A stretch of 64,000 nucleotides of DNA from Streptomyces sp. WZ-12 (GTDB lineage: Bacteria > Actinomycetota > Actinomycetes > Streptomycetales > Streptomycetaceae): NCBI RefSeq assembly GCF_028898845.1, contig NZ_CP118574.1, positions 6,869,001 through 6,933,000 on the forward strand, given 5' to 3'. The position numbers were made by a program, and so were the translations under genes. Below are positions 1-64,000 of this stretch, piece by piece. Below the pieces are notes generated by a model that made no database searches, was not told the origin of the DNA, and was given only the letters and a program-made list of their open reading frames with translations. The stretch's first letter is position 1. Each line of letters opens with the position of its first letter.

Positions 1-725
1 AACGAGAACCGGTCGCCCCGGTAGTGGATCAGCGCGACGTCGAGCACCCGCCCGGACGCGTCGTAGGTGACACCGGTGTAGTGCAGGATCGGGCTGAGCA
101 GCGGCACCCGCAGCAGCCGGGCGGTCTCGGGGTCGGCCAGCCGCGCCTCGACGGTGTCGGTGATCCGCCCGATCCGCACGCCCACCGCGTCCCGCAGCAC
201 CTTCGTCATCGGCCACCGGGTGAGGTCGGCGGGGTCGATCCGGGCCGCGACGTCGGGGCGCACGTAGTTGCGCGCGTGGTTGGTCGGCTCGTCCGTCGCC
301 TCGTCGCCGCGCAACCGCCGAAAACCGGCGACCTCCGCCGTCTCGGGAAAGTATTCGGACAGTTCGGCGGGAACGGGGACCGGCCCGTGTTCCAGCAGCG
401 CGGTGCGCATCCCGGACTGCTGGGCCACGATCGCGTCCACCGACCCCAACAGCCGCACCGGCGCCCCGCGCCGCGCGCGGGGCTCGATGAAGGTGCCCCG
501 GCGCCGGTGCCGGCTGATCAACCCCTCCGTCTCCAACTCCTTCAGCGCCTGACGCATGGTCAAGACGCTGACGCCGTAGTGCGCGGCGAGCGCGTCCTCG
601 GTGGGCAGCCGTAGTGGTGCGTCGGGCGAGCGACCCAATATGGAGGCGCGCAGGGACTGCGAGACCTGGTACCACAGCGGCAGCTTGCGGTTCAGGGCGA
701 GCGAGTCGGGAGCGAAGGTGGTCAT
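1..725 (-). CDS. GntR-family transcriptional regulator with UTRA domain (3' end outside window)
   Basis: The protein begins MTTFAPDSLALNRKLPLWYQ and has an N-terminal winged helix (about residues 15-80) with the GntR-type stretch LPTEDALAAHYGVSVLTMRQ. A UTRA-like effector domain follows, with the ligand-pocket style sequence ILHYTGVTYDASGRVLDVA near its end. The C terminus runs off the left edge. The gene lies 36 bp downstream of hmgA on the same strand, so it is probably cotranscribed with it. I infer, but cannot show, that it regulates aromatic or tyrosine catabolism. GntR/UTRA proteins usually sense small metabolites. Confidence 0.9.
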   Translation of the reverse strand, partial: MTTFAPDSLALNRKLPLWYQVSQSLRASILGRSPDAPLRLPTEDALAAHYGVSVLTMRQALKELETEGLISRHRRRGTFIEPRARRGAPVRLLGSVDAIVAQQSGMRTALLEHGPVPVPAELSEYFPETAEVAGFRRLRGDEATDEPTNHARNYVRPDVAARIDPADLTRWPMTKVLRDAVGVRIGRITDTVEARLADPETARLLRVPLLSPILHYTGVTYDASGRVLDVALIHYRGDRFS

Positions 726-761
726 GGTGGGTTCCCCGGTCTGCGGAGCTGGTCGGCGGTG

Positions 762-2096
762 CTACGGGCGGAAATGGCGCTGCAGACCCTGCCACACGTC
801 GTCGTAGCCGCGCTGGAGATGGCCGGCGTCCCTGGCCTGCGGGGTGAGCGTCAGCGGCCAGCGGGTCTCGAACATGAAGGCCAGCCCGTCGTCGATCTTC
901 TGCGGGGCCAACTCGGCGGCGCTGGCCCGCTCGAAGGTCTCCCGGTCCGGACCGTGCGCCGACATCATGTTGTGCAACGAGCCGCCGCCGGGCACGAACC
1001 CTCCCTTGCCGCCGGTCTTGGCGTCGTAGGCGCCCTCGATCAGGCCCATGTACTCGGTCATCACATTGCGGTGGAAGTACGGCGGGCGGAAGGTGTCCTC
1101 GCCGACCAGCCAACGCGGCGCGAACACCACGAAGTCGACACCGGCCAGCCCCGGGGTGTCCGAGGGCGAGGTCAGCACCGTGAAGATCGACGGGTCCGGA
1201 TGGTCGTAGCTGATCGAGCCGATGACGTTGAAGCGCCGCAGGTCGTAGACGTAGGGGACGTGGTTGCCGTGCCAGGCGACGACGTCCAGGGGGGAGTGGT
1301 CGTAGGTCGCGGTCCACAGGTGGCCGCCGAACTTGTTGACCACCTCGACCGGGCCCTCGACGTCCTCGTAGGCGGCGGTCGGGGCGAGGAAGTCCCGGGC
1401 GTTCGCCAGGCCGTTGGCGCCGATCGGGCCGAGGTCGGGCAGCTCGAAGGGGCGGCCGTAGTTCTCGCAGACGTAGCCGCGGGCGGTGTCGGCCAACAGC
1501 TCCACCCGGAAGCGGACCCCGCGCGGGATCAGCGCCACATGGCCCGGTTCGGCCCGCAGCAGGCCGAATTCGGTGCGCAGCAGCAGCCCGCCGTGCTCCG
1601 GCACGATCAGCAGCTCGCCGTCCGCGTCGCCGAACACCCGCCGTTCCATGGGGGCGTTGATGTGGTAGAGGTGCACCGCCATCCCGGCGCGCTGGGTGGC
1701 GTCGCCGTTGCCGCCCAGCGTCCACAGGCCGTCGACGAAGTCCGTCGGGTCGGCGGGCTCGGGGAGCGGGTTCCAGCGCAGCCGGTTGGGGTCGGGCAGG
1801 CACTCGGTGAACGGCGCCGAGCGGATCTCGCCGCGGTTGGCGCGGGCGAACGGCGGGTGCGCGGCCGACGGCCGGATGCGGTAGAGCCAGGACCGGCGGT
1901 TGTGCCGGCGCGGTTCGGTGAAGGCGGAGCCGCTGAGCTGCTCCGCGTAGAGCCCGAGGGGGGCTCGTTGGGGGGAATTGCGGCCCACCGGCAGCGCGCC
2001 GGGAACCGCCTCCGAGCTGTGCTCGTTGCCGAAACCGGACGCGTAGGCGAGCCCCTCCGCCGCCTTCCTCGCCCGCTCGTTGGTCGTACCTGCCAT
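762..2096 (-). CDS. hmgA: Homogentisate 1,2-dioxygenase
   Basis: Opens the ring of homogentisate to maleylacetoacetate in tyrosine and phenylalanine catabolism; cytosolic non-haem Fe(II) enzyme. The 444-residue length is normal for the family. The N terminus [19 protein letters not shown] is diagnostic. The iron ligands expected for the family are visible as His342 (PPYFHRN), Glu348 (MTEYMG) and His381 (SAHGPD). ATG at 2096 is preferred over the GTG one codon upstream because GGGAG sits 6 nt before it. The gene is first in a probable two-gene unit with the GntR regulator. No fumarylacetoacetase or maleylacetoacetate isomerase gene is visible next to it. Confidence 0.97.
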
Positions 2097-2161
2097 CACA
2101 CGCTCCCGCCGCTCACGAACCGGACGTCCACGGAATCCAAGGCACCACAGGAATCTCAGCG

Positions 2162-2204
2162 AATCCTATGCAGGACATTAGGATTTGGCGGGGAGCGGCG
2201 TCAA
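2162..2204 (-). promoter_or_regulatory. Predicted hmgA promoter with overlapping palindromic operator
   Basis: On the minus strand TTGACG (complement of 2199-2204) is followed after 18 nt by TAATGT (complement of 2175-2180), a plausible vegetative promoter about 80 bp upstream of hmgA. A perfect inverted repeat AATCCTA-N10-TAGGATT (2162-2168 and 2179-2185) overlaps the -10 box, a usual place for a repressor site. Either the divergent TetR gene or the downstream GntR gene could encode its ligand-responsive binder. Confidence 0.55.
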
Positions 2205-2318
2205 CGAGGAGCGCGCCGCCCCGGCCGAGCCTGGCCGGAAACCCGGCGGATACCGGCCGCGCTGGCCGGATCGCCCCGCCCCGCCATCCCCGGCCCGTGC
2301 GCCGGGCAAGATGACCAT

Positions 2319-3065
2319 GTGCCTCCTTCGACGCCCCCGCCCGCCCCTCGGCCCACCACCCCCACCACCCCGGCAGGACCGCCCGCCCCGCCCCTGCTCC
2401 GCCGCGCGCCCGTCCAGCGGCGCAGCGCCCAGCGCCTGGCCCGGATCCTCGACGCCTGCGCCCAACTGCTCGACGAGACCGGCTACGAGGACCTGAGCAC
2501 CCGCGCGGTGGCCGGCCGCGCCGGGGTCCCGATCGGCTCCGTCTACCGCTTCTTCCCCAACAAGCGGGCGATGGCCGAGGCGCTGGCCCGCCGCAACCTC
2601 GACGCCTACGCGCAGCGCATCACCGCCCGGCTGACCGCCCCGGACCAACCGCCGGGCTGGCGCGGCGCGATGGACGTGGTGATCGACGAATACCTCGCCA
2701 TGAAGCGGACGGTCTCCGGCTTCGCCCTGGTGGAGTTCACTGTCCCCGCCCCGCGCGAGTCCCGGCAGGCCAACTACGAGGTCGCCGACCGGCTGTTGCT
2801 CCTGCTCGCCGGCCGGCTCCGCCTCGACCCCGCCGACCCCCACCTGCGCACCGCCTTCCTGGTCGGCGTGGAGACCGCCGACGCGCTGCTCCAACTCGCC
2901 TTCCGCACCGACCCGTCGGGCGATCCCGCGATCGTCACCGAGACCAAGGAGCTGCTGCGGGCGTATCTGGCGCGCTATCTGGACGGCGCGGAGGGCGGCG
3001 GCGCGGAGGGCGCGGGGTCCGGTCCGGCGGGCGGCGCGGAGGGGGCCGGTGACGGTGCACCCTGA
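2319..3065 (+). CDS. TetR-family regulator
   Basis: A 248-residue TetR protein divergent from hmgA. A proline-rich N-terminal tail (about residues 1-25) precedes the helix-turn-helix domain (about 30-80), recognisable by RILDACAQLL, GYEDLSTRAVAGRAGVPIGS and VYRFFPNKRAM. The rest is an alpha-helical ligand domain, and the C terminus is a Gly/Ala/Glu-rich low-complexity tail. The GTG start at 2319 is the first plausible start in frame; the reading frame stays open far upstream, antisense to hmgA, so the start is uncertain. Candidate targets are the palindrome at 2162-2185 and its own promoter. Confidence 0.85.
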   Translation: MPPSTPPPAPRPTTPTTPAGPPAPPLLRRAPVQRRSAQRLARILDACAQLLDETGYEDLSTRAVAGRAGVPIGSVYRFFPNKRAMAEALARRNLDAYAQRITARLTAPDQPPGWRGAMDVVIDEYLAMKRTVSGFALVEFTVPAPRESRQANYEVADRLLLLLAGRLRLDPADPHLRTAFLVGVETADALLQLAFRTDPSGDPAIVTETKELLRAYLARYLDGAEGGGAEGAGSGPAGGAEGAGDGAP

Positions 3066-3120
3066 GGGGCGCCGCGGGGTATTCGGCCAGGGCGGGCGCG
3101 AAGTGCCGCTGGCGGCCACG

Positions 3121-3139
3121 AAACTACCGGCGCTAGTTT
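3121..3139. promoter_or_regulatory. Palindromic operator upstream of the aldehyde/alcohol dehydrogenase pair
   Basis: Perfect inverted repeat AAACTA-N7-TAGTTT, 84 bp before the aldehyde dehydrogenase start. It matches 14 of 19 positions of the site at 7606-7624 in front of the TetR/acyl-CoA dehydrogenase pair, suggesting one regulator for both. Confidence 0.55.
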
Positions 3140-3222
3140 GGACGGTGTCCCCCTAGGAAGTGCCCCGGGGCGCCCCTAGGGTGGCCGACCACCGTTCCCA
3201 GCCGGCCCGGGAGGACCGCGAC

Positions 3223-4617
3223 GTGAAGCACCACGAGGCGTTGTTCATCGACGGAGACTGGCGGCCCGCCGCCGGCGGCGAGACCATCGAGGTCGTCAAC
3301 CCGGCCGACGAACGGGTCATCGCCACCGTCCCCGCCGGCTCCGCGGCCGACGTGGACGCCGCGGTGCGGGCCGCCCGCGCGGCGCTGCCCACCTGGGCCG
3401 CCACCCCGCCCGCCGCCCGCGCCGACCTGCTGGCCGCGCTGCGCGACCAACTCGCCGACCGCGCCGAGGAGATCGCCCGGACGGTCACCGCCGAACTGGG
3501 CGCACCGCTGGCCTTCAGCCGCACCGTGCACGCCGGGCTCCCGATCACGGTCTGCGGCACCTACGCCGAACTCGCCCGCACCCACGCCTTCGAGGAGACC
3601 CTCGGCACCTCCACCGTGCTGCACGAACCGATCGGCGTGGTGGGCGCGATCACGCCGTGGAACTACCCGCTGCACCAGATCGTCGCCAAGGTCGCCCCGG
3701 CCCTGGCGGCGGGCTGCACCGTCGTCCTCAAGCCCGCCGAGGACACCCCGTTGGTGGCCCAGTTGTTCGTCGAGTGCGTCGCGGCGGCCGGCATACCGGC
3801 CGGCGTCGTCAACCTCGTCACCGGCCGCGGCCCGGTCGCCGGCCACGCCCTCGCCGCGCACGACGGCGTCGACCTGGTCTCCTTCACCGGCTCGACCGCG
3901 GTGGGGCGGACCATCGGCGCGCTCGCCGGCGGCGCGGTCAAGCGGGTGGCGCTGGAGCTCGGCGGCAAGTCCGCCAACGTGATCCTGCCCGGCGCCGACC
4001 TCGGCCGGGCGGTGGCGGTCGGCGTCGCCAACGTCATGGCCAACTCCGGCCAGACGTGCAGCGCCTGGACCCGGATGCTGGTCCACCGCGACCAGTACGA
4101 CGAGGCGGTGGAGCTGGCCGCGACCGCGGCCGCCAAGTACGTCCCCGGCGAGCGGATCGGCCCGCTGGTCAGCGCCCGCCAGCGGGACCAGGTGGTCGGC
4201 TACCTCGAACGCGGCGTCGCCGAGGGCGCCCGGCCCGTCATCGGCGGCCCGCGGACGCCCGAGGGGCCCGGCTTCCACGTCCACCCCACCGTCTTCGCCG
4301 ACGTCACCCCGGAGATGACGATCGCCCAGGAGGAGATCTTCGGCCCGGTCCTGTCGATCCTGCGCTACGAGGACGAGGACGACGCCGTGCGGATCGCCAA
4401 CGGCACCGTCTACGGACTGGCCGGCGCGGTCTGGGCGGCCGACGACGCCACGGCGGTCGCCTTCGCCCGCCGCCTGGACACCGGCCAGGTCGACATCAAC
4501 GGCGGCCGCTTCAACCCGCTGGCCCCGTTCGGCGGTTACAAGAAGTCCGGGACCGGCCGCGAGCTGGGGCCGCACGGCCTGGCCGAGTACCTCCAGACCA
4601 AGTCCCTTCAGTTCTGA
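3223..4617 (+). CDS. NAD(P)-dependent aldehyde dehydrogenase
   Basis: Oxidises an aldehyde to the acid; cytosolic ALDH superfamily. The 464-residue protein carries TPWNYP (substrate/cofactor Asn147), the Rossmann element FTGSTAVGR, the general base Glu245 in LELGGKSANV and the nucleophile Cys279 in SGQTCSAW. The C-terminal PFGGYKKSGTGRELG is typical. GTG 3223 is chosen because GGGAGGA lies about 7 nt upstream; the frame is open further back but without a ribosome site. An alcohol dehydrogenase follows 105 bp later on the same strand, so an alcohol-aldehyde-acid route is likely. The substrate cannot be read from sequence. Confidence 0.93.
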   Translation: MKHHEALFIDGDWRPAAGGETIEVVNPADERVIATVPAGSAADVDAAVRAARAALPTWAATPPAARADLLAALRDQLADRAEEIARTVTAELGAPLAFSRTVHAGLPITVCGTYAELARTHAFEETLGTSTVLHEPIGVVGAITPWNYPLHQIVAKVAPALAAGCTVVLKPAEDTPLVAQLFVECVAAAGIPAGVVNLVTGRGPVAGHALAAHDGVDLVSFTGSTAVGRTIGALAGGAVKRVALELGGKSANVILPGADLGRAVAVGVANVMANSGQTCSAWTRMLVHRDQYDEAVELAATAAAKYVPGERIGPLVSARQRDQVVGYLERGVAEGARPVIGGPRTPEGPGFHVHPTVFADVTPEMTIAQEEIFGPVLSILRYEDEDDAVRIANGTVYGLAGAVWAADDATAVAFARRLDTGQVDINGGRFNPLAPFGGYKKSGTGRELGPHGLAEYLQTKSLQF

Positions 4618-4722
4618 GCGGTTTCGAGCAGCTCTCACCCGGTCCGGGGCCGCATGACCGTCATGTTCCGCCCGCCCCGCGTCGCCCCGCCCGCCCGTCC
4701 CGTCGTCGCCCGAGGAGTCCCC

Positions 4723-5823
4723 GTGGTCCGCGCCGCCGTTCTGCCCGCCGTCAACGCCCCGTTGGAGGTCACCGAGATCGAGCTGCCCGCGCCGGGCCCG
4801 GGGCAGGTCCGGGTCCGGCTCGCCGCCGCCGGAGTCTGCCACTCCGACCTGTCGCTGTCCAACGGGACGCTGCGCCAGCCCGCGCCCGCGGTGCTCGGCC
4901 ACGAGGGCGCCGGCACCGTCACCGCGGTGGGGCCGGAGGTGACCGGGGTCGCCCCCGGCGACCCGGTGGTCCTCAACTGGGCGCCGTCCTGCGGCGACTG
5001 CCACTTCTGCGGGGTGGCCGAGCCGTGGCTGTGCGCACACGCCGGGCGGGCCGCCGGCGCCCCCTACGCCACCCTCGGCGCCGACGGCAGCGCGCTCTAC
5101 CCGGGCCTGGGCACCGCCGCGTTCGCCGAGGAGACCCTGGTACCGGCGCGCGCCGCGCTACCGCTGCCGGCCGGGGTGCCGTTGGTGGACGCGGCGCTGC
5201 TCGGCTGCGCGGTGCTCACCGGCTGGGGCGCGATCCACCACAGCGCCCGGGTGCGGGCGGGGGAGTCGGTGGTGGTCTACGGCGTCGGCGGGGTGGGCCT
5301 GGCGACCCTCCAGGCGGCGCGGATCGCCGGGGCCGGCCCGATCGTGGCGGTGGACGTCTCCCCGGCGAAGGAGGAGTTGGCCCGCGCGGCCGGTGCCACC
5401 GACTTCCTGGTCGCCGACGGCCCGGCGTTCTTCGAGAAGGAGGGCGCCCGGCGGGTCCGGGCCCTCACCGGCGGCGTGGGCGCCGATGTCGCGGTGGAGT
5501 GCGTGGGGCGGGCGGAGACCATCCGCGCGGCCTGGTCCGCCACCCGCCGCGGCGGCCGGACGACGGTGGTGGGCATCGGCGGCAAGGACCAGCAGGTCGC
5601 CTTCTCCGCCCTGGAGTTGTTCCACTTCGGCCGGACGCTGGCCGGCTGCGTCTACGGCAACAGCGATCCGGCCCGGGACCTGCCGGTGATCGCCGAGCAC
5701 GTCCGCTCCGGGGCGCTGGACCTCTCCGGGCTGATCACCGAACGGATCGGACTGGACGGCATCCCGGCCGCGTTCGAGGCGATGCTCGCCGGGAAGGGCG
5801 GCCGGGCGCTGGTCGTCTTCTGA
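4723..5823 (+). CDS. Zinc-dependent alcohol dehydrogenase (MDR family)
   Basis: Medium-chain alcohol dehydrogenase, 366 residues. The catalytic zinc ligands are in AGVCHSD and GHEGAG, and the structural zinc site has four cysteines in SCGDCHFCGVAEPWLC. The coenzyme fold is VVYGVGGVGLATLQ followed by the acidic end of strand 2 (AVDVS), favouring NAD. The GTG start at 4723 has GAGGA a few nt upstream. It resembles the aryl/short-chain alcohol dehydrogenases of actinobacteria. It probably works with the preceding aldehyde dehydrogenase. Confidence 0.93.
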   Translation: MVRAAVLPAVNAPLEVTEIELPAPGPGQVRVRLAAAGVCHSDLSLSNGTLRQPAPAVLGHEGAGTVTAVGPEVTGVAPGDPVVLNWAPSCGDCHFCGVAEPWLCAHAGRAAGAPYATLGADGSALYPGLGTAAFAEETLVPARAALPLPAGVPLVDAALLGCAVLTGWGAIHHSARVRAGESVVVYGVGGVGLATLQAARIAGAGPIVAVDVSPAKEELARAAGATDFLVADGPAFFEKEGARRVRALTGGVGADVAVECVGRAETIRAAWSATRRGGRTTVVGIGGKDQQVAFSALELFHFGRTLAGCVYGNSDPARDLPVIAEHVRSGALDLSGLITERIGLDGIPAAFEAMLAGKGGRALVVF

Positions 5824-5829
5824 GGCCGG

Positions 5830-5866
5830 GCCGGGCGTCCGGCGCGCGCCGGGCCGGGCGCCCGGC
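5830..5866. terminator. GC-rich hairpin between convergent genes
   Basis: A stem of about 14 bp (5830-5843 with 5853-5866, one G-U pair, 9-nt loop) fills the 46-bp gap between the convergent alcohol dehydrogenase and urea transporter. It probably ends both transcripts. No U-tract is seen, as is usual in Streptomyces. Confidence 0.55.
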
Positions 5867-5869
5867 GCG

Positions 5870-6862
5870 TCAGCCGGCGGCCCGGCGCAGCCGGGGGAAG
5901 GCCGGCGCGGCCGCCAGGAACACCAGCGCCACCAGCACGAACGGCCAGGTGAAGGCGTGCCCGCCGGACGGTGCGAAGAGCGCGCCGAGGGCCGGGCTGA
6001 GCACGGTGGAGGCGACCGCGCCGACCATCGCGTACCCCACGCTCCAGGCGTCGGTGACCAGGAAGACCCCGCCCAACGCCATGGCGACCAGCACCGCGTC
6101 GTAGCCCATCAGGCCCTGCCGCACCTGGTCGGCGGGGGCGCCGAGCGCCCAGGACGTGGCGATGGACATGGCGCTGCCGGCGCAGGCCAGCAGGCCCAGG
6201 CGGCGGTCGGCCAGGAAGATGCCGATCAGGAAGATGAGGCCGACGTACCACTGCGGCATCAGGAAGATCTCGCCGATGTTGGTGAAGAAGGCGTGCCAGA
6301 GGTCGGTGAGGCTGAGCGCGGTCGGCCCGGACGCCGTCCTGGGCAGCGCGGCGAGATCGTCGGTCAGGTGCCAGACGCGCTGGAAGCCGGGCGCGGCGAC
6401 GGTCAGCGCGCTGGCCGTCAGGCAGAACGGCAGGGTGAGGGTGGGCAGGTCCCAGGTCCCCAACACCCGTGCGGCGGCCGCCGTGACGACGGTCACGGCC
6501 GCGCTGGCGGCCACCGCGATCAGCAGCGTGGAGAGGTGGTCGGCGTCGAGGAAGACCGCACAGGCGACGCCGACCAGGCAGGCGTTGAAGCCCTCCAGCC
6601 CGACCGCGATCCGGCCGCGGTCCACGCCCAGCAGCCGCGCGGTGCCGGTGCCGACGGCCGCGCCGAGCAGCCCGTAGAGGCCGTACTGCCAGCCCGCGGC
6701 GAACAGCGCCACGGAGAACACCAACCCGGCCAGGGCGCTGGGCAGGAAGTCGACCTGTGCCTGGCCGCGCAGCACCGCCGCGAGTCCTCTCCCCCAGCGG
6801 GTCGTCGACACGTCGAAGCTCTTCGCAACCGGCCCGCCCTCGGCCGTGCTGGGTTGGCGCAT
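5870..6862 (-). CDS. Urea transporter (UT family)
   Basis: Channel-like urea permease in the cytoplasmic membrane. It has about ten hydrophobic segments in two similar halves, with family signatures GLEGFNACLVG and LPTLTLPFCL in the first half and NIGEIFL and GYDAVLVAMALGG in the second. From ATG 6862 (GGAGG 5 nt upstream) it is 330 residues, usual for bacterial UT proteins; an ATG at 6913 would add 17 residues. No urease genes are adjacent, so it may supply urea to a urease encoded elsewhere. Confidence 0.9.
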   Translation of the reverse strand: MRQPSTAEGGPVAKSFDVSTTRWGRGLAAVLRGQAQVDFLPSALAGLVFSVALFAAGWQYGLYGLLGAAVGTGTARLLGVDRGRIAVGLEGFNACLVGVACAVFLDADHLSTLLIAVAASAAVTVVTAAAARVLGTWDLPTLTLPFCLTASALTVAAPGFQRVWHLTDDLAALPRTASGPTALSLTDLWHAFFTNIGEIFLMPQWYVGLIFLIGIFLADRRLGLLACAGSAMSIATSWALGAPADQVRQGLMGYDAVLVAMALGGVFLVTDAWSVGYAMVGAVASTVLSPALGALFAPSGGHAFTWPFVLVALVFLAAAPAFPRLRRAAG

Positions 6863-6938
6863 TTCCGCCTCCGCAGGACACACATCGTCCCTGCCCGCCA
6901 GGGACTGGTGCACTGTACATGCGTTTCCTGAAATCGCC

Positions 6939-7577
6939 TCAGCCAGGTGCCAGTTCGGGGTGGTGCAGGCCCAGGCCGTCCACCAGCGCCAGCAGCCCGG
7001 CCTCGAACGCGCCCTCGTCCACCCGGCGTTGGTGCTCGGCCAGCAAGTGCGCCTGGCCCAGGTGCGGATAGGCGGCCGGGTCGTAGGCCCCGGGGTCGTC
7101 CACGAAGCCGCGGGCGAACGAGCCGAGAGCCGAGCCGGCGACGAAGTACCGCACCATCGCGCACACCTTGGTGGCCAGGGCCGGAGGCCAGCCGGCCTCG
7201 ACCATGCCGCCGAACGCCGCGTCGGCCATCTTCAGCCCGGCCGGCCGGCGGCCCGGGCCCTGGGCCAGGAACGGCACGATGTGCGGATGGGCGGCCAGCG
7301 CCGCGCGGTAGGAGCGGGCCCAGTCCAGCAGGCCGGCCCGCCAGTCGGCGCCGGTGGCCAGGGTGGAGACGTCGACTTGGGCGATGACGGTGTCGGCCAC
7401 CGCGTCGAGGATCTCGTCCTTGGTGGTGAAGTGGTTGTAGAGGGAGGGGCCGCTCACCCCCAACTCCGCCGCCAGCCGCCGGGTGGAGAGCGCCGCCAGC
7501 CCCTCCGCGTCGATCAGCGCCAGCGCGGTGGTGACGATGCGCTCGCGGCTCAGCAGGGGCTTGCGGGGTCGGGCCAT
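6939..7577 (-). CDS. TetR-family regulator
   Basis: A 212-residue repressor beginning MARPRKPLLSRERIV with helix-turn-helix LSTRRLAAELGVSGPSLYNH (about residues 28-50) and a TetR_C-type ligand domain. It is divergent from the acyl-CoA dehydrogenase at 7668. A strong palindrome (7606-7624) lies between them, and a similar one precedes the aldehyde dehydrogenase at 3223. I infer that it represses itself, the acyl-CoA dehydrogenase and the dehydrogenase pair. An in-frame ATG at 7586 is an alternative start. Confidence 0.9.
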   Translation of the reverse strand: MARPRKPLLSRERIVTTALALIDAEGLAALSTRRLAAELGVSGPSLYNHFTTKDEILDAVADTVIAQVDVSTLATGADWRAGLLDWARSYRAALAAHPHIVPFLAQGPGRRPAGLKMADAAFGGMVEAGWPPALATKVCAMVRYFVAGSALGSFARGFVDDPGAYDPAAYPHLGQAHLLAEHQRRVDEGAFEAGLLALVDGLGLHHPELAPG

Positions 7578-7605
7578 GCCGCACATAGTAGGGGCTGCCG
7601 ACAAG

Positions 7606-7624
7606 AAACTAGCAGTGCTAATTA
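7606..7624. promoter_or_regulatory. Divergent TetR operator
   Basis: AACTAGCA-N1-TGCTAATT (7607-7623) is a near-perfect palindrome (7 of 8 arm positions) midway between the TetR start (7577) and the acyl-CoA dehydrogenase start (7668). It is related to the site at 3121-3139. Confidence 0.6.
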
Positions 7625-7667
7625 ATGCGCCCCGTGCGCTCCCGTTCCCGTCGACAAGGGGCCCGAG

Positions 7668-8852
7668 ATGAACCTGGAGCTCACTGAAGAGCAGACCGCG
7701 GTGCGCCGGCTCGCCGCGGACTTCACCGCCCGCGAGATCGCCCCGCACGCCAGGGACTGGGACCGCGCCGAACGCGTCGACCCGGGCATCGTCCGCAAGC
7801 TCGGCGACCTCGGCTTCCTGGGGCTGACCCTCCCCGAGGAGTACGGCGGCTCCGGCGGCGACCACCTCGCCTACGCCCTGGTCACCGAGGAGTTGGGGCG
7901 CGGCGACTCCGCGGTCCGCGGCATCGTCTCGGTCTCGCTCGGGCTGGTCGCCAAGACCCTCGCGGCCTGGGGCGATGAGGAGCAGAAGCGCGCCTGGCTG
8001 CCCCGGCTCGCCGCGGGCGAGGCGCTCGGCTGCTTCGGCCTCACCGAGCCCGGCACCGGTTCCGACGCCGCCGCCCTGACCACCCGCGCGGTGCGGGCCG
8101 GAGGGGGCGCCTCCCGTTCGGGCGGAGCCGGGAGCGGGGGAGACTGGATCATCGACGGCGGCAAGATGTTCATCACCAACGGCACCGTGGCGGACGTCGT
8201 CCTGCTCTTCGCCCGGACCGGCGGCCCCGGCCACAAGGGGATCAGCGCCTTCCTGATACCCACCGACACCCCGGGCCTGACCCGCCGCCCGATCCACGGC
8301 AAGCTGGGGCTGCGCGGCCAGGCCACCGCCGAACTCGTCCTGGAGGGCGTGCGGGTGCCGGCCGCCGCCCTGCTCGGCCCCGAGGGCAAGGGCTTCTCGG
8401 TCGCGATGTCCGCGTTGGCCAAGGGGCGGATGTCGGTCGCCGCCGGCTGCGTCGGCATCGCCCAGGCCGCGCTGGACGCCGCCCTCGAATACGCCGGCCA
8501 GCGCGAGCAGTTCGGCGCCCCGATCGCCGGCCGGCAGCTCGTCCAGGAGCTGATCAGCGACATCGCGGTGGACGTGGACGCGGCGCGGCTGCTGACCTGG
8601 CGGGTGGCCGACCTGATCGACCGCGGCGAACCGTTCGCCACCGAGGCGTCCAAGGCGAAGCTGTTCGCCTCCGAGGCGGCGGTGCGCGCCGCGGGCAACG
8701 CCCTCCAGGTCTTCGGCGGTTACGGCTACATCGACGAGTACCCGGTCGGCAAACTGCTGCGGGACGCCCGGGTGATGACCCTCTACGAGGGCACCAGCCA
8801 GATCCAGAAGCTGCTCATCGGCCGCGCGCTGACCGGGGTCTCCGCCTTCTAG
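7668..8852 (+). CDS. Acyl-CoA dehydrogenase
   Basis: FAD-dependent alpha,beta-dehydrogenation of an acyl-CoA; 394 residues, the normal length. Family signatures include CFGLTEPGTGSDAAAL, the flavin/substrate segment MFITNG and the C-terminal FGGYGYIDEYPVGKLLRD. The catalytic base is Glu374 in LYEGTSQIQK. A Gly/Ser-rich insertion lies at about residues 145-160, between the two conserved middle-domain motifs. Its stop overlaps by 4 bp the stop of the convergent DUF6191 gene. Chain-length preference cannot be read; short or branched chains are likely from overall resemblance. Confidence 0.93.
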   Translation: MNLELTEEQTAVRRLAADFTAREIAPHARDWDRAERVDPGIVRKLGDLGFLGLTLPEEYGGSGGDHLAYALVTEELGRGDSAVRGIVSVSLGLVAKTLAAWGDEEQKRAWLPRLAAGEALGCFGLTEPGTGSDAAALTTRAVRAGGGASRSGGAGSGGDWIIDGGKMFITNGTVADVVLLFARTGGPGHKGISAFLIPTDTPGLTRRPIHGKLGLRGQATAELVLEGVRVPAAALLGPEGKGFSVAMSALAKGRMSVAAGCVGIAQAALDAALEYAGQREQFGAPIAGRQLVQELISDIAVDVDAARLLTWRVADLIDRGEPFATEASKAKLFASEAAVRAAGNALQVFGGYGYIDEYPVGKLLRDARVMTLYEGTSQIQKLLIGRALTGVSAF

Positions 8853-9043
8853 TGCCCGTCCGCCGGGTCCGCTGGGGGCCGCGGTGCCCGCATCGTGATG
8901 ACGACGGTCCCGGAGGCGAGGTCTATCGGCCCGTCACCGGCGTCCCCGTCGCCGACGTCGTCCACCACCAGCGACATCCGTTGCCGCTCCTCGTCGGCGC
9001 GCTTACGGCCGGGTGCGAACAGCTCTTCCACGACGTTGAACAC
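8849..9043 (-). CDS. DUF6191-like small protein
   Basis: A 64-residue protein starting at GTG 9043 (AAGGGGG 5 nt upstream) with VFNVVEELFAPGRKRADEER, then DVGDGDAGDGPIDLASGTVVI. The pattern matches a small conserved Streptomyces family annotated as DUF6191; its function is unknown. It is convergent with the acyl-CoA dehydrogenase, with a 4-bp overlap of the stop codons. Confidence 0.75.
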   Translation of the reverse strand: MFNVVEELFAPGRKRADEERQRMSLVVDDVGDGDAGDGPIDLASGTVVITMRAPRPPADPADGH

Positions 9044-9215
9044 GGCGCCCCCTTCGGCGTGATCCGCTCGGACCGACCCGTCCCCCGGCGTCAAGTGTAA
9101 GCAGGCGCCCGAAAAGGGACCGGCTCACCGCGGGCCGGAGGATCCGGTCAACTCCCGCGCGGGCCGGACCGCCCCGACGCCGCCCCGCCCCAAGAACCCC
9201 GGTCCCGCCCGACCC

Positions 9216-9232
9216 CTAAGCGCTTGCTCAGC
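9216..9232. promoter_or_regulatory. 17-bp site CTAAGCGCTTGCTCAGC upstream of TetR gene
   Basis: The sequence, with the AAGCGCTT palindrome at its core, recurs without any change at 10447-10463 upstream of the MaoC gene. It is the probable operator of the TetR protein encoded at 9307. Confidence 0.65.
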
Positions 9233-9306
9233 GGCGCGGTATGGTGGACGGCCGAGCAGCGGAAGGCCCCTGGCGGGCCTGGCGGATCGAGGAACGGGGA
9301 GCGGCG

Positions 9307-9930
9307 ATGGGTGCGGCCGAGCGGGCGGCGGAGGCGGGCGACGAGTGGTCCGGGGTGACCCCGGACGCCGCGCGGCGACTGGTCGGCGCCGCCGTCCGGG
9401 CGTTCGCCGAGCGCGGCTACCACGCCACCACCACCCGCGACATCGCCGGCCGCGCCGGGATGAGCCCGGCCGCCCTCTACATCCACTACAAGACCAAGGA
9501 GGAGCTGCTCTACCGCATCAGCGGCATCGGCCACGAGAAGGCGCTGCACATCATGGCCGCGGCCGCCGAGGCCCCGGGCAGCGCCACCGACCGGCTCCGC
9601 GACGCGGTGCGCACCTTCGCCCGCTGGCACGCCGAGCACCACACCACCGCCCGGGTCATCCAGTACGAGCTCCAGGCGCTCAGCGAGGAGCACTACGCCG
9701 AGGTCGCCGGGCTGCGCCGGCGCACCGACCGGCTGCTCCGCCAGATCATCCAGGACGGCGCGGACAGCGGGGAGTTCTCCGTGGACGACGTCCCCGGCAC
9801 CACCCTGGCCGTGCTGTCGCTCTGCGTGGACGTCGCGCGCTGGTTCTCCGCGGCGGGCCCGCGCACGCCCGACGAGGTCGGCGCGCTCTACGCCGACCTC
9901 GTGCTGCGGATGGTGGGCGGGCCCGCCTGA
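9307..9930 (+). CDS. TetR-family regulator
   Basis: A 207-residue TetR protein with helix-turn-helix ATTTRDIAGRAGMSPAALYI followed by HYKTKEELLYRIS. The ligand domain resembles regulators of fatty-acyl genes. ATG 9307 follows GAACGGGGAG; an upstream ATG at 9241 would overlap the probable promoter region. The gene is convergent with the MaoC hydratase, and both have an identical 17-bp site upstream, so it most likely controls both. Confidence 0.9.
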   Translation: MGAAERAAEAGDEWSGVTPDAARRLVGAAVRAFAERGYHATTTRDIAGRAGMSPAALYIHYKTKEELLYRISGIGHEKALHIMAAAAEAPGSATDRLRDAVRTFARWHAEHHTTARVIQYELQALSEEHYAEVAGLRRRTDRLLRQIIQDGADSGEFSVDDVPGTTLAVLSLCVDVARWFSAAGPRTPDEVGALYADLVLRMVGGPA

Positions 9931-9951
9931 CCGCCGCCCCGGCTCCCCGGG

Positions 9952-10413
9952 CTACAGGTGGAAGCGGCTGACCGACTCCGCCACGCAGACCGGCTTCTCG
10001 CCGCCCTCCCGCTCGACCGTCACCACCGTGGTGAGCTGCACCCCGCCGGTCACCTCGGCGACCTCCGCGACCGTGGCCCGGGCGCGCAGCCGCGAGCCGA
10101 CCGGGACCGGGGCCGGGAAACGCACCTTGTTGGTGCCGTAGTTGATGCCCATCTTCACGTTGTCCACCCGCAGCAACTGCGGGACGAGGACCGGCAGCAG
10201 CGACAGCGTGAGGTAGCCGTGCGCGATGGTGGTGCCGAACGGGCCGGCCGCGGCCTTCTCCTGATCGACATGGATCCACTGGTGGTCGCCGGTGGCGTCC
10301 GCGAACAGATCGATCCGCCGCTGGTCGATCTCCAGCCAGTCGCTGGGGCCCAGCTCCTCGCCGACCGCCGCGCGCAGCTCCTCCACCGACCCGAACACCC
10401 GGGGCTCAGTCAT
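9952..10413 (-). CDS. MaoC-family (R)-specific enoyl-CoA hydratase
   Basis: Single hot-dog domain protein of 153 residues with the hydratase-2 motif. The catalytic Asp and His lie in [12 protein letters not shown] and are followed by [15 protein letters not shown]. It hydrates 2-enoyl-CoA to (R)-3-hydroxyacyl-CoA or performs a related reaction. The 17-bp operator-like site is 34 bp upstream of its ATG, so control by the TetR at 9307 is likely. Confidence 0.9.
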
Positions 10414-10446
10414 TCGTCGTCCGCCTCCTCGGCCTCAGCAGCATTT

Positions 10447-10463
10447 CTAAGCGCTTGCTCAGC
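10447..10463. promoter_or_regulatory. Second copy of CTAAGCGCTTGCTCAGC, upstream of the MaoC gene
   Basis: Identical over 17 bp to 9216-9232. It lies in the intergenic space between MaoC (minus) and soxR (plus), 34 bp from the MaoC start codon. Confidence 0.65.
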
Positions 10464-10544
10464 ATGCGAGGGCGGCTGCCCGCTGTCAACGCCCCGCCAC
10501 GGACCGCCCCGGGGCCGGCCGCACGAGGTCGTAGGGTTGACGGC

Positions 10545-11069
10545 GTGCCCCAGATCCCGTTCAAGGTCCATGAGCTCTCCGTCGGCCAGCTCTCCGCACG
10601 CAGCGGCGCGGCCGTCTCGGCCCTGCACTTCTACGAGTCCAAGGGGCTGATCAGCAGCACCCGCACCGCCGGCAACCAGCGCCGCTACACCCGCGAGACG
10701 CTGCGCCGGGTCGCGTTCGTCCGGGCCGCCCAACGGGTCGGCATCCCGCTCGCGGTGATCCGGGACGCGCTGGCGGAGCTGCCGGACGAGCGGACCCCCA
10801 ACCGCGAGGACTGGGCTCGGCTCTCCGAGGTCTGGCGCACCGAGCTCGACGAGCGGATCAAGCAACTCGTCGAGCTGCGCGACCACTTGACCGACTGCAT
10901 CGGCTGCGGCTGCCTCTCGCTGTCGCGCTGCGCGCTGTCCAACCCCGACGACAACCTCGGCGAACAGGGCCCGGGCGCCCGCCGGTTGCGGGTGGACCGG
11001 CGCGCCACGGACCCGGCGCCGGAGCAGCGCGCCGACACCGGGACGTGCCGCCCCGACGGGCGCGGCTAG
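10545..11069 (+). CDS. soxR: SoxR, redox-sensing MerR-family activator
   Basis: A 174-residue MerR-family protein. The N-terminal winged helix reads [20 protein letters not shown] with ESKGLI and [14 protein letters not shown]; a dimerisation helix follows. The C-terminal cluster Cys118-X2-Cys121-X-Cys123-X5-Cys129 ([12 protein letters not shown]) is the SoxR [2Fe-2S] ligand set. In actinobacteria SoxR responds to redox-active antibiotics. A GTG start at 10545 fits the family N terminus. TAGGGT lies at 10532-10537, so the transcript may be leaderless. An unusual feature is the basic, proline-containing C-terminal tail of about 35 residues after the cluster. Confidence 0.92.
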
Positions 11070-11142
11070 GGCGCTTCTGGCGGATCTCCGCGGCGTCGCG
11101 GCGCCGCCCCGACGGGCACGCCCGCGCCCTCCGGCCGACCGG

Positions 11143-12585
11143 TCACCACACGGGCGGCTTGCGGTGTGCCCACGGGCGGGCCGCCTCCAACTGGGCGGAG
11201 AGCGCGATCAGGGTGGCCTCGTCGCCGTAGCGGCCGCCCAGCATGACGCCGATCGGTAGCCCCTGCTCGTTCCAGTGCAGCGGGACGCTGACCGCGGGCT
11301 GGCCGGTGGCGTTGTAGAAGGCGGTGAACGGCGTGAAGCGGCCGACCGCGGCGAACTCGGCCTGCGGATCGGCGTCGTTGCGCAGCCCGCCGACCGGCGC
11401 CGGTGGCGCGGCCAGGGTGGGGGAGAGGATCACGTCGTAGCCGGTGCCCGGCGACAGCAGGTCGTCGGTGAGGGTCTGCGCCAGCCTCCGGAAGGCGTAG
11501 AGGGCGCCGGCGAAGGCGGTGCCGGAGACCTCCCGGCCGCGGGCCCGCAGATGGCGGGAGAGCGGCATCAGCAGCTCCTCGCCGCCCGGCGGGACGGGCC
11601 GGTTGGCGGCCATCACCGACCAGACCCGGGTGAAGGCGTGCAGGATCTCGTCGTCCGCCGGGAGGGTCAACTCCTCGGTGTGGTGGCCGAGTTTGCCGAG
11701 CAGGGCGACGGTCTTGGCGACCGCGGTGCGGCAGTCGGGGTGCACCGCGGTGTCCGGGAGCGGGGCCTGGGTGAGCACCCCGATCCGCAGCCGTCCCGGG
11801 TCCCGGCGGGCCTGGTCGGCGAAGGTCTCGCCGGGCGGCAGCGGGGGCGCGGTGTACGGGTCGCCGGGCCGGGTGCCGGCCATCGCGTCCAGCAGCGCGG
11901 CCGCGTCGGCGACCGTGCGGGCCAGCGGGCCCGAGGTGCTCAGGCCCGTCACGTCGTGCAGCAGCGGGCCGCCGCTGATCCGGCCGCGGCTGGGCTTGAT
12001 GCCGTAGAGCCCGCACGAGGACGCCGGGATGCGGATCGAGCCGCCGCCGTCGCTGGCGTGCGCGACCGGCGCCAGGCCGCCGGCGACCGCCGCGGCCGCG
12101 CCGCCGCTGGAGCCGCCAGCCGAGCGCTCCGGGTCCCAGGGGGTGCGGGCGGGCGGGGCGAGCCGGTTCTCGGTGTAGCAAGGCAGGCCGAATTCGGGGG
12201 TGTTGGTCTTGCCCAGCATGACGGTGCCGGCCCGACGCAGCGCGGTGACGACGTGGTCGTCGGTGTCCGGGACATGGTCGGCCAGGGCGGCCGAGCCCAT
12301 CGTGCAGCGCACCCCGGCGACCCGGGTGAGGTCCTTCACGGGCACCGGGACGCCGTGCAGCGGCGGCAGCGCGCGGTCCTCGCGGCGAGCCGCGGTGGCC
12401 TCGGCCTCGGCCCTGGCGGCCTGCTCGCGGGCGAGCTCCGGGGTGCGGGTGAGGAAGGCGCCCAGGGTGTCGTCCAGCCGCTCGATCCGCGCGAGGTAGT
12501 GCTCGGTGAGCTCGACCGGGGACAGCTCCCCCGACCGGATCCTCGCGGCCTGTTCGAGCGCGGTCAGGTCGTGCAGTTCGGCCAT
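11143..12585 (-). CDS. Amidase-signature family hydrolase
   Basis: A 480-residue amidase with the Ser-cisSer-Lys triad: Lys84 in VPVPVKD, the cis-Ser around 159 in [14 protein letters not shown] and the nucleophile around Ser183 in [11 protein letters not shown]. The family includes aliphatic and aryl amidases and 6-aminohexanoate hydrolases; the substrate is unknown. ATG 12585 begins [16 protein letters not shown] with GAGGG about 12 nt upstream. No GatB or GatC is adjacent, so it is not a tRNA amidotransferase subunit by context. Confidence 0.9.
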
Positions 12586-13477
12586 GGACGGCCACCCTCT
12601 CGTCGGTGCCGGCGCGGCCCGGGTGCCGCATCGGCGGAACGGGCCGGCGCCGGGCGGTCCGCCGGCGATCGGCCCCTGAACAGTTGTGTCAGCTTCCCGG
12701 CCGCCCCGTAAAGGCCGTCCGTGCGCGGGACGGCCAGCCACGGCCAGACGACGATCACGAGGGCGGCGCGGCGGGGTTCACCGGTCGGTCCCTTCCGCGC
12801 CGGCCGTCACCGGCGGCGCCGACGGGCCGGCGGCCCCTCGGGCGCGGGGGCTCGTGGCGCCCGGGAGCGACGGGGCGGATCGGCTCATGGGCGACGAACC
12901 CCACCACCAACAGGCCGACCCTGAGGGCGAAGTGGGGAAGTGAGGTGGCGCGGAGCGCCGGGCCGCGGAGGCCGGCGGACGATCCGTGCGCCCGCAACGG
13001 CGTTGACGACCGGCGGACCGAGGGCACCGTTGGCGGACCGGGTGGCGGACCGGGCGGGGGCAGACGGTGAGCCGCCGGCCGTGGGGCGCGCCGACCTGTG
13101 AGGCGCCGAACAGATTGCACAAACAGGTTGGTACGGGGGCGAATCCGCCCTCATTGAAGGGGCGGACACGCGTCGCGCGGCCGATCAACAATGGCCGGGA
13201 AGCATCGCCCGTCACCGCGATCGGCGCCTGCGCGCATACGACAGGGCGCCGGCGCCGGGGTGGCGGCGGCCGACGCGCTTCCGGTCGATCGCGCCGGAGC
13301 GCCGCCCCAACGCCCCTTTGGCGACGGCCTGAACACGCGCCAGCCCCACGCCTGGCCCAAGGCGAGGTGGACGGCGGGGGCGGCGGGCGTCACGCGCCGG
13401 CGGCCCCGTCCCGCCAGGCGTGACGGCGCGGGGGTGACCGAGGGCGGGCGTGCGGCGGAGCGGGCCGTGCCGGGCGG
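12586..13477. other. Gene-poor interval (about 0.9 kb)
   Basis: Several overlapping open frames exist on both strands, but none has a convincing start, ribosome site or recognisable motif, and all are rich in Arg, Pro and Ala, as expected of chance frames in 75% GC DNA. A short inverted repeat GGGCGAATCCGCCC occurs near 13138. I see no RNA gene. Confidence 0.5.
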
Positions 13478-14218
13478 TCAGGCGGCCGGGAGGGGACCCG
13501 TCAACGCGAGGGCGTGGCGTATCAGTTCGGCGTTGTCGGGCGCCGGTGAGCCGTCCGGCAGGGCGAGGGCGTCCTCGATGCCGATCCGGCTGGCCAGACC
13601 CAGCTCGGCGGCCAGTCGCAGCACCGGCCAGGCGCCGCCGTTCTGGCCGTGCAGCAACACCGGGCGGCCGTGCGGTATTTCGGCCAGCTCGGCGAGGAGC
13701 CGACGGGCCGTGCGGGGCGCGGAGTGGGGGTCGGTGTCGTCGATGACCTCGGCCAGCACCCGCAGCACGCGCGGGGCCAGCGGGGAGGCGGCGAAGCGGG
13801 CGGCGGCCGCCGTGCCGGCCCAGATGCCCGCCTCGACGCCGACGCCGCGCGCCAGCAGCGCGGCGGCGACCGCATCGGCGCCCGGCTCGTGCCAGTTGAC
13901 CGAGGCATGGTCGGGAAGGACCGTCCAGGAGGCGATCCGCTCGGCCCGGCGCTCGGGGTCCGGCTCGGCCCAGGCGCCGGTCGTCACGCCCACCGGCACG
14001 TCCACCGCCTCCCGTATCGCCTCAAGGACCGGGCCGACCACCCGCGGCGAGAGGGAGTCCTGCCCGCACGGGGTCTTGGGGTGGACGTGGACGTCCTGGG
14101 CGCCGGCCGCGACCGCCCGCCGCGCCGACTGGGCGAGCGCGGCCGGCGACAGCGGCACCGCACCAGAATCGGCCGCCGTCCGGGGGCCGTTGAGACACAC
14201 CTGCAGCATCTGGAGCAT
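13478..14218 (-). CDS. 3-keto-5-aminohexanoate cleavage (BKACE / DUF849) family protein
   Basis: A TIM-barrel beta-keto acid cleavage enzyme of 246 residues. Zinc-binding features are QDVHVHPKTPCGQDSL (HVHP) near residue 45 and SVNWHEPGAD later; VCLNGPR at the N terminus and VLLHGQNGGAWPVL near the C terminus are also typical. BKACE enzymes condense a beta-keto acid with acetyl-CoA to give acetoacetate plus a CoA ester. The protein is shorter than the usual ~275-310 residues, and the start (ATG 14218, ATG 14209 or GTG 14248) is uncertain because no good ribosome site is visible. Confidence 0.8.
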   Translation of the reverse strand: MLQMLQVCLNGPRTAADSGAVPLSPAALAQSARRAVAAGAQDVHVHPKTPCGQDSLSPRVVGPVLEAIREAVDVPVGVTTGAWAEPDPERRAERIASWTVLPDHASVNWHEPGADAVAAALLARGVGVEAGIWAGTAAAARFAASPLAPRVLRVLAEVIDDTDPHSAPRTARRLLAELAEIPHGRPVLLHGQNGGAWPVLRLAAELGLASRIGIEDALALPDGSPAPDNAELIRHALALTGPLPAA

Positions 14219-14289
14219 GGTTTCGATGATGGCAGGCGGGTCTGACACTCCGCGGTGGGAGGGGGGTGCGGTGCCGCGCGGAGCGGGGG

Positions 14290-14904
14290 TCAGGCCGCCG
14301 CGAAGGCCCGCCCGCCGGCCAGGGCGGCGGCGGTGTGCAGCGCCTCGGGGGTCAGGACGGACGCCGGGGCGAGCGCCCCGCAGTCCCGGCAGGCCGGGCC
14401 GTTCGCCGGGCAGCCGTCCTGGCCGGGGACCCACGCGAAGCCGGTGCCGCCGCAGACCGGGCAGTCGTGGCGCGGGGTGCCCGCCTCCATCGCCGCGATC
14501 ATGCGGCGCAGCACCTCGGAGAGGCGGGCCGCCGGGTGCCGCTGCGGGGACGCGCAGGGCACGATGTCGCAGCCGCCCCAGGTGCGGCGGTGCCAGTCGT
14601 CGAGGGCGCTGGGCTGGCGGATGCCCTCGTGCTTCTCGCGGCGGCGGCGGGCCGCGAACTCCTGCTCGTAGGCGAGCCAGAGGGCGCGTGCCTCCTCCAG
14701 CTCGGCGAGCGCGGCCATCAGCCGCGCCGGATCCGGATCGCGGTCCTGTGTGGTGAACCCGGCCCGGGTGCACAGGTGGTGCCAGGTGGCGCGGTGCCCG
14801 TAAGGGGCGAAGCGCTCAAGGCACTTGCGCAGTGCGGTGCGTCGCCGAACGGTGGCGAGGCGCGGATTGCGGACCTGTTCTGCGAGGGCTCTGAAACTGG
14901 CCAT
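14290..14904 (-). CDS. Conserved hypothetical protein with C-terminal zinc-ribbon cysteines
   Basis: A 204-residue protein starting MASFRALAEQVRNPRL. The helical, Arg/Glu-rich N-terminal two thirds contains DDWHRRTWGGCD. The C-terminal part has CPVCGGTGFAWVPGQDGC followed by ACRDCG, a pattern of paired cysteines that suggests a zinc ribbon or knuckle. I do not recognise the family beyond a general likeness to Streptomyces proteins of unknown function. It is divergent from the penicillin acylase gene. Confidence 0.65.
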   Translation of the reverse strand: MASFRALAEQVRNPRLATVRRRTALRKCLERFAPYGHRATWHHLCTRAGFTTQDRDPDPARLMAALAELEEARALWLAYEQEFAARRRREKHEGIRQPSALDDWHRRTWGGCDIVPCASPQRHPAARLSEVLRRMIAAMEAGTPRHDCPVCGGTGFAWVPGQDGCPANGPACRDCGALAPASVLTPEALHTAAALAGGRAFAAA

Positions 14905-15155
14905 GATGCTTCCACCTCCGAGGAGGATCCCGACTGGACACGGAATGGACGTAACCGGCCGCCACCCGGATCCATCGAATTCTCTTGCGGTTTTGGGTGG
15001 CGATGTGCCGGGGTGTCCGGCCCCAACCTCCTGCCCACGGTGGGGAATACGAAAAGGTGACTGTTGTTCATCTTCCGGTAACGAGTAACCGACGGTAACG
15101 TCCGGCGCAGCCTCCCCGAGCTCGTGGCGAGCAGGGACCTCTTCGAGGAGCAGGA

Positions 15156-17978
15156 ATGCGACGACGTACCGGAAGGCTCAGGACCGCCGCCACGGCAGCC
15201 CTGTTCGCCTTGGGTGCCACGTTCTTGGCACCGCCCCCCACCGCGGCCGCGGCCGCACCGCAGACTTCCGAGGACTACTGTCAGGGCCAGTGCGCGGACA
15301 TCCTCCCGCCGGGCGCGACGGGCAACGCCACCCTGGTGCAGATCCTCGGCAACAAGCTGTTCGGCACCCATCCCCCGCACACCACCGACCAGATCGCCCC
15401 CTACAACGCCCTGGCCGGCGGCTACCGTTCGCTCACCGACGCCACCCTCACCGACTTCTACAACGACGCCTCCTTCGGTGTCCCGAAGGACCAGGTCGGC
15501 TCGGTGAGCACACCGCGCCCCGACGTCACCATCACCCGCGACAAGAAGACCGGCGTCCCGCACATCAAGGGCACCACCCGCTACGGCACCGAGTACGGCG
15601 CCGGCTACGCCGCGGGCCAGGACCGGCTGTGGCTGATGGACCTCTTCCGCCACATCGGGCGCGGCGAGTTGACCTCGTTCGCCGGCGGCGCCCCCGCCAA
15701 CCAGGGCCTGGAGCAACAGTTCTGGCCCTCCGCCCCGTACACCGAGGCCGACCTCCAGGCGCAGGTCGACGCCATCCGGGACGACAACGGCGCCCGTGGC
15801 AAACAGGCCATGGCCGACGCCCAGGCGTACGTGGACGGCATCAACGCCTACCGCGAACAGTCCAAGAAGGGCCGCTACTTCCCCGGTGAGTACGTCGTCA
15901 CCGGTCACGTCGACGCGATCACCAACGCCGGCGAGATCCAGCCGTTCAAACTCACCGACCTGATAGCCCTGGCCTCCGTCGTCGGCGGCCTCTTCGGCAA
16001 CGGCGGCGGGGGAGAGGTGCCGTCCGCCCTCGCCCTGCTCTCCGCCCAGCACAAGTACGGCCTGGAGAAGGGCACCGAGGTCTGGGAGTCCTTCCGCGAG
16101 CGGAACGACCCCGAGGCGGTCAAGACCCTGCACGACGGCCAGAGTTTCCCCTACGCCGTCAAGCCCGCCAAGGCCCGGGGCACCGCCCTGCCCGACCCCG
16201 GCAGCGTCACCCCCGAGCCGCTGGTCTTCGACCGCACCGGCGCCGCCGCCTCCAAGAGCGCCACCCCACCCCGGGACCCGGTCAAGGCACCGGAGAAGTA
16301 CCGGAAGTTGGAGGGGCTCTTCAAGGACGGCGTGCTGCCCAAGGGGAGCTTCGACCCGACCCAGCACCGCGGCATGTCCAACGCCCTGCTGGTCTCCGGC
16401 AAGCACACCGCCAGCGGCCACCCGGTCGCCGTCTTCGGCCCGCAGACCGGCTACTTCGCGCCCCAACTGCTGATGCTCCAGGAGATCCAGGGGCCCGGCA
16501 TCAGCGCCCGCGGCGCCTCGTTCGCCGGCGTCGGGATGTACGTCCAGCTCGGTCGCGGCCAGGACTACGCCTGGAGCGCCACCTCCGCCGGTCAGGACAT
16601 CACCGACACCTACGCCCTGGACCTGTGCAACGCGGACGGCTCCACGCCCACCAAGGAGTCCATCTCGTACCGCTACCACGGCCGGTGCCTGCCGATGGAG
16701 AAGCTGGAGCGCACCACCTCCTGGAAGCCCACCATCGCCGACCCCACCGCGGCCGGCTCCTACCGGATGCAGGTCTTCCGCACCAAGTACGGCATCGTCA
16801 CCCACCGCGCCACCGTCGACGGCAAGCCCGTCGCCTACGCCGCGCTGCGCTCCACCTACCGCCACGAGGCCGACTCCATCATCGGCTTCCAGATGCTCAA
16901 CGACCCCTCCTACGTCCGCGACGCCAAGAGCTTCCAGCGGGCCGCCGCGCACATCGGATACGCCTTCAACTGGTTCTACGCCGACTCCCGCGACATCGCG
17001 TACTACAACAGCGGCCTCAACCCCGTCCGCAACCCTGACGTCGACCCCGCGCTGCCCGTCCGGGCCGAACCGGCCTACGAGTGGAAGGACTTCGACCCCG
17101 CCACCAACACCACCGCCTACACCCCGCCGGCCCAGCACCCGCAGTCGATCGACCAGGACTACTACGTCTCCTGGAACAACAAGCAGGCCAAGGATTACGA
17201 CTCGGCCGGCTTCGGCAACGGCTCGGTGCACCGCGCCAACCTCCTGGACGACCGGGTCCGCGCGCTCACCAAGGACGGCGGCGTCACCCGCGCCGCCCTG
17301 ACCCGGGCGATGGCCGACGCCGCCCTCACCGACCTGCGCGGCGAGGACGTCCTGCCCGACCTGCTGCGGGTCCTGGGCAGCAAGCCGATCGCCGACCCCG
17401 CGCTGCGCACCGCGGTGCAGCGGCTGGACGCCTGGCGCAGGGACGGCGCCCAGCGCCGCGAGACCACCCCCGGCTCGGGCACCTACGCCCACGCCGACGC
17501 CGTCCAACTGATGGACGCCTGGTGGCCGCTGATGGTCAAGGGCGTCTTCCAACCGGGCCTGGGCGCCGACCTGTACGGCGCACTGGGCGCCAACCTCGCC
17601 ATCGACGAGTCCCCGTCGGCCGGCCACGGCCCCACCGGGGCGCACGCCGGTTCGGCCTTCCAGTACGGCTGGTGGTCCTACGTGGACAAGGACCTGCGCG
17701 CGGTGCTCGGCGACCGGGTCCAGGGGCCGCTCGCCGCCCGCTACTGCGGCAACGGCGACCTGTCCGCCTGCCGGGACACCCTGCTGGCCACCCTCCAACA
17801 GGCCAACGCCAAAACCGCCGCCCAGGTCTACCCGGGCGACGACAACTGCAAGGCCGGCGACCAGTGGTGCGCCGACGCCATCGTCCACCGCGCGGTGGGC
17901 GGCCTCACCCACGCCAAGATGACCTGGCAGAACCGCCCCACCTATCAGCAGGTGGTGGAATTCCCCGCCCATAGGTAG
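15156..17978 (+). CDS. Secreted penicillin-acylase (Ntn-hydrolase) family enzyme
   Basis: A 940-residue precursor with a signal peptide (basic MRRRTGRLRT, hydrophobic AALFALGATFLA, cleavage near residues 30-34). The alpha chain contains AGQDRLWLMDLFRHIGRG; a spacer follows, and Ser408 in HRGMSNALLVSGKHTASG is the predicted N-terminal nucleophile freed by self-cleavage. The rest is the beta chain. Members cleave penicillins, acyl-homoserine lactones or cyclic lipopeptides; the substrate cannot be told here. The length is greater than E. coli penicillin acylase (about 846) but usual for Streptomyces homologues. ATG 15156 is preceded by GAGGAGCAGGA. Promoter-like TAAC repeats lie at 15073-15100. 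Confidence 0.92.
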   Translation: MRRRTGRLRTAATAALFALGATFLAPPPTAAAAAPQTSEDYCQGQCADILPPGATGNATLVQILGNKLFGTHPPHTTDQIAPYNALAGGYRSLTDATLTDFYNDASFGVPKDQVGSVSTPRPDVTITRDKKTGVPHIKGTTRYGTEYGAGYAAGQDRLWLMDLFRHIGRGELTSFAGGAPANQGLEQQFWPSAPYTEADLQAQVDAIRDDNGARGKQAMADAQAYVDGINAYREQSKKGRYFPGEYVVTGHVDAITNAGEIQPFKLTDLIALASVVGGLFGNGGGGEVPSALALLSAQHKYGLEKGTEVWESFRERNDPEAVKTLHDGQSFPYAVKPAKARGTALPDPGSVTPEPLVFDRTGAAASKSATPPRDPVKAPEKYRKLEGLFKDGVLPKGSFDPTQHRGMSNALLVSGKHTASGHPVAVFGPQTGYFAPQLLMLQEIQGPGISARGASFAGVGMYVQLGRGQDYAWSATSAGQDITDTYALDLCNADGSTPTKESISYRYHGRCLPMEKLERTTSWKPTIADPTAAGSYRMQVFRTKYGIVTHRATVDGKPVAYAALRSTYRHEADSIIGFQMLNDPSYVRDAKSFQRAAAHIGYAFNWFYADSRDIAYYNSGLNPVRNPDVDPALPVRAEPAYEWKDFDPATNTTAYTPPAQHPQSIDQDYYVSWNNKQAKDYDSAGFGNGSVHRANLLDDRVRALTKDGGVTRAALTRAMADAALTDLRGEDVLPDLLRVLGSKPIADPALRTAVQRLDAWRRDGAQRRETTPGSGTYAHADAVQLMDAWWPLMVKGVFQPGLGADLYGALGANLAIDESPSAGHGPTGAHAGSAFQYGWWSYVDKDLRAVLGDRVQGPLAARYCGNGDLSACRDTLLATLQQANAKTAAQVYPGDDNCKAGDQWCADAIVHRAVGGLTHAKMTWQNRPTYQQVVEFPAHR

Positions 17979-17993
17979 GCGCGGGTAAGGGCC

Positions 17994-18023
17994 CGGCCCC
18001 GGGGTGTTCGCACCCCGGGGCCG
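17994..18023. terminator. Strong bidirectional hairpin terminator
   Basis: Perfect 13-bp stem CGGCCCCGGGGTG closed by a TTCG tetraloop, between the acylase stop and the convergent membrane-protein gene. Confidence 0.85.
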
Positions 18024-18050
18024 CGCCAATTCCCCTCCGTTTTCCGTGGA

Positions 18051-18626
18051 TTAAGCGGAGACCGCCCCGGTCGGCTGTGGCACCGCCGCATTCCGCTTCC
18101 GTTCCTTGCGCTGCGCGGCATAACGCCCGGCCGGCGGCAACCAGGCGAGCACCACGGCGGCCAGCGCGGCCGCCGGCGCGAGCAGCGTCGGCACCAGGAG
18201 CGCGGTCGGCGCGTGGTCGCACCAGACGAGGGCGTGCATCGGCGCCGCCAGCACCGCGCAGACGGTCACCAACACCCGCGCCCAGACGGCGCCCTGCCCG
18301 GCGTACAGGCCGAAGACCAGCAGGCACAGCCCGAGGACCGCGGCCAGTACGCCGCGGGCCAGCAACGTGCTGGAGCGGTCGTCCACCAGCCCGTCCCACA
18401 GGGGGCCGGACATCGCCCTGAACGCGGCGGGCGTCGTGCCGACGCGCAGCCCGACCTCTTCCGGGGCGTCCCGGATGAGCTGCTCGATGTTCTCGGCCGC
18501 GAGGCCGCGGCCCCGGGTGAGGACGACGAGCGCGCCGGCGAAAGCGGCCAGCGCCGATGCCACCGAGCAGGCCACGGCGGCGACGAGGGTACCGGGCCGC
18601 CTAAGGGCGGCCTGGGAATGACTCAC
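18051..18626 (-). CDS. Hypothetical membrane protein with four predicted helices
   Basis: A 191-residue protein from GTG 18626 with GGGGGAG about 8 nt upstream. There is one N-terminal hydrophobic segment (LVAAVACSVASALAAFAGAL), an extracytoplasmic-looking stretch of about 50 residues with no cysteines, then three more hydrophobic segments and a basic C-terminal tail. I do not recognise the family. It is divergent from the LysR-type regulator. Confidence 0.75.
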   Translation of the reverse strand: MSHSQAALRRPGTLVAAVACSVASALAAFAGALVVLTRGRGLAAENIEQLIRDAPEEVGLRVGTTPAAFRAMSGPLWDGLVDDRSSTLLARGVLAAVLGLCLLVFGLYAGQGAVWARVLVTVCAVLAAPMHALVWCDHAPTALLVPTLLAPAAALAAVVLAWLPPAGRYAAQRKERKRNAAVPQPTGAVSA

Positions 18627-18819
18627 GAGCGTAACTCCCCCTGTGAAGAACGTTGTTGCGTGGTTCGGGATTGCCCCGACCATTCCACGGGTACCGCTAA
18701 CGCATCCAGCATCTTCCGGAAGAAATCCGCAGATAATCCCCGGTGATCTCCGGAGCAGTTTTCGGGTGCGGCTATGCTGCTCATTCCTGAATTCGGGGGA
18801 AGGGAAAGCGAGTAGGGCC

Positions 18820-19860
18820 ATGGTCGTGTCCGGTCCGCAGCCACATCCGATTCCGCAGCAGTACCCGTCGGGGCTGCTCGACACCACGATGGACCAGTTG
18901 CGCACGCTGATCACGGTGCACGAGACGGGCACTGCGCTGGCGGCCGCCCGCCGGCTGGGCCGTGAGCAATCCAGCGTGCAGAAGCAACTCGACACCATGA
19001 ACCGCACGTTCGCGGCGCTGTGCGGCGAGGAACTGGTCCGCAAACAGGGCCGCGGCCGGGACGCCCTGTTCACCGCCACCGGCGAGGCGCTGGTCGATCT
19101 CGCCCGGCACACCCTCGGCGCCTGGACCGAGGGCGTCCACGACGCCCGCCGCCGGCTCGGCCGCACGCTCTCCGTCGGCACCACCCGCTACACCCTCGGC
19201 TTCCTCCTGGACGCCGTGGAGTACGTCAGCGAGGACTTCGACCGCGAGGGCGTCGACCTGAAGATCACCCACGTCCGCACCGGCGACCTCTTCACCAAGC
19301 TCCGCTCCAAGGAACTGGACCTGGTCTGCGGCAGCGTCGTGGTCACCGAGGGCGAGGAGGCCGCCCAACTCGCCCCGTTCGAGGTGCTGGAGTGGCGGCG
19401 CACCGGACTGGCCCTGCTGACCAACCTCCCGCCGGAACGGCTGCCAGGTGGCACCGTGCACGCCCGCGACCTGCCGCGGCTGCCGTTGGTGGTCTCCACC
19501 GGCGGGCTGATCGGCCGCTTCCTGACCGCCTGGTACGGCAGTGACTACCGCCAGCGGCTGACCGTCGCGGCCGAGATCGAGGCCGCGCACTACGGCTTCG
19601 AGTTGCTGCGCTCGGGCGTGGTCAGCGGCGCGATGCTGGTCACCCGGGGCCTGGGCGAGGCCGCGTCGGACGGGCACCTCCCGGAGGCCGACGGGCTGCG
19701 CACCCTGGAGGTCACCGGCGACGTCGGCCCTCGCACGGAGGTCCTGGTCGGCGTCTTCACCCGGCGCGGCGAACGGGCCTCCTACGGCCCCGAGCACCCC
19801 CTCAACCGGCTGTGGGAGGCGCTGTCCTGGGAGAGCGAGCGGTGGTGGCTGCGGCCCTGA
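18820..19860 (+). CDS. LysR-type transcriptional regulator
   Basis: A 346-residue protein with an N-terminal winged helix (about residues 24-85: MDQLRTLITVHETGTALAAA, then RRLGREQSSVQKQL) and a LysR-substrate-like effector domain. The extra N-terminal tail of about 23 residues is unusual for LysR proteins. ATG 18820 follows AAGGGAAAG 12-18 nt upstream. It may regulate the divergent membrane protein; the effector is unknown. Confidence 0.85.
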   Translation: MVVSGPQPHPIPQQYPSGLLDTTMDQLRTLITVHETGTALAAARRLGREQSSVQKQLDTMNRTFAALCGEELVRKQGRGRDALFTATGEALVDLARHTLGAWTEGVHDARRRLGRTLSVGTTRYTLGFLLDAVEYVSEDFDREGVDLKITHVRTGDLFTKLRSKELDLVCGSVVVTEGEEAAQLAPFEVLEWRRTGLALLTNLPPERLPGGTVHARDLPRLPLVVSTGGLIGRFLTAWYGSDYRQRLTVAAEIEAAHYGFELLRSGVVSGAMLVTRGLGEAASDGHLPEADGLRTLEVTGDVGPRTEVLVGVFTRRGERASYGPEHPLNRLWEALSWESERWWLRP

Positions 19861-19879
19861 CCCTCCCCAACGGGCCGGC

Positions 19880-21208
19880 TCAGCCGAGCAGTTCCCGCTC
19901 CCGGGTCTCCGGCAGCGCCAGCACGCACCCCAGCGACACCAGCGCCATCGCGCTCACGTACCAGCCCACCGACGCCGAGCCGAACGCCGCCTGGAGCCGG
20001 GTGGCGACCAGCGGCGCGACCGCCCCGCCCAGCACCCCGCCGAGGTTGTAGGCGAGCGAGGCGCCCGAGTAGCGCACCGTGGCCCCGAACAGCTCCGGCA
20101 GATAGGCGCCCATCGGCCCGTAGACCACGCCCATGCAGAACAGCGCGCCGCCGATGCCCAGCGCGATCAGCACCGGCTGTCGGGTGTCCAGCAGCGGGAA
20201 GAGGGCCAGCCCCCACACCACCGCGAGCCCCGAGCCGCCCAGGACGAGCTTCCGGCGGCCCCATTCGTCGGAGCGGGTGGCCGCCAACCAGGTGCCCGCG
20301 GCCAGGAACAGGCAGGCGACCAGCGACAGGCCGAGCATGGTGGTGCGGGAGATGCCCAGGGTGCCGGTGGCGTAGGAGAGGCAGTAGGTCGTCGCGGTGT
20401 AGAACAGGCCGTAGGCGATCACCATCCCGCCGGCGCCCAGCAGGAGTTGGCGCGGATGGCGCCGCAACACGTCCAGCACCGGGACCCGGCTGGCCTCCTG
20501 CGCGTCCAACACCCGCGCGAAGACCGGCGTCTCGCTGATCTTCAGCCGGACGAACAGCCCCACCCCCACCAGCAGGAACGACAGCAGGAACGGCACCCGC
20601 CAGCCCCACGACCGGAACGCCGCGTCGCTCATCGCCTCCGACAGCAGCCAGAACACCCCGGTCGCCGCGAAGAACCCCACGGACGGCCCCAGTTGCGGGA
20701 ACGCGGCGTACAGCCCGCGGCGGCCGCGCGGCGCGTGCTCGACCGCCAGCAGCGCCACCCCGCCCCACTCGCCGCCGAGCCCGATGCCCTGGAGGAAGCG
20801 CAGCAGGATCAGCAGCAAAGGGGCCCACAGGCCCAGCGTGCCGTAGCCGGGCAGCAGCCCGACGCACGCCGTGGACAGGCCCATCAGCAGCAGCGAGGCC
20901 ACCAGGACCGACTTCCGGCCCACCCGGTCGCCGAAGTGCCCGAAGACCACCGAGCCCAGCGGCCGGGCGGCGAACGCCACCGCGTAGGTGGAGAACGACG
21001 CCAGGGTGGCGTTGACCGGGTCGAGGGTCGGGAAGAACGCCGTGTTGAGAACCAGGGCGGCGGCGGTCCCGTAGATGTAGAAGTCGTAGAACTCGATGGC
21101 CGTCCCGATGAACGAGGCCACCGCCACCCGCCGCAGGCGCTCGCCGTCGGCCGGCTCCCCGGTCGGCTCGTCGGCCGCCTCCGCTGCTGCTGTCGCTTCT
21201 GTGTGCAC
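19880..21208 (-). CDS. MHS-family (MFS) metabolite:proton symporter
   Basis: A 12-helix major facilitator of the metabolite:H+ symporter group (ProP, KgtP, ShiA relatives). It shows IEFYDFYIYGTAAAL in helix 1, GHFGDRVGRKSVL in loop 2-3, FLQGIGLGGEWGG in helix 4 and SDEWGRRKLVL in loop 8-9. The substrate is likely a carboxylate or shikimate-like compound, unproven. The start is uncertain: GTG 21208 gives 442 residues, whereas a TTG at 21253 would add 15. Confidence 0.88.
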   Translation of the reverse strand: MHTEATAAAEAADEPTGEPADGERLRRVAVASFIGTAIEFYDFYIYGTAAALVLNTAFFPTLDPVNATLASFSTYAVAFAARPLGSVVFGHFGDRVGRKSVLVASLLLMGLSTACVGLLPGYGTLGLWAPLLLILLRFLQGIGLGGEWGGVALLAVEHAPRGRRGLYAAFPQLGPSVGFFAATGVFWLLSEAMSDAAFRSWGWRVPFLLSFLLVGVGLFVRLKISETPVFARVLDAQEASRVPVLDVLRRHPRQLLLGAGGMVIAYGLFYTATTYCLSYATGTLGISRTTMLGLSLVACLFLAAGTWLAATRSDEWGRRKLVLGGSGLAVVWGLALFPLLDTRQPVLIALGIGGALFCMGVVYGPMGAYLPELFGATVRYSGASLAYNLGGVLGGAVAPLVATRLQAAFGSASVGWYVSAMALVSLGCVLALPETRERELLG

Positions 21209-21293
21209 CTGCGCACTCTCACGGTCGGTGTTCAGGGCAGTCAAGGGACACAACGGCCCGTCCCGGATGCCGAGATGGGGCGCCGGCCCCCGC

Positions 21294-22550
21294 CTACCGG
21301 TACCGCAGATACCGCTCCCGCACCGCCCGGAAGCGCGCCAGCTCCGCCCGCCACGCCCCCACCACCTCGTCCGCGCCGGCGCCCGCGTCGATCATCGTGC
21401 GGACGGTGGCGGTGCCCGCCAGGTGGTCGAAGTGGTCGGCGAGCCAGGCGAAGTGCGGCCAGAGCCGCTTGGCGGTGACCAGCAGGCCGACGCCGGTCCG
21501 CACCGGGTCGAAGGCGGCCCGGTCGTGGACGTGCAGTTGCAGCCCGCCGACCGTCTTGCCCTGGAACTTGGAGAAGGTCGGCACGAAGTACGCCTCCCGG
21601 AAGTGCACACCGGGCAGGTCGAGTTCGCCCGCGGCCTGAGCCCACCGGCGGTCCAGGCCCTCAGCGCCGAGGAGTTCGAAGGGCCGGGTGGTGCCCCGGC
21701 CCTCGGAGAGGTTGGTGCCCTCGAACAGGCCGGTGCCGGCGTAGGCCAGCGCGGTGTCGGGGGTGGGCATGTTGGGGCTGGGCGGCACCCAGGGCAGCCC
21801 GGTCGCGTCGAAGAAGTCCGCGCGCCGCCAGCCGGTCATCGCGACCGTCGCCAGCTCCACCGGCCGCCCGGCGGCCCGCGGCACGAACTCGCCGTTGAAC
21901 AGCCGCGCCAGCTCCGTCACCGTCATCCCGTGCGCCTGCGCGATCGGCTCCCGGCCGACGAACGAGGCGAAGCGCCGGTCCAGGACCGGGCCGGTCGCGG
22001 CCCGCCCGGTCACCGGGTTGGGACGGTCCAGCACCACGAACCGCAGGCCCGCCACGGCGGCCGCCACCATGCAGTCGTAGAGCGTCCAGATGTAGGTGTA
22101 GAAGCGGGCACCGACGTCCTGGATGTCGAACAGGACGGTGTCCACGCCGGATTGGGCGAAGATGCCGGTCAGCTCGCGGACGGTCTTGTCGTAGGTGTCG
22201 TAGACCGTCAGGCCGGTGGCCGGGTCCCGGTAACGCCCCTCGGAGCCGCCGGCCTGCGCGGTGCCCCGGAAGCCGTGCTCCGGGCCGAAGACCGCGGTGA
22301 GGCGGACCCGGGAGTCGGCGTGCATCACGTCCACGATGTGCCGCACGTCGTGGGTGACGCCGGTGGGGTTGGTGACGATGCCGACCCGCTCGCCGTCCAA
22401 CAGGCGGTAGCCGTCCGCGGCCAGGTGGTCGAAGCCGGTGCGCACCCGCAGGACGCCCACCCGCGGCGCGGCCTGCGCCGGGTCCGCGCCGACCGCCGCC
22501 GCCCCGCCCGCCGCCAAGTGCCCCAACAGAACACGTCTCGACAGAGCCAT
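21294..22550 (-). CDS. NamZ-like exo-beta-N-acetylmuramidase (DUF1343), exported
   Basis: A 418-residue protein with a twin-arginine-like signal (SRRVLLGHLAAGG, cleavage near AQA). The DUF1343 signatures are GIVTNPTG, FGPEHGFRG, FDIQDVGARFYTY, VLDRPNP and PSPNMPT followed by GTGLFEGTNLSEGRGTTRPF. Members of this family remove N-acetylmuramic acid from the ends of peptidoglycan fragments (GH171), implying a role in wall recycling. AGAGGTG lies about 5 nt before ATG 22550. It is divergent from the SDR operon. Confidence 0.88.
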   Translation of the reverse strand: MALSRRVLLGHLAAGGAAAVGADPAQAAPRVGVLRVRTGFDHLAADGYRLLDGERVGIVTNPTGVTHDVRHIVDVMHADSRVRLTAVFGPEHGFRGTAQAGGSEGRYRDPATGLTVYDTYDKTVRELTGIFAQSGVDTVLFDIQDVGARFYTYIWTLYDCMVAAAVAGLRFVVLDRPNPVTGRAATGPVLDRRFASFVGREPIAQAHGMTVTELARLFNGEFVPRAAGRPVELATVAMTGWRRADFFDATGLPWVPPSPNMPTPDTALAYAGTGLFEGTNLSEGRGTTRPFELLGAEGLDRRWAQAAGELDLPGVHFREAYFVPTFSKFQGKTVGGLQLHVHDRAAFDPVRTGVGLLVTAKRLWPHFAWLADHFDHLAGTATVRTMIDAGAGADEVVGAWRAELARFRAVRERYLRYR

Positions 22551-22714
22551 CCGCACACCTCTCGTGATCGGTCGCCGACCGGATACGTGTCGTGCGCACG
22601 CTAACGCCCACCGGCCCGGTGCGGAACGCGCCCGGCCGCACCGGACCGGTGCGTCCCCTGCCCGACGGCCGAACACCGGTGGTTCCGCGTCGAAAAGGAG
22701 TCTTCCGCTCGGAC

Positions 22715-22732
22715 ATACCGACTGGTTAGTCT
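22715..22732. promoter_or_regulatory. TetR-type operator half-conserved palindrome
   Basis: ATACCGAC-TG-GTTAGTCT, 49 bp upstream of the SDR start. The left arm equals the right arm (GTCGGTAT, read in reverse) of the better palindrome at 30536-30553. It is the likely target of the TetR encoded third in this operon. Confidence 0.5.
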
Positions 22733-22780
22733 GCCCCTGCCGGTGACCCGGTGAAGTCAGGCGACCGAGGGAGACGCAGC

Positions 22781-23554
22781 GTGGCAGCCGTACGGGACAA
22801 GGGCGTTGTCGTGACCGGAGCGGGCGGGGGGATCGGCGCCGCACTGGCCCGCCGGTTCGTCGCCGAGGGCGCCCGGGTCGTGGTCAACGACCTGGACGAG
22901 GCCAAGGCCCGTAAGACCGCCGAGGAGATCGGGGCGCTCGCCGTCCCCGGGGACGCCTCCGCCGTCGTCGGCCCGGCCCGCGAGGCGCTCGGCGGCACCA
23001 TCGACGTCTTCTGCGCCAACGCCGGCGTCGGCACCGGCGGCGGCCCCGAAGCCCCCGAGGACGACTGGGCGTTGGCCTGGGACGTCAACGTCATGGCGCA
23101 CGTCCGGGCGGCCCGCGAGCTGCTCCCGGAGTGGCTGGCGCGCGGCAGCGGCCGGTTCGTCTCCACGGTCTCCGCCGCCGGCCTGCTCACCATGGTCGCC
23201 GCGGCCCCCTACAGCGTCACCAAGCACGGCGCCTACGCCTTCGCCGAGTGGCTGTCGCTGACCTACCGCCACCGCGGCATCGAGGTGCACGCCATCTGCC
23301 CGCAGGGCGTGCGCACCGACCTGCTCGCCGCCACCGGGGCCGCCGGCGACCTCGTGCTGACCCCGACCGCCATCGAACCGGACGCCGTCGCCGACGCCCT
23401 CTTCGCGGCCATGGACGCCGGCCGCTTCCTGGTCCTGCCGCACCCCGAGGTCGCCGACTACTACACCACCCGGTCCACCGACCCGGACCGCTGGCTGACC
23501 GGCATGAACCACCTCCAACAGAAGCTGGAGGCGCGCGCCGAGGAGGCCCGGTGA
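22781..23554 (+). CDS. Short-chain dehydrogenase/reductase
   Basis: A 257-residue SDR with the Rossmann motif TGAGGGIGAALARRF, NAG at ANAGVG, catalytic Ser in VSTVSAAG and Tyr/Lys in PYSVTKHGAYAFAEW. GTG 22781 is preceded by GAGGGAG. The C terminus contains DPDRWLTGMNHLQQKL, common in the actinobacterial SDRs that sit beside acyl-CoA ligases. It overlaps the ligase by 4 bp (GTGA), so the two are translationally coupled. Confidence 0.92.
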   Translation: MAAVRDKGVVVTGAGGGIGAALARRFVAEGARVVVNDLDEAKARKTAEEIGALAVPGDASAVVGPAREALGGTIDVFCANAGVGTGGGPEAPEDDWALAWDVNVMAHVRAARELLPEWLARGSGRFVSTVSAAGLLTMVAAAPYSVTKHGAYAFAEWLSLTYRHRGIEVHAICPQGVRTDLLAATGAAGDLVLTPTAIEPDAVADALFAAMDAGRFLVLPHPEVADYYTTRSTDPDRWLTGMNHLQQKLEARAEEAR

Positions 23555-25203
23555 CCACCTACCAGGACAAGCCGTGGCTGGCCCAACTCACCGACGCCCA
23601 ACGGGCCCCCGTCCAGGCGCCGCCCTCCGCCCTGCACGCCTTCCGGGCCGCGGTCCGCCGCGCCCCCGACCGCACCGCGCTCGCCTACTTCGACGGCCGC
23701 CTCACCTACGCCGAGACCGACGCGCTCTCCGACGGCCTCGCCGGCCACCTCGCCGCCCGCGGCCTGCGCCCTGGCGACCGCGCCGTGGTGATGCTCCAGA
23801 ACACCCCGCACTACGTGCTCGCCGTGCTCGCCGTCTGGAAGGCCGGCGGCGTGGTCGTCCCGGTCAACCCCATGTACAAGGCGGCCGAGACCCGGCACGT
23901 CCTGGATGACGCCGAGGTCACCGCGGTGATCTGCGCGGACCGCACCTGGGCGGCGTTCCTGCGGGCCACCGCCGCCGAGGCGCCGTCCGTCACCGTCGCG
24001 CTGACCGCGGACGAGCGCGGCCTGCAGACCCGCGGCGACCCCCGGGTGCTGCCCACCGAACCGGCCGGCCCCCAGAAGGGCGCCGACGACCTGCTCACCG
24101 CGGCCCGCGCCGGCGCCCCGGCCCCCGCCGTCCCCGCACCGGCCGCCACCGACATCGCGCTCATCAGCTACACCTCCGGCACCAGCGGCACCCCCAAGGG
24201 CGCCACCAACACCCACGGCAACATCAGTCACAACGCCGAACGGCAGCGCACCGGCCTCGAACTCCCCGAAGGCTCCGCCTACTTCGCGCTCGCCCCGCTC
24301 TTCCACATCACCGGCATGGTCTGCGAACTGGCCGCCTGCCTGGCCGGCGCCGGCACCCTCGCGCTGGCCTACCGCTTCGAGGCCGGCACCGTCCTGGACG
24401 CCTTCCGGGAGCACCGCCCGGCCTTCACCGTGGGCCCCTCCACCGCCTTCATGGCGCTCATGGCCCACCCGGACGCCACCCCCGAGCACTTCGCCTCCTT
24501 CCGGGTGCTCAGCTCCGGCGGCGCCCCGCTGCCGCCCGCCCTCGTCGAGACCTTCCGCACCGCCTTCGGCCGCTACCTCCACAACGGCTACGGCCTGACC
24601 GAGTGCACCGCCCCCTGCGCCTCCGTCCCGCCGGGGATGCGGGCGCCGGTCGACAAGACCTCCGGCACCCTCGCGGTCGGCGTCCCCGCCCCCGACACCG
24701 TCGTGCGGATCGTCGACGAGGCCGGCCGCGACCTGCCGTTCGGCGAACAGGGCGAGATCACCGTCCGCGGCCCCCAGGTGGTGCCCGGCTACTGGCGCCG
24801 CCCGGACGCCACCGCCGAGGCCATCCCGGGCGGCGAACTGCGCACCGGCGACATCGGGTTCATGGACCGCGACGGCTGGCTCTACGTCGTCGACCGCAAG
24901 AAGGACATGATCAACGCGTCCGGCTTCAAGGTGTGGCCGCGCGAGGTAGAGGACGTCCTCTACGGCCATCCCGCGGTGCGCGAGGCGGCCGTGGTCGGGG
25001 TGCCGGACGCCTACCGCGGGGAGACCGTCAAGGCGTACGTCAGCCTGCGCCCGGGCGCCTCCTGCGCCCCCGACGAGCTGACCGACTACTGCCGGGAACG
25101 GCTCGCCGCGTACAAATACCCCCGCGTGGTGGAGGTCCTGCCGGAGCTCCCCAAGACCACGAGTGGCAAGATCCTCCGACGGGAACTGCGCGGGCGCGGC
25201 TGA
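23551..25203 (+). CDS. Acyl-CoA synthetase / AMP-dependent ligase
   Basis: A 550-residue ANL-superfamily ligase that activates a carboxylic acid as acyl-AMP and transfers it to CoA. Visible motifs are the P-loop SYTSGTSGTPKGATNTHGN, NGYGLTECTAP, ELRTGDIGFMDRDGWLYVVD, RKKDMINASGFKVWPREVE and the C-terminal Lys in TTSGKILRREL. The GTG start overlaps the SDR stop. It resembles long-chain or sterol side-chain fatty acid ligases; the substrate is unproven. Confidence 0.93.
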   Translation: MTTYQDKPWLAQLTDAQRAPVQAPPSALHAFRAAVRRAPDRTALAYFDGRLTYAETDALSDGLAGHLAARGLRPGDRAVVMLQNTPHYVLAVLAVWKAGGVVVPVNPMYKAAETRHVLDDAEVTAVICADRTWAAFLRATAAEAPSVTVALTADERGLQTRGDPRVLPTEPAGPQKGADDLLTAARAGAPAPAVPAPAATDIALISYTSGTSGTPKGATNTHGNISHNAERQRTGLELPEGSAYFALAPLFHITGMVCELAACLAGAGTLALAYRFEAGTVLDAFREHRPAFTVGPSTAFMALMAHPDATPEHFASFRVLSSGGAPLPPALVETFRTAFGRYLHNGYGLTECTAPCASVPPGMRAPVDKTSGTLAVGVPAPDTVVRIVDEAGRDLPFGEQGEITVRGPQVVPGYWRRPDATAEAIPGGELRTGDIGFMDRDGWLYVVDRKKDMINASGFKVWPREVEDVLYGHPAVREAAVVGVPDAYRGETVKAYVSLRPGASCAPDELTDYCRERLAAYKYPRVVEVLPELPKTTSGKILRRELRGRG

Positions 25204-25280
25204 CCGACGGCGGACGACGGACGGGCGTCCGGCGCGCAGGGCCGACGCAGTTGAGGAACGTTGAGGAACGGGTGAGGGCG

Positions 25281-25892
25281 ATGGCCGGCAACAAGGGCGG
25301 CACCAGCGGTGGCAACGGCACGGCGAAGCCGGTGGCGCGGCGGCTGCTGGCCACCGCCACCCGGCTCTTCGCGGAGCAGGGCTACGACCGCACCTCCGTC
25401 CAGGAGATCGTGGACGCGGCGGGCGTCACCAAGGGCGCGCTGTACCACTACTTCGGCTCCAAGGAGGACCTGCTCCACGAGGTCTACGGGCGGGTGCTGC
25501 GACTCCAGCAGGAGCGGCTGGACCACTTCGCGGACGCCGACGCGCCGGTTGCGCAACGGCTGCGGGACGCCGCCGCGGACGTGGTGGTCACCACCCTCCA
25601 GAACCTCGACGACACCAAGATCTTCTTCCGCTCGATGCACCACCTGAGCCCGGAGAAGGACAAGCAGGTGCGGGCCGAACGGCGCCGCTACCACGAGCGG
25701 TTCCGCGCCCTGGTCGAAGAGGGCCAGCGCACCGGCGTCTTCACCGCGGACGTCCCCGCCGACCTGGTCGTCGACTACCACTTCGGCTCCGTCCACCACC
25801 TGGGCACCTGGTACCGCGAGGACGGCCCCCTCACCCCCCACCAGGTCGCCGACCACCTGGCCGACCTCCTGCTGCGCGCCCTGCGCCCTTAA
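25281..25892 (+). CDS. TetR-family regulator (KstR2/FadR-like)
   Basis: A 203-residue regulator with helix-turn-helix DRTSVQEIVDAAGVTKGALY and HYFGSKEDLLHEVY. The ligand domain contains SMHHLSPEKDKQVRAERRRY, a pattern seen in actinobacterial lipid-catabolism repressors. It is third in the SDR-ligase operon, 77 bp after the ligase. I infer that it binds the ATACCGAC-type sites at 22715 and 30536 and so ties this operon to the acyl-CoA dehydrogenase/kinase operon. Confidence 0.88.
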   Translation: MAGNKGGTSGGNGTAKPVARRLLATATRLFAEQGYDRTSVQEIVDAAGVTKGALYHYFGSKEDLLHEVYGRVLRLQQERLDHFADADAPVAQRLRDAAADVVVTTLQNLDDTKIFFRSMHHLSPEKDKQVRAERRRYHERFRALVEEGQRTGVFTADVPADLVVDYHFGSVHHLGTWYREDGPLTPHQVADHLADLLLRALRP

Positions 25893-25913
25893 GCGGGAAT
25901 ACCCCCACCCCCA

Positions 25914-25939
25914 GCCCCCGTTGTGGCCCCACAGGGGGC
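25914..25939. terminator. Hairpin terminator between convergent operons
   Basis: GCCCCC...GGGGGC outer stem and TGTG/CACA inner stem with a small bulge, 22 bp after the TetR stop and ahead of the convergent micro-operon. Confidence 0.6.
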
Positions 25940-25974
25940 GCGCCCGACCCCTACGGGGACTGTTCGACCGCGCC

Positions 25975-26196
25975 CTACGGGTCCCGACGCTTCACCGACC
26001 GCGCCTCGTACGGCGTCGACGCAGGCGTCGAGACGGCACGACATCTCCTCCACTCTTCGTCGGCCGGCTCATCCACCCACGCGGTACCGGCCCTGAAGTC
26101 CCAGGGCCAGACGTCGAGTTGACGGTGCGGCTCCCGACGCCTGACGTGCCGGTTCCCCCCTTTAGCCACCTGCCAGCACCACCGCCTCCCGCCCAT
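25975..26196 (-). CDS. Small hypothetical protein, third gene of coupled micro-operon
   Basis: A 73-residue protein with a basic N-terminal part (GRRWCWQVAKGG) and the distinctive VWPWDFRAGTAWVDEPADEE, then WRRC. Its ATG overlaps the TGA of the preceding gene (TGATG), so translation is coupled. I do not know its function. The Trp-rich motif and the coupling argue that it is real despite its size. Confidence 0.55.
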   Translation of the reverse strand: MGGRRWCWQVAKGGNRHVRRREPHRQLDVWPWDFRAGTAWVDEPADEEWRRCRAVSTPASTPYEARSVKRRDP

Positions 26197-26390
26197 CAGC
26201 GCACCGCCTTCCCATGAGGGTGGTCACGCATCTCGACATTGCAGTCGGTCACCTTCGAGTGGTCCCCGGTCGCTCGCGCGCGCGAGCGCTGGCGGTCCAG
26301 CGCCCCACACACGTCGCACCCAGCAACGGGCCGAGGCTCAGGCTTCGCCGTAGGGTCCGACAGGTGGACGGGGCGGCCCAAGCCAGGCAT
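26196..26390 (-). CDS. Small hypothetical protein with CxxC motif, second gene of micro-operon
   Basis: A 64-residue protein beginning MPGLGRPVHLSDPTAKPEPR. CDVCGALDRQRSRARATGDH is followed by KVTDCNVEMRDHPHG. A conserved-looking CxxC and the D-N-E-H pattern suggest a small metal- or redox-responsive protein, but no function is known to me. It is coupled by TGATG overlaps to the genes on both sides. Confidence 0.6.
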   Translation of the reverse strand: MPGLGRPVHLSDPTAKPEPRPVAGCDVCGALDRQRSRARATGDHSKVTDCNVEMRDHPHGKAVR

Positions 26391-26695
26391 CAGCACCCCA
26401 CCTCCACGCCGTGATTCCAACGCGGCCCCGCCTCGACGCCGTACGACGACAGCCACAACGCCCGCCGCCGGGCACGCGGCAACCACCGCCCCTGGCGCTC
26501 CTCGGGGATGAGGACGTACGGACGGAGGAACGCCACGTCCTCACCCCGCAACGGCCCTTGTGCGGTGGGGAGGTGGGGGAGCGTGAGGGTGGGGGCGTCC
26601 GGTGTCGTTGGTGCGTCGACGGACCGATGACGCCCCCTGGCTGGTAGCAACCGACTCACCAGCGATCCGAAGATCGCTCGGATAGTGTGCAGCAC
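26390..26695 (-). CDS. Small hypothetical protein, first gene of micro-operon
   Basis: A 101-residue protein. The GTG start at 26695 lies 9 nt after GGAGG; a TTG three codons upstream is too close to that site. The N terminus is hydrophobic/basic (VLHTIRAIFGSLVSRLLPARGRHR). Next come a Pro/Thr-rich stretch and GEDVAFLRPYVLIPEERQ, then ARRRALWLSSYGVEAGP. Proteins of this layout commonly sit beside XRE/DUF397 regulator pairs in Streptomyces. The function is unknown. Confidence 0.65.
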   Translation of the reverse strand: MLHTIRAIFGSLVSRLLPARGRHRSVDAPTTPDAPTLTLPHLPTAQGPLRGEDVAFLRPYVLIPEERQGRWLPRARRRALWLSSYGVEAGPRWNHGVEVGC

Positions 26696-26991
26696 CGTCG
26701 TCAACCTCCAAGCGGTTGATGGCCACGCCCCCGGACGTTCGCCCCGTCGCGGGGGTCTTTACGTGGCGTGGTCTTCAGCGGCCGGTGCATGACCGCGCCA
26801 TCGGCCGCTTCTATCCCGTTCCGCGTACGGCAGTTGGGCGGGTCGGGGGTGCCAGAATGCTCCGGTCACATGCCTGTGTGCAACCTTTCATGCAGTGGTT
26901 TTTCAGCTAGTTGACGTGCATTGCAGTCGGCATCAAGTGATGCTTTCATTCAGGGCGCGGGAGTCTTTCACTTCGGCCGGAGGGGGTAGGT
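26696..26991. promoter_or_regulatory. Divergent intergenic region, lower GC
   Basis: About 300 bp between the micro-operon and the XRE gene. GC content drops near 26860-26960 (stretches such as CATGCAGTGGTTTTTCAGCT), as expected for promoter DNA. TTGACG at 26912-26917 is a possible -35 element, but I find no matching -10 with confidence. Confidence 0.4.
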
Positions 26992-27885
26992 GTGGCTGAA
27001 CCGGACGGTCCGACTGGATCAACAGTGCCAAGGCGACAACTAGGGCGAATCCTGGGCGAGTTACGCGAACGTGCAGGACTCAAGGTGAACGCGGCAGCCA
27101 AGCTGCTGGAGCGTTCGCCAACGACCATGTGGCGCGTGGAACAAGGGAAGGTCTCATCTCGCGCCGTCGAGGTGAAGGCCATGTGCGATCTTTACGGCGC
27201 ATCACCAGCACTCACTGAGGCTCTTGTGGGGCTCGCACACGAAACGAAGGCAAAAGGGTGGTGGCACGCGTACGGGGACGCGATCCCCGAAGGTTTTGAT
27301 CTCTACATCGGGTTGGAGGAGACAGCAACGCACCTTGACTGGTACGAACCGGAGTTGATCCCCGGTCTGCTCCAAACCGGCGAGTACGCCCACACGGTCA
27401 TTCAAGACGACAACCCCGACGAAGAACCGGGTGAGATCGCTCGACGGGTTCACGTACGCATCAAGCGCCAGACACTTCTGACCCGAGTGACGCAGCCACC
27501 CACGCTCAACGTGGCCCTCAATGAAGCTGTATTGAGGCGTCCCGTCGGCGGGAACGACGTGATGGCGGGGCAACTTCGACACCTGGGGAAGGTGAGCCGC
27601 CTACCCACGGTGACCATCAAGGTAGTCCCGTTCAGCGCCGGCTTGCACCGAGGCGTCATGTCGGGTCAGTTCCAGATTCTCCGATTTCCGCTCACCGGTA
27701 ATGGGAGAGAAACGGAACCCCCGACCGTCTACGCGGACGGCTACACGGGGGACCTCTACTTGGACAAGCCCCGAGAGGTTGAGCGCTATGACAGTGCGTT
27801 CAGCGACATCTGGGCCAAGGCAATGCCCGAAGAGGCGTCACGACGTCTGATTCTCGAAATGGCAGGAAACTATGAACAGGGCTGA
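26992..27885 (+). CDS. XRE-family regulator with DUF5753 domain
   Basis: A 297-residue protein of the large Streptomyces HTH_31/DUF5753 family (WhiJ/AbaA-like). The helix-turn-helix is at about residues 15-70 (LGRILGELRERAGLKVNAAA, then TTMWRVEQGKVSSR). The DUF5753 core contains YEPELIPGLLQTGEYA and VTIKVVPFSAGLHRG. GTG 26992 follows GGAGGGGGT. It overlaps the DUF397 gene by 14 bp. Such pairs act in development or antibiotic control in model species; the role here is inferred from family only. Codon use is less biased than in surrounding genes. Confidence 0.92.
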   Translation: MAEPDGPTGSTVPRRQLGRILGELRERAGLKVNAAAKLLERSPTTMWRVEQGKVSSRAVEVKAMCDLYGASPALTEALVGLAHETKAKGWWHAYGDAIPEGFDLYIGLEETATHLDWYEPELIPGLLQTGEYAHTVIQDDNPDEEPGEIARRVHVRIKRQTLLTRVTQPPTLNVALNEAVLRRPVGGNDVMAGQLRHLGKVSRLPTVTIKVVPFSAGLHRGVMSGQFQILRFPLTGNGRETEPPTVYADGYTGDLYLDKPREVERYDSAFSDIWAKAMPEEASRRLILEMAGNYEQG

Positions 27886-28078
27886 CCTGAACCGCGTTAC
27901 GTGGCGAAAGTCCAGCTACAGCAATGGGCAATCTAGCTGCGTCGAAGTCTCCGATGACTTCCCTGAAACCGTCCCCGTCCGTGACAGTAAGGACCCACAT
28001 GGCCCGGCGCTGACGTTCTCGGCCGGCGACTGGTCATCGTTCGTCACCGCCCTCAAGGGTGGAGCGTTCCACCGCTGA
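27872..28078 (+). CDS. DUF397 protein, partner of the XRE regulator
   Basis: A 68-residue protein with the DUF397 pattern VTWRKSSYSNGQSSCVEVSD, then VPVRDSKDPHGPALTFSAGD and WSSFV. DUF397 proteins are thought to bind and modulate their cognate XRE partner. Its start overlaps the partner gene by 14 bp, so the two are translationally coupled. Confidence 0.95.
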   Translation: MNRADLNRVTWRKSSYSNGQSSCVEVSDDFPETVPVRDSKDPHGPALTFSAGDWSSFVTALKGGAFHR

Positions 28079-28090
28079 GGCCGCACGCTC

Positions 28091-28133
28091 AACGGCCACC
28101 CCCCCAACAGCATCACGGGGGGGGGTGGCCGTT
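28091..28133. terminator. Strong hairpin terminator
   Basis: AACGGCCACCCCCCC and its complement GGGGGGGTGGCCGTT enclose a short loop, right after the DUF397 stop and before the convergent acyl-CoA dehydrogenase. Confidence 0.85.
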
Positions 28134-28176
28134 CGCATGTCCGACAGGGCCAGGGCGGTTGGCGGGTGCAGCCCGT

Positions 28177-29409
28177 CTACTGATACCGCTTGATCTCCCG
28201 CCGTGCCAGCGACCGTTGGTGGACCTCGTCGGGGCCGTCGGCCAGCCGCAGCGTGCGGGCGCCGGCCCACAGTTCGGCCAGCGGGAAGTCCTGGCTGACC
28301 CCGCCGGCGCCGTGCAACTGCACCGCCTTGTCGAGGATGTCCACGACCGTGCGCGGGGTGGCGATCTTGATGGCCTGGATCTCGGTGTGCGCGCCCTTGT
28401 TGCCGACGGTGTCCATCAGCCACGCGGTCTTCAGCACCAGCAGCCGCAGTTGCTCCACCGCCACCCGGGCGTCCGCGATCCACTCCTGGACCACGCCCTG
28501 CGCGGCCAGCGGCTTCCCGAACGCGGTACGGGTCACCGCCCGCAGGCACATCAGCTCGATCGCCCGCTCGGCCATCCCGATCAGCCGCATGCAGTGGTGG
28601 ATCCGGCCGGGCCCCAACCGCGCCTGCGCGATGGCGAAGCCGCCGCCCTCCTCGCCGATCAGGTTGCCCACCGGCACCCGGACGTCCTCGAAGACCACCT
28701 CCGCGTGCCCGCCGTGGTAGTGGTCCTCGTAGCCGTAGACCTGCATCGCGCGCTTGACCGTCAGGCCCGGGGTGTCCCGCGGCACCAGCACCATCGACTG
28801 CTGGCGGCGGATGTCCGGGCCGTCCGGAGCGGTCTTGCCCATCACGATGAAGATGCGGCACAGCGGGTTCATCGCCCCGGAGATGTACCACTTGCGGCCG
28901 TTGATGACGTACTCGTCGCCGTCCCGCTCGATCCGGGTCTCGATGTTGGTGGCGTCCGACGAGGCCACCTCCGGTTCGGTCATCGCGAACGCCGACCGGA
29001 TCTCGCCCGCCAACAGCGGCTCCAGCCACCGCTTGCGCTGCTCGGGGGTGCCGAACTGCGCGAGCACCTCCATGTTGCCGGTGTCCGGCGCCGCGCAGTT
29101 CAGCGCGGTCGGTGCCAACTGGGGGCTGCGGCCGGTGAGTTCGGCCAGCGGAGCGTACTGGAGATTGGTCAGCCCCGCCCCGTGCTCCGCGTCGGGCAGG
29201 CTGTGCCGGTCTACGAAGAACAGGTTCCACAGTCCCTGCCGACGGGCCTCGGCCTTGAGCTCCTCCACCACCGGCGGGGTGTCCCACGGCGAGGCCAGCG
29301 CGGCCCGCTGCTCCTCGACGAGCGCCTCGGCCGGGTGGATGTGCTCGGCCATGAACGCCTCCAGCCGCGCCCGCAGTTCCTCGGTACGGGCGTCGAATGC
29401 GAAGTCCAT
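28177..29409 (-). CDS. Acyl-CoA dehydrogenase, ACAD10/11-like
   Basis: A 410-residue flavoprotein. Features include AFAMTEPEVASSDATNIETR (flavin/substrate motif with SSDAT), a KWYISGAMNP segment, TRTAFGKPLAAQGVVQEWIA and the C-terminal LADGPDEVHQRSLARREIKR. The last motif is characteristic of the ACAD10/ACAD11 group rather than of classical short-chain enzymes. It lies 7 bp after an APH-like kinase gene, matching the domain fusion in animal ACAD10/11. I infer a role with the kinase in breakdown of hydroxylated or unusual acyl-CoAs. Confidence 0.92.
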   Translation of the reverse strand: MDFAFDARTEELRARLEAFMAEHIHPAEALVEEQRAALASPWDTPPVVEELKAEARRQGLWNLFFVDRHSLPDAEHGAGLTNLQYAPLAELTGRSPQLAPTALNCAAPDTGNMEVLAQFGTPEQRKRWLEPLLAGEIRSAFAMTEPEVASSDATNIETRIERDGDEYVINGRKWYISGAMNPLCRIFIVMGKTAPDGPDIRRQQSMVLVPRDTPGLTVKRAMQVYGYEDHYHGGHAEVVFEDVRVPVGNLIGEEGGGFAIAQARLGPGRIHHCMRLIGMAERAIELMCLRAVTRTAFGKPLAAQGVVQEWIADARVAVEQLRLLVLKTAWLMDTVGNKGAHTEIQAIKIATPRTVVDILDKAVQLHGAGGVSQDFPLAELWAGARTLRLADGPDEVHQRSLARREIKRYQ

Positions 29410-29416
29410 CGCTGCC

Positions 29417-30466
29417 TCAGCCTTCCTTGAGAGTGGTCAGTCCGCGGTCGATGAAGACGGGCACCAGCTCGCCGATCCGGTCGAAGCCGGCGCCGACGGT
29501 CTGGCCGAGCGTGTAGCGGTAGTGGATGCCTTCGAGGATCACCGCGAGCTTGAACCACGCGAACGCGGCGTACCAGGCGATCCCCGAGACGTCCCGGCCG
29601 GAGCGGTCGGCGTAACGGGCGATCAGTTCGTCCGGTTCGGGGTGTCCGGGCGCGCCGCTGGTGGTGCTGACCGGAGACTGCGGCAGCCCCAGGTCGGTGC
29701 AGTACATCGCCAGCAGCCCGAGGTCGGTCAGCGGGTCGCCGAGGGTGGACATCTCCCAGTCCAGCACGGCGTTGAGCGCGTCGTCCTCGCCCACCAGGAC
29801 GTTGTCCAGGCGGTAGTCGCCGTGCACCACGGTCGGCGCGGGGGAGGCGGGCAGCGCCCGGCCCAGCGCCTCGTGGAGCGCGTCGATGCCCGGCAGGTCG
29901 CGGTTCTTGGAGGCCGCCAACTGCTTGCCCCAGCGCCGTAGTTGACGCTCCAGGAAGCCGTCCGGGCGCCCGAAGTCGGCCAGTCCGGCCGCCTGCGGAT
30001 CCACCGCGTGCAGCGCCACCAACGTGTCGACGAGGGACAGCACCACCGCCCGGGTCCGCTCCGGGCCCAGCGGCGCCAGTTGCGCGGCGCTCCGGTACGG
30101 GGTGCCCGCCACCAGCTCCATCACGTAGAACGGCGCGCCGATGACCGCCTCGTCCTCGCACAGGAGCAGCGCCTCGGGCACCGGCACCGCGGTGCCGTGC
30201 AGCGCGCTGATCACCCGGTGCTCGCGCCGCATGTCGTGCGCGGTGGCCAGGACGTGCCCGAGCGGTGGGCGGCGCACGACCCAGGAGGCGGCGCCGTCGG
30301 TGACCCGGTAGGTGAGGTTGGACCGTCCGCCCTCGATCAACTCCGCGCGCAGCGGCCCGGATGCCAGGCCCGGCCGTTCCCGGTCCAGGTGGTCCCGCAG
30401 GCGCGCCAGGTCGAGGCCGGGTGGTGCCGCACCGGTGGCCGGCGGGGGCGGGGTGCCGTTGCTCAT
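29417..30466 (-). CDS. APH-family kinase (acyl-CoA-pathway phosphotransferase)
   Basis: A 349-residue protein with kinase-like fold. Visible are the Lys-containing strand region WVVRRPP, the catalytic loop VVHGDYRLDNVLV (Asp and Asn) and the metal-binding LDWEMSTLGDPLTDLG. It belongs with the FadE36/LvaA-type phosphotransferases rather than with drug-resistance kinases. In Pseudomonas levulinate catabolism and in animal ACAD10/11 the kinase part phosphorylates 4-hydroxyacyl-CoA before the dehydrogenase acts; this role is inferred here. An ATACCGAC-type operator lies 70 bp upstream. Confidence 0.88.
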   Translation of the reverse strand: MSNGTPPPPATGAAPPGLDLARLRDHLDRERPGLASGPLRAELIEGGRSNLTYRVTDGAASWVVRRPPLGHVLATAHDMRREHRVISALHGTAVPVPEALLLCEDEAVIGAPFYVMELVAGTPYRSAAQLAPLGPERTRAVVLSLVDTLVALHAVDPQAAGLADFGRPDGFLERQLRRWGKQLAASKNRDLPGIDALHEALGRALPASPAPTVVHGDYRLDNVLVGEDDALNAVLDWEMSTLGDPLTDLGLLAMYCTDLGLPQSPVSTTSGAPGHPEPDELIARYADRSGRDVSGIAWYAAFAWFKLAVILEGIHYRYTLGQTVGAGFDRIGELVPVFIDRGLTTLKEG

Positions 30467-30535
30467 CGTGCTTCCTCCGTAGGGAGCGTGGACGGTCGGA
30501 CGGTCCGGGGCCGGCGGGGCCCGTCCCGCCTGATC

Positions 30536-30553
30536 ATGCCGACTAGTCGGTAT
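30536..30553. promoter_or_regulatory. TetR-type palindromic operator ATGCCGACTAGTCGGTAT
   Basis: The core CCGACTAGTCGG is a perfect 12-bp palindrome (30539-30550), placed 70 bp upstream of the kinase start. It resembles the site at 22715-22732 before the SDR-ligase-TetR operon, so the TetR at 25281 is the likely binder. Confidence 0.65.
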
Positions 30554-30630
30554 GGCGTCCAGTGCCCGGCGGTGGGGCGTCGGTCACCCGACGTGTTTGC
30601 GCCACCGACGCCCCTGATCCGGACCGTCCC

Positions 30631-31578
30631 TCAGGCGTGACAGGCCGGCGGCACCCCGCCGTTCAGCTCCGCCATCGCCCCGAAGCCGGCCACCGCGTCC
30701 AGCGGCGAACCCGGCGCCGCCCCGTCCAACTCGGCGTACGCCCGCAGGAGGTTGGCCACCAGCCGCTCGTGCTCGGCCAGCTCCGCGAACTCGCCGAGCT
30801 CCGCCTCCCGGGCCATCTCCAACGGCGTCCGCCCGGCCGCCCGCCCCTCGCGGGCCAGCTCCTCGACGAACCGCAGATAGCGCTCGACGCCGTCGTAGAC
30901 CTCGGGACCCGCCACCGGGCCGTGCCCGGGCACCACGGTCGTGGCGTCCAGTGACCGCAGGATCTCGATGGCCCGCAACGAGCCGCTCAGCGAGCCCATG
31001 AAGAGGAACGGGGTGCCCCCGTTGAAGATCAGGTCCCCGGTGAAGACCACCCGCTGCTCCGGCAGCCAGACGATGGCGTCGCCGGGCGTGTGCGCCACGC
31101 CGGGGTGGATCAACTGCACCTCGATCGCGCCCACGTGGACGGTCAGCCGGTCCTCGAAGGTGATCTCCGGCGGGGTGAGCGCGATCTCGCCGTACGGCAC
31201 CTCGGGCCACACGGCGTGCAGTTGGTAGCCGGCGGCCAGCAGCTCCCGGCGGCAGGCCGCGTGCCCGATGACGGTGGCCTCGGGGGCGAACACGCCGTTG
31301 CCGTAGGTGTGGTCGCCGTGGTGGTGGGTGTTGACGACGGTGCGGGGCGCGGGCGCGCCGCTCTCCTCGATCCGGCGGCGCAGCAGTCGCGCCCGCCGCT
31401 CGGTGGCGGCGGTGTCCACCACCAGGGTCGCGGTCCCGTCGGTGACGAAGCCCGCGTTGTTCAGGCACCAGCCGCCGTCCGGCTGGATGAACGCGTGGAC
31501 GCCCGGGGCGAGTTCGGTGAGGTAGGGCTCGGGGAGGGCGTGGGCGTCGCCGCCCGTGGGGTGCTGGTGGTTCGTCAT
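30631..31578 (-). CDS. Metallo-beta-lactamase-fold hydrolase
   Basis: A 315-residue MBL-fold protein. The metal motif is VNTHHHGDHTYGNG (HxHxDH), followed by His in GVAHTPGDAI and Asp/His in VVFTGDLIF and VVPGHGPV. It resembles quinoprotein-relay or lactonase-like MBL proteins; the substrate is unknown. The frame is open upstream of ATG 31578 (MTNHQHPTGGDAH), but homology-like sequence begins at the chosen start. It sits between lipid-metabolism genes. Confidence 0.88.
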   Translation of the reverse strand: MTNHQHPTGGDAHALPEPYLTELAPGVHAFIQPDGGWCLNNAGFVTDGTATLVVDTAATERRARLLRRRIEESGAPAPRTVVNTHHHGDHTYGNGVFAPEATVIGHAACRRELLAAGYQLHAVWPEVPYGEIALTPPEITFEDRLTVHVGAIEVQLIHPGVAHTPGDAIVWLPEQRVVFTGDLIFNGGTPFLFMGSLSGSLRAIEILRSLDATTVVPGHGPVAGPEVYDGVERYLRFVEELAREGRAAGRTPLEMAREAELGEFAELAEHERLVANLLRAYAELDGAAPGSPLDAVAGFGAMAELNGGVPPACHA

Positions 31579-31782
31579 GGTCCGCTTTCGGGTGGGGGCT
31601 GGGTCGGTCCGGCGCCCGGCCGTCGCTCCGGCGCCGGCCCTGGCCGCGCGGACCCGATCAACGGTACCTCCGGCCGCGCCGCGCCGGACGGGCGGCCGCG
31701 GCACCGCACCGCAGGTCACCGCCGCCGATCGACTCCGCGGGCCGGCTCCGGCGGAGCCGGCGGCCAACCCGCGCCCGCCGCC

Positions 31783-32334
31783 TCAGAGCTCGCCGGCCGC
31801 CCGCCGGGCCGTCAATTCCCGGTAGGCGGCCAGCCCGTCGGGCGTCCACGGCCACTGGTCGAGCCGCCGGTCCAGCTCCTCCTGGGGCAGGAAGGCGTGC
31901 CAGTCGATCTCCGACTCCTGGGGCGCCACCGGCAGCGCCCAGCGCACTTGGTATACCGCAGACCACCAGGTGTGCTCCGGCGTCTCGTACAGGAAGCGGA
32001 ACAGCGGCTCCGGGCGGGGCAGTCCGGACACCCCCAGCTCCTCCTCGGCCTCCCGCAGCGCCGCCTCGTCGTAGCTCTCGCCGGCGCCCACCACGCCGCC
32101 GACGAACATGTCGTAGTGCGAGGGGAACACCAGCTTCCGGGGCGTCCGCCGGTGCACGAAGATCCGGTCCTCGGCGTCCCGGACCAGGACGAACGCGCAC
32201 CGGGTGCGCAGCCGGCGGGCGTAGGTCTCGGCCCGCGGGGCCTGCCCCACCACCCGGTCGTGCTCGTCGACGACGTCGAGGATCTCGTCCGCGTTGAGCG
32301 GCTCCGGCGCGTGGTCAGGTCGTTGCTCGGTCAT
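31783..32334 (-). CDS. Nudix hydrolase
   Basis: A 183-residue protein with a complete Nudix box, GVVGAGESYDEAALREAEEE followed by LGV (GX5EX7REUXEEXGU). The N-terminal EILDVVDEHDRVVGQAPRAE resembles the YfcD / isopentenyl-diphosphate isomerase-like subgroup. It probably hydrolyses a nucleoside-diphosphate derivative. ATG 32334 starts MTEQRPDHAPEPL. The gene lies between the MBL protein and an SDR on the same strand. Confidence 0.9.
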   Translation of the reverse strand: MTEQRPDHAPEPLNADEILDVVDEHDRVVGQAPRAETYARRLRTRCAFVLVRDAEDRIFVHRRTPRKLVFPSHYDMFVGGVVGAGESYDEAALREAEEELGVSGLPRPEPLFRFLYETPEHTWWSAVYQVRWALPVAPQESEIDWHAFLPQEELDRRLDQWPWTPDGLAAYRELTARRAAGEL

Positions 32335-32399
32335 GGGGCCATGGAACCACCGGACGCGGCGCGCGCACCCGTTGGGAACGTCACCCAACGGCCGCCGGC

Positions 32400-33842
<1,443 letters not shown>

Positions 33843-33848
33843 TCATGG

Positions 33849-33863
33849 TAATGCCGAGCATTA
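33849..33863. promoter_or_regulatory. Autoregulatory operator TAATGC-CGA-GCATTA
   Basis: Perfect inverted repeat (6-bp arms, 3-bp centre) 11 bp upstream of the TetR start and close enough to cover the transcription start. Confidence 0.65.
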
Positions 33864-33925
33864 ATAACGGGAGGTGGTGGTGCGGCCGGCCCCGTACCGA
33901 CGGTCCGCGCGCGGTGCTCCCGGCC

Positions 33926-34822
33926 TCAGCGCGGCTGGAGTTCGTGCGCGCCCTCGGCCCCCCTGGCCCCCGGCGGCATCAGCGGATGGCTGCCGATCAG
34001 CACGATCCCCGTCACCACCGCGGCGATCCCGGCCGCCTCGAAGGCCAGCGCCCCCGGCGTCACCCGCAACCGGTCGCCCAGAAAACCCACGCCGCAGATG
34101 ATCCCGGCCAACGGCTGGGCGGCGGTCAGCGCCGGCAGCGACATCCGCAGCGGCGCCGACTCGAACGCGCTCTGCACCATCACCAGCGCCACCACCCCGA
34201 GCACCACGATCGCGTACGGCTGCCAACTGGTGAGGAGTTCGCGCCAGCCGCCCGCGGTGAAGCGGAGGCCGCTGATCCGGGTCAGCGCGTCCTGCAACCC
34301 GTACAGCAGCCCGGCCGCCACCCCCAGCAGCGCGGCCTCCAGGCTGATGTGCGTCCGTTCCCGCTTGGCGACCGCCGCCAGCACCAGGGCGACCGACAGC
34401 ACGCTGCCCATGATCAGCCACTGGGCGAGCTGTCCCACCTCGCTGTTCCGCCCGCCGTGCGGCTGCCCGGCCACGATGAACAGGGTCACCCCGCCGGCCA
34501 GCAGCGCCAGCCCGGCCCAGCCGGTGCGGCCCAACCGCTGCCGGGAGATCCGCCGCGCCAGCGCCATCGCGAACAGCAGATTGGTCGCCATCAGCGGCTC
34601 GACCAGCGTGAGGTCGCCCATCCCCAGCGCCACCGCGCCCAGCGCCATCCCCGCCACCATCAACGCGATCCCGGCCACCCAACGGGGCATCCGGACCAGG
34701 TCGAGCAGCAGCCGCAGCGAGAGGTAGTCCTGGGGCGGGGCGTGCTGCGCCGCGAGCTGCTGGAGGACGAACCCGGTGCCCAGACAGCATGCCGCGGCAA
34801 GGGCGAGCAGGATCACCGTCAC
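33926..34822 (-). CDS. DMT-superfamily (EamA-like) transporter
   Basis: A 298-residue membrane protein with nine to ten hydrophobic segments in two halves (for example VILLALAAACCLGTGFVLQQ, ALMVAGMALGAVALGMGDLT, VVLGVVALVMVQSAF). VEPLMATNLLFA and ALTAAQPLAGIICG near the ends of the halves are typical of drug/metabolite-type permeases. GTG 34822 has GAGGTG about 9 nt upstream. It is divergent from the ArsR-type regulator. The substrate is unknown. Confidence 0.85.
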   Translation of the reverse strand: MTVILLALAAACCLGTGFVLQQLAAQHAPPQDYLSLRLLLDLVRMPRWVAGIALMVAGMALGAVALGMGDLTLVEPLMATNLLFAMALARRISRQRLGRTGWAGLALLAGGVTLFIVAGQPHGGRNSEVGQLAQWLIMGSVLSVALVLAAVAKRERTHISLEAALLGVAAGLLYGLQDALTRISGLRFTAGGWRELLTSWQPYAIVVLGVVALVMVQSAFESAPLRMSLPALTAAQPLAGIICGVGFLGDRLRVTPGALAFEAAGIAAVVTGIVLIGSHPLMPPGARGAEGAHELQPR

Positions 34823-34926
34823 GTCGCACACCTCGTATCGCGCGGGGCGGGGGATGCGCCCGAGGATAGTCAGCCACGGTGGCCGAAACCGGTGCGCCAC
34901 CGCCGCGGAATCCCAACTTCTCCCCT

Positions 34927-34958
34927 TGCAGAGAAACCTCTGCAGAGAACTCTCTGCA
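34927..34958. promoter_or_regulatory. Two overlapping palindromes (TGCAGAG/CTCTGCA half-sites)
   Basis: TGCAGAG-N4-CTCTGCA (34927-34944) overlaps TGCAGAGA-AC-TCTCTGCA (34941-34958), giving three adjoining half-sites. They lie 17 bp upstream of the ArsR-type regulator start and within the divergent promoter region of the DMT transporter. Probable binding site of that regulator. Confidence 0.65.
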
Positions 34959-34975
34959 TCTCTACGCTGACGGCC

Positions 34976-35662
34976 ATGACCCACGACGACGTGCCGCACG
35001 ACGACCGGTCGGCCGCGCCCGACGCCCCCGCGCCCTCCGCGCCGCGCCCCGTCCGACGGATGGACGCCCGCAGCCTGCGCGGCCTCGCCCACCCGCTGCG
35101 GATGCGCATCCTGGAGTTGCTGACCCTGGACGGCCCGGACACCGCCACCGGCCTGGCCCGCCGGCTCGGCGAGAACACCGGCACGGTGAGCTGGCACCTG
35201 CGCCACCTCGCCGACCACGACTTCATCGAGGAGGAGACCGGCCGCGGCACCCGGCGCGAGCGCTGGTGGCGGGCCGCGGCGGCCTCCCGCCAGCTCAACA
35301 CCACCGACTTCCGCGACGATCCGGACGCCCGCGGCCCGCTCACCGTCTACGTCCACGAGATCGTCCAGCAGCACTTCAACCGGGTCGTCGACTACCTCGC
35401 CGAGGACTGGGGGCCGCGGTGGCGGGACGCCGGCACCCTCGCCCAGTGGCATGACCTGACCCTGACGCCCGATCAACTGGCCGCCTTGAACGAGGAGTTG
35501 GCGGACGTCGTGGACCGGCACCGGGCCGCCGCCGCGGGCTCGGCCGACCGCGCCGCGCAGCCCGTCATCGTCCAGCTCCAGTCCTTCCCCCGCAGGGCGC
35601 GCCCGGACCGCACCCCGGATGCCGACGGCCGGTCGGACGGCGCCGGTCGGGCCGGGCGATGA
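34976..35662 (+). CDS. ArsR-type helix-turn-helix regulator
   Basis: A 228-residue protein with winged helix at about residues 28-105: LRGLAHPLRMRILELLTLDG, then TATGLARRLGENTGTVSWHL and RHLADHDFIEEETGRGTRRE. It is longer than classical ArsR proteins and has no cysteine pair, so metal sensing is unlikely. The C-terminal half contains HEIVQQHFNRVVDYLAEDWG. It overlaps the MFS transporter start by 4 bp (ATGA), indicating that the pair works together, probably in efflux control. Confidence 0.88.
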   Translation: MTHDDVPHDDRSAAPDAPAPSAPRPVRRMDARSLRGLAHPLRMRILELLTLDGPDTATGLARRLGENTGTVSWHLRHLADHDFIEEETGRGTRRERWWRAAAASRQLNTTDFRDDPDARGPLTVYVHEIVQQHFNRVVDYLAEDWGPRWRDAGTLAQWHDLTLTPDQLAALNEELADVVDRHRAAAAGSADRAAQPVIVQLQSFPRRARPDRTPDADGRSDGAGRAGR

Positions 35663-36948
35663 GCGGTCTGCTCCGGCGCCACCGCGACTTCCGACTGCTG
35701 TGGTGCGGCGAGAGCGCGGGAAGGTTCGGCGCCGCGGTCACCGGGGTGGCGATGCCGCTGACCGCCGTCGCCGCCCTGCGCGCCGACACCTTCGCCGTCG
35801 GGCTGTTGAGCGCCTGCGGCTGGCTGCCCTGGCTGCTGATCGGGCTGCCGGTCGGCGTCTGGGTGGACCGAAAGCGCCGCCGGCCCCTGATGCTGGGCGC
35901 CGCGGCGCTCTCGGCCGCGGTGTTCACCGCCGTCCCCGTCGTCGCCTGGTGCGGCGGGCTGAGCATCGGCCTGCTGACCGGCGCGGCCCTGCTGAGCGGC
36001 GCCGCGGCGGTGGTCTTCCAGACCGCCTACAGCGCCTACCTCCCCGGGCTGCTGGCCCCCGCCGACCAGCCCGAGGGCAACGCCAAGCTGCACGGCAGCG
36101 CCTCGGCGGCGCAGCTCGTCGGCCAGGGCGCGGGCGGCTTCCTGGTCCAACGAGCCGGCGCCGCCAACGGGTTGCTCGCCAATGCCGCCACCTTCCTGGT
36201 CTCCGTCCTCTGCCTGCTCGGCATCCGGCACCGCGAACCCCGCCCGGACGCCGGCGAGCGTCCCGCGCGGCCGCTGCGCGCCGAGGTCACCGAGGGGCTG
36301 CGCCTGGTGGCCGGGGACGTCTGGCTGCGCACCCTGACCCTCTTCGGCGCCGCCTCCAACCTCGCCCTGATGGGATACCAGTCGATCCTGCCGGTCTTCC
36401 TGGTCCGCGAGGTCGGGCTGCCGCCGGGCACCGTCGGCACCCTGCTGGCGGTGGCCGGCACCGGCGGCGTCGCGGGCGCCTTCGCCGCCCGCCGCGCCGC
36501 CGCCCGGATCGGCACCGCCCGCGCCAGCCTGCTCTTCGAACTCGGCCTGCCGATAACGGCGTTGCTCATCCCGCTCACCACCGCGGGGCCCGGTGCCGCG
36601 CTGTTCGTCGTCGGCAGCTTCGGCGTCTCCGCCGGCGTGGTCGGCGGCAACGTTCTCAAGGCCGGCTTCCAACAGGCGTACTGTTCGCCCGCCCTGCTCG
36701 GCCGGGTGACCGCCAGCGCCGCCTTCCTCAACTACGGCACGCTGCCGCTGGGTGCCCTGCTCGGCGGCGCCCTCGGTGCCGCGCTGGGCGTCCGCACGGC
36801 CCTGTGGATCACCACCGCCGGCGTCCCGCTGGCCGCCCTGATCCTCCTCGCCTCACCGCTTCGCACCGCCCGCGACCTGCCGACCCGCCACCACCCGCGG
36901 CGGCCGGAGGCGGCTCGGGCCGCTGATGATCTGCTCGCGTCGCCCTGA
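35659..36948 (+). CDS. MFS transporter (MFS_3-type efflux pump)
   Basis: A 429-residue protein with about 12 hydrophobic segments. RDFRLLWCGESAGRFGAAVT at the N terminus and VGVWVDRKRRRPLM in loop 2-3 are typical of the macrolide-exporter-like MFS_3 group. AYLPGLLAP and GRVTASAAFLNYGTLPLGAL are also characteristic. Translation is coupled to the upstream ArsR-type regulator, which suggests drug- or metabolite-induced export. Confidence 0.9.
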   Translation: MSGLLRRHRDFRLLWCGESAGRFGAAVTGVAMPLTAVAALRADTFAVGLLSACGWLPWLLIGLPVGVWVDRKRRRPLMLGAAALSAAVFTAVPVVAWCGGLSIGLLTGAALLSGAAAVVFQTAYSAYLPGLLAPADQPEGNAKLHGSASAAQLVGQGAGGFLVQRAGAANGLLANAATFLVSVLCLLGIRHREPRPDAGERPARPLRAEVTEGLRLVAGDVWLRTLTLFGAASNLALMGYQSILPVFLVREVGLPPGTVGTLLAVAGTGGVAGAFAARRAAARIGTARASLLFELGLPITALLIPLTTAGPGAALFVVGSFGVSAGVVGGNVLKAGFQQAYCSPALLGRVTASAAFLNYGTLPLGALLGGALGAALGVRTALWITTAGVPLAALILLASPLRTARDLPTRHHPRRPEAARAADDLLASP

Positions 36949-36966
36949 ACGTCTGGCCGTTGGGGC

Positions 36967-37008
36967 CTCAACGGCGGTGATATACGGCTCAACGGAGGTG
37001 GTATGCGG
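36967..37008. repeat. Tandem 21-bp direct repeat
   Basis: Two units (36967-36987 and 36988-37008) begin CTCAACGG and agree at 18 of 21 positions. They lie in the short gap between the convergent MFS and response-regulator genes. Confidence 0.6.
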
Positions 37009-37074
37009 GGGAGTTGGGGCTCCGCCCGGCGCGCGCTCTTGCCCCTCCCGATCCGGTCCGACCCGCCCCGCGTC

Positions 37075-37815
37075 CTACGGCGCCCCACCCGCCGTGATCG
37101 CCTCCCCGGCCTCCCCGGCCGTCATGCCCGCCCCCACCACCTCGCCACCCCCAGGGTCGAGGCGATAGCCGGACCCCCACACCTCCGTCAGCAGCGGCGC
37201 CGCCGCCGGGTCCGGTGCGAGCTCGGCCCGGAGGTGCGCCACCCGCGCGGCCACCGCCGACAGATCGCCGAAGTCCCGCCCCCAGACCCGCTTGAGCAGT
37301 TGCTCCCGCGAGAACACCCTTCCTGGGTGTCGCATCAGAAACGCCAGCAGCGCCAACTCATGCCCGGTCAGGGAGAGTTCACGGCCGCCGCGGCACGCCC
37401 GCCCGGCCCCGGGGTCGACGGTCAGCTCCCCGACCCGCAGCACGGCACCGGCCCCGGCGGCCGCTCCCGCCGCCCCGGCGCCGCCCAGCGCCTCGGCCAC
37501 CCGCGCCACCAACTCCCGCACCCCCGCGGCCCCTTCTGCCTCCGCGGTCAACGGCACCACCGGGACCGGCGGCCCGCCGCCACCCCGCCCCAGCCGGCGG
37601 CGCAGCCCCAGGCCGTCGACGCCGGGCAGCGCCGGATCGAGGACGACGGCGTGCGGGGCGAAGTCCGCGGCCAGGTCGAGGGCGGTGAAGCCGTCGGTGG
37701 CGCAGGCGGTGGGGTGGCCGGCGCGGGCCAGTCCGTCGGCGACGGCCGCGGCGAGCGCGGGGTCGGCCGCGACGACCAGGACGCGGTGCGGCGGCCCCGG
37801 CAGGAGCGATCCCAT
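37075..37815 (-). CDS. Atypical OmpR-family response regulator
   Basis: A 246-residue protein. The receiver domain (about residues 10-105) keeps a candidate phosphoacceptor Asp in VVLDPALPGVDG, but the usual acidic pair after strand 1 is reduced (LVVAADPAL) and the conserved Lys of the KP loop is not evident. The C-terminal winged helix is intact: LSLTGHELALLAFLMRHPGR, FSREQLLKRVWG and VWGSGYRLD. No sensor kinase is adjacent. It is probably an orphan or phosphorylation-independent regulator. Confidence 0.82.
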   Translation of the reverse strand: MGSLLPGPPHRVLVVAADPALAAAVADGLARAGHPTACATDGFTALDLAADFAPHAVVLDPALPGVDGLGLRRRLGRGGGGPPVPVVPLTAEAEGAAGVRELVARVAEALGGAGAAGAAAGAGAVLRVGELTVDPGAGRACRGGRELSLTGHELALLAFLMRHPGRVFSREQLLKRVWGRDFGDLSAVAARVAHLRAELAPDPAAAPLLTEVWGSGYRLDPGGGEVVGAGMTAGEAGEAITAGGAP

Positions 37816-37913
37816 ACCTCCAGCCAACACCCGTCCGCGCGCCCCCGCGCGCCGAAGCCACCACCGTCCGGGAGGGCCCGCCCTCGGTGAGACCACCCGG
37901 CGAGAGCGCCCCG

Positions 37914-38321
37914 CTACTTCTCCAACTGCTCCCGCACCCGCCGCGACACCGTGAACGCGTAGAGGTCCAACACCCCGGGCGGCTCAGCGATCCCCGGCCC
38001 GCCGGCCCGTATCCAGGCCGCGATGTCCGCCAGCGCGTCGTCGTCGTTGACCAGCCCCAGCCACACCGGCCGCCCGCCCGCGGCCCGCCCGGCCGGCGAC
38101 GGCTGCACCACGACCACGTTCGCCTGGTCGCAGACGTCCAGGCACTCCGAGGCGCGGACCGGCGCCGCCGCCTCAAGCGCCGCCCGCAGCCGGGGGATCT
38201 GCCCGGCGTGGTCGACCCCCGGCAGCTTCGCCGCGTCCCCACAGCAGCAGCCGCGGCAGACGGTGACCCGGCACTGTCGCCCGGCGGCCCGCGCCGCCCC
38301 TCCGGAACGCTTTTCGATCAT
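37914..38321 (-). CDS. Thioredoxin-like [2Fe-2S] ferredoxin-domain protein
   Basis: A 135-residue protein with CRVTVCRGCCCGDAAKLPGV near the N terminus and ASECLDVCDQANVVVVQP further on, the cysteine arrangement of thioredoxin-fold 2Fe-2S proteins often labelled (2Fe-2S) ferredoxin. It could pass electrons, but the partner is unknown. It is divergent from the cytochrome P450, 138 bp away, so a functional link is possible but unproven. Confidence 0.75.
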   Translation of the reverse strand: MIEKRSGGAARAAGRQCRVTVCRGCCCGDAAKLPGVDHAGQIPRLRAALEAAAPVRASECLDVCDQANVVVVQPSPAGRAAGGRPVWLGLVNDDDALADIAAWIRAGGPGIAEPPGVLDLYAFTVSRRVREQLEK

Positions 38322-38459
38322 GCGTTCATGCTACGTGGCCGCTCCGCACCGCCCGCCCGCTCCCGGCCATCCACCCCTCAAGCCCCCGCCGCCCCTCGCG
38401 TTGCCCACGCCACGGTGGGCCACGACATTTCCCGGCCGTTCCTGGATAGGGATCGGGGC

Positions 38460-39836
38460 ATGTCCCTGACCAACTCCAGCACCGTCCGGCCCACGGTCCC
38501 CGGCCCCGCCGGCCTGCCCGTGCTCGGCTCCCTGCTCGACCTGCGCCGCGACCCCCTGAGCACCTTCTTAAGCGCCCGGCGCGAACACGGCGACGTGGTC
38601 CGGCTGGAGGCCGGCCCGCCCGGGCTCCGCAGCGTCTTCTACGCCGTCTTCGCGCCCGAGGGCGCCCAGCAGATCCTCGCCACCCAGGCCGCCAACTTCC
38701 GCAAGGACCACCCGTTCTACGAGGAGGTCCGCCAGTCGTTCGGCAACGGCCTGCTCACCAGCCAGGACGACGACTACCTCCGGCAACGCCGGCTGGTGCA
38801 GCCGCTGTTCACCAAGCGCCGGGTCGACGGCTACGCCTCGGCCGTGACCACCGAGGCCGACGCGGTCACCGCCCGCTGGCGCTCGGTCGGGGACGGCGCG
38901 GTCGACCTCGTCCCGGAGATGAACCGGCTCGCCCTGCGCACCGTCGCCCGGATCCTCTTCGGCGTCGACGTGGAGGCCGCGGTCGACGCCATCCACCGCT
39001 GTGCCCCGGTCATCAACGACTACGTCGTCAGCCGCGCCTACACCCCCCTGAAGTTCCCGCGCGACTGGCCCACCCCCAGGAACCTCCACAACCGCCGGGT
39101 CACCGCCGAACTCAACGCGCTGTGCGACCGCATCATCGCCGAGCGCCGCACGGCCGCCGGCGCCGGCGACCACGACGACCTGCTCTCCCTGCTCGCCGCC
39201 GCCGGCAACGACGAGGACGGCACCCTCGACGCCACCGAGGTCCGCGAACAGGTCCTGGTGTTCCTGCTGGCCGGCCACGAGACCACCGCCACCTCCATGG
39301 CCTTCGCCCTCCACCTCCTCGCCCGCCACCCCGACGAACAGGCCCGGGTCCGCGCCGAGTTGACGCGCGTCCTCGGCGACCGCACCCCCACCGCCGCCGA
39401 CCTGGACCAACTGCCGCTGCTCACCCAGGCGTTGAAGGAGTCCATGCGGCTCTACCCGGCGGCCCCGATCGTCAGCCGGCGGGCCGTGGCGGCCACCGAG
39501 GTCGCCGGCTTCCCCCTCCCGGCCGGCGCCGACGTCATCGTCGCCCCCTGGGTGACCCACCGCCACCCGGACCTGTGGACGGACCCCGAGCGGTTCGACC
39601 CGGACCGCTTCGCCCCCGAACGCGAGGCGGCGCGGCACCGGTACGCCTGGTTCCCGTTCGGTGGCGGCCCGCGCGCCTGCATAGGCCAGCACTTCTCGAT
39701 GCTGGAGTCCGTCCTGGCCCTGGCGACGCTGCTCCGCTCCCACGAACTGACGGCCGTCGACCAGGACGTCCCGGTCGCCGCCGGCATCACCCTCCAGGCC
39801 ACCGGCCCCGCCCGCATCCGCCTCCGCGCCCTCTAG
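38460..39836 (+). CDS. Cytochrome P450
   Basis: A 458-residue P450 monooxygenase. The I-helix oxygen motif is LLAGHETTATSMAF, the K-helix ExxR is in ALKESMRLYPAAPI, PERFDPDRF follows, and the haem loop FGGGPRACIGQ carries the thiolate ligand Cys407. The PAGADVIVAPWVTHRHPDLW stretch and the overall length resemble the CYP4/CYP102-like fatty-acid or terpenoid hydroxylases rather than the shorter CYP105 group. A TAGGGA element at 38447-38452 is close enough to the ATG for a very short or absent leader. A ferredoxin-like gene lies divergently upstream. Confidence 0.93.
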   Translation: MSLTNSSTVRPTVPGPAGLPVLGSLLDLRRDPLSTFLSARREHGDVVRLEAGPPGLRSVFYAVFAPEGAQQILATQAANFRKDHPFYEEVRQSFGNGLLTSQDDDYLRQRRLVQPLFTKRRVDGYASAVTTEADAVTARWRSVGDGAVDLVPEMNRLALRTVARILFGVDVEAAVDAIHRCAPVINDYVVSRAYTPLKFPRDWPTPRNLHNRRVTAELNALCDRIIAERRTAAGAGDHDDLLSLLAAAGNDEDGTLDATEVREQVLVFLLAGHETTATSMAFALHLLARHPDEQARVRAELTRVLGDRTPTAADLDQLPLLTQALKESMRLYPAAPIVSRRAVAATEVAGFPLPAGADVIVAPWVTHRHPDLWTDPERFDPDRFAPEREAARHRYAWFPFGGGPRACIGQHFSMLESVLALATLLRSHELTAVDQDVPVAAGITLQATGPARIRLRAL

Positions 39837-39933
39837 CCGCGCGCTCCCGGCCCGGCGACCGCCCCACCCCCGACGGGCGGGCGCCGGACCGGCCCGGCCG
39901 AGCCCCGTCGACTCAAACGCAACGAAAATAGCG

Positions 39934-40209
39934 TTTGCATTCTCGGTCGCGACCCTCTACGGTCGTAGACGTCCACCCCGCCCGGGCAGCACCCCGGCGG
40001 GTTCCCTCCCGACAGGAGAAGGCCGTTGCTCGTCTGAGGTCCGGAAGACACCGCGCCCGCGATCGGCGATTCGCTCAGCGAACCAGCCCCGCGCGGCCCG
40101 TCCGTGACCTCGGCGTACGCACGGCGTACCCGTACCCCGGCCCCTTGCCGCGGTGTCTCCCCCTGCGCAGTTCGCACCCCACCTCGCGCACACCTCCCAG
40201 GAGACCCGC
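39934..40209 (+). promoter_or_regulatory. Promoter and attenuator-like leader of the ABC-F gene
   Basis: TTTGCA (39934-39939), an 18-nt spacer and TACGGT (39958-39963) form a good promoter. A perfect CAAACGC-N10-GCGTTTG repeat (39914-39937) overlaps the -35. The transcript would have a leader of about 240 nt. AGGAGAA (40014-40020) precedes a minimal reading frame TTG CTC GTC TGA (40026-40037). Downstream are a TTCGC-TCA-GCGAA hairpin (40070-40082) and GACCTC (40097-40102), which can pair with GAGGTC at 40036-40041. The layout fits ribosome-mediated attenuation. Confidence 0.5.
40026..40037 (+). CDS. Putative three-codon leader peptide (MLV) of the ABC-F gene
   Basis: TTG CTC GTC TGA, 7 nt after AGGAG. 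If translated it would let a drug-stalled ribosome alter folding of the leader RNA. The claim rests on position and ribosome site only. Confidence 0.4.
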   Translation: MLV

Positions 40210-41835
40210 ATGTCAAAGCCCGCCACCAGCCCCGCCGCGGCCGTCGTCTGCACCGACACCGGCTTCGCCTGGCCCGACGGCACCCCCGTCCTGGACGGCT
40301 TCCAGCTCTCCGTCGGCCCCGGCCGCACCGGTCTCGTCGGCCTCAACGGGTCGGGAAAATCAACCCTGTTGAAGCTGATCGCCGGCGAACTGGCCCCGAC
40401 CGCCGGCAGCGTCAAGGCCGTCGGCGAGGTCGGCTACCTCCCGCAGCACGCCTCCCTCGACTCCCACCTGAAGGTCGACGAGGCGCTCGGCATCGCCGCC
40501 ACCCGCGCCGCCCTGCACGCCATCGAGAACGGCGACCCCGGCGAGGAGCACTTCGCGGCCGTCGGCGACGACTGGGACGTCGAGGAGCGCGCCCGCGCCA
40601 CCCTCGACCAACTCGGCCTGTCCGCCCTCGATCTCGACCGCACCATCGGCGAGGTCTCCGGCGGCGAGTCCGTCCTGCTCCGCCTGGCCGCCCTGCTGCT
40701 CCGCCGCCCCGACGTCCTGCTCCTCGACGAGCCCACCAACAACCTCGACCGGCCCGCCCGCCGCCGCCTCCACGACGCGGTCGCCGCCTGGTCCGGCGTC
40801 CTCCTCGTCGTCAGCCACGACCGCGAACTCCTCGACCGCGTCGACCGGATCGCCGACCTGCGCGGGGGAGAGGTGCATTGGTACGGCGGCAACTTCACCG
40901 CCTACGAACACGCCCTCGCCGTCGAGCAGGAGGCCGCCGAGCGGACGGTGCGCGCCGCCGAGGCCGATGTCGCCCGCCAGCAGCGCGAACTGTCCGACGC
41001 CCAGGTCAAGTTGGCCCGCCGGGTCCGCTACGGCAACAAGATGTACGCCCAGAAGCGCGAACCCAAGATCGTCATGAACGGCCGCAAGCGCGAGGCCCAG
41101 GTCTCGGCCGGCAAACACCGCGCCCTGCACACCGAACGCCTCCAAGAGGCCAAGGACCGGCTGGGCGAGGCCGTCGAGGCGGTCCGCGACGACGACGAGA
41201 TCCGCATCGACCTCCCGCACACCGCCGTCCCCCCGGGCCGCACCGTCCTCACCCTCACCAGCCTGCGCACCCGCCACGGCACCCGCGCCGACCTGGACGT
41301 GCGCGGCCCGGAACGGATCGCCGTCACCGGCCGAAACGGCTCCGGCAAGACCACCCTGCTGCGCACCGTCACCGGCGAACTCCCGCCGGCCGCCGGCACC
41401 GCGGAGGTCCACGTCCCGCACCGCTTCCTCCCGCAGCGCCTCGACGAGGTCCTCGACGACGACCTCACCGTCGTCGAGAACGTCGCCCGCTACGCCCCCG
41501 ACGCCACCAACAACCGCATCCGCGCCCGCCTCGCCCGCTTCCTCTTCAAGGGCGCCCGCGCCGACCAACGGGCCGGCACCCTCTCCGGCGGCGAACGCTT
41601 CCGAGCCGCCCTGGCCGCCCTGATGCTCGCCGAGCCGGCACCCCAACTCCTGCTCCTCGACGAACCGACCAACAACCTTGACATGTCCTCCGTCCGCCGC
41701 CTGGTGGCCGCCCTGCACTCCTACGAGGGCGCCCTCCTCGTGGTCAGCCACGACCCGCACTTCCTCCGCGAACTCTCCCTCACCCGCTGGCTGACCCTCG
41801 ACCCCGGCGAACTCACCACCACCGCCCCGCTCTAA
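40210..41835 (+). CDS. ABC-F ribosome-protection-type ATPase
   Basis: A 541-residue protein with two ABC domains and no membrane segments. First domain: VGLNGSGKSTLLKLIAGE, VSGGESVLLRLAALLL and LLLDEPTNNLDRP. Second domain: VTGRNGSGKTTLLRTVTGE, LSGGERFRAALAALML and LLLDEPTNNLD. The domains are joined by a charged coiled linker of about 80 residues (roughly 235-320), the part that reaches the ribosomal tRNA site in ABC-F proteins. Members protect ribosomes from macrolides, lincosamides and pleuromutilins or act in translation. ATG 40210 follows CAGGAGACC. The long leader suggests antibiotic induction. Confidence 0.92.
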   Translation: MSKPATSPAAAVVCTDTGFAWPDGTPVLDGFQLSVGPGRTGLVGLNGSGKSTLLKLIAGELAPTAGSVKAVGEVGYLPQHASLDSHLKVDEALGIAATRAALHAIENGDPGEEHFAAVGDDWDVEERARATLDQLGLSALDLDRTIGEVSGGESVLLRLAALLLRRPDVLLLDEPTNNLDRPARRRLHDAVAAWSGVLLVVSHDRELLDRVDRIADLRGGEVHWYGGNFTAYEHALAVEQEAAERTVRAAEADVARQQRELSDAQVKLARRVRYGNKMYAQKREPKIVMNGRKREAQVSAGKHRALHTERLQEAKDRLGEAVEAVRDDDEIRIDLPHTAVPPGRTVLTLTSLRTRHGTRADLDVRGPERIAVTGRNGSGKTTLLRTVTGELPPAAGTAEVHVPHRFLPQRLDEVLDDDLTVVENVARYAPDATNNRIRARLARFLFKGARADQRAGTLSGGERFRAALAALMLAEPAPQLLLLDEPTNNLDMSSVRRLVAALHSYEGALLVVSHDPHFLRELSLTRWLTLDPGELTTTAPL

Positions 41836-41841
41836 CCACCG

Positions 41842-41869
41842 GCCGGTCGGCCCCTCCGGGCCGGCCGGC
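41842..41869. terminator. Hairpin terminator after ABC-F gene
   Basis: A 12-bp stem (41842-41853 with 41858-41869, one G-U pair) around CTCC, between the convergent ABC-F and HAD genes. Confidence 0.7.
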
Positions 41870-41886
41870 GCGTCCCGTCCCCTCCC

Positions 41887-42564
41887 TCAGAAGTGCCGCA
41901 CCAACTCCCCGAACGCCCCCAACCGCAACACCTTCTCGTCCCCCGGATCCAACTCCTCGTGCTCCAGCACCCAGGTGTGGTCATGCGGGATGAACACCGC
42001 GTTCAGCCCCGCCGAACGGGCCGGCAAAATATCCGACTTCGGCGAGTTCCCGATCATCCACGTCCGCTCCGGCGCCAGCCCATAGGCCCGCGTCAACTCC
42101 GCATACGTGGCGACGTTCTTCTCCGGCACGATGTGCACCCCCTGGAAGTGCCCCGTCAGCCCCGACGCGTCCACCTTCCGCTGCTGCTCCTCCCGATCCC
42201 CCTTGGTCAACAACAGCAACTCGTGCCGCCCGGCCAACTCCGCCAGCGTCTCCGCCACCCCGGCGATCAACTCCACCCGATCCCCCTCGAACGCCGCCCC
42301 CCACCCGGCGATCCGCGCCCGCTCCGCCGCCGTCACCGCCCGCCCCCGCACCCGTTCCGCACACTCCCCGAGGCTCCGCAGGAACACCTTGCTCCCGTAC
42401 CCCAACGTCACCGCGTTCGCCGCCTCGATCCCGTCCAACACCTCCCGCACCGCCCCCCGCCCCATCCCCGGCCCCGCCAACCACCCCGTGAACTCCGCAA
42501 TGACCCGCTCAAAGATCACGTTGTTCTCCCACAACGTGTCATCCGCATCAAAAATCAACACCAC
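41887..42564 (-). CDS. HAD-superfamily hydrolase
   Basis: A 225-residue phosphatase-like protein with motif I DADDTLW (nucleophile Asp6 and Asp8), motif II LLLTKGD, a Lys in the EKNVATYAEL region and motif IV MIGNSPKSDILPA. A cap domain lies between motifs I and II. The GTG start at 42564 has AAGGGG a few nt upstream. The substrate is unknown; it resembles YjjG/5'-nucleotidase-like members. Confidence 0.88.
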   Translation of the reverse strand: MVLIFDADDTLWENNVIFERVIAEFTGWLAGPGMGRGAVREVLDGIEAANAVTLGYGSKVFLRSLGECAERVRGRAVTAAERARIAGWGAAFEGDRVELIAGVAETLAELAGRHELLLLTKGDREEQQRKVDASGLTGHFQGVHIVPEKNVATYAELTRAYGLAPERTWMIGNSPKSDILPARSAGLNAVFIPHDHTWVLEHEELDPGDEKVLRLGAFGELVRHF

Positions 42565-43022
42565 AAGCCCCTTTCGCCGTCCAGGAACGGGGGCACCCTA
42601 CGCACGCGCCCGGGGCCCCCGCACCGAAAATTCCCGGCCCGCCGGCACGCACACGACGAGACAACGGCACACCGACCCACCGTCGGCGGGCTCACCTTCC
42701 ACGCCCGGTCGAGAGAACCGCCCCAAGTGCCGTCGCACTTGAGGGCCGAGAAGACGCGGGCGGCGCACAGGGTGAAGTCCCCTACCACCCACACGTCGTG
42801 ACACGGCCCAATGCCCTCCGGCCTCGCATCGGGCCCGGATCCCGCCCCTCAAGAGGCGCCGCGTACTGCGTGGTTCCGGTACGTCCCGAGCACCGAGCCG
42901 CGATCGACTCCCGTGCGTCGTCATCCATGGACGCACGGTAAGCGCCGTCACTGGCGGTCGCTGTTCACGGCATCTGGCGCGGGGCGCCCCCGGACCGCAC
43001 CAATATGCCCGCACATAACACA
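42565..43022. other. Gene-poor interval before the tRNA remnant
   Basis: About 460 bp in which no frame shows a convincing start, ribosome site or motif on either strand. Codon-position bias is lost. It separates the metabolic region from the probable island. Confidence 0.45.
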
Positions 43023-43053
43023 GCAGGTGCTGACCGAATCAGTCAGCACCTGC
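43023..43053. terminator. Perfect 12-bp stem hairpin next to tRNA remnant
   Basis: GCAGGTGCTGAC, a 7-nt loop and GTCAGCACCTGC. It lies directly beyond the 3' end of the tRNA-Leu fragment on the minus strand, where a tRNA terminator would be expected. Confidence 0.7.
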
Positions 43054-43056
43054 GTA

Positions 43057-43080
43057 AGTGTCCGAGGGGGGACTTGAACC
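43057..43080 (-). tRNA. 3'-end remnant of a tRNA-Leu gene (probable att site)
   Basis: On the minus strand GGTTCAAGTCCCCCC is followed by CTCGGACAC, the T-loop, T-stem 3' strand and acceptor 3' strand of a leucine tRNA (CTCGGAC would pair with a 5' GTCCGAG). The expected 5' T-stem and everything upstream are missing, so this is not a functional tRNA. The fragment lies inside an 8-bp inverted repeat TGCGTAAG/CTTACGCA (43051-43058 and 43080-43087). Such 3' fragments are left when an element integrates into a tRNA gene. Confidence 0.6.
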
Positions 43081-43152
43081 TTACGCACATGCCGGTGATG
43101 CGGGGTGAGTTGCGGCTGACATAGCGCCTCACGGCCGATACAAATCTATCGT

Positions 43153-43182
43153 GTGCTGTGCTGTGCTGTGCTGTGCTGTGCT
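43153..43182. repeat. Microsatellite (GTGCT)x6
   Basis: Six perfect tandem copies of a 5-bp unit. In the minus-strand frame through this region they would encode repeating Ser-Thr-Ala-Gln-His, with one full peptide cycle every 15 bp. Confidence 0.95.
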
Positions 43183-43207
43183 GGAAGCTCCTTCTCTTTT
43201 CCGCAAG

Positions 43208-43554
43208 TTACCACTCTGCCGATATCTGGTACATCGCTTGTCCGTGTGAACGCCCGTGGCGTGACACGTGTTCGCCAGCTGTGGGACCGTCAGGCAAAGC
43301 CGAGGCGAGAAGTGCGGCCGTGGCCATGAGCGGAATCTCGGCAGCGGTGCTTGCGGTCTCCTTGGCCACCGTCCAGGCCGGGTAGCGGTGTTCGGCAGCC
43401 TGGTCCAGCACGGTGTGGTCGATGAGCCCTGTATGCCATTCGGCAGCAGATCGGCGACTTTTGCGAACATCGCAAGGCCGGCGGTGATCCGGAGAGCGAC
43501 GGCCGTTGCCGTGGCAGCCCGGCGCGCACTGGAGCGGACTTTGGACACCAGCAT
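43208..43554 (-). pseudogene. Frameshifted small membrane-type protein gene
   Basis: ATG 43554 has an excellent GGAGGAG 9 nt upstream and begins MLVSKVRSSARRAATATAVA, then LRITAGLAMFAKVADLLPNG. Near 43440 the coding signature (G/C in third positions, protein-like composition) moves to another frame reading TGLIDHTVLDQAAEHRYPAW, then TVAKETASTAAEIPLMATAA and a stop at 43208. The original frame instead continues through the GTGCT microsatellite to 43129. One indel would explain this. The function is unknown. Confidence 0.4.
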
Positions 43555-43624
43555 GTCGTTCAGCTCCTCCTTAACCGGCGAGGCGTTCGGAGCACCGCAC
43601 GCTGAGCGCCTGGATGGATGAGCG

Positions 43625-43765
43625 CCGAATGTGCCACATGCCCGGCCCTCGGCCTCATGGGCCGCGAGGTCGGCGTAGCCGCGATAGGTGTCCGAGGGGC
43701 TGCGGTGGCCGTAGCGTGCTGAGGCCAGAAGGGAAACAACAGCCTCACCAACAGAGGCGGTCTTG
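43625..43765 (-). pseudogene. Fragment resembling the N terminus of a secreted poly-gamma-glutamate hydrolase-like protein
   Basis: A minus-strand stretch reads LLASARYGHRSPSDTYRGYA then DLAAHEAEGRA. This resembles the start of the zinc-dependent poly-gamma-glutamate hydrolase family of Streptomyces and phages, but similarity ends after EGRA and no catalytic part follows. Treat as a short relic; the identification is tentative. Confidence 0.25.
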
Positions 43766-44073
43766 GAAGGAGGCATTCGGTACGACGTGCCCTCTCCATG
43801 AACAACATCGTGAGATGCGGACGAAGCGGGAATCCGGTGGCACCGGATTCCCGCCGTCTCAAATGGAGAGTCAGTCGGTAGCTGCGTCTCCGACGGTGAG
43901 GGGATGTCCAAAGTGACGCCCTCATGGGTGGAAGACGGAGTTGGGCCCGTACCCCACATATCGGCCACGGCAGTGTGGACCGCCTGTCACACTGCCCAGA
44001 CCGCGGCCGCAGCGGCCCCCGGCCGCCGACCATTCCTTACCCAGGGCTGACCGAGTGTGACGATCGGAACACG

Positions 44074-45441
44074 TCAGTCGAGCTCGGCCAGCCCCTTTAG
44101 GAGAAGTCCCGCCCAGTCGGGCCGGCGCAGCAGATCGTCCGGGAATCCCACCGAACTGCCTGCAAGCTGATTGGTAACCGCTCCTTCGAAGCGTGCCACC
44201 GTGCAGCTGCCCCGGTCTTCCAGCGCCATGCGCCAACGCGAACCCAAGCTGGTACCCAAGGGCGGGGACAGGTACAGGGCACAGCGGACGTCATGGCGAT
44301 CGAGGTAGAGGAATTGGTGTGTGCCGGCCACGGTGAAGCGGTGCCACCGATCGTCCGACTCGAACAAGGCTCCCTGACGGTGGGAATGCGCAGACCAGTC
44401 GTCCACAAGGTCTTCGGAACGCCAGCGTTCGTACTGCGCCGCAATATCGATCATCGCTGTTTTGTCCGCGGGCTCCAGGTGCCCACCAGTCGGACTGTCG
44501 CCTCCCCAGTGCACCGTCGTCGCGTCGCACACCCAGGTGTGCAGCACGTCCCCGATGCGGCCCAGCGGGTGCAGTACGTGAGTCGCGTCCAGAGCCTCGC
44601 GGACAGCCGTGCAGAATCGGCTGTGCCCACGGAGCTCCTCGTCCATTTCGGCATCGGACAGCAGTGCGTCGACCTTCACCTTGTCCAACGTGCTCAACAG
44701 GCGCAGTAGCCGCTCCGGGCCGCCTTCGAGCGGTAGTTCTTCCATCACGGCGGCGAGCGCGTAGGCAGCTTCACGAGGGCTGTCGTCCCACAAGGTGTCG
44801 ACGATGTCGATGCGCAGGTTCATGGGGCGGAACGGGTCCTGGGCAACGAAGTCCCGCAGGACTCGAAGGTCCTCGTCCCCGCCGTACCCATCCCCGTGGA
44901 CAAACGTCTCGACGTTGATGTCTGGTGCGATGGACCCCAGTTGGTGATATCCCGGCTCTCCGGCCAGACGCAAGTACTCGTCGATGGCCCGTCTGCGCAG
45001 GTATTCGTCGAGTTCCGTCGCGGCCACCAGGTGGGCGAAGGCCTGTATTGTCACCTTCCGGTGCTCGTCCTCCGTCATAGCGGCTCTTGTCCCACTATGA
45101 GGGCCGTCGGAATTATAGAAAACGCCGTGGAGTTCATAGGCGGGCTGCGCGGCCTCTGCCACCCACATCACGGCCCTCTCGGCCGCGCCTCCCAGGTATC
45201 GCAGACAGGTCATCACATCCGTACGGAGTTCAAAGTCACCGCACTCGTCGAGGTCGGTCTCCGTCAGCATGCCGAGGAGGACAGGAACCCACCTCTCAGG
45301 GTTCTTCTCGGCCAGTCTGATTGCTCGGGCCACGCGCCTGCGGTCCTCGATGTTCTCCGGTACATCTTCCTCCCACTCCTCGTCTTCGTTCTCCTCTCCC
45401 TCCGAGTCGTTGGGCTCCGGGTGGTTCCCGTCATCGCTCAT
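44074..45441 (-). CDS. Hypothetical protein, acidic N terminus, HEAT-like helical middle
   Basis: A 455-residue protein with a highly acidic first 35 residues (many Asp/Glu and Asn), then a helix-rich region (about 35-270) with repeated patterns such as RRRVARAIRLAEKNPERWVP and REAAYALAAVMEELPLEGGP that suggest HEAT-type solenoid repeats. The C-terminal beta-rich part contains HRFTVAGTHQFLYLDRHDVR. I do not recognise the family. It is oriented like the neighbouring DndB-like gene. Its GC bias at third positions is weaker than in the metabolic region, as in other island genes. Confidence 0.7.
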   Translation of the reverse strand: MSDDGNHPEPNDSEGEENEDEEWEEDVPENIEDRRRVARAIRLAEKNPERWVPVLLGMLTETDLDECGDFELRTDVMTCLRYLGGAAERAVMWVAEAAQPAYELHGVFYNSDGPHSGTRAAMTEDEHRKVTIQAFAHLVAATELDEYLRRRAIDEYLRLAGEPGYHQLGSIAPDINVETFVHGDGYGGDEDLRVLRDFVAQDPFRPMNLRIDIVDTLWDDSPREAAYALAAVMEELPLEGGPERLLRLLSTLDKVKVDALLSDAEMDEELRGHSRFCTAVREALDATHVLHPLGRIGDVLHTWVCDATTVHWGGDSPTGGHLEPADKTAMIDIAAQYERWRSEDLVDDWSAHSHRQGALFESDDRWHRFTVAGTHQFLYLDRHDVRCALYLSPPLGTSLGSRWRMALEDRGSCTVARFEGAVTNQLAGSSVGFPDDLLRRPDWAGLLLKGLAELD

Positions 45442-45593
45442 GACTCTCCCTCACTCTGGCCACCGTGACCACAACAGCCTCTACTAGGACTTTAGTTGAC
45501 CTGTTCCTGGCGCAAGAAGGGTTATGCAGGTGCACTGGGGAACCCACGAAGTTCTCCGCCTGGGACTCCCATGCATGTGAAGGGCGCGGTGCC

Positions 45594-46820
45594 CTACCAG
45601 CCGCGGATCTTACGGCCGTACTCGCTGTCCGGGTGGAGCAGCGCGTCGGCGACGCGCCCGCCGGCGTCCTTGGCGCCGCCGCCGAAGTTCAGCGTTCCGG
45701 CCGCGTTTGCGCTGGCGGCGACGCCGTCCCAGTACCGGGCCTCGCGCTCGAAGCGCACCGGCTCGACCAGCCGCAGCAGCTCCTCGACGTTCAGCCGAGT
45801 GCCGCCGAGGGCCCAGCTGGTGGCCTGGTGGGCGGCGATACCGAGCCCAGCGAGTACCGCTGGTGCGGAGACTGCATCATGTGCCTCGAAGTGCGGGAAG
45901 AGCCAGCCGATCAGCTGCGACAGCAACGGAACGATCTCGCGCTCGGCCTGCTCAGGGCTGACCCCTTCGGGCAGCTCACCCTCGTGCACGGTCGAGGAGG
46001 AGAGCCCGAGCCCGCCCCTCCCATGCAGCGTCGTGATCACTAGGACCCGCAGCGCGGACAGGGTCACGACCTCCGGGTCGGCTTTCGTCAGCTGCCGCTT
46101 GCGCGCCTGCACCAGCTTGCTGAGCGGGAAGATCTTCCCGTTGTGCTCGATCTTCACCGCCTCGGCGATCCGGTGGGCGAGCTGGGTGCCGATGTCACGC
46201 TGGTCCATCGACATGGCCAGATTCTTCGCGACCGGCACGCCCTCGACATTGCGGTCGTAGAAGATCTGCCGCGCGTCTTCGACGCTGAGCCCGAAGTACA
46301 GCTCGAACGACAGCCGCACGCTGCTGAGCTTCTCGTACGTCGTCCCGAAGCGCTCCGGGTTGTCGAACAGCTCGTGCCACGCGGTGACCTGCGTTTCCCC
46401 GTCGATCGCCACGACCGGCGACCCTGGCAGCACTGTGATCGTACGGATCCCGCTGCCCGCGATCAGCTCCTCGCTCACAGCCCCAGGCTGCCCGTCCAGC
46501 CACAGCGTGATCGGCGGCGTGGACCAAGCTGCCCCGTGCCCACCACCGATTCCGGTGGCGATGTAGGAGGCATAGGAGGTCACATTCCGCCCCTTCTGTG
46601 AGGCCTTCAGCATCCGCTGCACGAGCCCCCGCACCTCGGCGTGCCGACGCACCGCACCAGAGGCGTACTTCAGGGCCCGCTTGTCCTCCTCAGCCCGGGG
46701 CGAAGGGACGAGCTGGAGCAGCGTCGGCAGCCCCATCGTCCCGATCACCGCATCCGGGCGGAACGGGGTGACCGTGAGCTGGATCCCCTCGACGGTCGTG
46801 GTCGGCATGGTGATGGTCAT
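45594..46820 (-). CDS. DndB-like DGQHR-domain protein
   Basis: A 408-residue protein of the DndB/DGQHR family. The motif region VVAIDGETQVTAWHEL corresponds to the DGQHR signature (here DGETQ). IFYDRNVEGVPVAKNLAMSM followed by DQRDIGTQLAHRI is the second hallmark. In Streptomyces DndB is the regulator of DNA phosphorothioation genes, but no dndA, dndC, dndD or dndE is present in the window. ATG 46820 has GGAAGG 9 nt upstream. It is transcribed divergently from the methylase/hsd run, with a palindrome between, so it may be the local repressor. Confidence 0.78.
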   Translation of the reverse strand: MTITMPTTTVEGIQLTVTPFRPDAVIGTMGLPTLLQLVPSPRAEEDKRALKYASGAVRRHAEVRGLVQRMLKASQKGRNVTSYASYIATGIGGGHGAAWSTPPITLWLDGQPGAVSEELIAGSGIRTITVLPGSPVVAIDGETQVTAWHELFDNPERFGTTYEKLSSVRLSFELYFGLSVEDARQIFYDRNVEGVPVAKNLAMSMDQRDIGTQLAHRIAEAVKIEHNGKIFPLSKLVQARKRQLTKADPEVVTLSALRVLVITTLHGRGGLGLSSSTVHEGELPEGVSPEQAEREIVPLLSQLIGWLFPHFEAHDAVSAPAVLAGLGIAAHQATSWALGGTRLNVEELLRLVEPVRFEREARYWDGVAASANAAGTLNFGGGAKDAGGRVADALLHPDSEYGRKIRGW

Positions 46821-46901
46821 CGTGAGGCCCTTCCAGGTGAGCGTGATGGGAATCGCGGTCTACACCCGGTGATCGTGCTCACCAAGACCGCATGGAGAGA
46901 G

Positions 46902-46925
46902 TGACAGTGCGTGTTAGCACTGTCA
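46902..46925. promoter_or_regulatory. Divergent operator TGACAGTGC-N6-GCACTGTCA
   Basis: Perfect 9-bp arms between the DndB-like gene and the methylase-like gene. On the minus strand TTGACA (complement of 46922-46927) overlaps its edge and can serve as the -35 of the DndB-like gene, with CACTCT 17 nt further as a weak -10. On the plus strand TTCCAC (46939-46944), 17 nt, TACTCT (46962-46967) precedes the methylase-like ATG by 6 nt. Confidence 0.65.
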
Positions 46926-46973
46926 ACAATTCACTCGATTCCACTGTAGCGGCCTCGCGTGTACTCTTGCCCC

Positions 46974-48649
46974 ATGGAGGACGAAGGATCCGCTTCAGCG
47001 CCAGTTGTCACGGCGGCCCAGATCGCACGGCTTGCCGGTGTCACTCGTGCTGCTGTCGCCAATTGGCGACGCCGGCACGACGATTTCCCCGCGCCCGTCG
47101 GCGGGACAGCGGCAGGCCCGCTCTTCTCCCTTTCCGAGATCGAGACCTGGCTGGCCGGACAGCGCAAGGGGCGAGGAGCCTCGCAGGAGGTCGTCCTCTG
47201 GCAGTCCCTGCGCGCCGCGTATGGCGACGACATGACTGCCGCCCTCGTGGATGTCGGCTCACACCTGACCGGGAGGGCCACCGCGGCGCTCGAGGGCCAG
47301 CTCCGGGAGTCCGTCGACCAGATGGTCGCCGAGCGCACCGCGCCGCAATTCTTCGAGGACCTGATCGCCCGTTTCCTCGCTTCGGCCGGCCGCAGCGGCG
47401 CGCAGGCGACCTCCTCTCCGCGCCTTATCAGGGCCTTTACGCACCTCGCCGGACAGGCCGAGGGCTTGGTGTATGACCCAGCCTGCGGTGCCGGATCACT
47501 CCTGCTGACGGTCGCAGGACCACACGCGACCGGACGAGCCGGGCAAGAGCTCAGCCCCGGCCTGCTCCGACTGGCCCAGCTGCGAACCCAGCTCAGCGGG
47601 GGCCCTCCGGCCGGCCTTGAAGCCGGGGACTCGCTCCGGAACGACCGTCACCCCGATCTACGGGCCCAACTCGTCGTCTGCGAACCACCTTTGGGTCAGA
47701 ATGACTGGGGTCGTGAGGAGCTGCTTCTCGACGCCCGATGGGAACTGGGCGCACCACCCCGAGCCGAGAGCGACCTGGCCTGGCTCCAGCACTGCTACTT
47801 CCACACCGCCCCCGGGGGCCGCGCGCTCATCGCGCTCGCGCCATCCGCCGCGTACCGCAGAAGCGGCCGTCGGATCCGGGCGGAGTTGGTGCGCCGCGGA
47901 GCCCTCCGCACGGTTGTGGCATTGCCCTCGGGCATGGCTACCAGTCACAACCTGCCGGTCCTGCTCTGGGAGCTCTGTCGTCCGGCAGCACCGGGCGAGG
48001 AGGTTCAGGCCGTGCGAATGGTCGACCTGACGGCGAACGATCCGGACGGCCCGCTGGAACCGACCCCGGACCAGGTCGCCGACGTATCACTGATCGATCT
48101 CATCCGCGAAGAGGTGGACCTCAGACCGTCCTCGTACGTGACGGAGGCCCAGCCCGACTACCCGACCGAGTACACGGCTCTCCGCACCGCCCTGGAACAC
48201 CAACTGCGTGAACTGGCCGAGCTGCTGCCCCCGCTCCCTCCTGGCCCCGGCACCGGGTCCCTGGACGAGATCACCTTGGTGAGCGTCGGCGATCTGGTCA
48301 AGGCAGGTCTGGTACGTACGGGGGACGGCGAGACGGCTTCCACGAGTGATCAGTTGGACACGGACTACCTTCAAGGATTCCTTCGCAGCGCGAGCAACAC
48401 CCGCCGCAACACCTCCGCCACGGGCACCCACCGGGCAGACCTGCGCGGGGCCCAGCTGCCACAGATGGACATCGGAGAGCAACGCCAGTACGGGGCGGCT
48501 TTCAGGAACTTGGGCGAGTTCGAGCGAAGGCTGAAGGAACTTGCCAGGATGGGCGATCAAGCCACCCGCCTGGCGTACGACGGGCTGACCAACGGCGCCC
48601 TCGCGCCAACGGGGACTTCACACGACGTGACATCACGAGAAGGTGCTGA

Positions 48650-48653
<4 letters not shown>
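46974..48653 (+). CDS. HTH-bearing N6-adenine methylase-like protein with degenerate catalytic motif
   Basis: A 559-residue protein. The N terminus (about residues 8-60) is a winged helix-turn-helix: VTAAQIARLAGVTRAAVANW and FSLSEIETWLAG. A HsdM-like methylase core follows with SAM motif I VYDPACGAGSLLL (Asp168). Catalytic motif IV, normally NPPF/Y, reads CEPPLGQ at Glu237, so adenine methylation is doubtful. A C-terminal part resembles specificity or helical tail regions. A TACTCT -10 ends 6 nt before ATG 46974, implying a leaderless mRNA. It overlaps hsdM by 4 bp (GTGA). A regulatory or DNA-recognition role is more likely than catalysis. Confidence 0.82.
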
Positions 48654-50712
<2,059 letters not shown>

Positions 50713-50716
<4 letters not shown>

Positions 50717-52005
50717 GCGCTCCGGAAATCACATACCCACGCTTCCCTCTGAGGCGCTTCATTCGAGAAATCACAGATGGCCCATTCGGTAGCTCCTTGG
50801 CCAGTAGCCACTATGCCGCAGAAGGTGCTCGTGTTATTCGCCTAGGAAACGTCGGTGCAGCTCGCTTCAAGGAAGGTGATGCCGCTTACATCTCCTTGGA
50901 ATACTTCAAAGAGCTGCGACAGTACGAGGTGAAGTCCGGGGACTTGATCATCGCCGGACTCGGTGACTCCAATCATCCTGTCGGGCGCGCGTGCGTGGCA
51001 CCCCCTGGCCTGGGTCCTGCAATTGTGAAGGCAGACTGCTTCCGCACCCGGCTCGACGAAGAACGGCTTTCCCATCGATACGCGGCCTGGGCGCTCAGTT
51101 CATCCTTCGTATCTGGCCAAGTACACACGTTGACACGCGGCTCAACTCGCGCCCGCATCAACCTCGATGTAGCACGCGAAATTCAATTGCCTGTACCTCC
51201 GGCAGAGGAACAGCACCGCATCGCCGACTTTCTCGACGCGGAGACCGCCCGTATTCATGAGATCTCCAAGGCACACAGCAATCAAGTCACCCTGCTGACC
51301 GAACGGCACCGAAGCTGGCTATCTGAGCTGTCTACGGAACTCACCCAGAAGTACGGATCTGTGCGCCTGAGGCATGTACTGGTGGGAATCGAGCAAGGGT
51401 GGTCGCCGCAGTGTGAGGAGCGCCTCGCAGGCGAAGGCGAGTGGGGAGTCATCAAGGCAGGATGCGTGAACGGAGGAATCTTCGATTCACTACAACATAA
51501 GCGACTACCTCCCTCCATTGAGCCTCGCCGCGAATACCAAATCAAACCCGGCGATCTCCTCATGTCACGAGCAAGCGGTTCCACTGATCTCATCGGTAGC
51601 ACCGGAATTGTTCCAGATATCGATCAACAGCTTCTGCTCTGCGACAAGATTTACAGACTCCACGTCAACAAGGCTCGTGGCCGCACAGAATTCATCGCTC
51701 ACATGCTCCGCACTCATTCTGTGCGAGAACATCTAAAGCTTGGAATTTCCGGCGCCGCAGGAATGGCAAATAACTTGCCTACGCCCGTGGTGAAAGATTG
51801 TGTGCTCCCTGACGTCCCGCTCGCAGAACAAGACTCAGCAATCGCCCAGTTGACCCATATGGGAGAGCTACTCAGTCAGACACAGTCAGCTCTCGAGCGC
51901 CAAATCACCCGTCTCGCTGAGCGCCGCCAAGCCCTGATCACCGCCGCCGTGACCGGCCAGTTCAACGTCTCGTCCGCCTCCGGCCGAGGAGTTGACACCC
52001 CGTGA
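50713..52005 (+). CDS. hsdS: Type I restriction-modification specificity subunit
   Basis: A 430-residue subunit with two target-recognition domains: TRD1 at about residues 8-180 and TRD2 at about 215-385. Each is followed by a conserved helix: LPVPPAEEQHRIADFLDAET after TRD1 and LPDVPLAEQDSAIAQLTHMG after TRD2, ending RRQALITAAVTGQ. The base composition is clearly lower in GC than the flanking hsd genes, common for TRDs exchanged by recombination. It sets the DNA sequence recognised by the complex; the target cannot be predicted here. Confidence 0.95.
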
Positions 52006-52086
52006 TCAGCATCCACAACGGCTCGGCGTCGTCCACCCGTGAAACCCACAGCACCGTCTCACCGGAATGCGAGGAGCCTGATCCCC

Positions 52087-55000
52087 ATGGCGCGCGTCGA
52101 CACCGAGGAAGCCTTCGAGAACGCCGTTGAGGCAGGGCTTCTCGCACACAAATGGAAGTCAGGTCTGGCCAAAACCTATCGGCATGAACTTGGCATCGAG
52201 ACCGATGAGTTGCGCGACTTCCTCCGCGCCTCACAGAAAGATTCCTGGCTTCGCCTCCAGGCCGAATACGGCGAGGACGAGGACGCCTCGATCCAACGGT
52301 TCGCCAAGCGCGTGGCACAGCAGATCGACGCCCGCGGCGTACTCGACGTGTTCCGGCGCGGGGTGAACGACAGGAACGTGAAGATCCAGCTCGCGTACTT
52401 TCGGCCCGCTCATTCGCTCGCCGCCGACGCTCTGCATGAGTACAACGCCAACCGGCTCACCTTCGTAAGGCAGTTTCACTACTCGGCGAAGACTCCCGCC
52501 AAGTCCGTCGACATCGCACTGTTCGTCAACGGAATCCCCACCGCCTCGGTCGAGCTGAAGAACCACCTCACGGAACACCCGCAGAGCGTCGAGGACGCCA
52601 TCCACCAGTACCGCACCGACCGCGATCCGAAGGAGCTGTTCTTCGCCAAGCGCACCCTCGTACACTTCGCGGTGGACCCAACCCTGGCGTTCCTCACCAC
52701 CCGCCTGGCAGGGAAGAAGACCCGCTTCCTGCCGTTCAACACTGGCTCCGGTGGCCCCGGTGTCACCGGCGGTGCGGGCAACCCACCAACCACGGAGGCA
52801 CAGGGCGACGGCGCGTACCCCGTCTCGTACCTGTGGGAACAGATCTGGGACCGCCACAACTGGCTTGAGCTGCTCGAGCGTTACCTGCACGTCGAGGACG
52901 AGCAGGCGAAGGCCGGCAAGTCGCCCTCGCACCGCCCCGGCAGTGCGCACGCCCAGCCGTTGATCTTCCCGCGCTATCACCAGTGGCATGCCGTACGGAA
53001 GCTCACCGATCACGCGACCCGGCACGGCGCCGGGGAGAACTACCTCGTCCAGCACTCAGCTGGTTCGGGCAAGTCCAACACCATCGCGTGGCTCGCACAC
53101 CGTTTGTCGTCCCTGCACACCCCGGAGGATCCGGCGCTGCTCGGCGAGACCATCCGTGCGAAGGGTGTGCAGCCCAACGAGCCGGTCTTCGACAAGGTCA
53201 TCGTCATCACCGACCGCCGAGTCCTGGACAAGCAACTCCAGGACACTATCTTCCAGTTCACGCACACACCGGGTGTCGTGCGACGCATTGACGAGGACTC
53301 CACGCAGCTCGCCGAAGCACTCACCGGGTCCACCGCGCGGATCGTCATCACGACCCTGCAGAAGTTCCCGTTCATCCTGAAGAAGGTCGGCGGGCTCGGG
53401 AAGCTCCGCTATGCGGTGATCATCGATGAGGCCCACTCCTCGCAGGGCGGCGACGGCTCGGCAGCGCTGAAGAAGGCCCTCGGCGCCAAGGCCGTGGACG
53501 CGGACGGCGACCCGCTGACCGCCGAGGCACTGGCCCGCGGCCAACAGCCGAACATGTCGTTCTTCGCGTTCACCGCCACGCCCAAGTCCAAGACGCTCGA
53601 ACTCTTCGGCACAAAGGACCCGGTGACCGAGAAGCCGGGTCCCTTCCATGTGTACTCGATGCGCCAGGCCATCGACGAGGGCTTCATCCTCAACGTGCTG
53701 GACACCTTCATCACGTACGGCACCTACTTCAAGCTGCAGAACGATGCCGTCGAGGAGGTCGAGCGTCGGGTGGACCCACGCAAGGCCCGTTCCAAGCTGG
53801 TGCGTGCAGCGCTGCTGTCCGATGCGTCGTTGGCTCAGCGGGCGAAGATCATGGTGGATCACTTCCGCTCCCACAGCGCGGGCAGCCTCGGCGGACGGGC
53901 CAAGGCCATGGTCGTCACCCCCAGCCGCGAGCACGCGATCCGGCTCTTTCTCGCGATCCGCAAGTACGTGGACGAGCGGGCCGCCACGGACTGCACCCCG
54001 CTGGTCGCGTTCTCTGGATCCCTAACGGTCAATGACGTCGAGTACACCGAGTCCAAGCTCAACGGCTTCCCGGAGAAGGAACTCCCGGGGCGGTTCGGGT
54101 ACGTACGCGCCGATGACGCGAATCCGCCGTCTGTACCGAAGCCCGAATACCGCATTCTCGTAGTCGCGGAGAAGTACCAGACCGGCTTCGACCAGCCGCT
54201 CCTGACGACGATGTACGTGGACAAGCCTCTCGCCAACGTCGCCGCCGTACAGACCCTCTCGCGCCTCAATCGCACGCACCCGCTCAAGTCCCAGGAAGAC
54301 CTGTTCATCCTGGATTTCGCAAACAAGTTGGAGATCGTCAAGGACGCTTTCCAGGCGTACTACGAGACGTCGCTGACCGAGCCGACCGACCCCAATCTCC
54401 TGTTCGACCGGCAGGACGAGGTCATGGGCTACCAGCTGCTCGTGGAAGCCGAGATGGACGCGCTGGTCAAGGCGTACTTCGCAGCCTTCGACGACGGCCG
54501 TGCCACAGAGGACCAAGTCAAGAAGGCACACGCACGACTCTACCGTCACACAGCCCCCGCCGTGGACCGCTTCAACGGCCTCGCGGCCCAGGAACCGGAG
54601 AAGGCCGAGGAGTTCCGCCGGGCCCTGGACTCGTACGTCAAGGCGTACGGCTGGCTCTCGCACATCATCGGTTTCGAGAACCTGGAGCTCGAACGGCTCT
54701 TCCAGTACGGACGGTTCCTGCTGCGCCGGCTCCCGCGCCCCGATGGCACCGCGGCCGCCGACATAGGCGAGACGGTGCCAAGCCACATGCTGGTCAAGCA
54801 GACCGGAGCCCCCGAACTCAAGCTGGAGACGGTCGGAGCCCAGGTGCTGCCGGGTCTGGTGGCCCAGGCGGCAGGGGCTGCGGCGGAGGTCGAGGAGAAG
54901 TCGCTCGCCGAGGTCATCCAGTCCATCAATGACGAGCTGGGCGCCGAGTTGTCCACGGCGGACCAAATCCTGCTCGGCCAGCTCGTTGTGACGATCGCCG

Positions 55001-55305
55001 AGAACACGGACATGCAGGAGGTGGCCCTGGCCCAGGACGAGGAGACCTACGGTCGGGAACTCGCCAAAGACATGGACGACTTCGTCATCAAGCAGGCGCA
55101 GTCCAACGACGCGCTGATGGTCCGCTACTTCGACGACAACAAGGTGAACCGCCTCTTCCGGCGGGTCGCGACAGCCCAGTCGTACAACTTGATCCGCCGA
55201 CCGGCCCGTCGTGAGGCCGACCGGCTGGCAACTGCCGAACGGGCGGCGGAGTTGAAGAACCGTGGTGCGAAACCCGCCGGGCCTTCCGGGCCTGCGGCAC
55301 CGTAA
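52087..55305 (+). CDS. hsdR: Type I restriction endonuclease subunit R
   Basis: A 1072-residue motor-nuclease subunit. The PD-(D/E)xK nuclease has Asp142 in VDIALFV and Glu156-Leu-Lys158 in ASVELKN. The SF2 helicase domain has Walker A HSAGSGKSNT (Lys329), DEAH at residues 447-450 in VIIDEAHSSQGG and TATPKSKT, and motif VI-like QTLSRLNRTHP. All elements needed for restriction are intact. ATG 52087 is 81 bp after hsdS with GAGGAG upstream; the frame is open to 52039. Confidence 0.95.
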   Translation: MARVDTEEAFENAVEAGLLAHKWKSGLAKTYRHELGIETDELRDFLRASQKDSWLRLQAEYGEDEDASIQRFAKRVAQQIDARGVLDVFRRGVNDRNVKIQLAYFRPAHSLAADALHEYNANRLTFVRQFHYSAKTPAKSVDIALFVNGIPTASVELKNHLTEHPQSVEDAIHQYRTDRDPKELFFAKRTLVHFAVDPTLAFLTTRLAGKKTRFLPFNTGSGGPGVTGGAGNPPTTEAQGDGAYPVSYLWEQIWDRHNWLELLERYLHVEDEQAKAGKSPSHRPGSAHAQPLIFPRYHQWHAVRKLTDHATRHGAGENYLVQHSAGSGKSNTIAWLAHRLSSLHTPEDPALLGETIRAKGVQPNEPVFDKVIVITDRRVLDKQLQDTIFQFTHTPGVVRRIDEDSTQLAEALTGSTARIVITTLQKFPFILKKVGGLGKLRYAVIIDEAHSSQGGDGSAALKKALGAKAVDADGDPLTAEALARGQQPNMSFFAFTATPKSKTLELFGTKDPVTEKPGPFHVYSMRQAIDEGFILNVLDTFITYGTYFKLQNDAVEEVERRVDPRKARSKLVRAALLSDASLAQRAKIMVDHFRSHSAGSLGGRAKAMVVTPSREHAIRLFLAIRKYVDERAATDCTPLVAFSGSLTVNDVEYTESKLNGFPEKELPGRFGYVRADDANPPSVPKPEYRILVVAEKYQTGFDQPLLTTMYVDKPLANVAAVQTLSRLNRTHPLKSQEDLFILDFANKLEIVKDAFQAYYETSLTEPTDPNLLFDRQDEVMGYQLLVEAEMDALVKAYFAAFDDGRATEDQVKKAHARLYRHTAPAVDRFNGLAAQEPEKAEEFRRALDSYVKAYGWLSHIIGFENLELERLFQYGRFLLRRLPRPDGTAAADIGETVPSHMLVKQTGAPELKLETVGAQVLPGLVAQAAGAAAEVEEKSLAEVIQSINDELGAELSTADQILLGQLVVTIAENTDMQEVALAQDEETYGRELAKDMDDFVIKQAQSNDALMVRYFDDNKVNRLFRRVATAQSYNLIRRPARREADRLATAERAAELKNRGAKPAGPSGPAAP

Positions 55306-55343
55306 TCTGCACTGAAGATCACCACGAGGGAGAGGGTGCGGGC

Positions 55344-56981
55344 ATGGGGGACGACATGACGCCGACCCAGGACGCGGGGCGGACCGAGAGAGCGCTGGCC
55401 GGGCGGTATCGCCTGAACACCCTCATCGGCGCGGGCGGCATGGGCGAGGTCTGGCAGGCCTACGACGTGAGTCTGGACCGGCGCGTCGCCGTCAAGATGA
55501 TGCTCGACGAGCAGCCGCACGCGTACGCCATCCGGAACGCCGCCCACCAGGAGGCGATGGAGACCCGGCGCCTACGCTTCCTGCGTGAGGTACGGACAAC
55601 CGCCGGACTCCACGAACACCCCGGTATCCCGGCGGTCTACGACACCGGATTCGACGAGGCGAGCGGGCGGTTGTACGTGGTCATGCAACTGCTGAGGGGA
55701 CGCGAGCTCCAGACCCTCGTCGACGAGACGGACTACGACTACGAGCCTCTACCGCTTGCCTGGGCAGCGGCCATCGGAGCGCAGATCGCCTCCGCCCTGG
55801 ACGAGGTCCATCGCCACGACGTCGTACACCGCGACATCAAACCGGCGAATCTGATGCTCACCCCGGGCGGGGTGGTGAAGGTGCTCGACTTCGGCGTCGC
55901 GGCCCTGCTCGGCTCGGGATCGAACCCCCATCTGACCCAGCCCGGCATGACCGTGGGCACCCCTGCCTACATGTCCCCCGAGCAGAGCCTGGCCAACGCG
56001 GTCGGCCCAGCCGCCGACATTTACGCACTCGCCTGCGTGATCTATCAACTCCTCACCGGGCGCACTCCTTTCACTGAGTCCGACGGCAAGTCCGTCACCT
56101 GGCATCAGGTAAACACCGACGCCCCGGCCGTGGGTGAAGTGCGCTCCGACGTACCCGACGACATCGAGCAACTGCTGCTCGGCATGATGGAGAAAGACCC
56201 CGAGGACCGGATGTCGGCGGCCACGGTCTACCAGACCTTGCTGCCGCTGGCCTCTCAGGGAACTCCGGCCGGCACTTCGCCGCTGGTCGCCGCTGGCGGG
56301 CTCGAACTCGATCCGTGTACGCCCTTCACCCGGCCGTTCGGCGAATCGGTCCGCCGAGGGCGCGGCCGAGCGAGGGCCTACACCCCGACCGTGCTAGACG
56401 CCGCGGCGGCGGACCCCGGCGTACTGTCCCTGAGCGAGGCTGAGGCAGACGAAGCGGCCGAGCGTGCGTCGGAACTCGTCGGCCAGAAGCAGTTCACCCA
56501 AGCGGCCGACGTGCTGGCGGACGTGCTGGCCAGGGCCACGGACAATGCTCTGGTGGCCGAACTGACCCTGTCCCTTGCACACGTGAAATTTCTCGCCGGC
56601 GCGCACAGCGCGGCCCTCGGCCTCTTCCAGGAGGCCGCGAAGGGTTTTGGCCGGCGGTTCGGCTCCGATGACATCGAAGTGCGGCGGTGCCTCTACTACG
56701 AGGCCGAGTGTCGTATGGAGCTTGGCGAGACCAGCGCTGCCGTCGCTGCCTTCACCGCGTATGTGCAGGTCGGCCCGGACGAGAGCGACGAGGACGCCGT
56801 CGACCGCCATCTGGAAGCGCTCGCCCAGATCATGCGTCTCGAGGCGGGATCCGAGCGGTTCCCGCAGGCGCGGGCCGCCGCGATTGCCCTCCGCGACGCG
56901 ACGCGGCGCTATCGCGGGCTGGACGCCCCAGAGCTCGCTGACATCGACGGGTTCATCCAGCGACTGAAGCGGTTCGAGTAA
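55344..56981 (+). CDS. Soluble Hanks-type Ser/Thr protein kinase with C-terminal helical repeats
   Basis: A 545-residue protein. The kinase domain spans residues 20-300 with glycine loop IGAGGMGEVW, Lys51 in VAVKMM, catalytic loop HRDIKPANLM (Asp164), DFGVA (Asp182) and GTPAYMSPEQ. After a linker, residues 355-530 form TPR-like helices (ASELVGQKQFTQAADVLADV, then LAHVKFLAGAHSAALGLFQE). There is no transmembrane segment or PASTA domain, unlike PknB-type receptors. It starts 38 bp after hsdR on the same strand, so it is probably part of the same operon. A role in sensing or regulating the restriction system is inferred. Confidence 0.9.
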   Translation: MGDDMTPTQDAGRTERALAGRYRLNTLIGAGGMGEVWQAYDVSLDRRVAVKMMLDEQPHAYAIRNAAHQEAMETRRLRFLREVRTTAGLHEHPGIPAVYDTGFDEASGRLYVVMQLLRGRELQTLVDETDYDYEPLPLAWAAAIGAQIASALDEVHRHDVVHRDIKPANLMLTPGGVVKVLDFGVAALLGSGSNPHLTQPGMTVGTPAYMSPEQSLANAVGPAADIYALACVIYQLLTGRTPFTESDGKSVTWHQVNTDAPAVGEVRSDVPDDIEQLLLGMMEKDPEDRMSAATVYQTLLPLASQGTPAGTSPLVAAGGLELDPCTPFTRPFGESVRRGRGRARAYTPTVLDAAAADPGVLSLSEAEADEAAERASELVGQKQFTQAADVLADVLARATDNALVAELTLSLAHVKFLAGAHSAALGLFQEAAKGFGRRFGSDDIEVRRCLYYEAECRMELGETSAAVAAFTAYVQVGPDESDEDAVDRHLEALAQIMRLEAGSERFPQARAAAIALRDATRRYRGLDAPELADIDGFIQRLKRFE

Positions 56982-57220
56982 GCGCGGCGTAGAAAGGGGT
57001 TCTCGGAGGCACGCGGTCCGTTTCCCCCTACGACCGCTCAGGGCCCCGCCGCGCACCCGACGACAAAGGACCATGCGGTAGCTTCAACGGCCAGCTGCAG
57101 GCTGCGGTCTCCTCCTCATCGCAGCTGCGGCAGCCCACTGGGGAAGGCGCCGCGCCCCATCGGGAAAACGGCTCGGGCTGAGATCGACGCCGACGCCAGC
57201 CCGACGCCGTAACCGTCCCG
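56982..57220. other. Convergent intergenic spacer
   Basis: About 240 bp between the kinase and the convergent AIPR gene. I see no gene and no strong perfect hairpin. Confidence 0.4.
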
Positions 57221-59356
57221 TCAGTCCTCGTCGTTCTGGCTGTCCAGCCACTCGGTGGCCAGCTCGTACAGATTCCGCTTGCCGTCGGGAGTCCAGCGCG
57301 CCGGTGCCTGTACCGAGGTCGGGGCCTCGTCCCATCCAGCAAGTTCCCAGATACGAAGGACCAACTTGTTGGCGGAGTAGTGCTGACCATCGTAGGCCCA
57401 GAGAAGCGGCTTGCTGCGGTCGTTCTGCCAGATCGCCTGCGCCCTGCGGGAGTCGGCTGCGATCCATTCCTTCACGGCACGAGCCTCGGGAACATTGCCC
57501 GGGATGTACGTCAGGGGAGTGCTGTCCGCAAGCAACCCTGCATTGACCAACGTCGGCACCGTGTCGGGACGCCGCGCCCTCCGAGTCCTCTGAGCGGGCG
57601 GCTGGTAGTTCTCGGGCAGCTTCGGTACGGGCCGACGACTGCGCACATCTGGCAGGACGAGGCGGGCAAGCTCCCGGCACTTGGTCTCGTTGGTGAACGT
57701 ACTCGTGAGGAAGGATGTGGGACCGAACCTCGCATCGACATGGTGGATCAGCCACGAGAGTACGGCCCCGGCGAGGTCGGGAACCGCCGCGATCACCGCC
57801 TCCAGGTTGTACGCCGGTTCGTCGATGTCATCGATGTCGAGAAGCTGGAACACGAGGTGGGCAACCAGCAGGTCACCTCGCTGAGCCGTATCCGCGGCCC
57901 GTCCGTACACACGCTTGCGCAATGCGTCGAGTGCCTCGCCGACGGCCCGGTGGATGCACACACTGCGCCATATTCGGAACGCACTCGGGATCTCGCCGAA
58001 CAGCCGTGGATAGGCCCCGCTCCGGCCCCGCTCCCACAACAGGTCCGTGTCCCGCTTGGCACGGACGGTGAGCTCGGGGGTCCGATGGGCGCAGGCCAGG
58101 GCGATCGCCGCGTGGACCACGGAGCATCCCGATTCCGGCGCGGGATCAGCTTCCCCTCGCTTGAAGACGTACAACTTCTGCAGCGAGAGGTCGAAGTCCT
58201 CGCGGATCAGCTCTTGGGCGTTGTCGAGGGCAACGAAATCCCGCTGGGACACGTCGTTCTGAGTGTTCGTAGTCTCCGTGATCCGAGCTGCGTACCGTCC
58301 TCGCTCGGCTCCGAGCGAGATGACCTTGACGGTGACATCGGCATCGTCAACAGTCTCCGGAGTCAGCTCCCTCGCTTTGTGGATCTCGGTCACCGTCTGC
58401 GCTCCGTTGACGACGCTGGCGCGCCTCAACCTCAGCTCGACCGTTTCATCTGGGCGTCGTCTGCCCGGCCAGTTTGGCTCGATCTCGTCACACAGAATGG
58501 TGATTCCGTTGTTGAAGTACCAGAAGTTGTCCGGTTCTTCGCTGAGGGTGATCTGAATGCCGGAGTTGATTCGCGTGAGCCCCAGGGACTTGCGGATGTT
58601 CTCGTCGTAGAGGCGATCCCCATGCTTCTCGTACCATTGCGCGACCTCGGAGGCCGCGACCGACCCCTGATAGGCCATGAACGGCATGTCCCTCTTGATC
58701 CACTGCGGCATGCGGACAGTGATGTCGACCGGCTCCGGAGCGCGGTCACTCTTCAGCTGCTGAAGCAGCTCGCCCGCACCCATGAGCCTGTAGTCCAGCA
58801 TCGGCCCGAGACCGAAATGGTCATCGGCCGCCCGTTCCAGGACCGCTTCCGTATCTTTGTGGAGCGGGTCGTTGCCGACGACCGCGATCACCAAGGTGAT
58901 CTTGAGCCGAGTGTCCGTGAGAGCCGAATCCAGCCGGGCGGTGAAGGGGAGCAGTTTGTCATTGAAGAGATCGAACCTGCGCTGTTCCAACAGGCTCAAC
59001 CCGTCGATGAAGGCACGTGCGGCGTGGGTGTCAAAGCCGGCCGTACCCGAGTCCTTCCACTTCGCCTGGACGAGCCAGACCTGAGCGCCGTCGGTCACGG
59101 CCACGGCGTCGATGCCGTTGTCCCGGCTGCCGTCGATCACGGCTTCCGCGCATGCCTTGTGATCCCAGCCGGTCACCCGGCGGATAGCAGTCGCAGCCAC
59201 CGCTCGGGACAGGAACGCCCGATCCCGCTCCACCTCGGAATTCCGTTGGAGGTCGCTCTCGTCGATGAGCCCCCGGTATCCCCGGATCAATGCCTCGCGG
59301 ATCTGGTGCAGCTCCAGCGCCGTCGTCTTGATGGGTCCTCGCCCCGTATGGCCCAC
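57221..59356 (-). CDS. AIPR-family abortive-infection protein with nuclease-like N terminus
   Basis: A 711-residue protein. Residues 55-105 contain DNGIDAVAVTDGAQVWLVQA followed by Lys99, a PD-(D/Q)xK nuclease pattern (Asp83, Gln97, Lys99). The central AIPR domain has NFWYFNNGITILCDEIEPNW, ASVVNGAQTVTEIH and ITETTNTQNDVSQRDFVALD. The C-terminal 90 residues (TLVNAGLLADSTPLTYI and AYDGQHYSANKLVLRIWELA) resemble the RAMA DNA-modification-associated domain. AIPR proteins give phage resistance beside restriction systems. The GTG start at 59356 has GGGGAG 8 nt upstream. It is convergent with the hsd/kinase run. Confidence 0.85.
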   Translation of the reverse strand: MGHTGRGPIKTTALELHQIREALIRGYRGLIDESDLQRNSEVERDRAFLSRAVAATAIRRVTGWDHKACAEAVIDGSRDNGIDAVAVTDGAQVWLVQAKWKDSGTAGFDTHAARAFIDGLSLLEQRRFDLFNDKLLPFTARLDSALTDTRLKITLVIAVVGNDPLHKDTEAVLERAADDHFGLGPMLDYRLMGAGELLQQLKSDRAPEPVDITVRMPQWIKRDMPFMAYQGSVAASEVAQWYEKHGDRLYDENIRKSLGLTRINSGIQITLSEEPDNFWYFNNGITILCDEIEPNWPGRRRPDETVELRLRRASVVNGAQTVTEIHKARELTPETVDDADVTVKVISLGAERGRYAARITETTNTQNDVSQRDFVALDNAQELIREDFDLSLQKLYVFKRGEADPAPESGCSVVHAAIALACAHRTPELTVRAKRDTDLLWERGRSGAYPRLFGEIPSAFRIWRSVCIHRAVGEALDALRKRVYGRAADTAQRGDLLVAHLVFQLLDIDDIDEPAYNLEAVIAAVPDLAGAVLSWLIHHVDARFGPTSFLTSTFTNETKCRELARLVLPDVRSRRPVPKLPENYQPPAQRTRRARRPDTVPTLVNAGLLADSTPLTYIPGNVPEARAVKEWIAADSRRAQAIWQNDRSKPLLWAYDGQHYSANKLVLRIWELAGWDEAPTSVQAPARWTPDGKRNLYELATEWLDSQNDED

Positions 59357-59584
59357 AGTCAGCTCTCCCCGCCCGTTCCCGTACCCTTGATCGCCCCGCT
59401 GACCAAGCGTATCCGGGCCATGCTGGATCGGCCCGGTCAGGCCAGCCGATCTGCCCGTCCGGCCACAGGCTTTCCCATGTGTTCATGAGGGCGGCGGTGG
59501 ATCCGGCGCTCCAGCGCAGGACGGTGGACCAGGCCGGTGGGGTGATTCCTCAGGCGGCCAGGCGGGCATCGACGCACGAGACCG

Positions 59585-59692
59585 CCAAGTTAACGGTGTA
59601 ACTGGTGTGGTTGTTGGGTCAGATGCGGGTTGCTGAGAGGCGGCCATCGAAGGCGATGTCGAATGCTTGCAATGCTCGCTTCCAGCGGGTGA
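59585..59692 (-). pseudogene. C-terminal stub of a transposase (possibly IS256 family)
   Basis: The minus strand reads AVVTRWKRALQAFDIAFDGR then LSATRI and a stop near 59618, followed by TTACACCGTTAACTTGG, which looks like an IS end. The RWK-AL-FDI-F-DR pattern resembles mutator/IS256 transposase C termini. Only about 30 codons remain, and they abut the formyltransferase fragment. Family assignment is tentative. Confidence 0.35.
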
Positions 59693-59694
59693 CC

Positions 59695-59933
59695 ACCGCT
59701 TGCGGCCCTTCCCGCTGGGGTCGAGGCTCATCACCGCCCGCGAGGGCCACGTCCTCCCTCACCGCGCGGGCGAGGTGGAGGCCGGGCCCGCCGAGGTGTC
59801 GGTGCTGTGCGGCGACGGCCGCCGCCTGCGCCTGGAGGACGTCGAGATCGACGGACGACGTGGCGCACCCTGCGACTTCCCGCACGTCTTGCACTACAGC
59901 GTCGTCCTCACCCAGCTCGAAGGGCACCAGTGA
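59695..59933 (+). pseudogene. 3' fragment of a formyltransferase gene (ArnA N-domain / Fmt-like)
   Basis: About 78 residues remain: LRPFPLGSRLITAREGHVLP, then VSVLCGDGRRLRLEDVEIDG and FPHVLHYSVVLTQLEGHQ. This looks like the C-terminal substrate domain of a formyltransferase. The catalytic N-terminal part (HxxxLP motif) is missing, replaced by the transposase stub. It overlaps the next reading frame by 4 bp (GTGA), as in an intact operon, so it was once followed by a complete ArnA-like epimerase. Confidence 0.6.
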
Positions 59934-60148
59934 ACATACTCATCCTCGGCGCGGGCGGCTTCATCTGCCACCACCTCACCCGTGCCGTGCTGACACGCAC
60001 CGAATGGCATGTCCGCGCACTGGACCTGCGCACCGACCGCCTCGCGGATGTGGCGGGCCACCCCCGGCTCGGCCTGCGCACCGGCGACGTCTTCACGTAC
60101 CCGGACTGGATCGAACGGCAACTGCGCTGGGCGGCCGCGGATCCTGAC
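59930..60148 (+). pseudogene. 5' fragment of an ArnA C-domain-like NAD-dependent epimerase/decarboxylase
   Basis: Starts GTG with NILILGAGGFICHHLTRAVL (a Rossmann GxxGxxG variant with Cys where Gly is expected) and continues VRALDLRTDRLADVAGHPRL then DVFTYPDWIERQLRWA. The sequence then loses similarity just before the CRISPR-like repeats. Only about 70 of an expected ~340 residues remain, so the catalytic YxxxK is absent. Confidence 0.6.
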
Positions 60149-60154
60149 CGAGGA

Positions 60155-60430
60155 CTGCTCTCCGCGCCAGCGGAGGCGAACCGAAGCCGATCCCGCCGTT
60201 GACCTGGGACGCGCTCCCTTCTCCGTGCAGGCCGAGGTGGAACCGACCGCGAACGCGGCGGCCTGGGCGGCGGCTTCCCCTTTTCCGCGCGGGCGGAGGT
60301 GAACTGGCCAACAATTGCACCGGGGGGAAGCGGCCGTGCCCGTCTCTGGGCAGACGGGGGTGAACCACCCTGCTGGGAAGAGCCACCTTGGTCCAGGAGC
60401 CGTGCTCTCCGCGGGACTGGAGAGCACGGC
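60155..60430. CRISPR. Decayed type I-E-like CRISPR array, 4-5 repeats, no cas genes
   Basis: Degenerate 29-30 nt repeats start at 60155, 60216, 60278, 60339 and about 60401 (steps of 61, 62, 61 and 62 nt), leaving 31-33 nt spacers. Repeat 1 contains CTCCGCGCCAGCGGAG and ends GCGAACCG. Repeats 2 to 4 keep a G/C-rich dyad and end in GTGGAACCG, GGTGAACTG and GGTGAACCA. Repeats 2-4 match repeat 1 at roughly 22/30, 21/29 and 18/29 positions. Repeat 5 is mainly a hairpin and is uncertain. Size and 3' end fit actinobacterial type I-E repeats. No cas gene lies in the window. Confidence 0.55.
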
Positions 60431-60434
60431 TCCT
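60395..60434. terminator. Perfect 16-bp inverted repeat
   Basis: AGGAGCCGTGCTCTCC, an 8-nt loop and its exact complement. It overlaps the position of the fifth CRISPR-like repeat. It may be a terminator for the array or the end of a lost element. Confidence 0.6.
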
Positions 60435-60583
60435 ACCTTCTGCAGCCTGACATCGGTGGATGGATCAGTGGGGCGTGGTGCGTGGGGGCTGGGTTCTGCT
60501 CTCCGGTCGGCGAGAGCCGGGGAGGTGCTGGGGCGGAGAGGGCGGTGTTGCAGGTTCGAGGACGACGGCGCCGGCTTCGCGGG

Positions 60584-61585
60584 CTAGATGATCGATTCCA
60601 AGGGATCGGCTGCGCGCACAAGGGGAGGGAGTCCAACGTCAGTGTGTGAAGACAGAGTTGGACTCCCTCGCCACCGCACTCTATGTGAAGACCGACGACC
60701 TGCTGAAGGCATCACCGCATCTGGCGCCCTGGCGTCCGGCGGTCGGGATCGCTCCGCGACTGACCGATGCCGAGCTGGTCACGCTCGCCATGGTGCAGGC
60801 GATGTTGGGCTTCACCTCCGAGGCCAAGTGGCTTCGCCATGCCCGCTCCCACCTGCGGCATCTCTTCCCCTACCTACCGCAGCAGCCCGGCTACAACAAG
60901 CGCCTGCGCAAGGCCGCCGAGTTGCTGCTGCGGCGGGTGACGCGGCTGCTGGCCACCGACACCTCCGTATGGAGCGACGACGTGTGGATCGTGGATTCCA
61001 CGCCGGTGGAGTGCGGACGCTCCCGCGAGACCGTCAAACGCTCCGACCTGGCCGGATGGGCCGAGTACGGATACTGCGCCAGCCACAGCCGCTTCTTCTG
61101 GGCCTGCGCCTGCACCTGGTGTGTACCTGCAGGGCCTGCCGATCGCCTTCGCCCTGACCGGAGCCAAGGCCGACGAACGCGAGACCTTGCTGGACCTGCT
61201 CGCCTCCGAATTGCACCTCGTCGCCGCCCGGCCTGGACAGACGCTGATCGGCGACAAGAACTACTTCGGCCGCGACTTCGAGCACCAGTTGGCCGAGCAG
61301 GACATCCGGCTGCTGCGGCCGGCCCGCAAGGGTGAGCCGGAACGGCCCGGGACCCCACTGTTCAAGCCGTTGCGGCAGGTCATCGAGTCGCTCAACGAGA
61401 CCTTCAAGGGCCAGCTCAACCTCGAACAGCACCGAGGCCGCACACCGGCCGGCGTGATCGCCCGCGTCATGCACCGCATCCTCGCCCTCACCACCGCGAT
61501 CTGGCACAACGACCACACCGGCCAGCTCGTCCTGCGCTCACTGACCGCCTATGACCACTAAAAAACCTTGGAATCGATCATCTAG
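60584..61585 (+). mobile_element. IS982-like insertion sequence, 1002 bp, 20-bp perfect terminal inverted repeats
   Basis: The ends are CTAGATGATCGATTCCAAGG at 60584-60603 and its exact complement at 61566-61585. One transposase gene fills the element. Size and organisation fit the IS982 family. No direct target duplication is seen in the bases immediately outside the ends, so one flank may have been lost or recombined. Confidence 0.85.
60646..61561 (+). pseudogene. IS982-like transposase, inactivated by two 1-nt deletions
   Basis: Frame 1 encodes MKTELDSLATALYVKTDDLL, then RLTDAELVTLAMVQAMLGF, YNKRLRKAAELLLRR and the catalytic-Asp region WIVDSTPVECGRSRETVKRS. After SHSRFFW (61101) the likeness continues one frame over for about nine codons (GLRLHLVCT) and then, at 61127, in a third frame: LQGLPIAFALTGAKADERET, GDKNYFGRDFEHQLAEQDI and the C terminus. 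Restoring one G near 61101 and one C near 61127 would give a full protein of about 305 residues. GTG start at 60646. Confidence 0.85.
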
Positions 61586-62801
61586 TCCTTGCCCGGCGGG
61601 ACGCCGGAGTCCTCGACCCGGACGAAACCCAACTCCTGGAAAACACCCTCACCACCCTCCTGGGCCCCGACCTCCTCCACGCCCTCGCAGGCATCTGGAA
61701 AGCCGCCCACGCCACCGGCGACGAAGACGGGCAGACGATGATGGAACATAGCCACGCCTGGTGCCAGGCCCTGGGCACCACCCCCACCAACCCACCCCCG
61801 CCACCACACCCCACAGGCAGCGGCGCGGGGGAACTGGCCGCAGCGGTCAGCAAGGTGGTCGCCCATGTACAGGTCAACGAGGCCGCCCAGGCCGCCGCCG
61901 AGGCACGGGTCGCCGCCGCCCGCGCGGCCCGCGCACAGGCCAAGGCCAACCAGGCCGCCCAGGCACGGCAGGCAGCCAAGACCGCCGAGAAGGTCTTCAA
62001 CCCCAGCGGACGCCCCTACACCCCCAACTCCAGCAAGCGGCAAGGTCGTTCGCCAGTGACTGGCAGCCGGGCACCCGAAGCCGGGGAGAAGGCGGCCGCC
62101 GGACGGCTGGCAAGGGTCCTGCGGGCCGCCGCCTACCGCGAACGCACCACCACCGTCACTACCTCCGCCGCCCCACCCGGCCGCCTCAACATGCGCCAAG
62201 CTCTGGCCGAGACGCCCAACGCGCAGCCGGCGCCACCCCCACCGCAACCCCTTGGACCCGCACCATCCACCGCCCCACCCCCACCCCACCCCTCCGGGTC
62301 GGGATCGCGGTCGACGTCTCCGGCTCCATGGACACCGCGACCGCACCCATCGCCTCCGCCACCTGGATCCTGGCCAAGGCCACCGCCCTGACCGACCCCG
62401 ACTCCCGCACCGCCACCATCGCCTACCACCGCTCCCTCACCGCCATCACCACCCCCTCACGCACCCCCACCCGCGTCACCCAGTTCACCGCCCAAGGCGG
62501 CGGTCACTGCCTCGCCGAAGCCACCGACGCCCTCACCGCCACCCTCCACCTCGACCACCCCGGAGCAGGCCGCCTCCTCGTCATCGCCTCCGACGGCCGC
62601 TACCAACCCGACGAAGCCACCCGCGCCACCACCCGCATCACCAACCTCCGCAAAGCAGGTTGCGCGGTCCTCTGGCTCCCCTTCGCCCCCAACCCCCACC
62701 CCCTGCCCGGCACCACCCTCCTGGAACTCACCAACCCGACCCAGGCCATCACCGCCATCGCCAAAGCCGCCACCACCGCCCTCACCACCACCAACCCCTA
62801 A
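61582..62801 (+). pseudogene. VWA-domain protein, 5'-truncated by the IS and frameshifted
   Basis: The first frame begins inside the IS end and reads LVLARRDAGVLDPDETQLLE, ALAGIWKAAHATGDEDGQTM and a long Ala/Gln/Arg helix (QVNEAAQAAAEARVAAARAA). Around 62043-62090 a short piece (SFASDWQPGT) lies in another frame. At about 62196 the frame changes after MRQALA to RDAQRAAGATPTATPW and then the VWA domain with MIDAS motif RVGIAVDVSGSMD, GGGHCLAEATDAL and VIASDGRYQPDEAT to a stop at 62801. At least three indels plus the 5' loss show it is dead. Confidence 0.7.
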
Positions 62802-62939
62802 CCCCCACCGGGTGCCGCCCCAGCCCTGTCCAGGGCGGCACCCCCCAACCTCAACCAACGTCGCTGCCCGAGCCCGCACTTGCCCAGTCATTGGAAGGCC
62901 CTAACCGCAACTGTCGGCGGACGGCAACGTCGCCGGCCC

Positions 62940-63374
62940 CGGCCCCACTCTGGCCGGCGTGCTGGTGGCGCAGTTCGACGGCCGCATCACGCTGCCATGT
63001 TCACCGCCGCCATCGCCTCATGCGTCCCCACCGGCATGGCCAACTCCCTTCAGGGCCTGGCCATCCGCAACCTCATCCACAATCGTGTTCCACCCGAAGT
63101 ACGTCGCCGGGCCTTCATCTTCTCCGACGCAGCTCTCAACGGCGCCAACCTGACCGGCATCGCGCTGGGTGGCCCGGCAGCCGGCCAGCTGGGCGGAGTC
63201 GGTGCTCTCCAACTGGCCGGAGTCGGAACCCTTGTGGTGAGCCTGATCGCCGTCCCCGTTCTGGCCCGCGCCCCTCAAACGGCGATGGGGGCGGAGGGTC
63301 CGGCTGGTCGTGAAACGCTTCGAGGCCGGTGGACTCGTATGCGGGACCTTGGGGAGGCCGTCAAGAATGCGTGA
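62940..63374 (+). pseudogene. C-terminal fragment of an MFS transporter, frameshifted
   Basis: An upstream frame reads VLVAQFDGRITL, and after about 62993 a second frame continues MFTAAIASCVPTGMANSLQG, LAIRNLIHNRVPPEVRRRAF and LAGVGTLVVSLIAVPVLARA. One missing base would join them. Only about the last three to four membrane segments of a major facilitator remain. The 5' part is absent and the preceding 130 bp carry no coding signal. Confidence 0.6.
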
Positions 63375-63466
63375 AATCGGTGCCCCGCAAACGCAGTCTG
63401 TGTGGCTCGTCCACCTACGCTCGCCGAGTGGTCTGATCGCATACAGCTTCATCAGGGGGAATTGCG

Positions 63467-63781
63467 GTGCCGCATGAGCATTTTTCGATTCATCCCGAGC
63501 CTGTCACGGCTCTGGCCAAGGACTTCACCGCCTCCGCTGACCATCTCGACAGCCGCGTCAGTGACTTCGCCAAGCGGGCGGAGAACGTGGACGACGCCTT
63601 CGGCGTGATGTCGGAGTCCACCGAAGTCCTCTCCCAGTACGTGGAGATGACCCGTCATACCGCGACGAGCCTTCAAGAGTTATGCACCGGTCTGCGGAAC
63701 TACGGCTCCGGCCTCCACCACACTATGGCCTCCTACCAAGGAGCCGACATCGCGCAGGCTCAGCAGTTCGGAGGCAACTGA
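63467..63781 (+). CDS. Type VII secretion-associated small protein (EspC/WXG100-like)
   Basis: A 104-residue, all-helical protein starting at GTG 63467 with AGGGGGAA about 6-12 nt upstream. It has two predicted helices: PEPVTALAKDFTASADHLDS with RVSDFAKRAENVDD, and VLSQYVEMTRHTATSLQELC with GLRNYGSGLHHTMASYQGAD. The helix-turn-helix hairpin and YxxAD-like end (SYQGADIAQ) resemble ESX/T7SS secretion partners. It lies 1 bp before the next gene, so they form one unit. Confidence 0.75.
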   Translation: MPHEHFSIHPEPVTALAKDFTASADHLDSRVSDFAKRAENVDDAFGVMSESTEVLSQYVEMTRHTATSLQELCTGLRNYGSGLHHTMASYQGADIAQAQQFGGN

Positions 63782-63782
63782 C

Positions 63783-64000
63783 ATGGCAGGGCAACAGCAG
63801 GAGCAGCAGCCGCAGATCGAGAAGAGCTTCGACCTGTTCAACCCTGGTGGGGACCCGTCTGTCCTGCGGGCCTGTGCCGAGGCATGGCGGGGCATGGCCC
63901 ATGACTTGAAGAGCACCATCGAGACCCAGAACCAGGAAGTCACCCGACTCGGTGACAACTGGACGGGCACCGCCGCTGATGCTTTCCACGCTCACTGGAA
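63783..64000 (+). CDS. WXG100-like N terminus of a T7SS substrate or polymorphic toxin (3' end outside window)
   Basis: ATG 63783 begins MAGQQQEQQPQIEKSFDLFN, then LRACAEAWRGMAHDLKSTIE and LGDNWTGTAADAFHAHW at the window edge. The NWTG turn between two helices is the WXG signature of type VII secreted proteins. In Streptomyces such N termini often lead to a C-terminal toxin, but the rest lies outside the window, so the toxin type cannot be told. Confidence 0.75.
   Translation, partial: MAGQQQEQQPQIEKSFDLFNPGGDPSVLRACAEAWRGMAHDLKSTIETQNQEVTRLGDNWTGTAADAFHAHW

Follow-up and report, generated by a model that had tools for sequence, protein, structure and literature searches.

The methylation-associated defence system (MADS) brings together a methylase, a specificity subunit and a Ser/Thr kinase. 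Pgl, or BREX type 2, is a Streptomyces-type defence in which a kinase and DNA methylation are combined, according to the available text of its source (PMC12839542). M.SsoII and M.Ecl18kI are HTH-methyltransferases that regulate their own restriction-modification (R-M) genes. As the accessible part of that report has it, the region between the R-M genes contains a quasi-palindrome of 15 bp to which M.SsoII binds, controlling both its own gene and the nuclease gene (PMC3978073). The abstract on RptR describes a small repressor of type I R-M islands that has a conserved operator and binds TAGCTA repeats (PMC12255303). In the PacII-type non-canonical type I R-M systems (M1M2S), the PacII M2 has an NPPY motif and makes m4C, by the available excerpt (PMC9613975). 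Restriction enzymes endanger their own host, and little is known about what turns on systems of type I and type IV.

Composition and inheritance of the block

The window analyzed here is a 64,000-nucleotide stretch of Streptomyces sp. WZ-12 (contig NZ_CP118574.1, positions 6,869,001 to 6,933,000). A first-pass annotation had described a compact block of seven genes in it, and all seven are found at the coordinates it named. The features are as follows.

45594-46820, - strand: DndB-like protein of the DGQHR type, 408 aa; accessory gene diverging from M2
46902-46927, no strand assigned: predicted M2 operator (dyads), upstream of M2, conserved across loci
46962-46967, + strand: putative -10-like element TACTCT, from the position-wise consensus of M2 promoters and the sequence
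46974-48653, + strand: M2, HTH/methylase-like protein, 559 aa; predicted transcriptional regulator
48650-50716, + strand: hsdM, type I modification subunit (Pfam, PADLOC; NPPF intact)
50713-52005, + strand: hsdS, type I specificity subunit (Pfam, PADLOC)
52087-55305, + strand: hsdR, type I restriction subunit (motifs: ExK of the nuclease, Walker A, DEAH)
55344-56981, + strand: gene for PK, Hanks-type Ser/Thr kinase (Pfam Pkinase; HRD, DFG)
57221-59356, - strand: AIPR protein, 711 aa; accessory gene converging on that of the kinase

The 4-bp overlaps claimed for M2/hsdM and hsdM/hsdS and the gaps of 81 bp before hsdR and 38 bp before the kinase gene agree with these coordinates. The DndB-like gene is divergent and the AIPR gene convergent as described, both on the - strand. 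ATG at 46974 is the most likely M2 start, giving the 559 aa of database entry P0001, rather than GTG at 46959. The hsdR start was picked by comparison with the alignment consensus. The annotation also knew of no described system with exactly this set; a full-text literature search likewise found no description of the M2-hsdMSR-kinase arrangement.

The block probably holds an intact type I R-M system, arranged as an operon with two dedicated control genes. HsdM scores 206 bits with Pfam N6_Mtase and 80 bits with HsdM_N, both above the cut-offs, and matches PADLOC MTase_I at E 1.7e-261. Its motif IV is intact (NPPF). HsdS scores 40.2 bits with Pfam Methylase_S (cut-off 22) and matches PADLOC Specificity_I at E 8.8e-64, the best PADLOC model matching in 2 stretches. 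In HsdR, E172-L173-K174, G342-S346 and D463-H466 (numbered from 52039) are invariant in 17 sequences. At kinase-linked loci, HsdM has NPPF/Y in 62/62 and DPACGxG in 61/62, one more locus being short and set aside; the nuclease, Walker A and DEAH motifs of HsdR are kept in 62/62 loci. PK scores 151.5 bits with Pfam Pkinase and contains HRD and DFG. Its C-terminal half is TPR-like, with a TPR_12 score of 18.3 bits below the cut-off of 30.1, which two orthologues exceed. No membrane segment was seen in PK when its sequence was inspected by eye.

One listing of HsdR relatives comprised the best 80 of 585 stretches. Among HsdR relatives with at least 44% identity and both flanks readable, M2 and the kinase are present at 32 of 42 loci in the genus set (window included) and at 22 of 25 in named genomes. 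Among more distant HsdR relatives, both M2 and the kinase are missing (present in 0/6 of the genus set and 0/22 of the named genomes). Two HsdR relatives, L230 and L247, come from assemblies that are not actinobacterial. With best segments of 45 and 47% they belong to the class of at least 44%, but stand outside the 25 named loci, their flanks not being readable on both sides; L247 has no M2 upstream. One neighborhood comparison had 55 rows for 54 loci including the window, one gene being split over two rows. Another listed 24 places: the window, two sampled before, 20 added and one left out.

Pairwise distances of the kinase, M2, HsdM and HsdR correlate with r of 0.95-0.98 in the 29-genome set, whereas their correlation with rpoB distances is only about 0.2. 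This indicates that the core moves as a block. M2-hsdM-hsdS-hsdR-kinase is a conserved, co-inherited unit, and PK is a co-evolved partner in it. The distance correlations and the presence/absence counts rule out a chance neighborhood of the core genes. Approached from the HsdR side, the block thus passes the check that the annotation had set for itself: one HsdMSR clade regularly has the kinase and the HTH-methylase protein as partners.

The two flanking genes are recurrent but loose neighbors. The DndB-like protein scores 27.5 bits with Pfam DndB, below the cut-off of 29.1; three orthologues were tested, of which two narrowly exceed it, with 31.5 and 32.6, and the third falls short with 27.3. 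The original label stands as a weak match. With the NCBIfam DndB equivalog it scores 17.9 bits (cut-off 328). An upstream, divergent orthologue is found at 15/42 assessable genus loci and 2/25 in the named set. The AIPR protein scores 118.5 bits with Pfam AIPR (cut-off 25), and an AIPR neighbor is found at 16/42 and 5/25 loci. Distances correlate with those of HsdR at 0.43 for the DndB-like and 0.39 for the AIPR protein. The annotation had envisaged a regulated type I system made of the HTH-methylase protein, the kinase and the DndB-like protein. The first two hold as regular partners, but the DndB-like protein is a loose one.

M2 and its candidate operator

M2 consists of a putative N-terminal HTH (residues ~14-64), an HsdM-like N6-methylase fold and a C-terminal TRD stub. 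Structure prediction, run on M2 alone among the block proteins, gave a clear methylase fold whose best structural match is a PacII-type M1M2S system. The predicted N-terminus has helices at 14-21 and 25-34, followed by a strand at 49-52. The HTH matches Pfam HTH_17 with 17.0 bits, below the cut-off of 27, and the recognition helix is conserved. 'Degenerate methylase' proved a correct description: M2 in the window retains motif I (DPACGAG), and motif IV is CEPPLG in place of NPPF/Y. The aromatic residue of motif IV is absent in 120/120 M2 relatives among those listed (120 of 1898 looked at). In the window lineage M2 appears to have lost the methylation motif and, judged by motif IV, to be catalytically inactive. 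Most short-form M2 proteins retain the SAM motif I, and in the rows shown their TRD is cut down to a stub. The picture hints at the evolution of a regulator from a methylase: the long form, with NPPY in type B strains, keeps its motifs and the short forms have lost them. At E 1e-40, M2 matches 5 plasmid records, each of them below 60% identity and predicted non-mobilizable; 3 phage records have partial matches of 27-30%.

A perfect 9-bp inverted repeat, TGACAGTGC-N6-GCACTGTCA, is located at 46902-46925, before M2. It is overlapped by the family-wide dyad GTTGACAGTGCTAAC at 46913-46927 on the - strand. This dyad ahead of M2 is imperfect and conserved across loci. The match in the window alone is not significant; its weight comes from the conservation. 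When the strain's own genome was searched for the 15-mer pattern, one perfect dyad site only was found. The -10-like TACTCT sits within the conserved box GTGTAC, some 10 nt 5' of the ATG, and the M2 transcript is perhaps leaderless. At most of the listed loci, the TTGAC core of the dyad faces away from M2, and is therefore not the -35 element of M2 there. A quasi-palindromic operator in its own promoter, a trait of HTH-methyltransferase autoregulators, is present by sequence as a predicted operator.

Sites are absent at threshold from 12/132 M2 loci, comprising seven HsdMSR loci (five of them in a diverged sub-group) and five f17 loci. L171 retains a strong site before hsdM, yet has no adjoining M2. 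L112, L113, L114 and L195 have HsdR and PK and neither M2 nor a site; among M2-less loci retaining PK, the site is absent in 4/5. HTH and dyad site co-vary in one sub-group, and the GVG sub-group was chosen after the sequences had been seen. Controls for the EM motif search were single-base shuffles, two per group. Near-threshold dyad hits (18.2-23.1) occur in 6/60 outgroup loci with distant HsdR, from which the in-group L207 (HsdR 46%) was left out. These hits indicate that the matrices are loose in AT-richer DNA.

M2 is also found beside other effectors. Seen from the M2 side, the association with hsdMSR holds in part: of 51 full-length M2 places in the genus (window excluded), 4 adjoin hsdMSR and the kinase and 47 are without the hsdMSR set. 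An McrB-family gene is near 36/51 of these places, mcrB adjoins 41/88 short-M2 loci, and some M2 relatives face mcrBC-uvrD operons on the other strand. Of 41 McrBC loci, 32 have a second dyad, located before the effector operon, and 9 show none. PK is not a regular neighbor at McrBC loci; together with the M2 loci lacking PK, this indicates that M2 can work without this kinase.

Proposed regulatory model and alternatives

The annotation's suggestion of regulation by the HTH-methylase protein can be given a more specific form. The operator-like dyad before its own gene and before effector operons suggests that M2 is probably a transcriptional regulator. We infer that it derives from a methylase and has been swapped between restriction systems. 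The best explanation of the locus, and a fairly likely one, is a control circuit that includes the M2 regulator, the operator dyad and the kinase. M2 itself would bind the dyad (46902-46927) that immediately precedes the M2 promoter, and there set expression of the entire M2-hsdM-hsdS-hsdR-kinase operon. The divergent DndB-like gene may be under M2 as well. In mcrBC-uvrD operons elsewhere in actinobacteria, the same kind of regulator would act via the second operator before the effector operon. PK is presumably part of the same circuit as M2. Most likely it relays a signal of infection or stress, with either M2 or the restriction enzyme as the receiver.

The kinase may gate restriction post-translationally by phosphorylating HsdR, HsdM or HsdS, in line with the annotation's idea of phosphorylation gating, which is compatible with M2 as a transcription regulator. 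We consider this rather unlikely. PK is intact (HRD in 62/62 and DFG in 61/62 of the HsdR-linked relatives), its correlation with HsdR is the top of six pairs in 56 loci (0.967; in the 29-genome set HsdM-HsdR at 0.983 exceeds PK-HsdR at 0.971), and PK is kept without M2 in four genus loci and L195. However, HsdMSR and M2 are kept without PK in six genus loci and L188. It is clearly unlikely that some other regulator encoded on the chromosome binds the dyad in place of M2, or that the dyad is no more than a shared promoter type. TTGAC is similar to a -35 hexamer, the site at L171 lacks an adjoining M2, and the HTH match is under the Pfam cut-off. Against these stand the orientation of the TTGAC core, the single perfect site in the genome, the presence of sites with M2 across unlike effectors, their loss from most M2-less loci with PK, and the joint change of HTH and site.

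In a further reading, M2 would be a second modification subunit of a non-canonical R2-M1-M2-S system as in PacII, partly degenerate and still shaping the complex. This is distinctly improbable, given EPPL instead of NPPY in the window, the loss of the aromatic residue in all listed short-form relatives, the TRD stub, and the many M2 places that adjoin mcrB or are without the hsdMSR set. Very improbable is a dead-methylase DNA reader that recruits a nuclease or helicase to foreign DNA. The methylase fold, the SAM motif kept in most short forms and the adjoining nuclease and helicase effectors fit such a reader, but its recognition helix is conserved where targets should diversify, its specificity domain is a stub, and the dyads would be left unexplained.

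With M2 as regulator, a whole type I clade would have a dedicated candidate regulator, a defined candidate operator and a co-inherited kinase. The M2 family also adjoins mcrBC operons carrying the same dyad, which gives a testable model of signal-controlled actinobacterial restriction. The dyad can be used as a sequence tag for defence operons that may share control. More tentatively, at somewhat below even chances, M2 is a dead-methylase transcription switch in a portable cassette, often with a Ser/Thr kinase, that moved among actinobacterial immune systems: type I (HsdMSR) and type IV (McrBC-UvrD) restriction, a DrmD-like helicase paired with a type IIG-like methylase, and a fusion of kinase and helicase. 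Through such a cassette, unlike nucleases would come under related operators and perhaps share one mode of phospho-signalled induction.

Comparison with known systems

The block shares with MADS a methylase, a specificity subunit and a Ser/Thr kinase, and the N-terminus of M2 matches the PADLOC mad1 model weakly (E 5.2e-05; MAD models run on the block's own seven proteins). MADS was rejected on the curated NCBIfam models MAD2, MAD5 and MAD6, with scores far below the cut-offs (HsdM 52.6/720, HsdS 43.4/400 and PK 148/460 bits). In this comparison by models, the block also differs from MADS in having HsdR. BREX type 2/Pgl was rejected as well, PK scoring 47.5 bits with the PglW model (cut-off 990); the matches listed for the block proteins (Pfam, NCBIfam, and PADLOC with at most 25 matches each for HsdM, HsdS and PK) include no PglX, PglY or PglZ. 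Two HsdM-fold proteins with an S subunit are shared with PacII as its available text describes it. Compared with that text, M2 in the window has EPPL and a predicted HTH and no catalytic NPPY, and membership was rejected.

RptR is a dedicated repressor that acts on type I R-M genes through a conserved operator, a role similar to the one predicted for M2 and its dyad; the RptR abstract names neither a methylase fold nor a kinase partner. M.SsoII, in the accessible part of its report, is a DNA methyltransferase whose N-terminus is a regulatory domain, the arrangement predicted for M2. An operator-type quasi-palindrome occurs with both, and M2 would bind its own and control its own gene and the nuclease gene as M.SsoII does. 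M.SsoII is, by the same text, an active 5mC enzyme and itself the R-M methylase. M2, in contrast, has the scaffold of a type I N6-methylase without motif IV and with most of the TRD gone, and is separate from a working HsdM. It also differs from M.SsoII in occurring with both type I and type IV effectors, accompanied by a kinase in the type I form.

Co-occurrence of M2 and the kinase with HsdR

All seven genes of the block were found where the first-pass annotation had placed them. The source genome measures 9.5 Mb in two contigs. M2, the HTH/methylase-like protein with a degenerate motif IV, most likely starts at ATG 46974, giving 559 aa. G+C is 60-69% across positions 42001-64000 versus 71-78% over most of the left part of the window, which has a single dip (64% at 26-28 kb). 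The block therefore sits in a foreign-looking stretch. The motifs of HsdM, HsdS and HsdR are intact, and from these a normal type I enzyme should form.

The window HsdR was searched against 246 same-genus genomes, 52 of which gave a hit at E ≤ 1e-120. All HsdR neighbourhoods were fetched (54 loci, window included). A separate scan of named genomes used the best 80 of 585 loci. Genes were called present from tblastn hits after exclusion of HsdM cross-hits; identity is that of the best aligned segment. HsdR is at least 44% identical in 46 genus loci, 42 of them readable on both flanks. M2 and PK, the Hanks-type kinase, are both present in 32 of the 42, PK only in four and M2 only in six. Among the best 80 named loci, 30 reach 44%; the 25 readable ones comprise 22 with both genes, one with M2 only (L188), one with PK only and one with neither. 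Below 44%, tblastn detected neither M2 nor PK in the readable loci of the genus set (0/6 each, of eight loci) or of the best 80 named loci (0/22 each, of 50). Both genes are absent in Cellulomonas (L254; HsdR at 51%).

The listed loci bearing M2 or PK are all actinobacterial (Streptomyces, Nocardia, Actinoplanes, Micromonospora, Frankia, Pseudonocardia, Nocardiopsis, Saccharomonospora, Glycomyces and others). HsdR loci below 44% come from a wide range of phyla and from archaea, with some Actinomycetota among them (Nocardioides, Kytococcus, Acidimicrobiaceae). Accessory genes are rarer in the named set (DndB-like 2/25, UvrD 4/25, AIPR 5/25, from the best 80 of 585) than in the genus set (15/42, 15/42 and 16/42). 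In many loci with long M2 forms, which keep their motifs (L118, L119, L122-L126 and others), hsdR and the kinase gene are separated by inserted genes for an XRE/DUF5753 regulator and a small HATPase protein.

Distance matrices were compared over 56 loci having HsdR, HsdM, PK and M2. Correlations with HsdR are 0.967 for PK, 0.947 for HsdM and 0.914 for M2; the others are 0.928 (PK-HsdM), 0.916 (PK-M2) and 0.903 (M2-HsdM). None of the six was reached by any of 999 permutations. The correlation of rpoB with the four genes is only 0.19-0.24 in 29 genomes (30 searched; one locus lay outside the core set). Partial correlations given rpoB in these genomes are 0.983 (HsdM-HsdR), 0.970 (PK-HsdR), 0.969 (M2-HsdR) and 0.953 (PK-M2). 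The tight agreement among core genes, hardly shared by rpoB, indicates joint inheritance of the set as one block that moves between species. Accessory genes track HsdR more loosely (UvrD 0.66, n=19; DndB 0.43, n=17; AIPR 0.39, n=22).

The predicted operator

A dyad and a promoter-like box precede M2 in the window:

46913-46927, minus strand: window site GTTGACAGTGCTAAC, overlapping a perfect inverted repeat at 46902-46925
Downstream of the dyad, about 10 nt before the M2 ATG: GTGTAC box with a -10-like TACTCT

By pattern search, GTTGACAGTGCTAAC is the sole perfect match in its genome; one-mismatch matches number five, versus two for a control pattern. The window alone holds one match with at most two mismatches, versus 0.87 expected by chance. 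Since this is chance level, the case for the dyad rests on conservation.

An unsupervised motif search of the 180 bp before M2 yielded tGTTGACggtGcTaACag for the short forms of hsdMSR loci, in which motif IV is lost (22 sequences; log-likelihood 159), tGTTGACgaCGTaAACa for mcrBC forms (32 used of 38; 353) and tGTTTGACAaTGCTTTCA for long forms (32 used of 39; 434), versus 55-65 for shuffled sequences. At the scan thresholds the site precedes M2 in 16/22, 41/41 and 43/45 loci, respectively, these being the training groups; Markov-shuffled loci gave 0, 1 and 0 matches.

The strongest evidence comes from sites beyond the M2 promoter, because they were unused in motif training. A second site outside this promoter is found in 32/41 McrBC loci. 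After merging, 30 of 35 second sites, 7-14 kb from M2, stand 33-238 bp before mcrB or before a gene of 756-829 aa that heads the mcrB operon. Four long-form loci contain a further site 13-15 kb downstream, and the divergent M2/kinase intergenic stretch of L144, L145 and L149 also holds one (threshold 17).

The HTH of M2 scores under the Pfam cut-off. Eleven loci, ten of them with readable HTH, form a diverged sub-group whose recognition helix starts GVG or GVS, not GVT. GTTCAC occurs in 9/11 of the sub-group's sites (log-likelihood 87 versus 48-53), and a GTTGAC half is kept in two of these and in both remaining sites.

No site reached threshold in 12/132 M2 loci. M2 and site are both absent in L112, L113, L114 and L195. 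L171 has a strong operator-like site before hsdM (position 6477), yet no adjacent M2. Near-threshold matches occur in 6/60 distant-HsdR loci. L113 and L114, which lack M2 and keep the kinase, have an 832-aa gene before hsdM; a family scan of L114 identified its product as a subtilase-type peptidase.

M2 beside other effectors

The first-pass annotation would have called the association accidental if homologues of M2 and the kinase rarely adjoined hsdMSR. The association passes this check from the HsdR side (32/42 genus, 22/25 named loci) and only partly from the M2 side: hsdMSR and kinase adjoin M2 at 4 of 51 fetched full-length genus places, window not counted. Of the 51 stretches, 36 contain a gene of the McrB family, usually in a convergent uvrD-mcrC-mcrB operon (families scanned in L037). 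Well-supported branches in a tree of 132 M2s force three changes of the HsdMSR label, versus 44 with shuffled labels; the M2 module has therefore been swapped between effectors.

M2 relatives stand tail-to-tail with uvrD-mcrC-mcrB operons in L037-L084 and L133-L138 (e.g. L061, L066, L080). Many of these operons carry an extension: a gene of some 800 aa, SMC-like in L037, plus two others. The dyad is present in most of them, and the arrangement probably represents a regulated McrBC-UvrD system. A DUF6119 protein (L127:12624-14315) fills the divergent slot held elsewhere by the DndB-like gene; its cluster (8 HsdR-anchored and 7 M2-anchored loci) adjoins hsdMSR and mcrBC forms alike.

M2 also heads an operon with a kinase, a DrmD-like SNF2 helicase and a 1650-aa type IIG-like methylase in L058 (3478-14399; scanned) and L059. 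In one further family (f17), M2 is often divergent from a kinase gene. The scanned case, L145:6-4733 (minus strand), encodes a kinase-DEAD helicase fusion whose frame, cut by the stretch end, spans at least 1576 aa. Frames about as long in L141, L148 and L149 are open to the stretch end.

Proposed regulation and known systems

By analogy with M.SsoII, M2 probably binds the dyad and would thereby set operon expression. HRD is found in 62/62 and DFG in 61/62 HsdR-linked PK relatives, and the C-terminal half of PK is TPR-like. The co-evolution of PK with HsdR is about as tight as that of HsdM, and we therefore consider PK a working part. Its likeliest substrates would be M2 or the restriction complex. 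The phosphorylation gate on restriction suggested in the first-pass annotation is possible, and is compatible with M2 as regulator.

Autoregulatory HTH-methylases, R-M repressors and kinases in defence are each already known separately. Kinases occur in the defence systems MADS and Pgl. Full-text literature searches turned up no case of a catalytically degenerate methylase proposed to regulate both type I and type IV restriction operons and, in type I loci, inherited together with a kinase. Among R-M repressors, RptR is described in PMC12255303. M.SsoII, according to PMC3978073, binds its own quasi-palindrome to set expression of its own R-M genes. M2 resembles it in predicted quasi-palindrome control and differs in that it would act without catalysis of its own.
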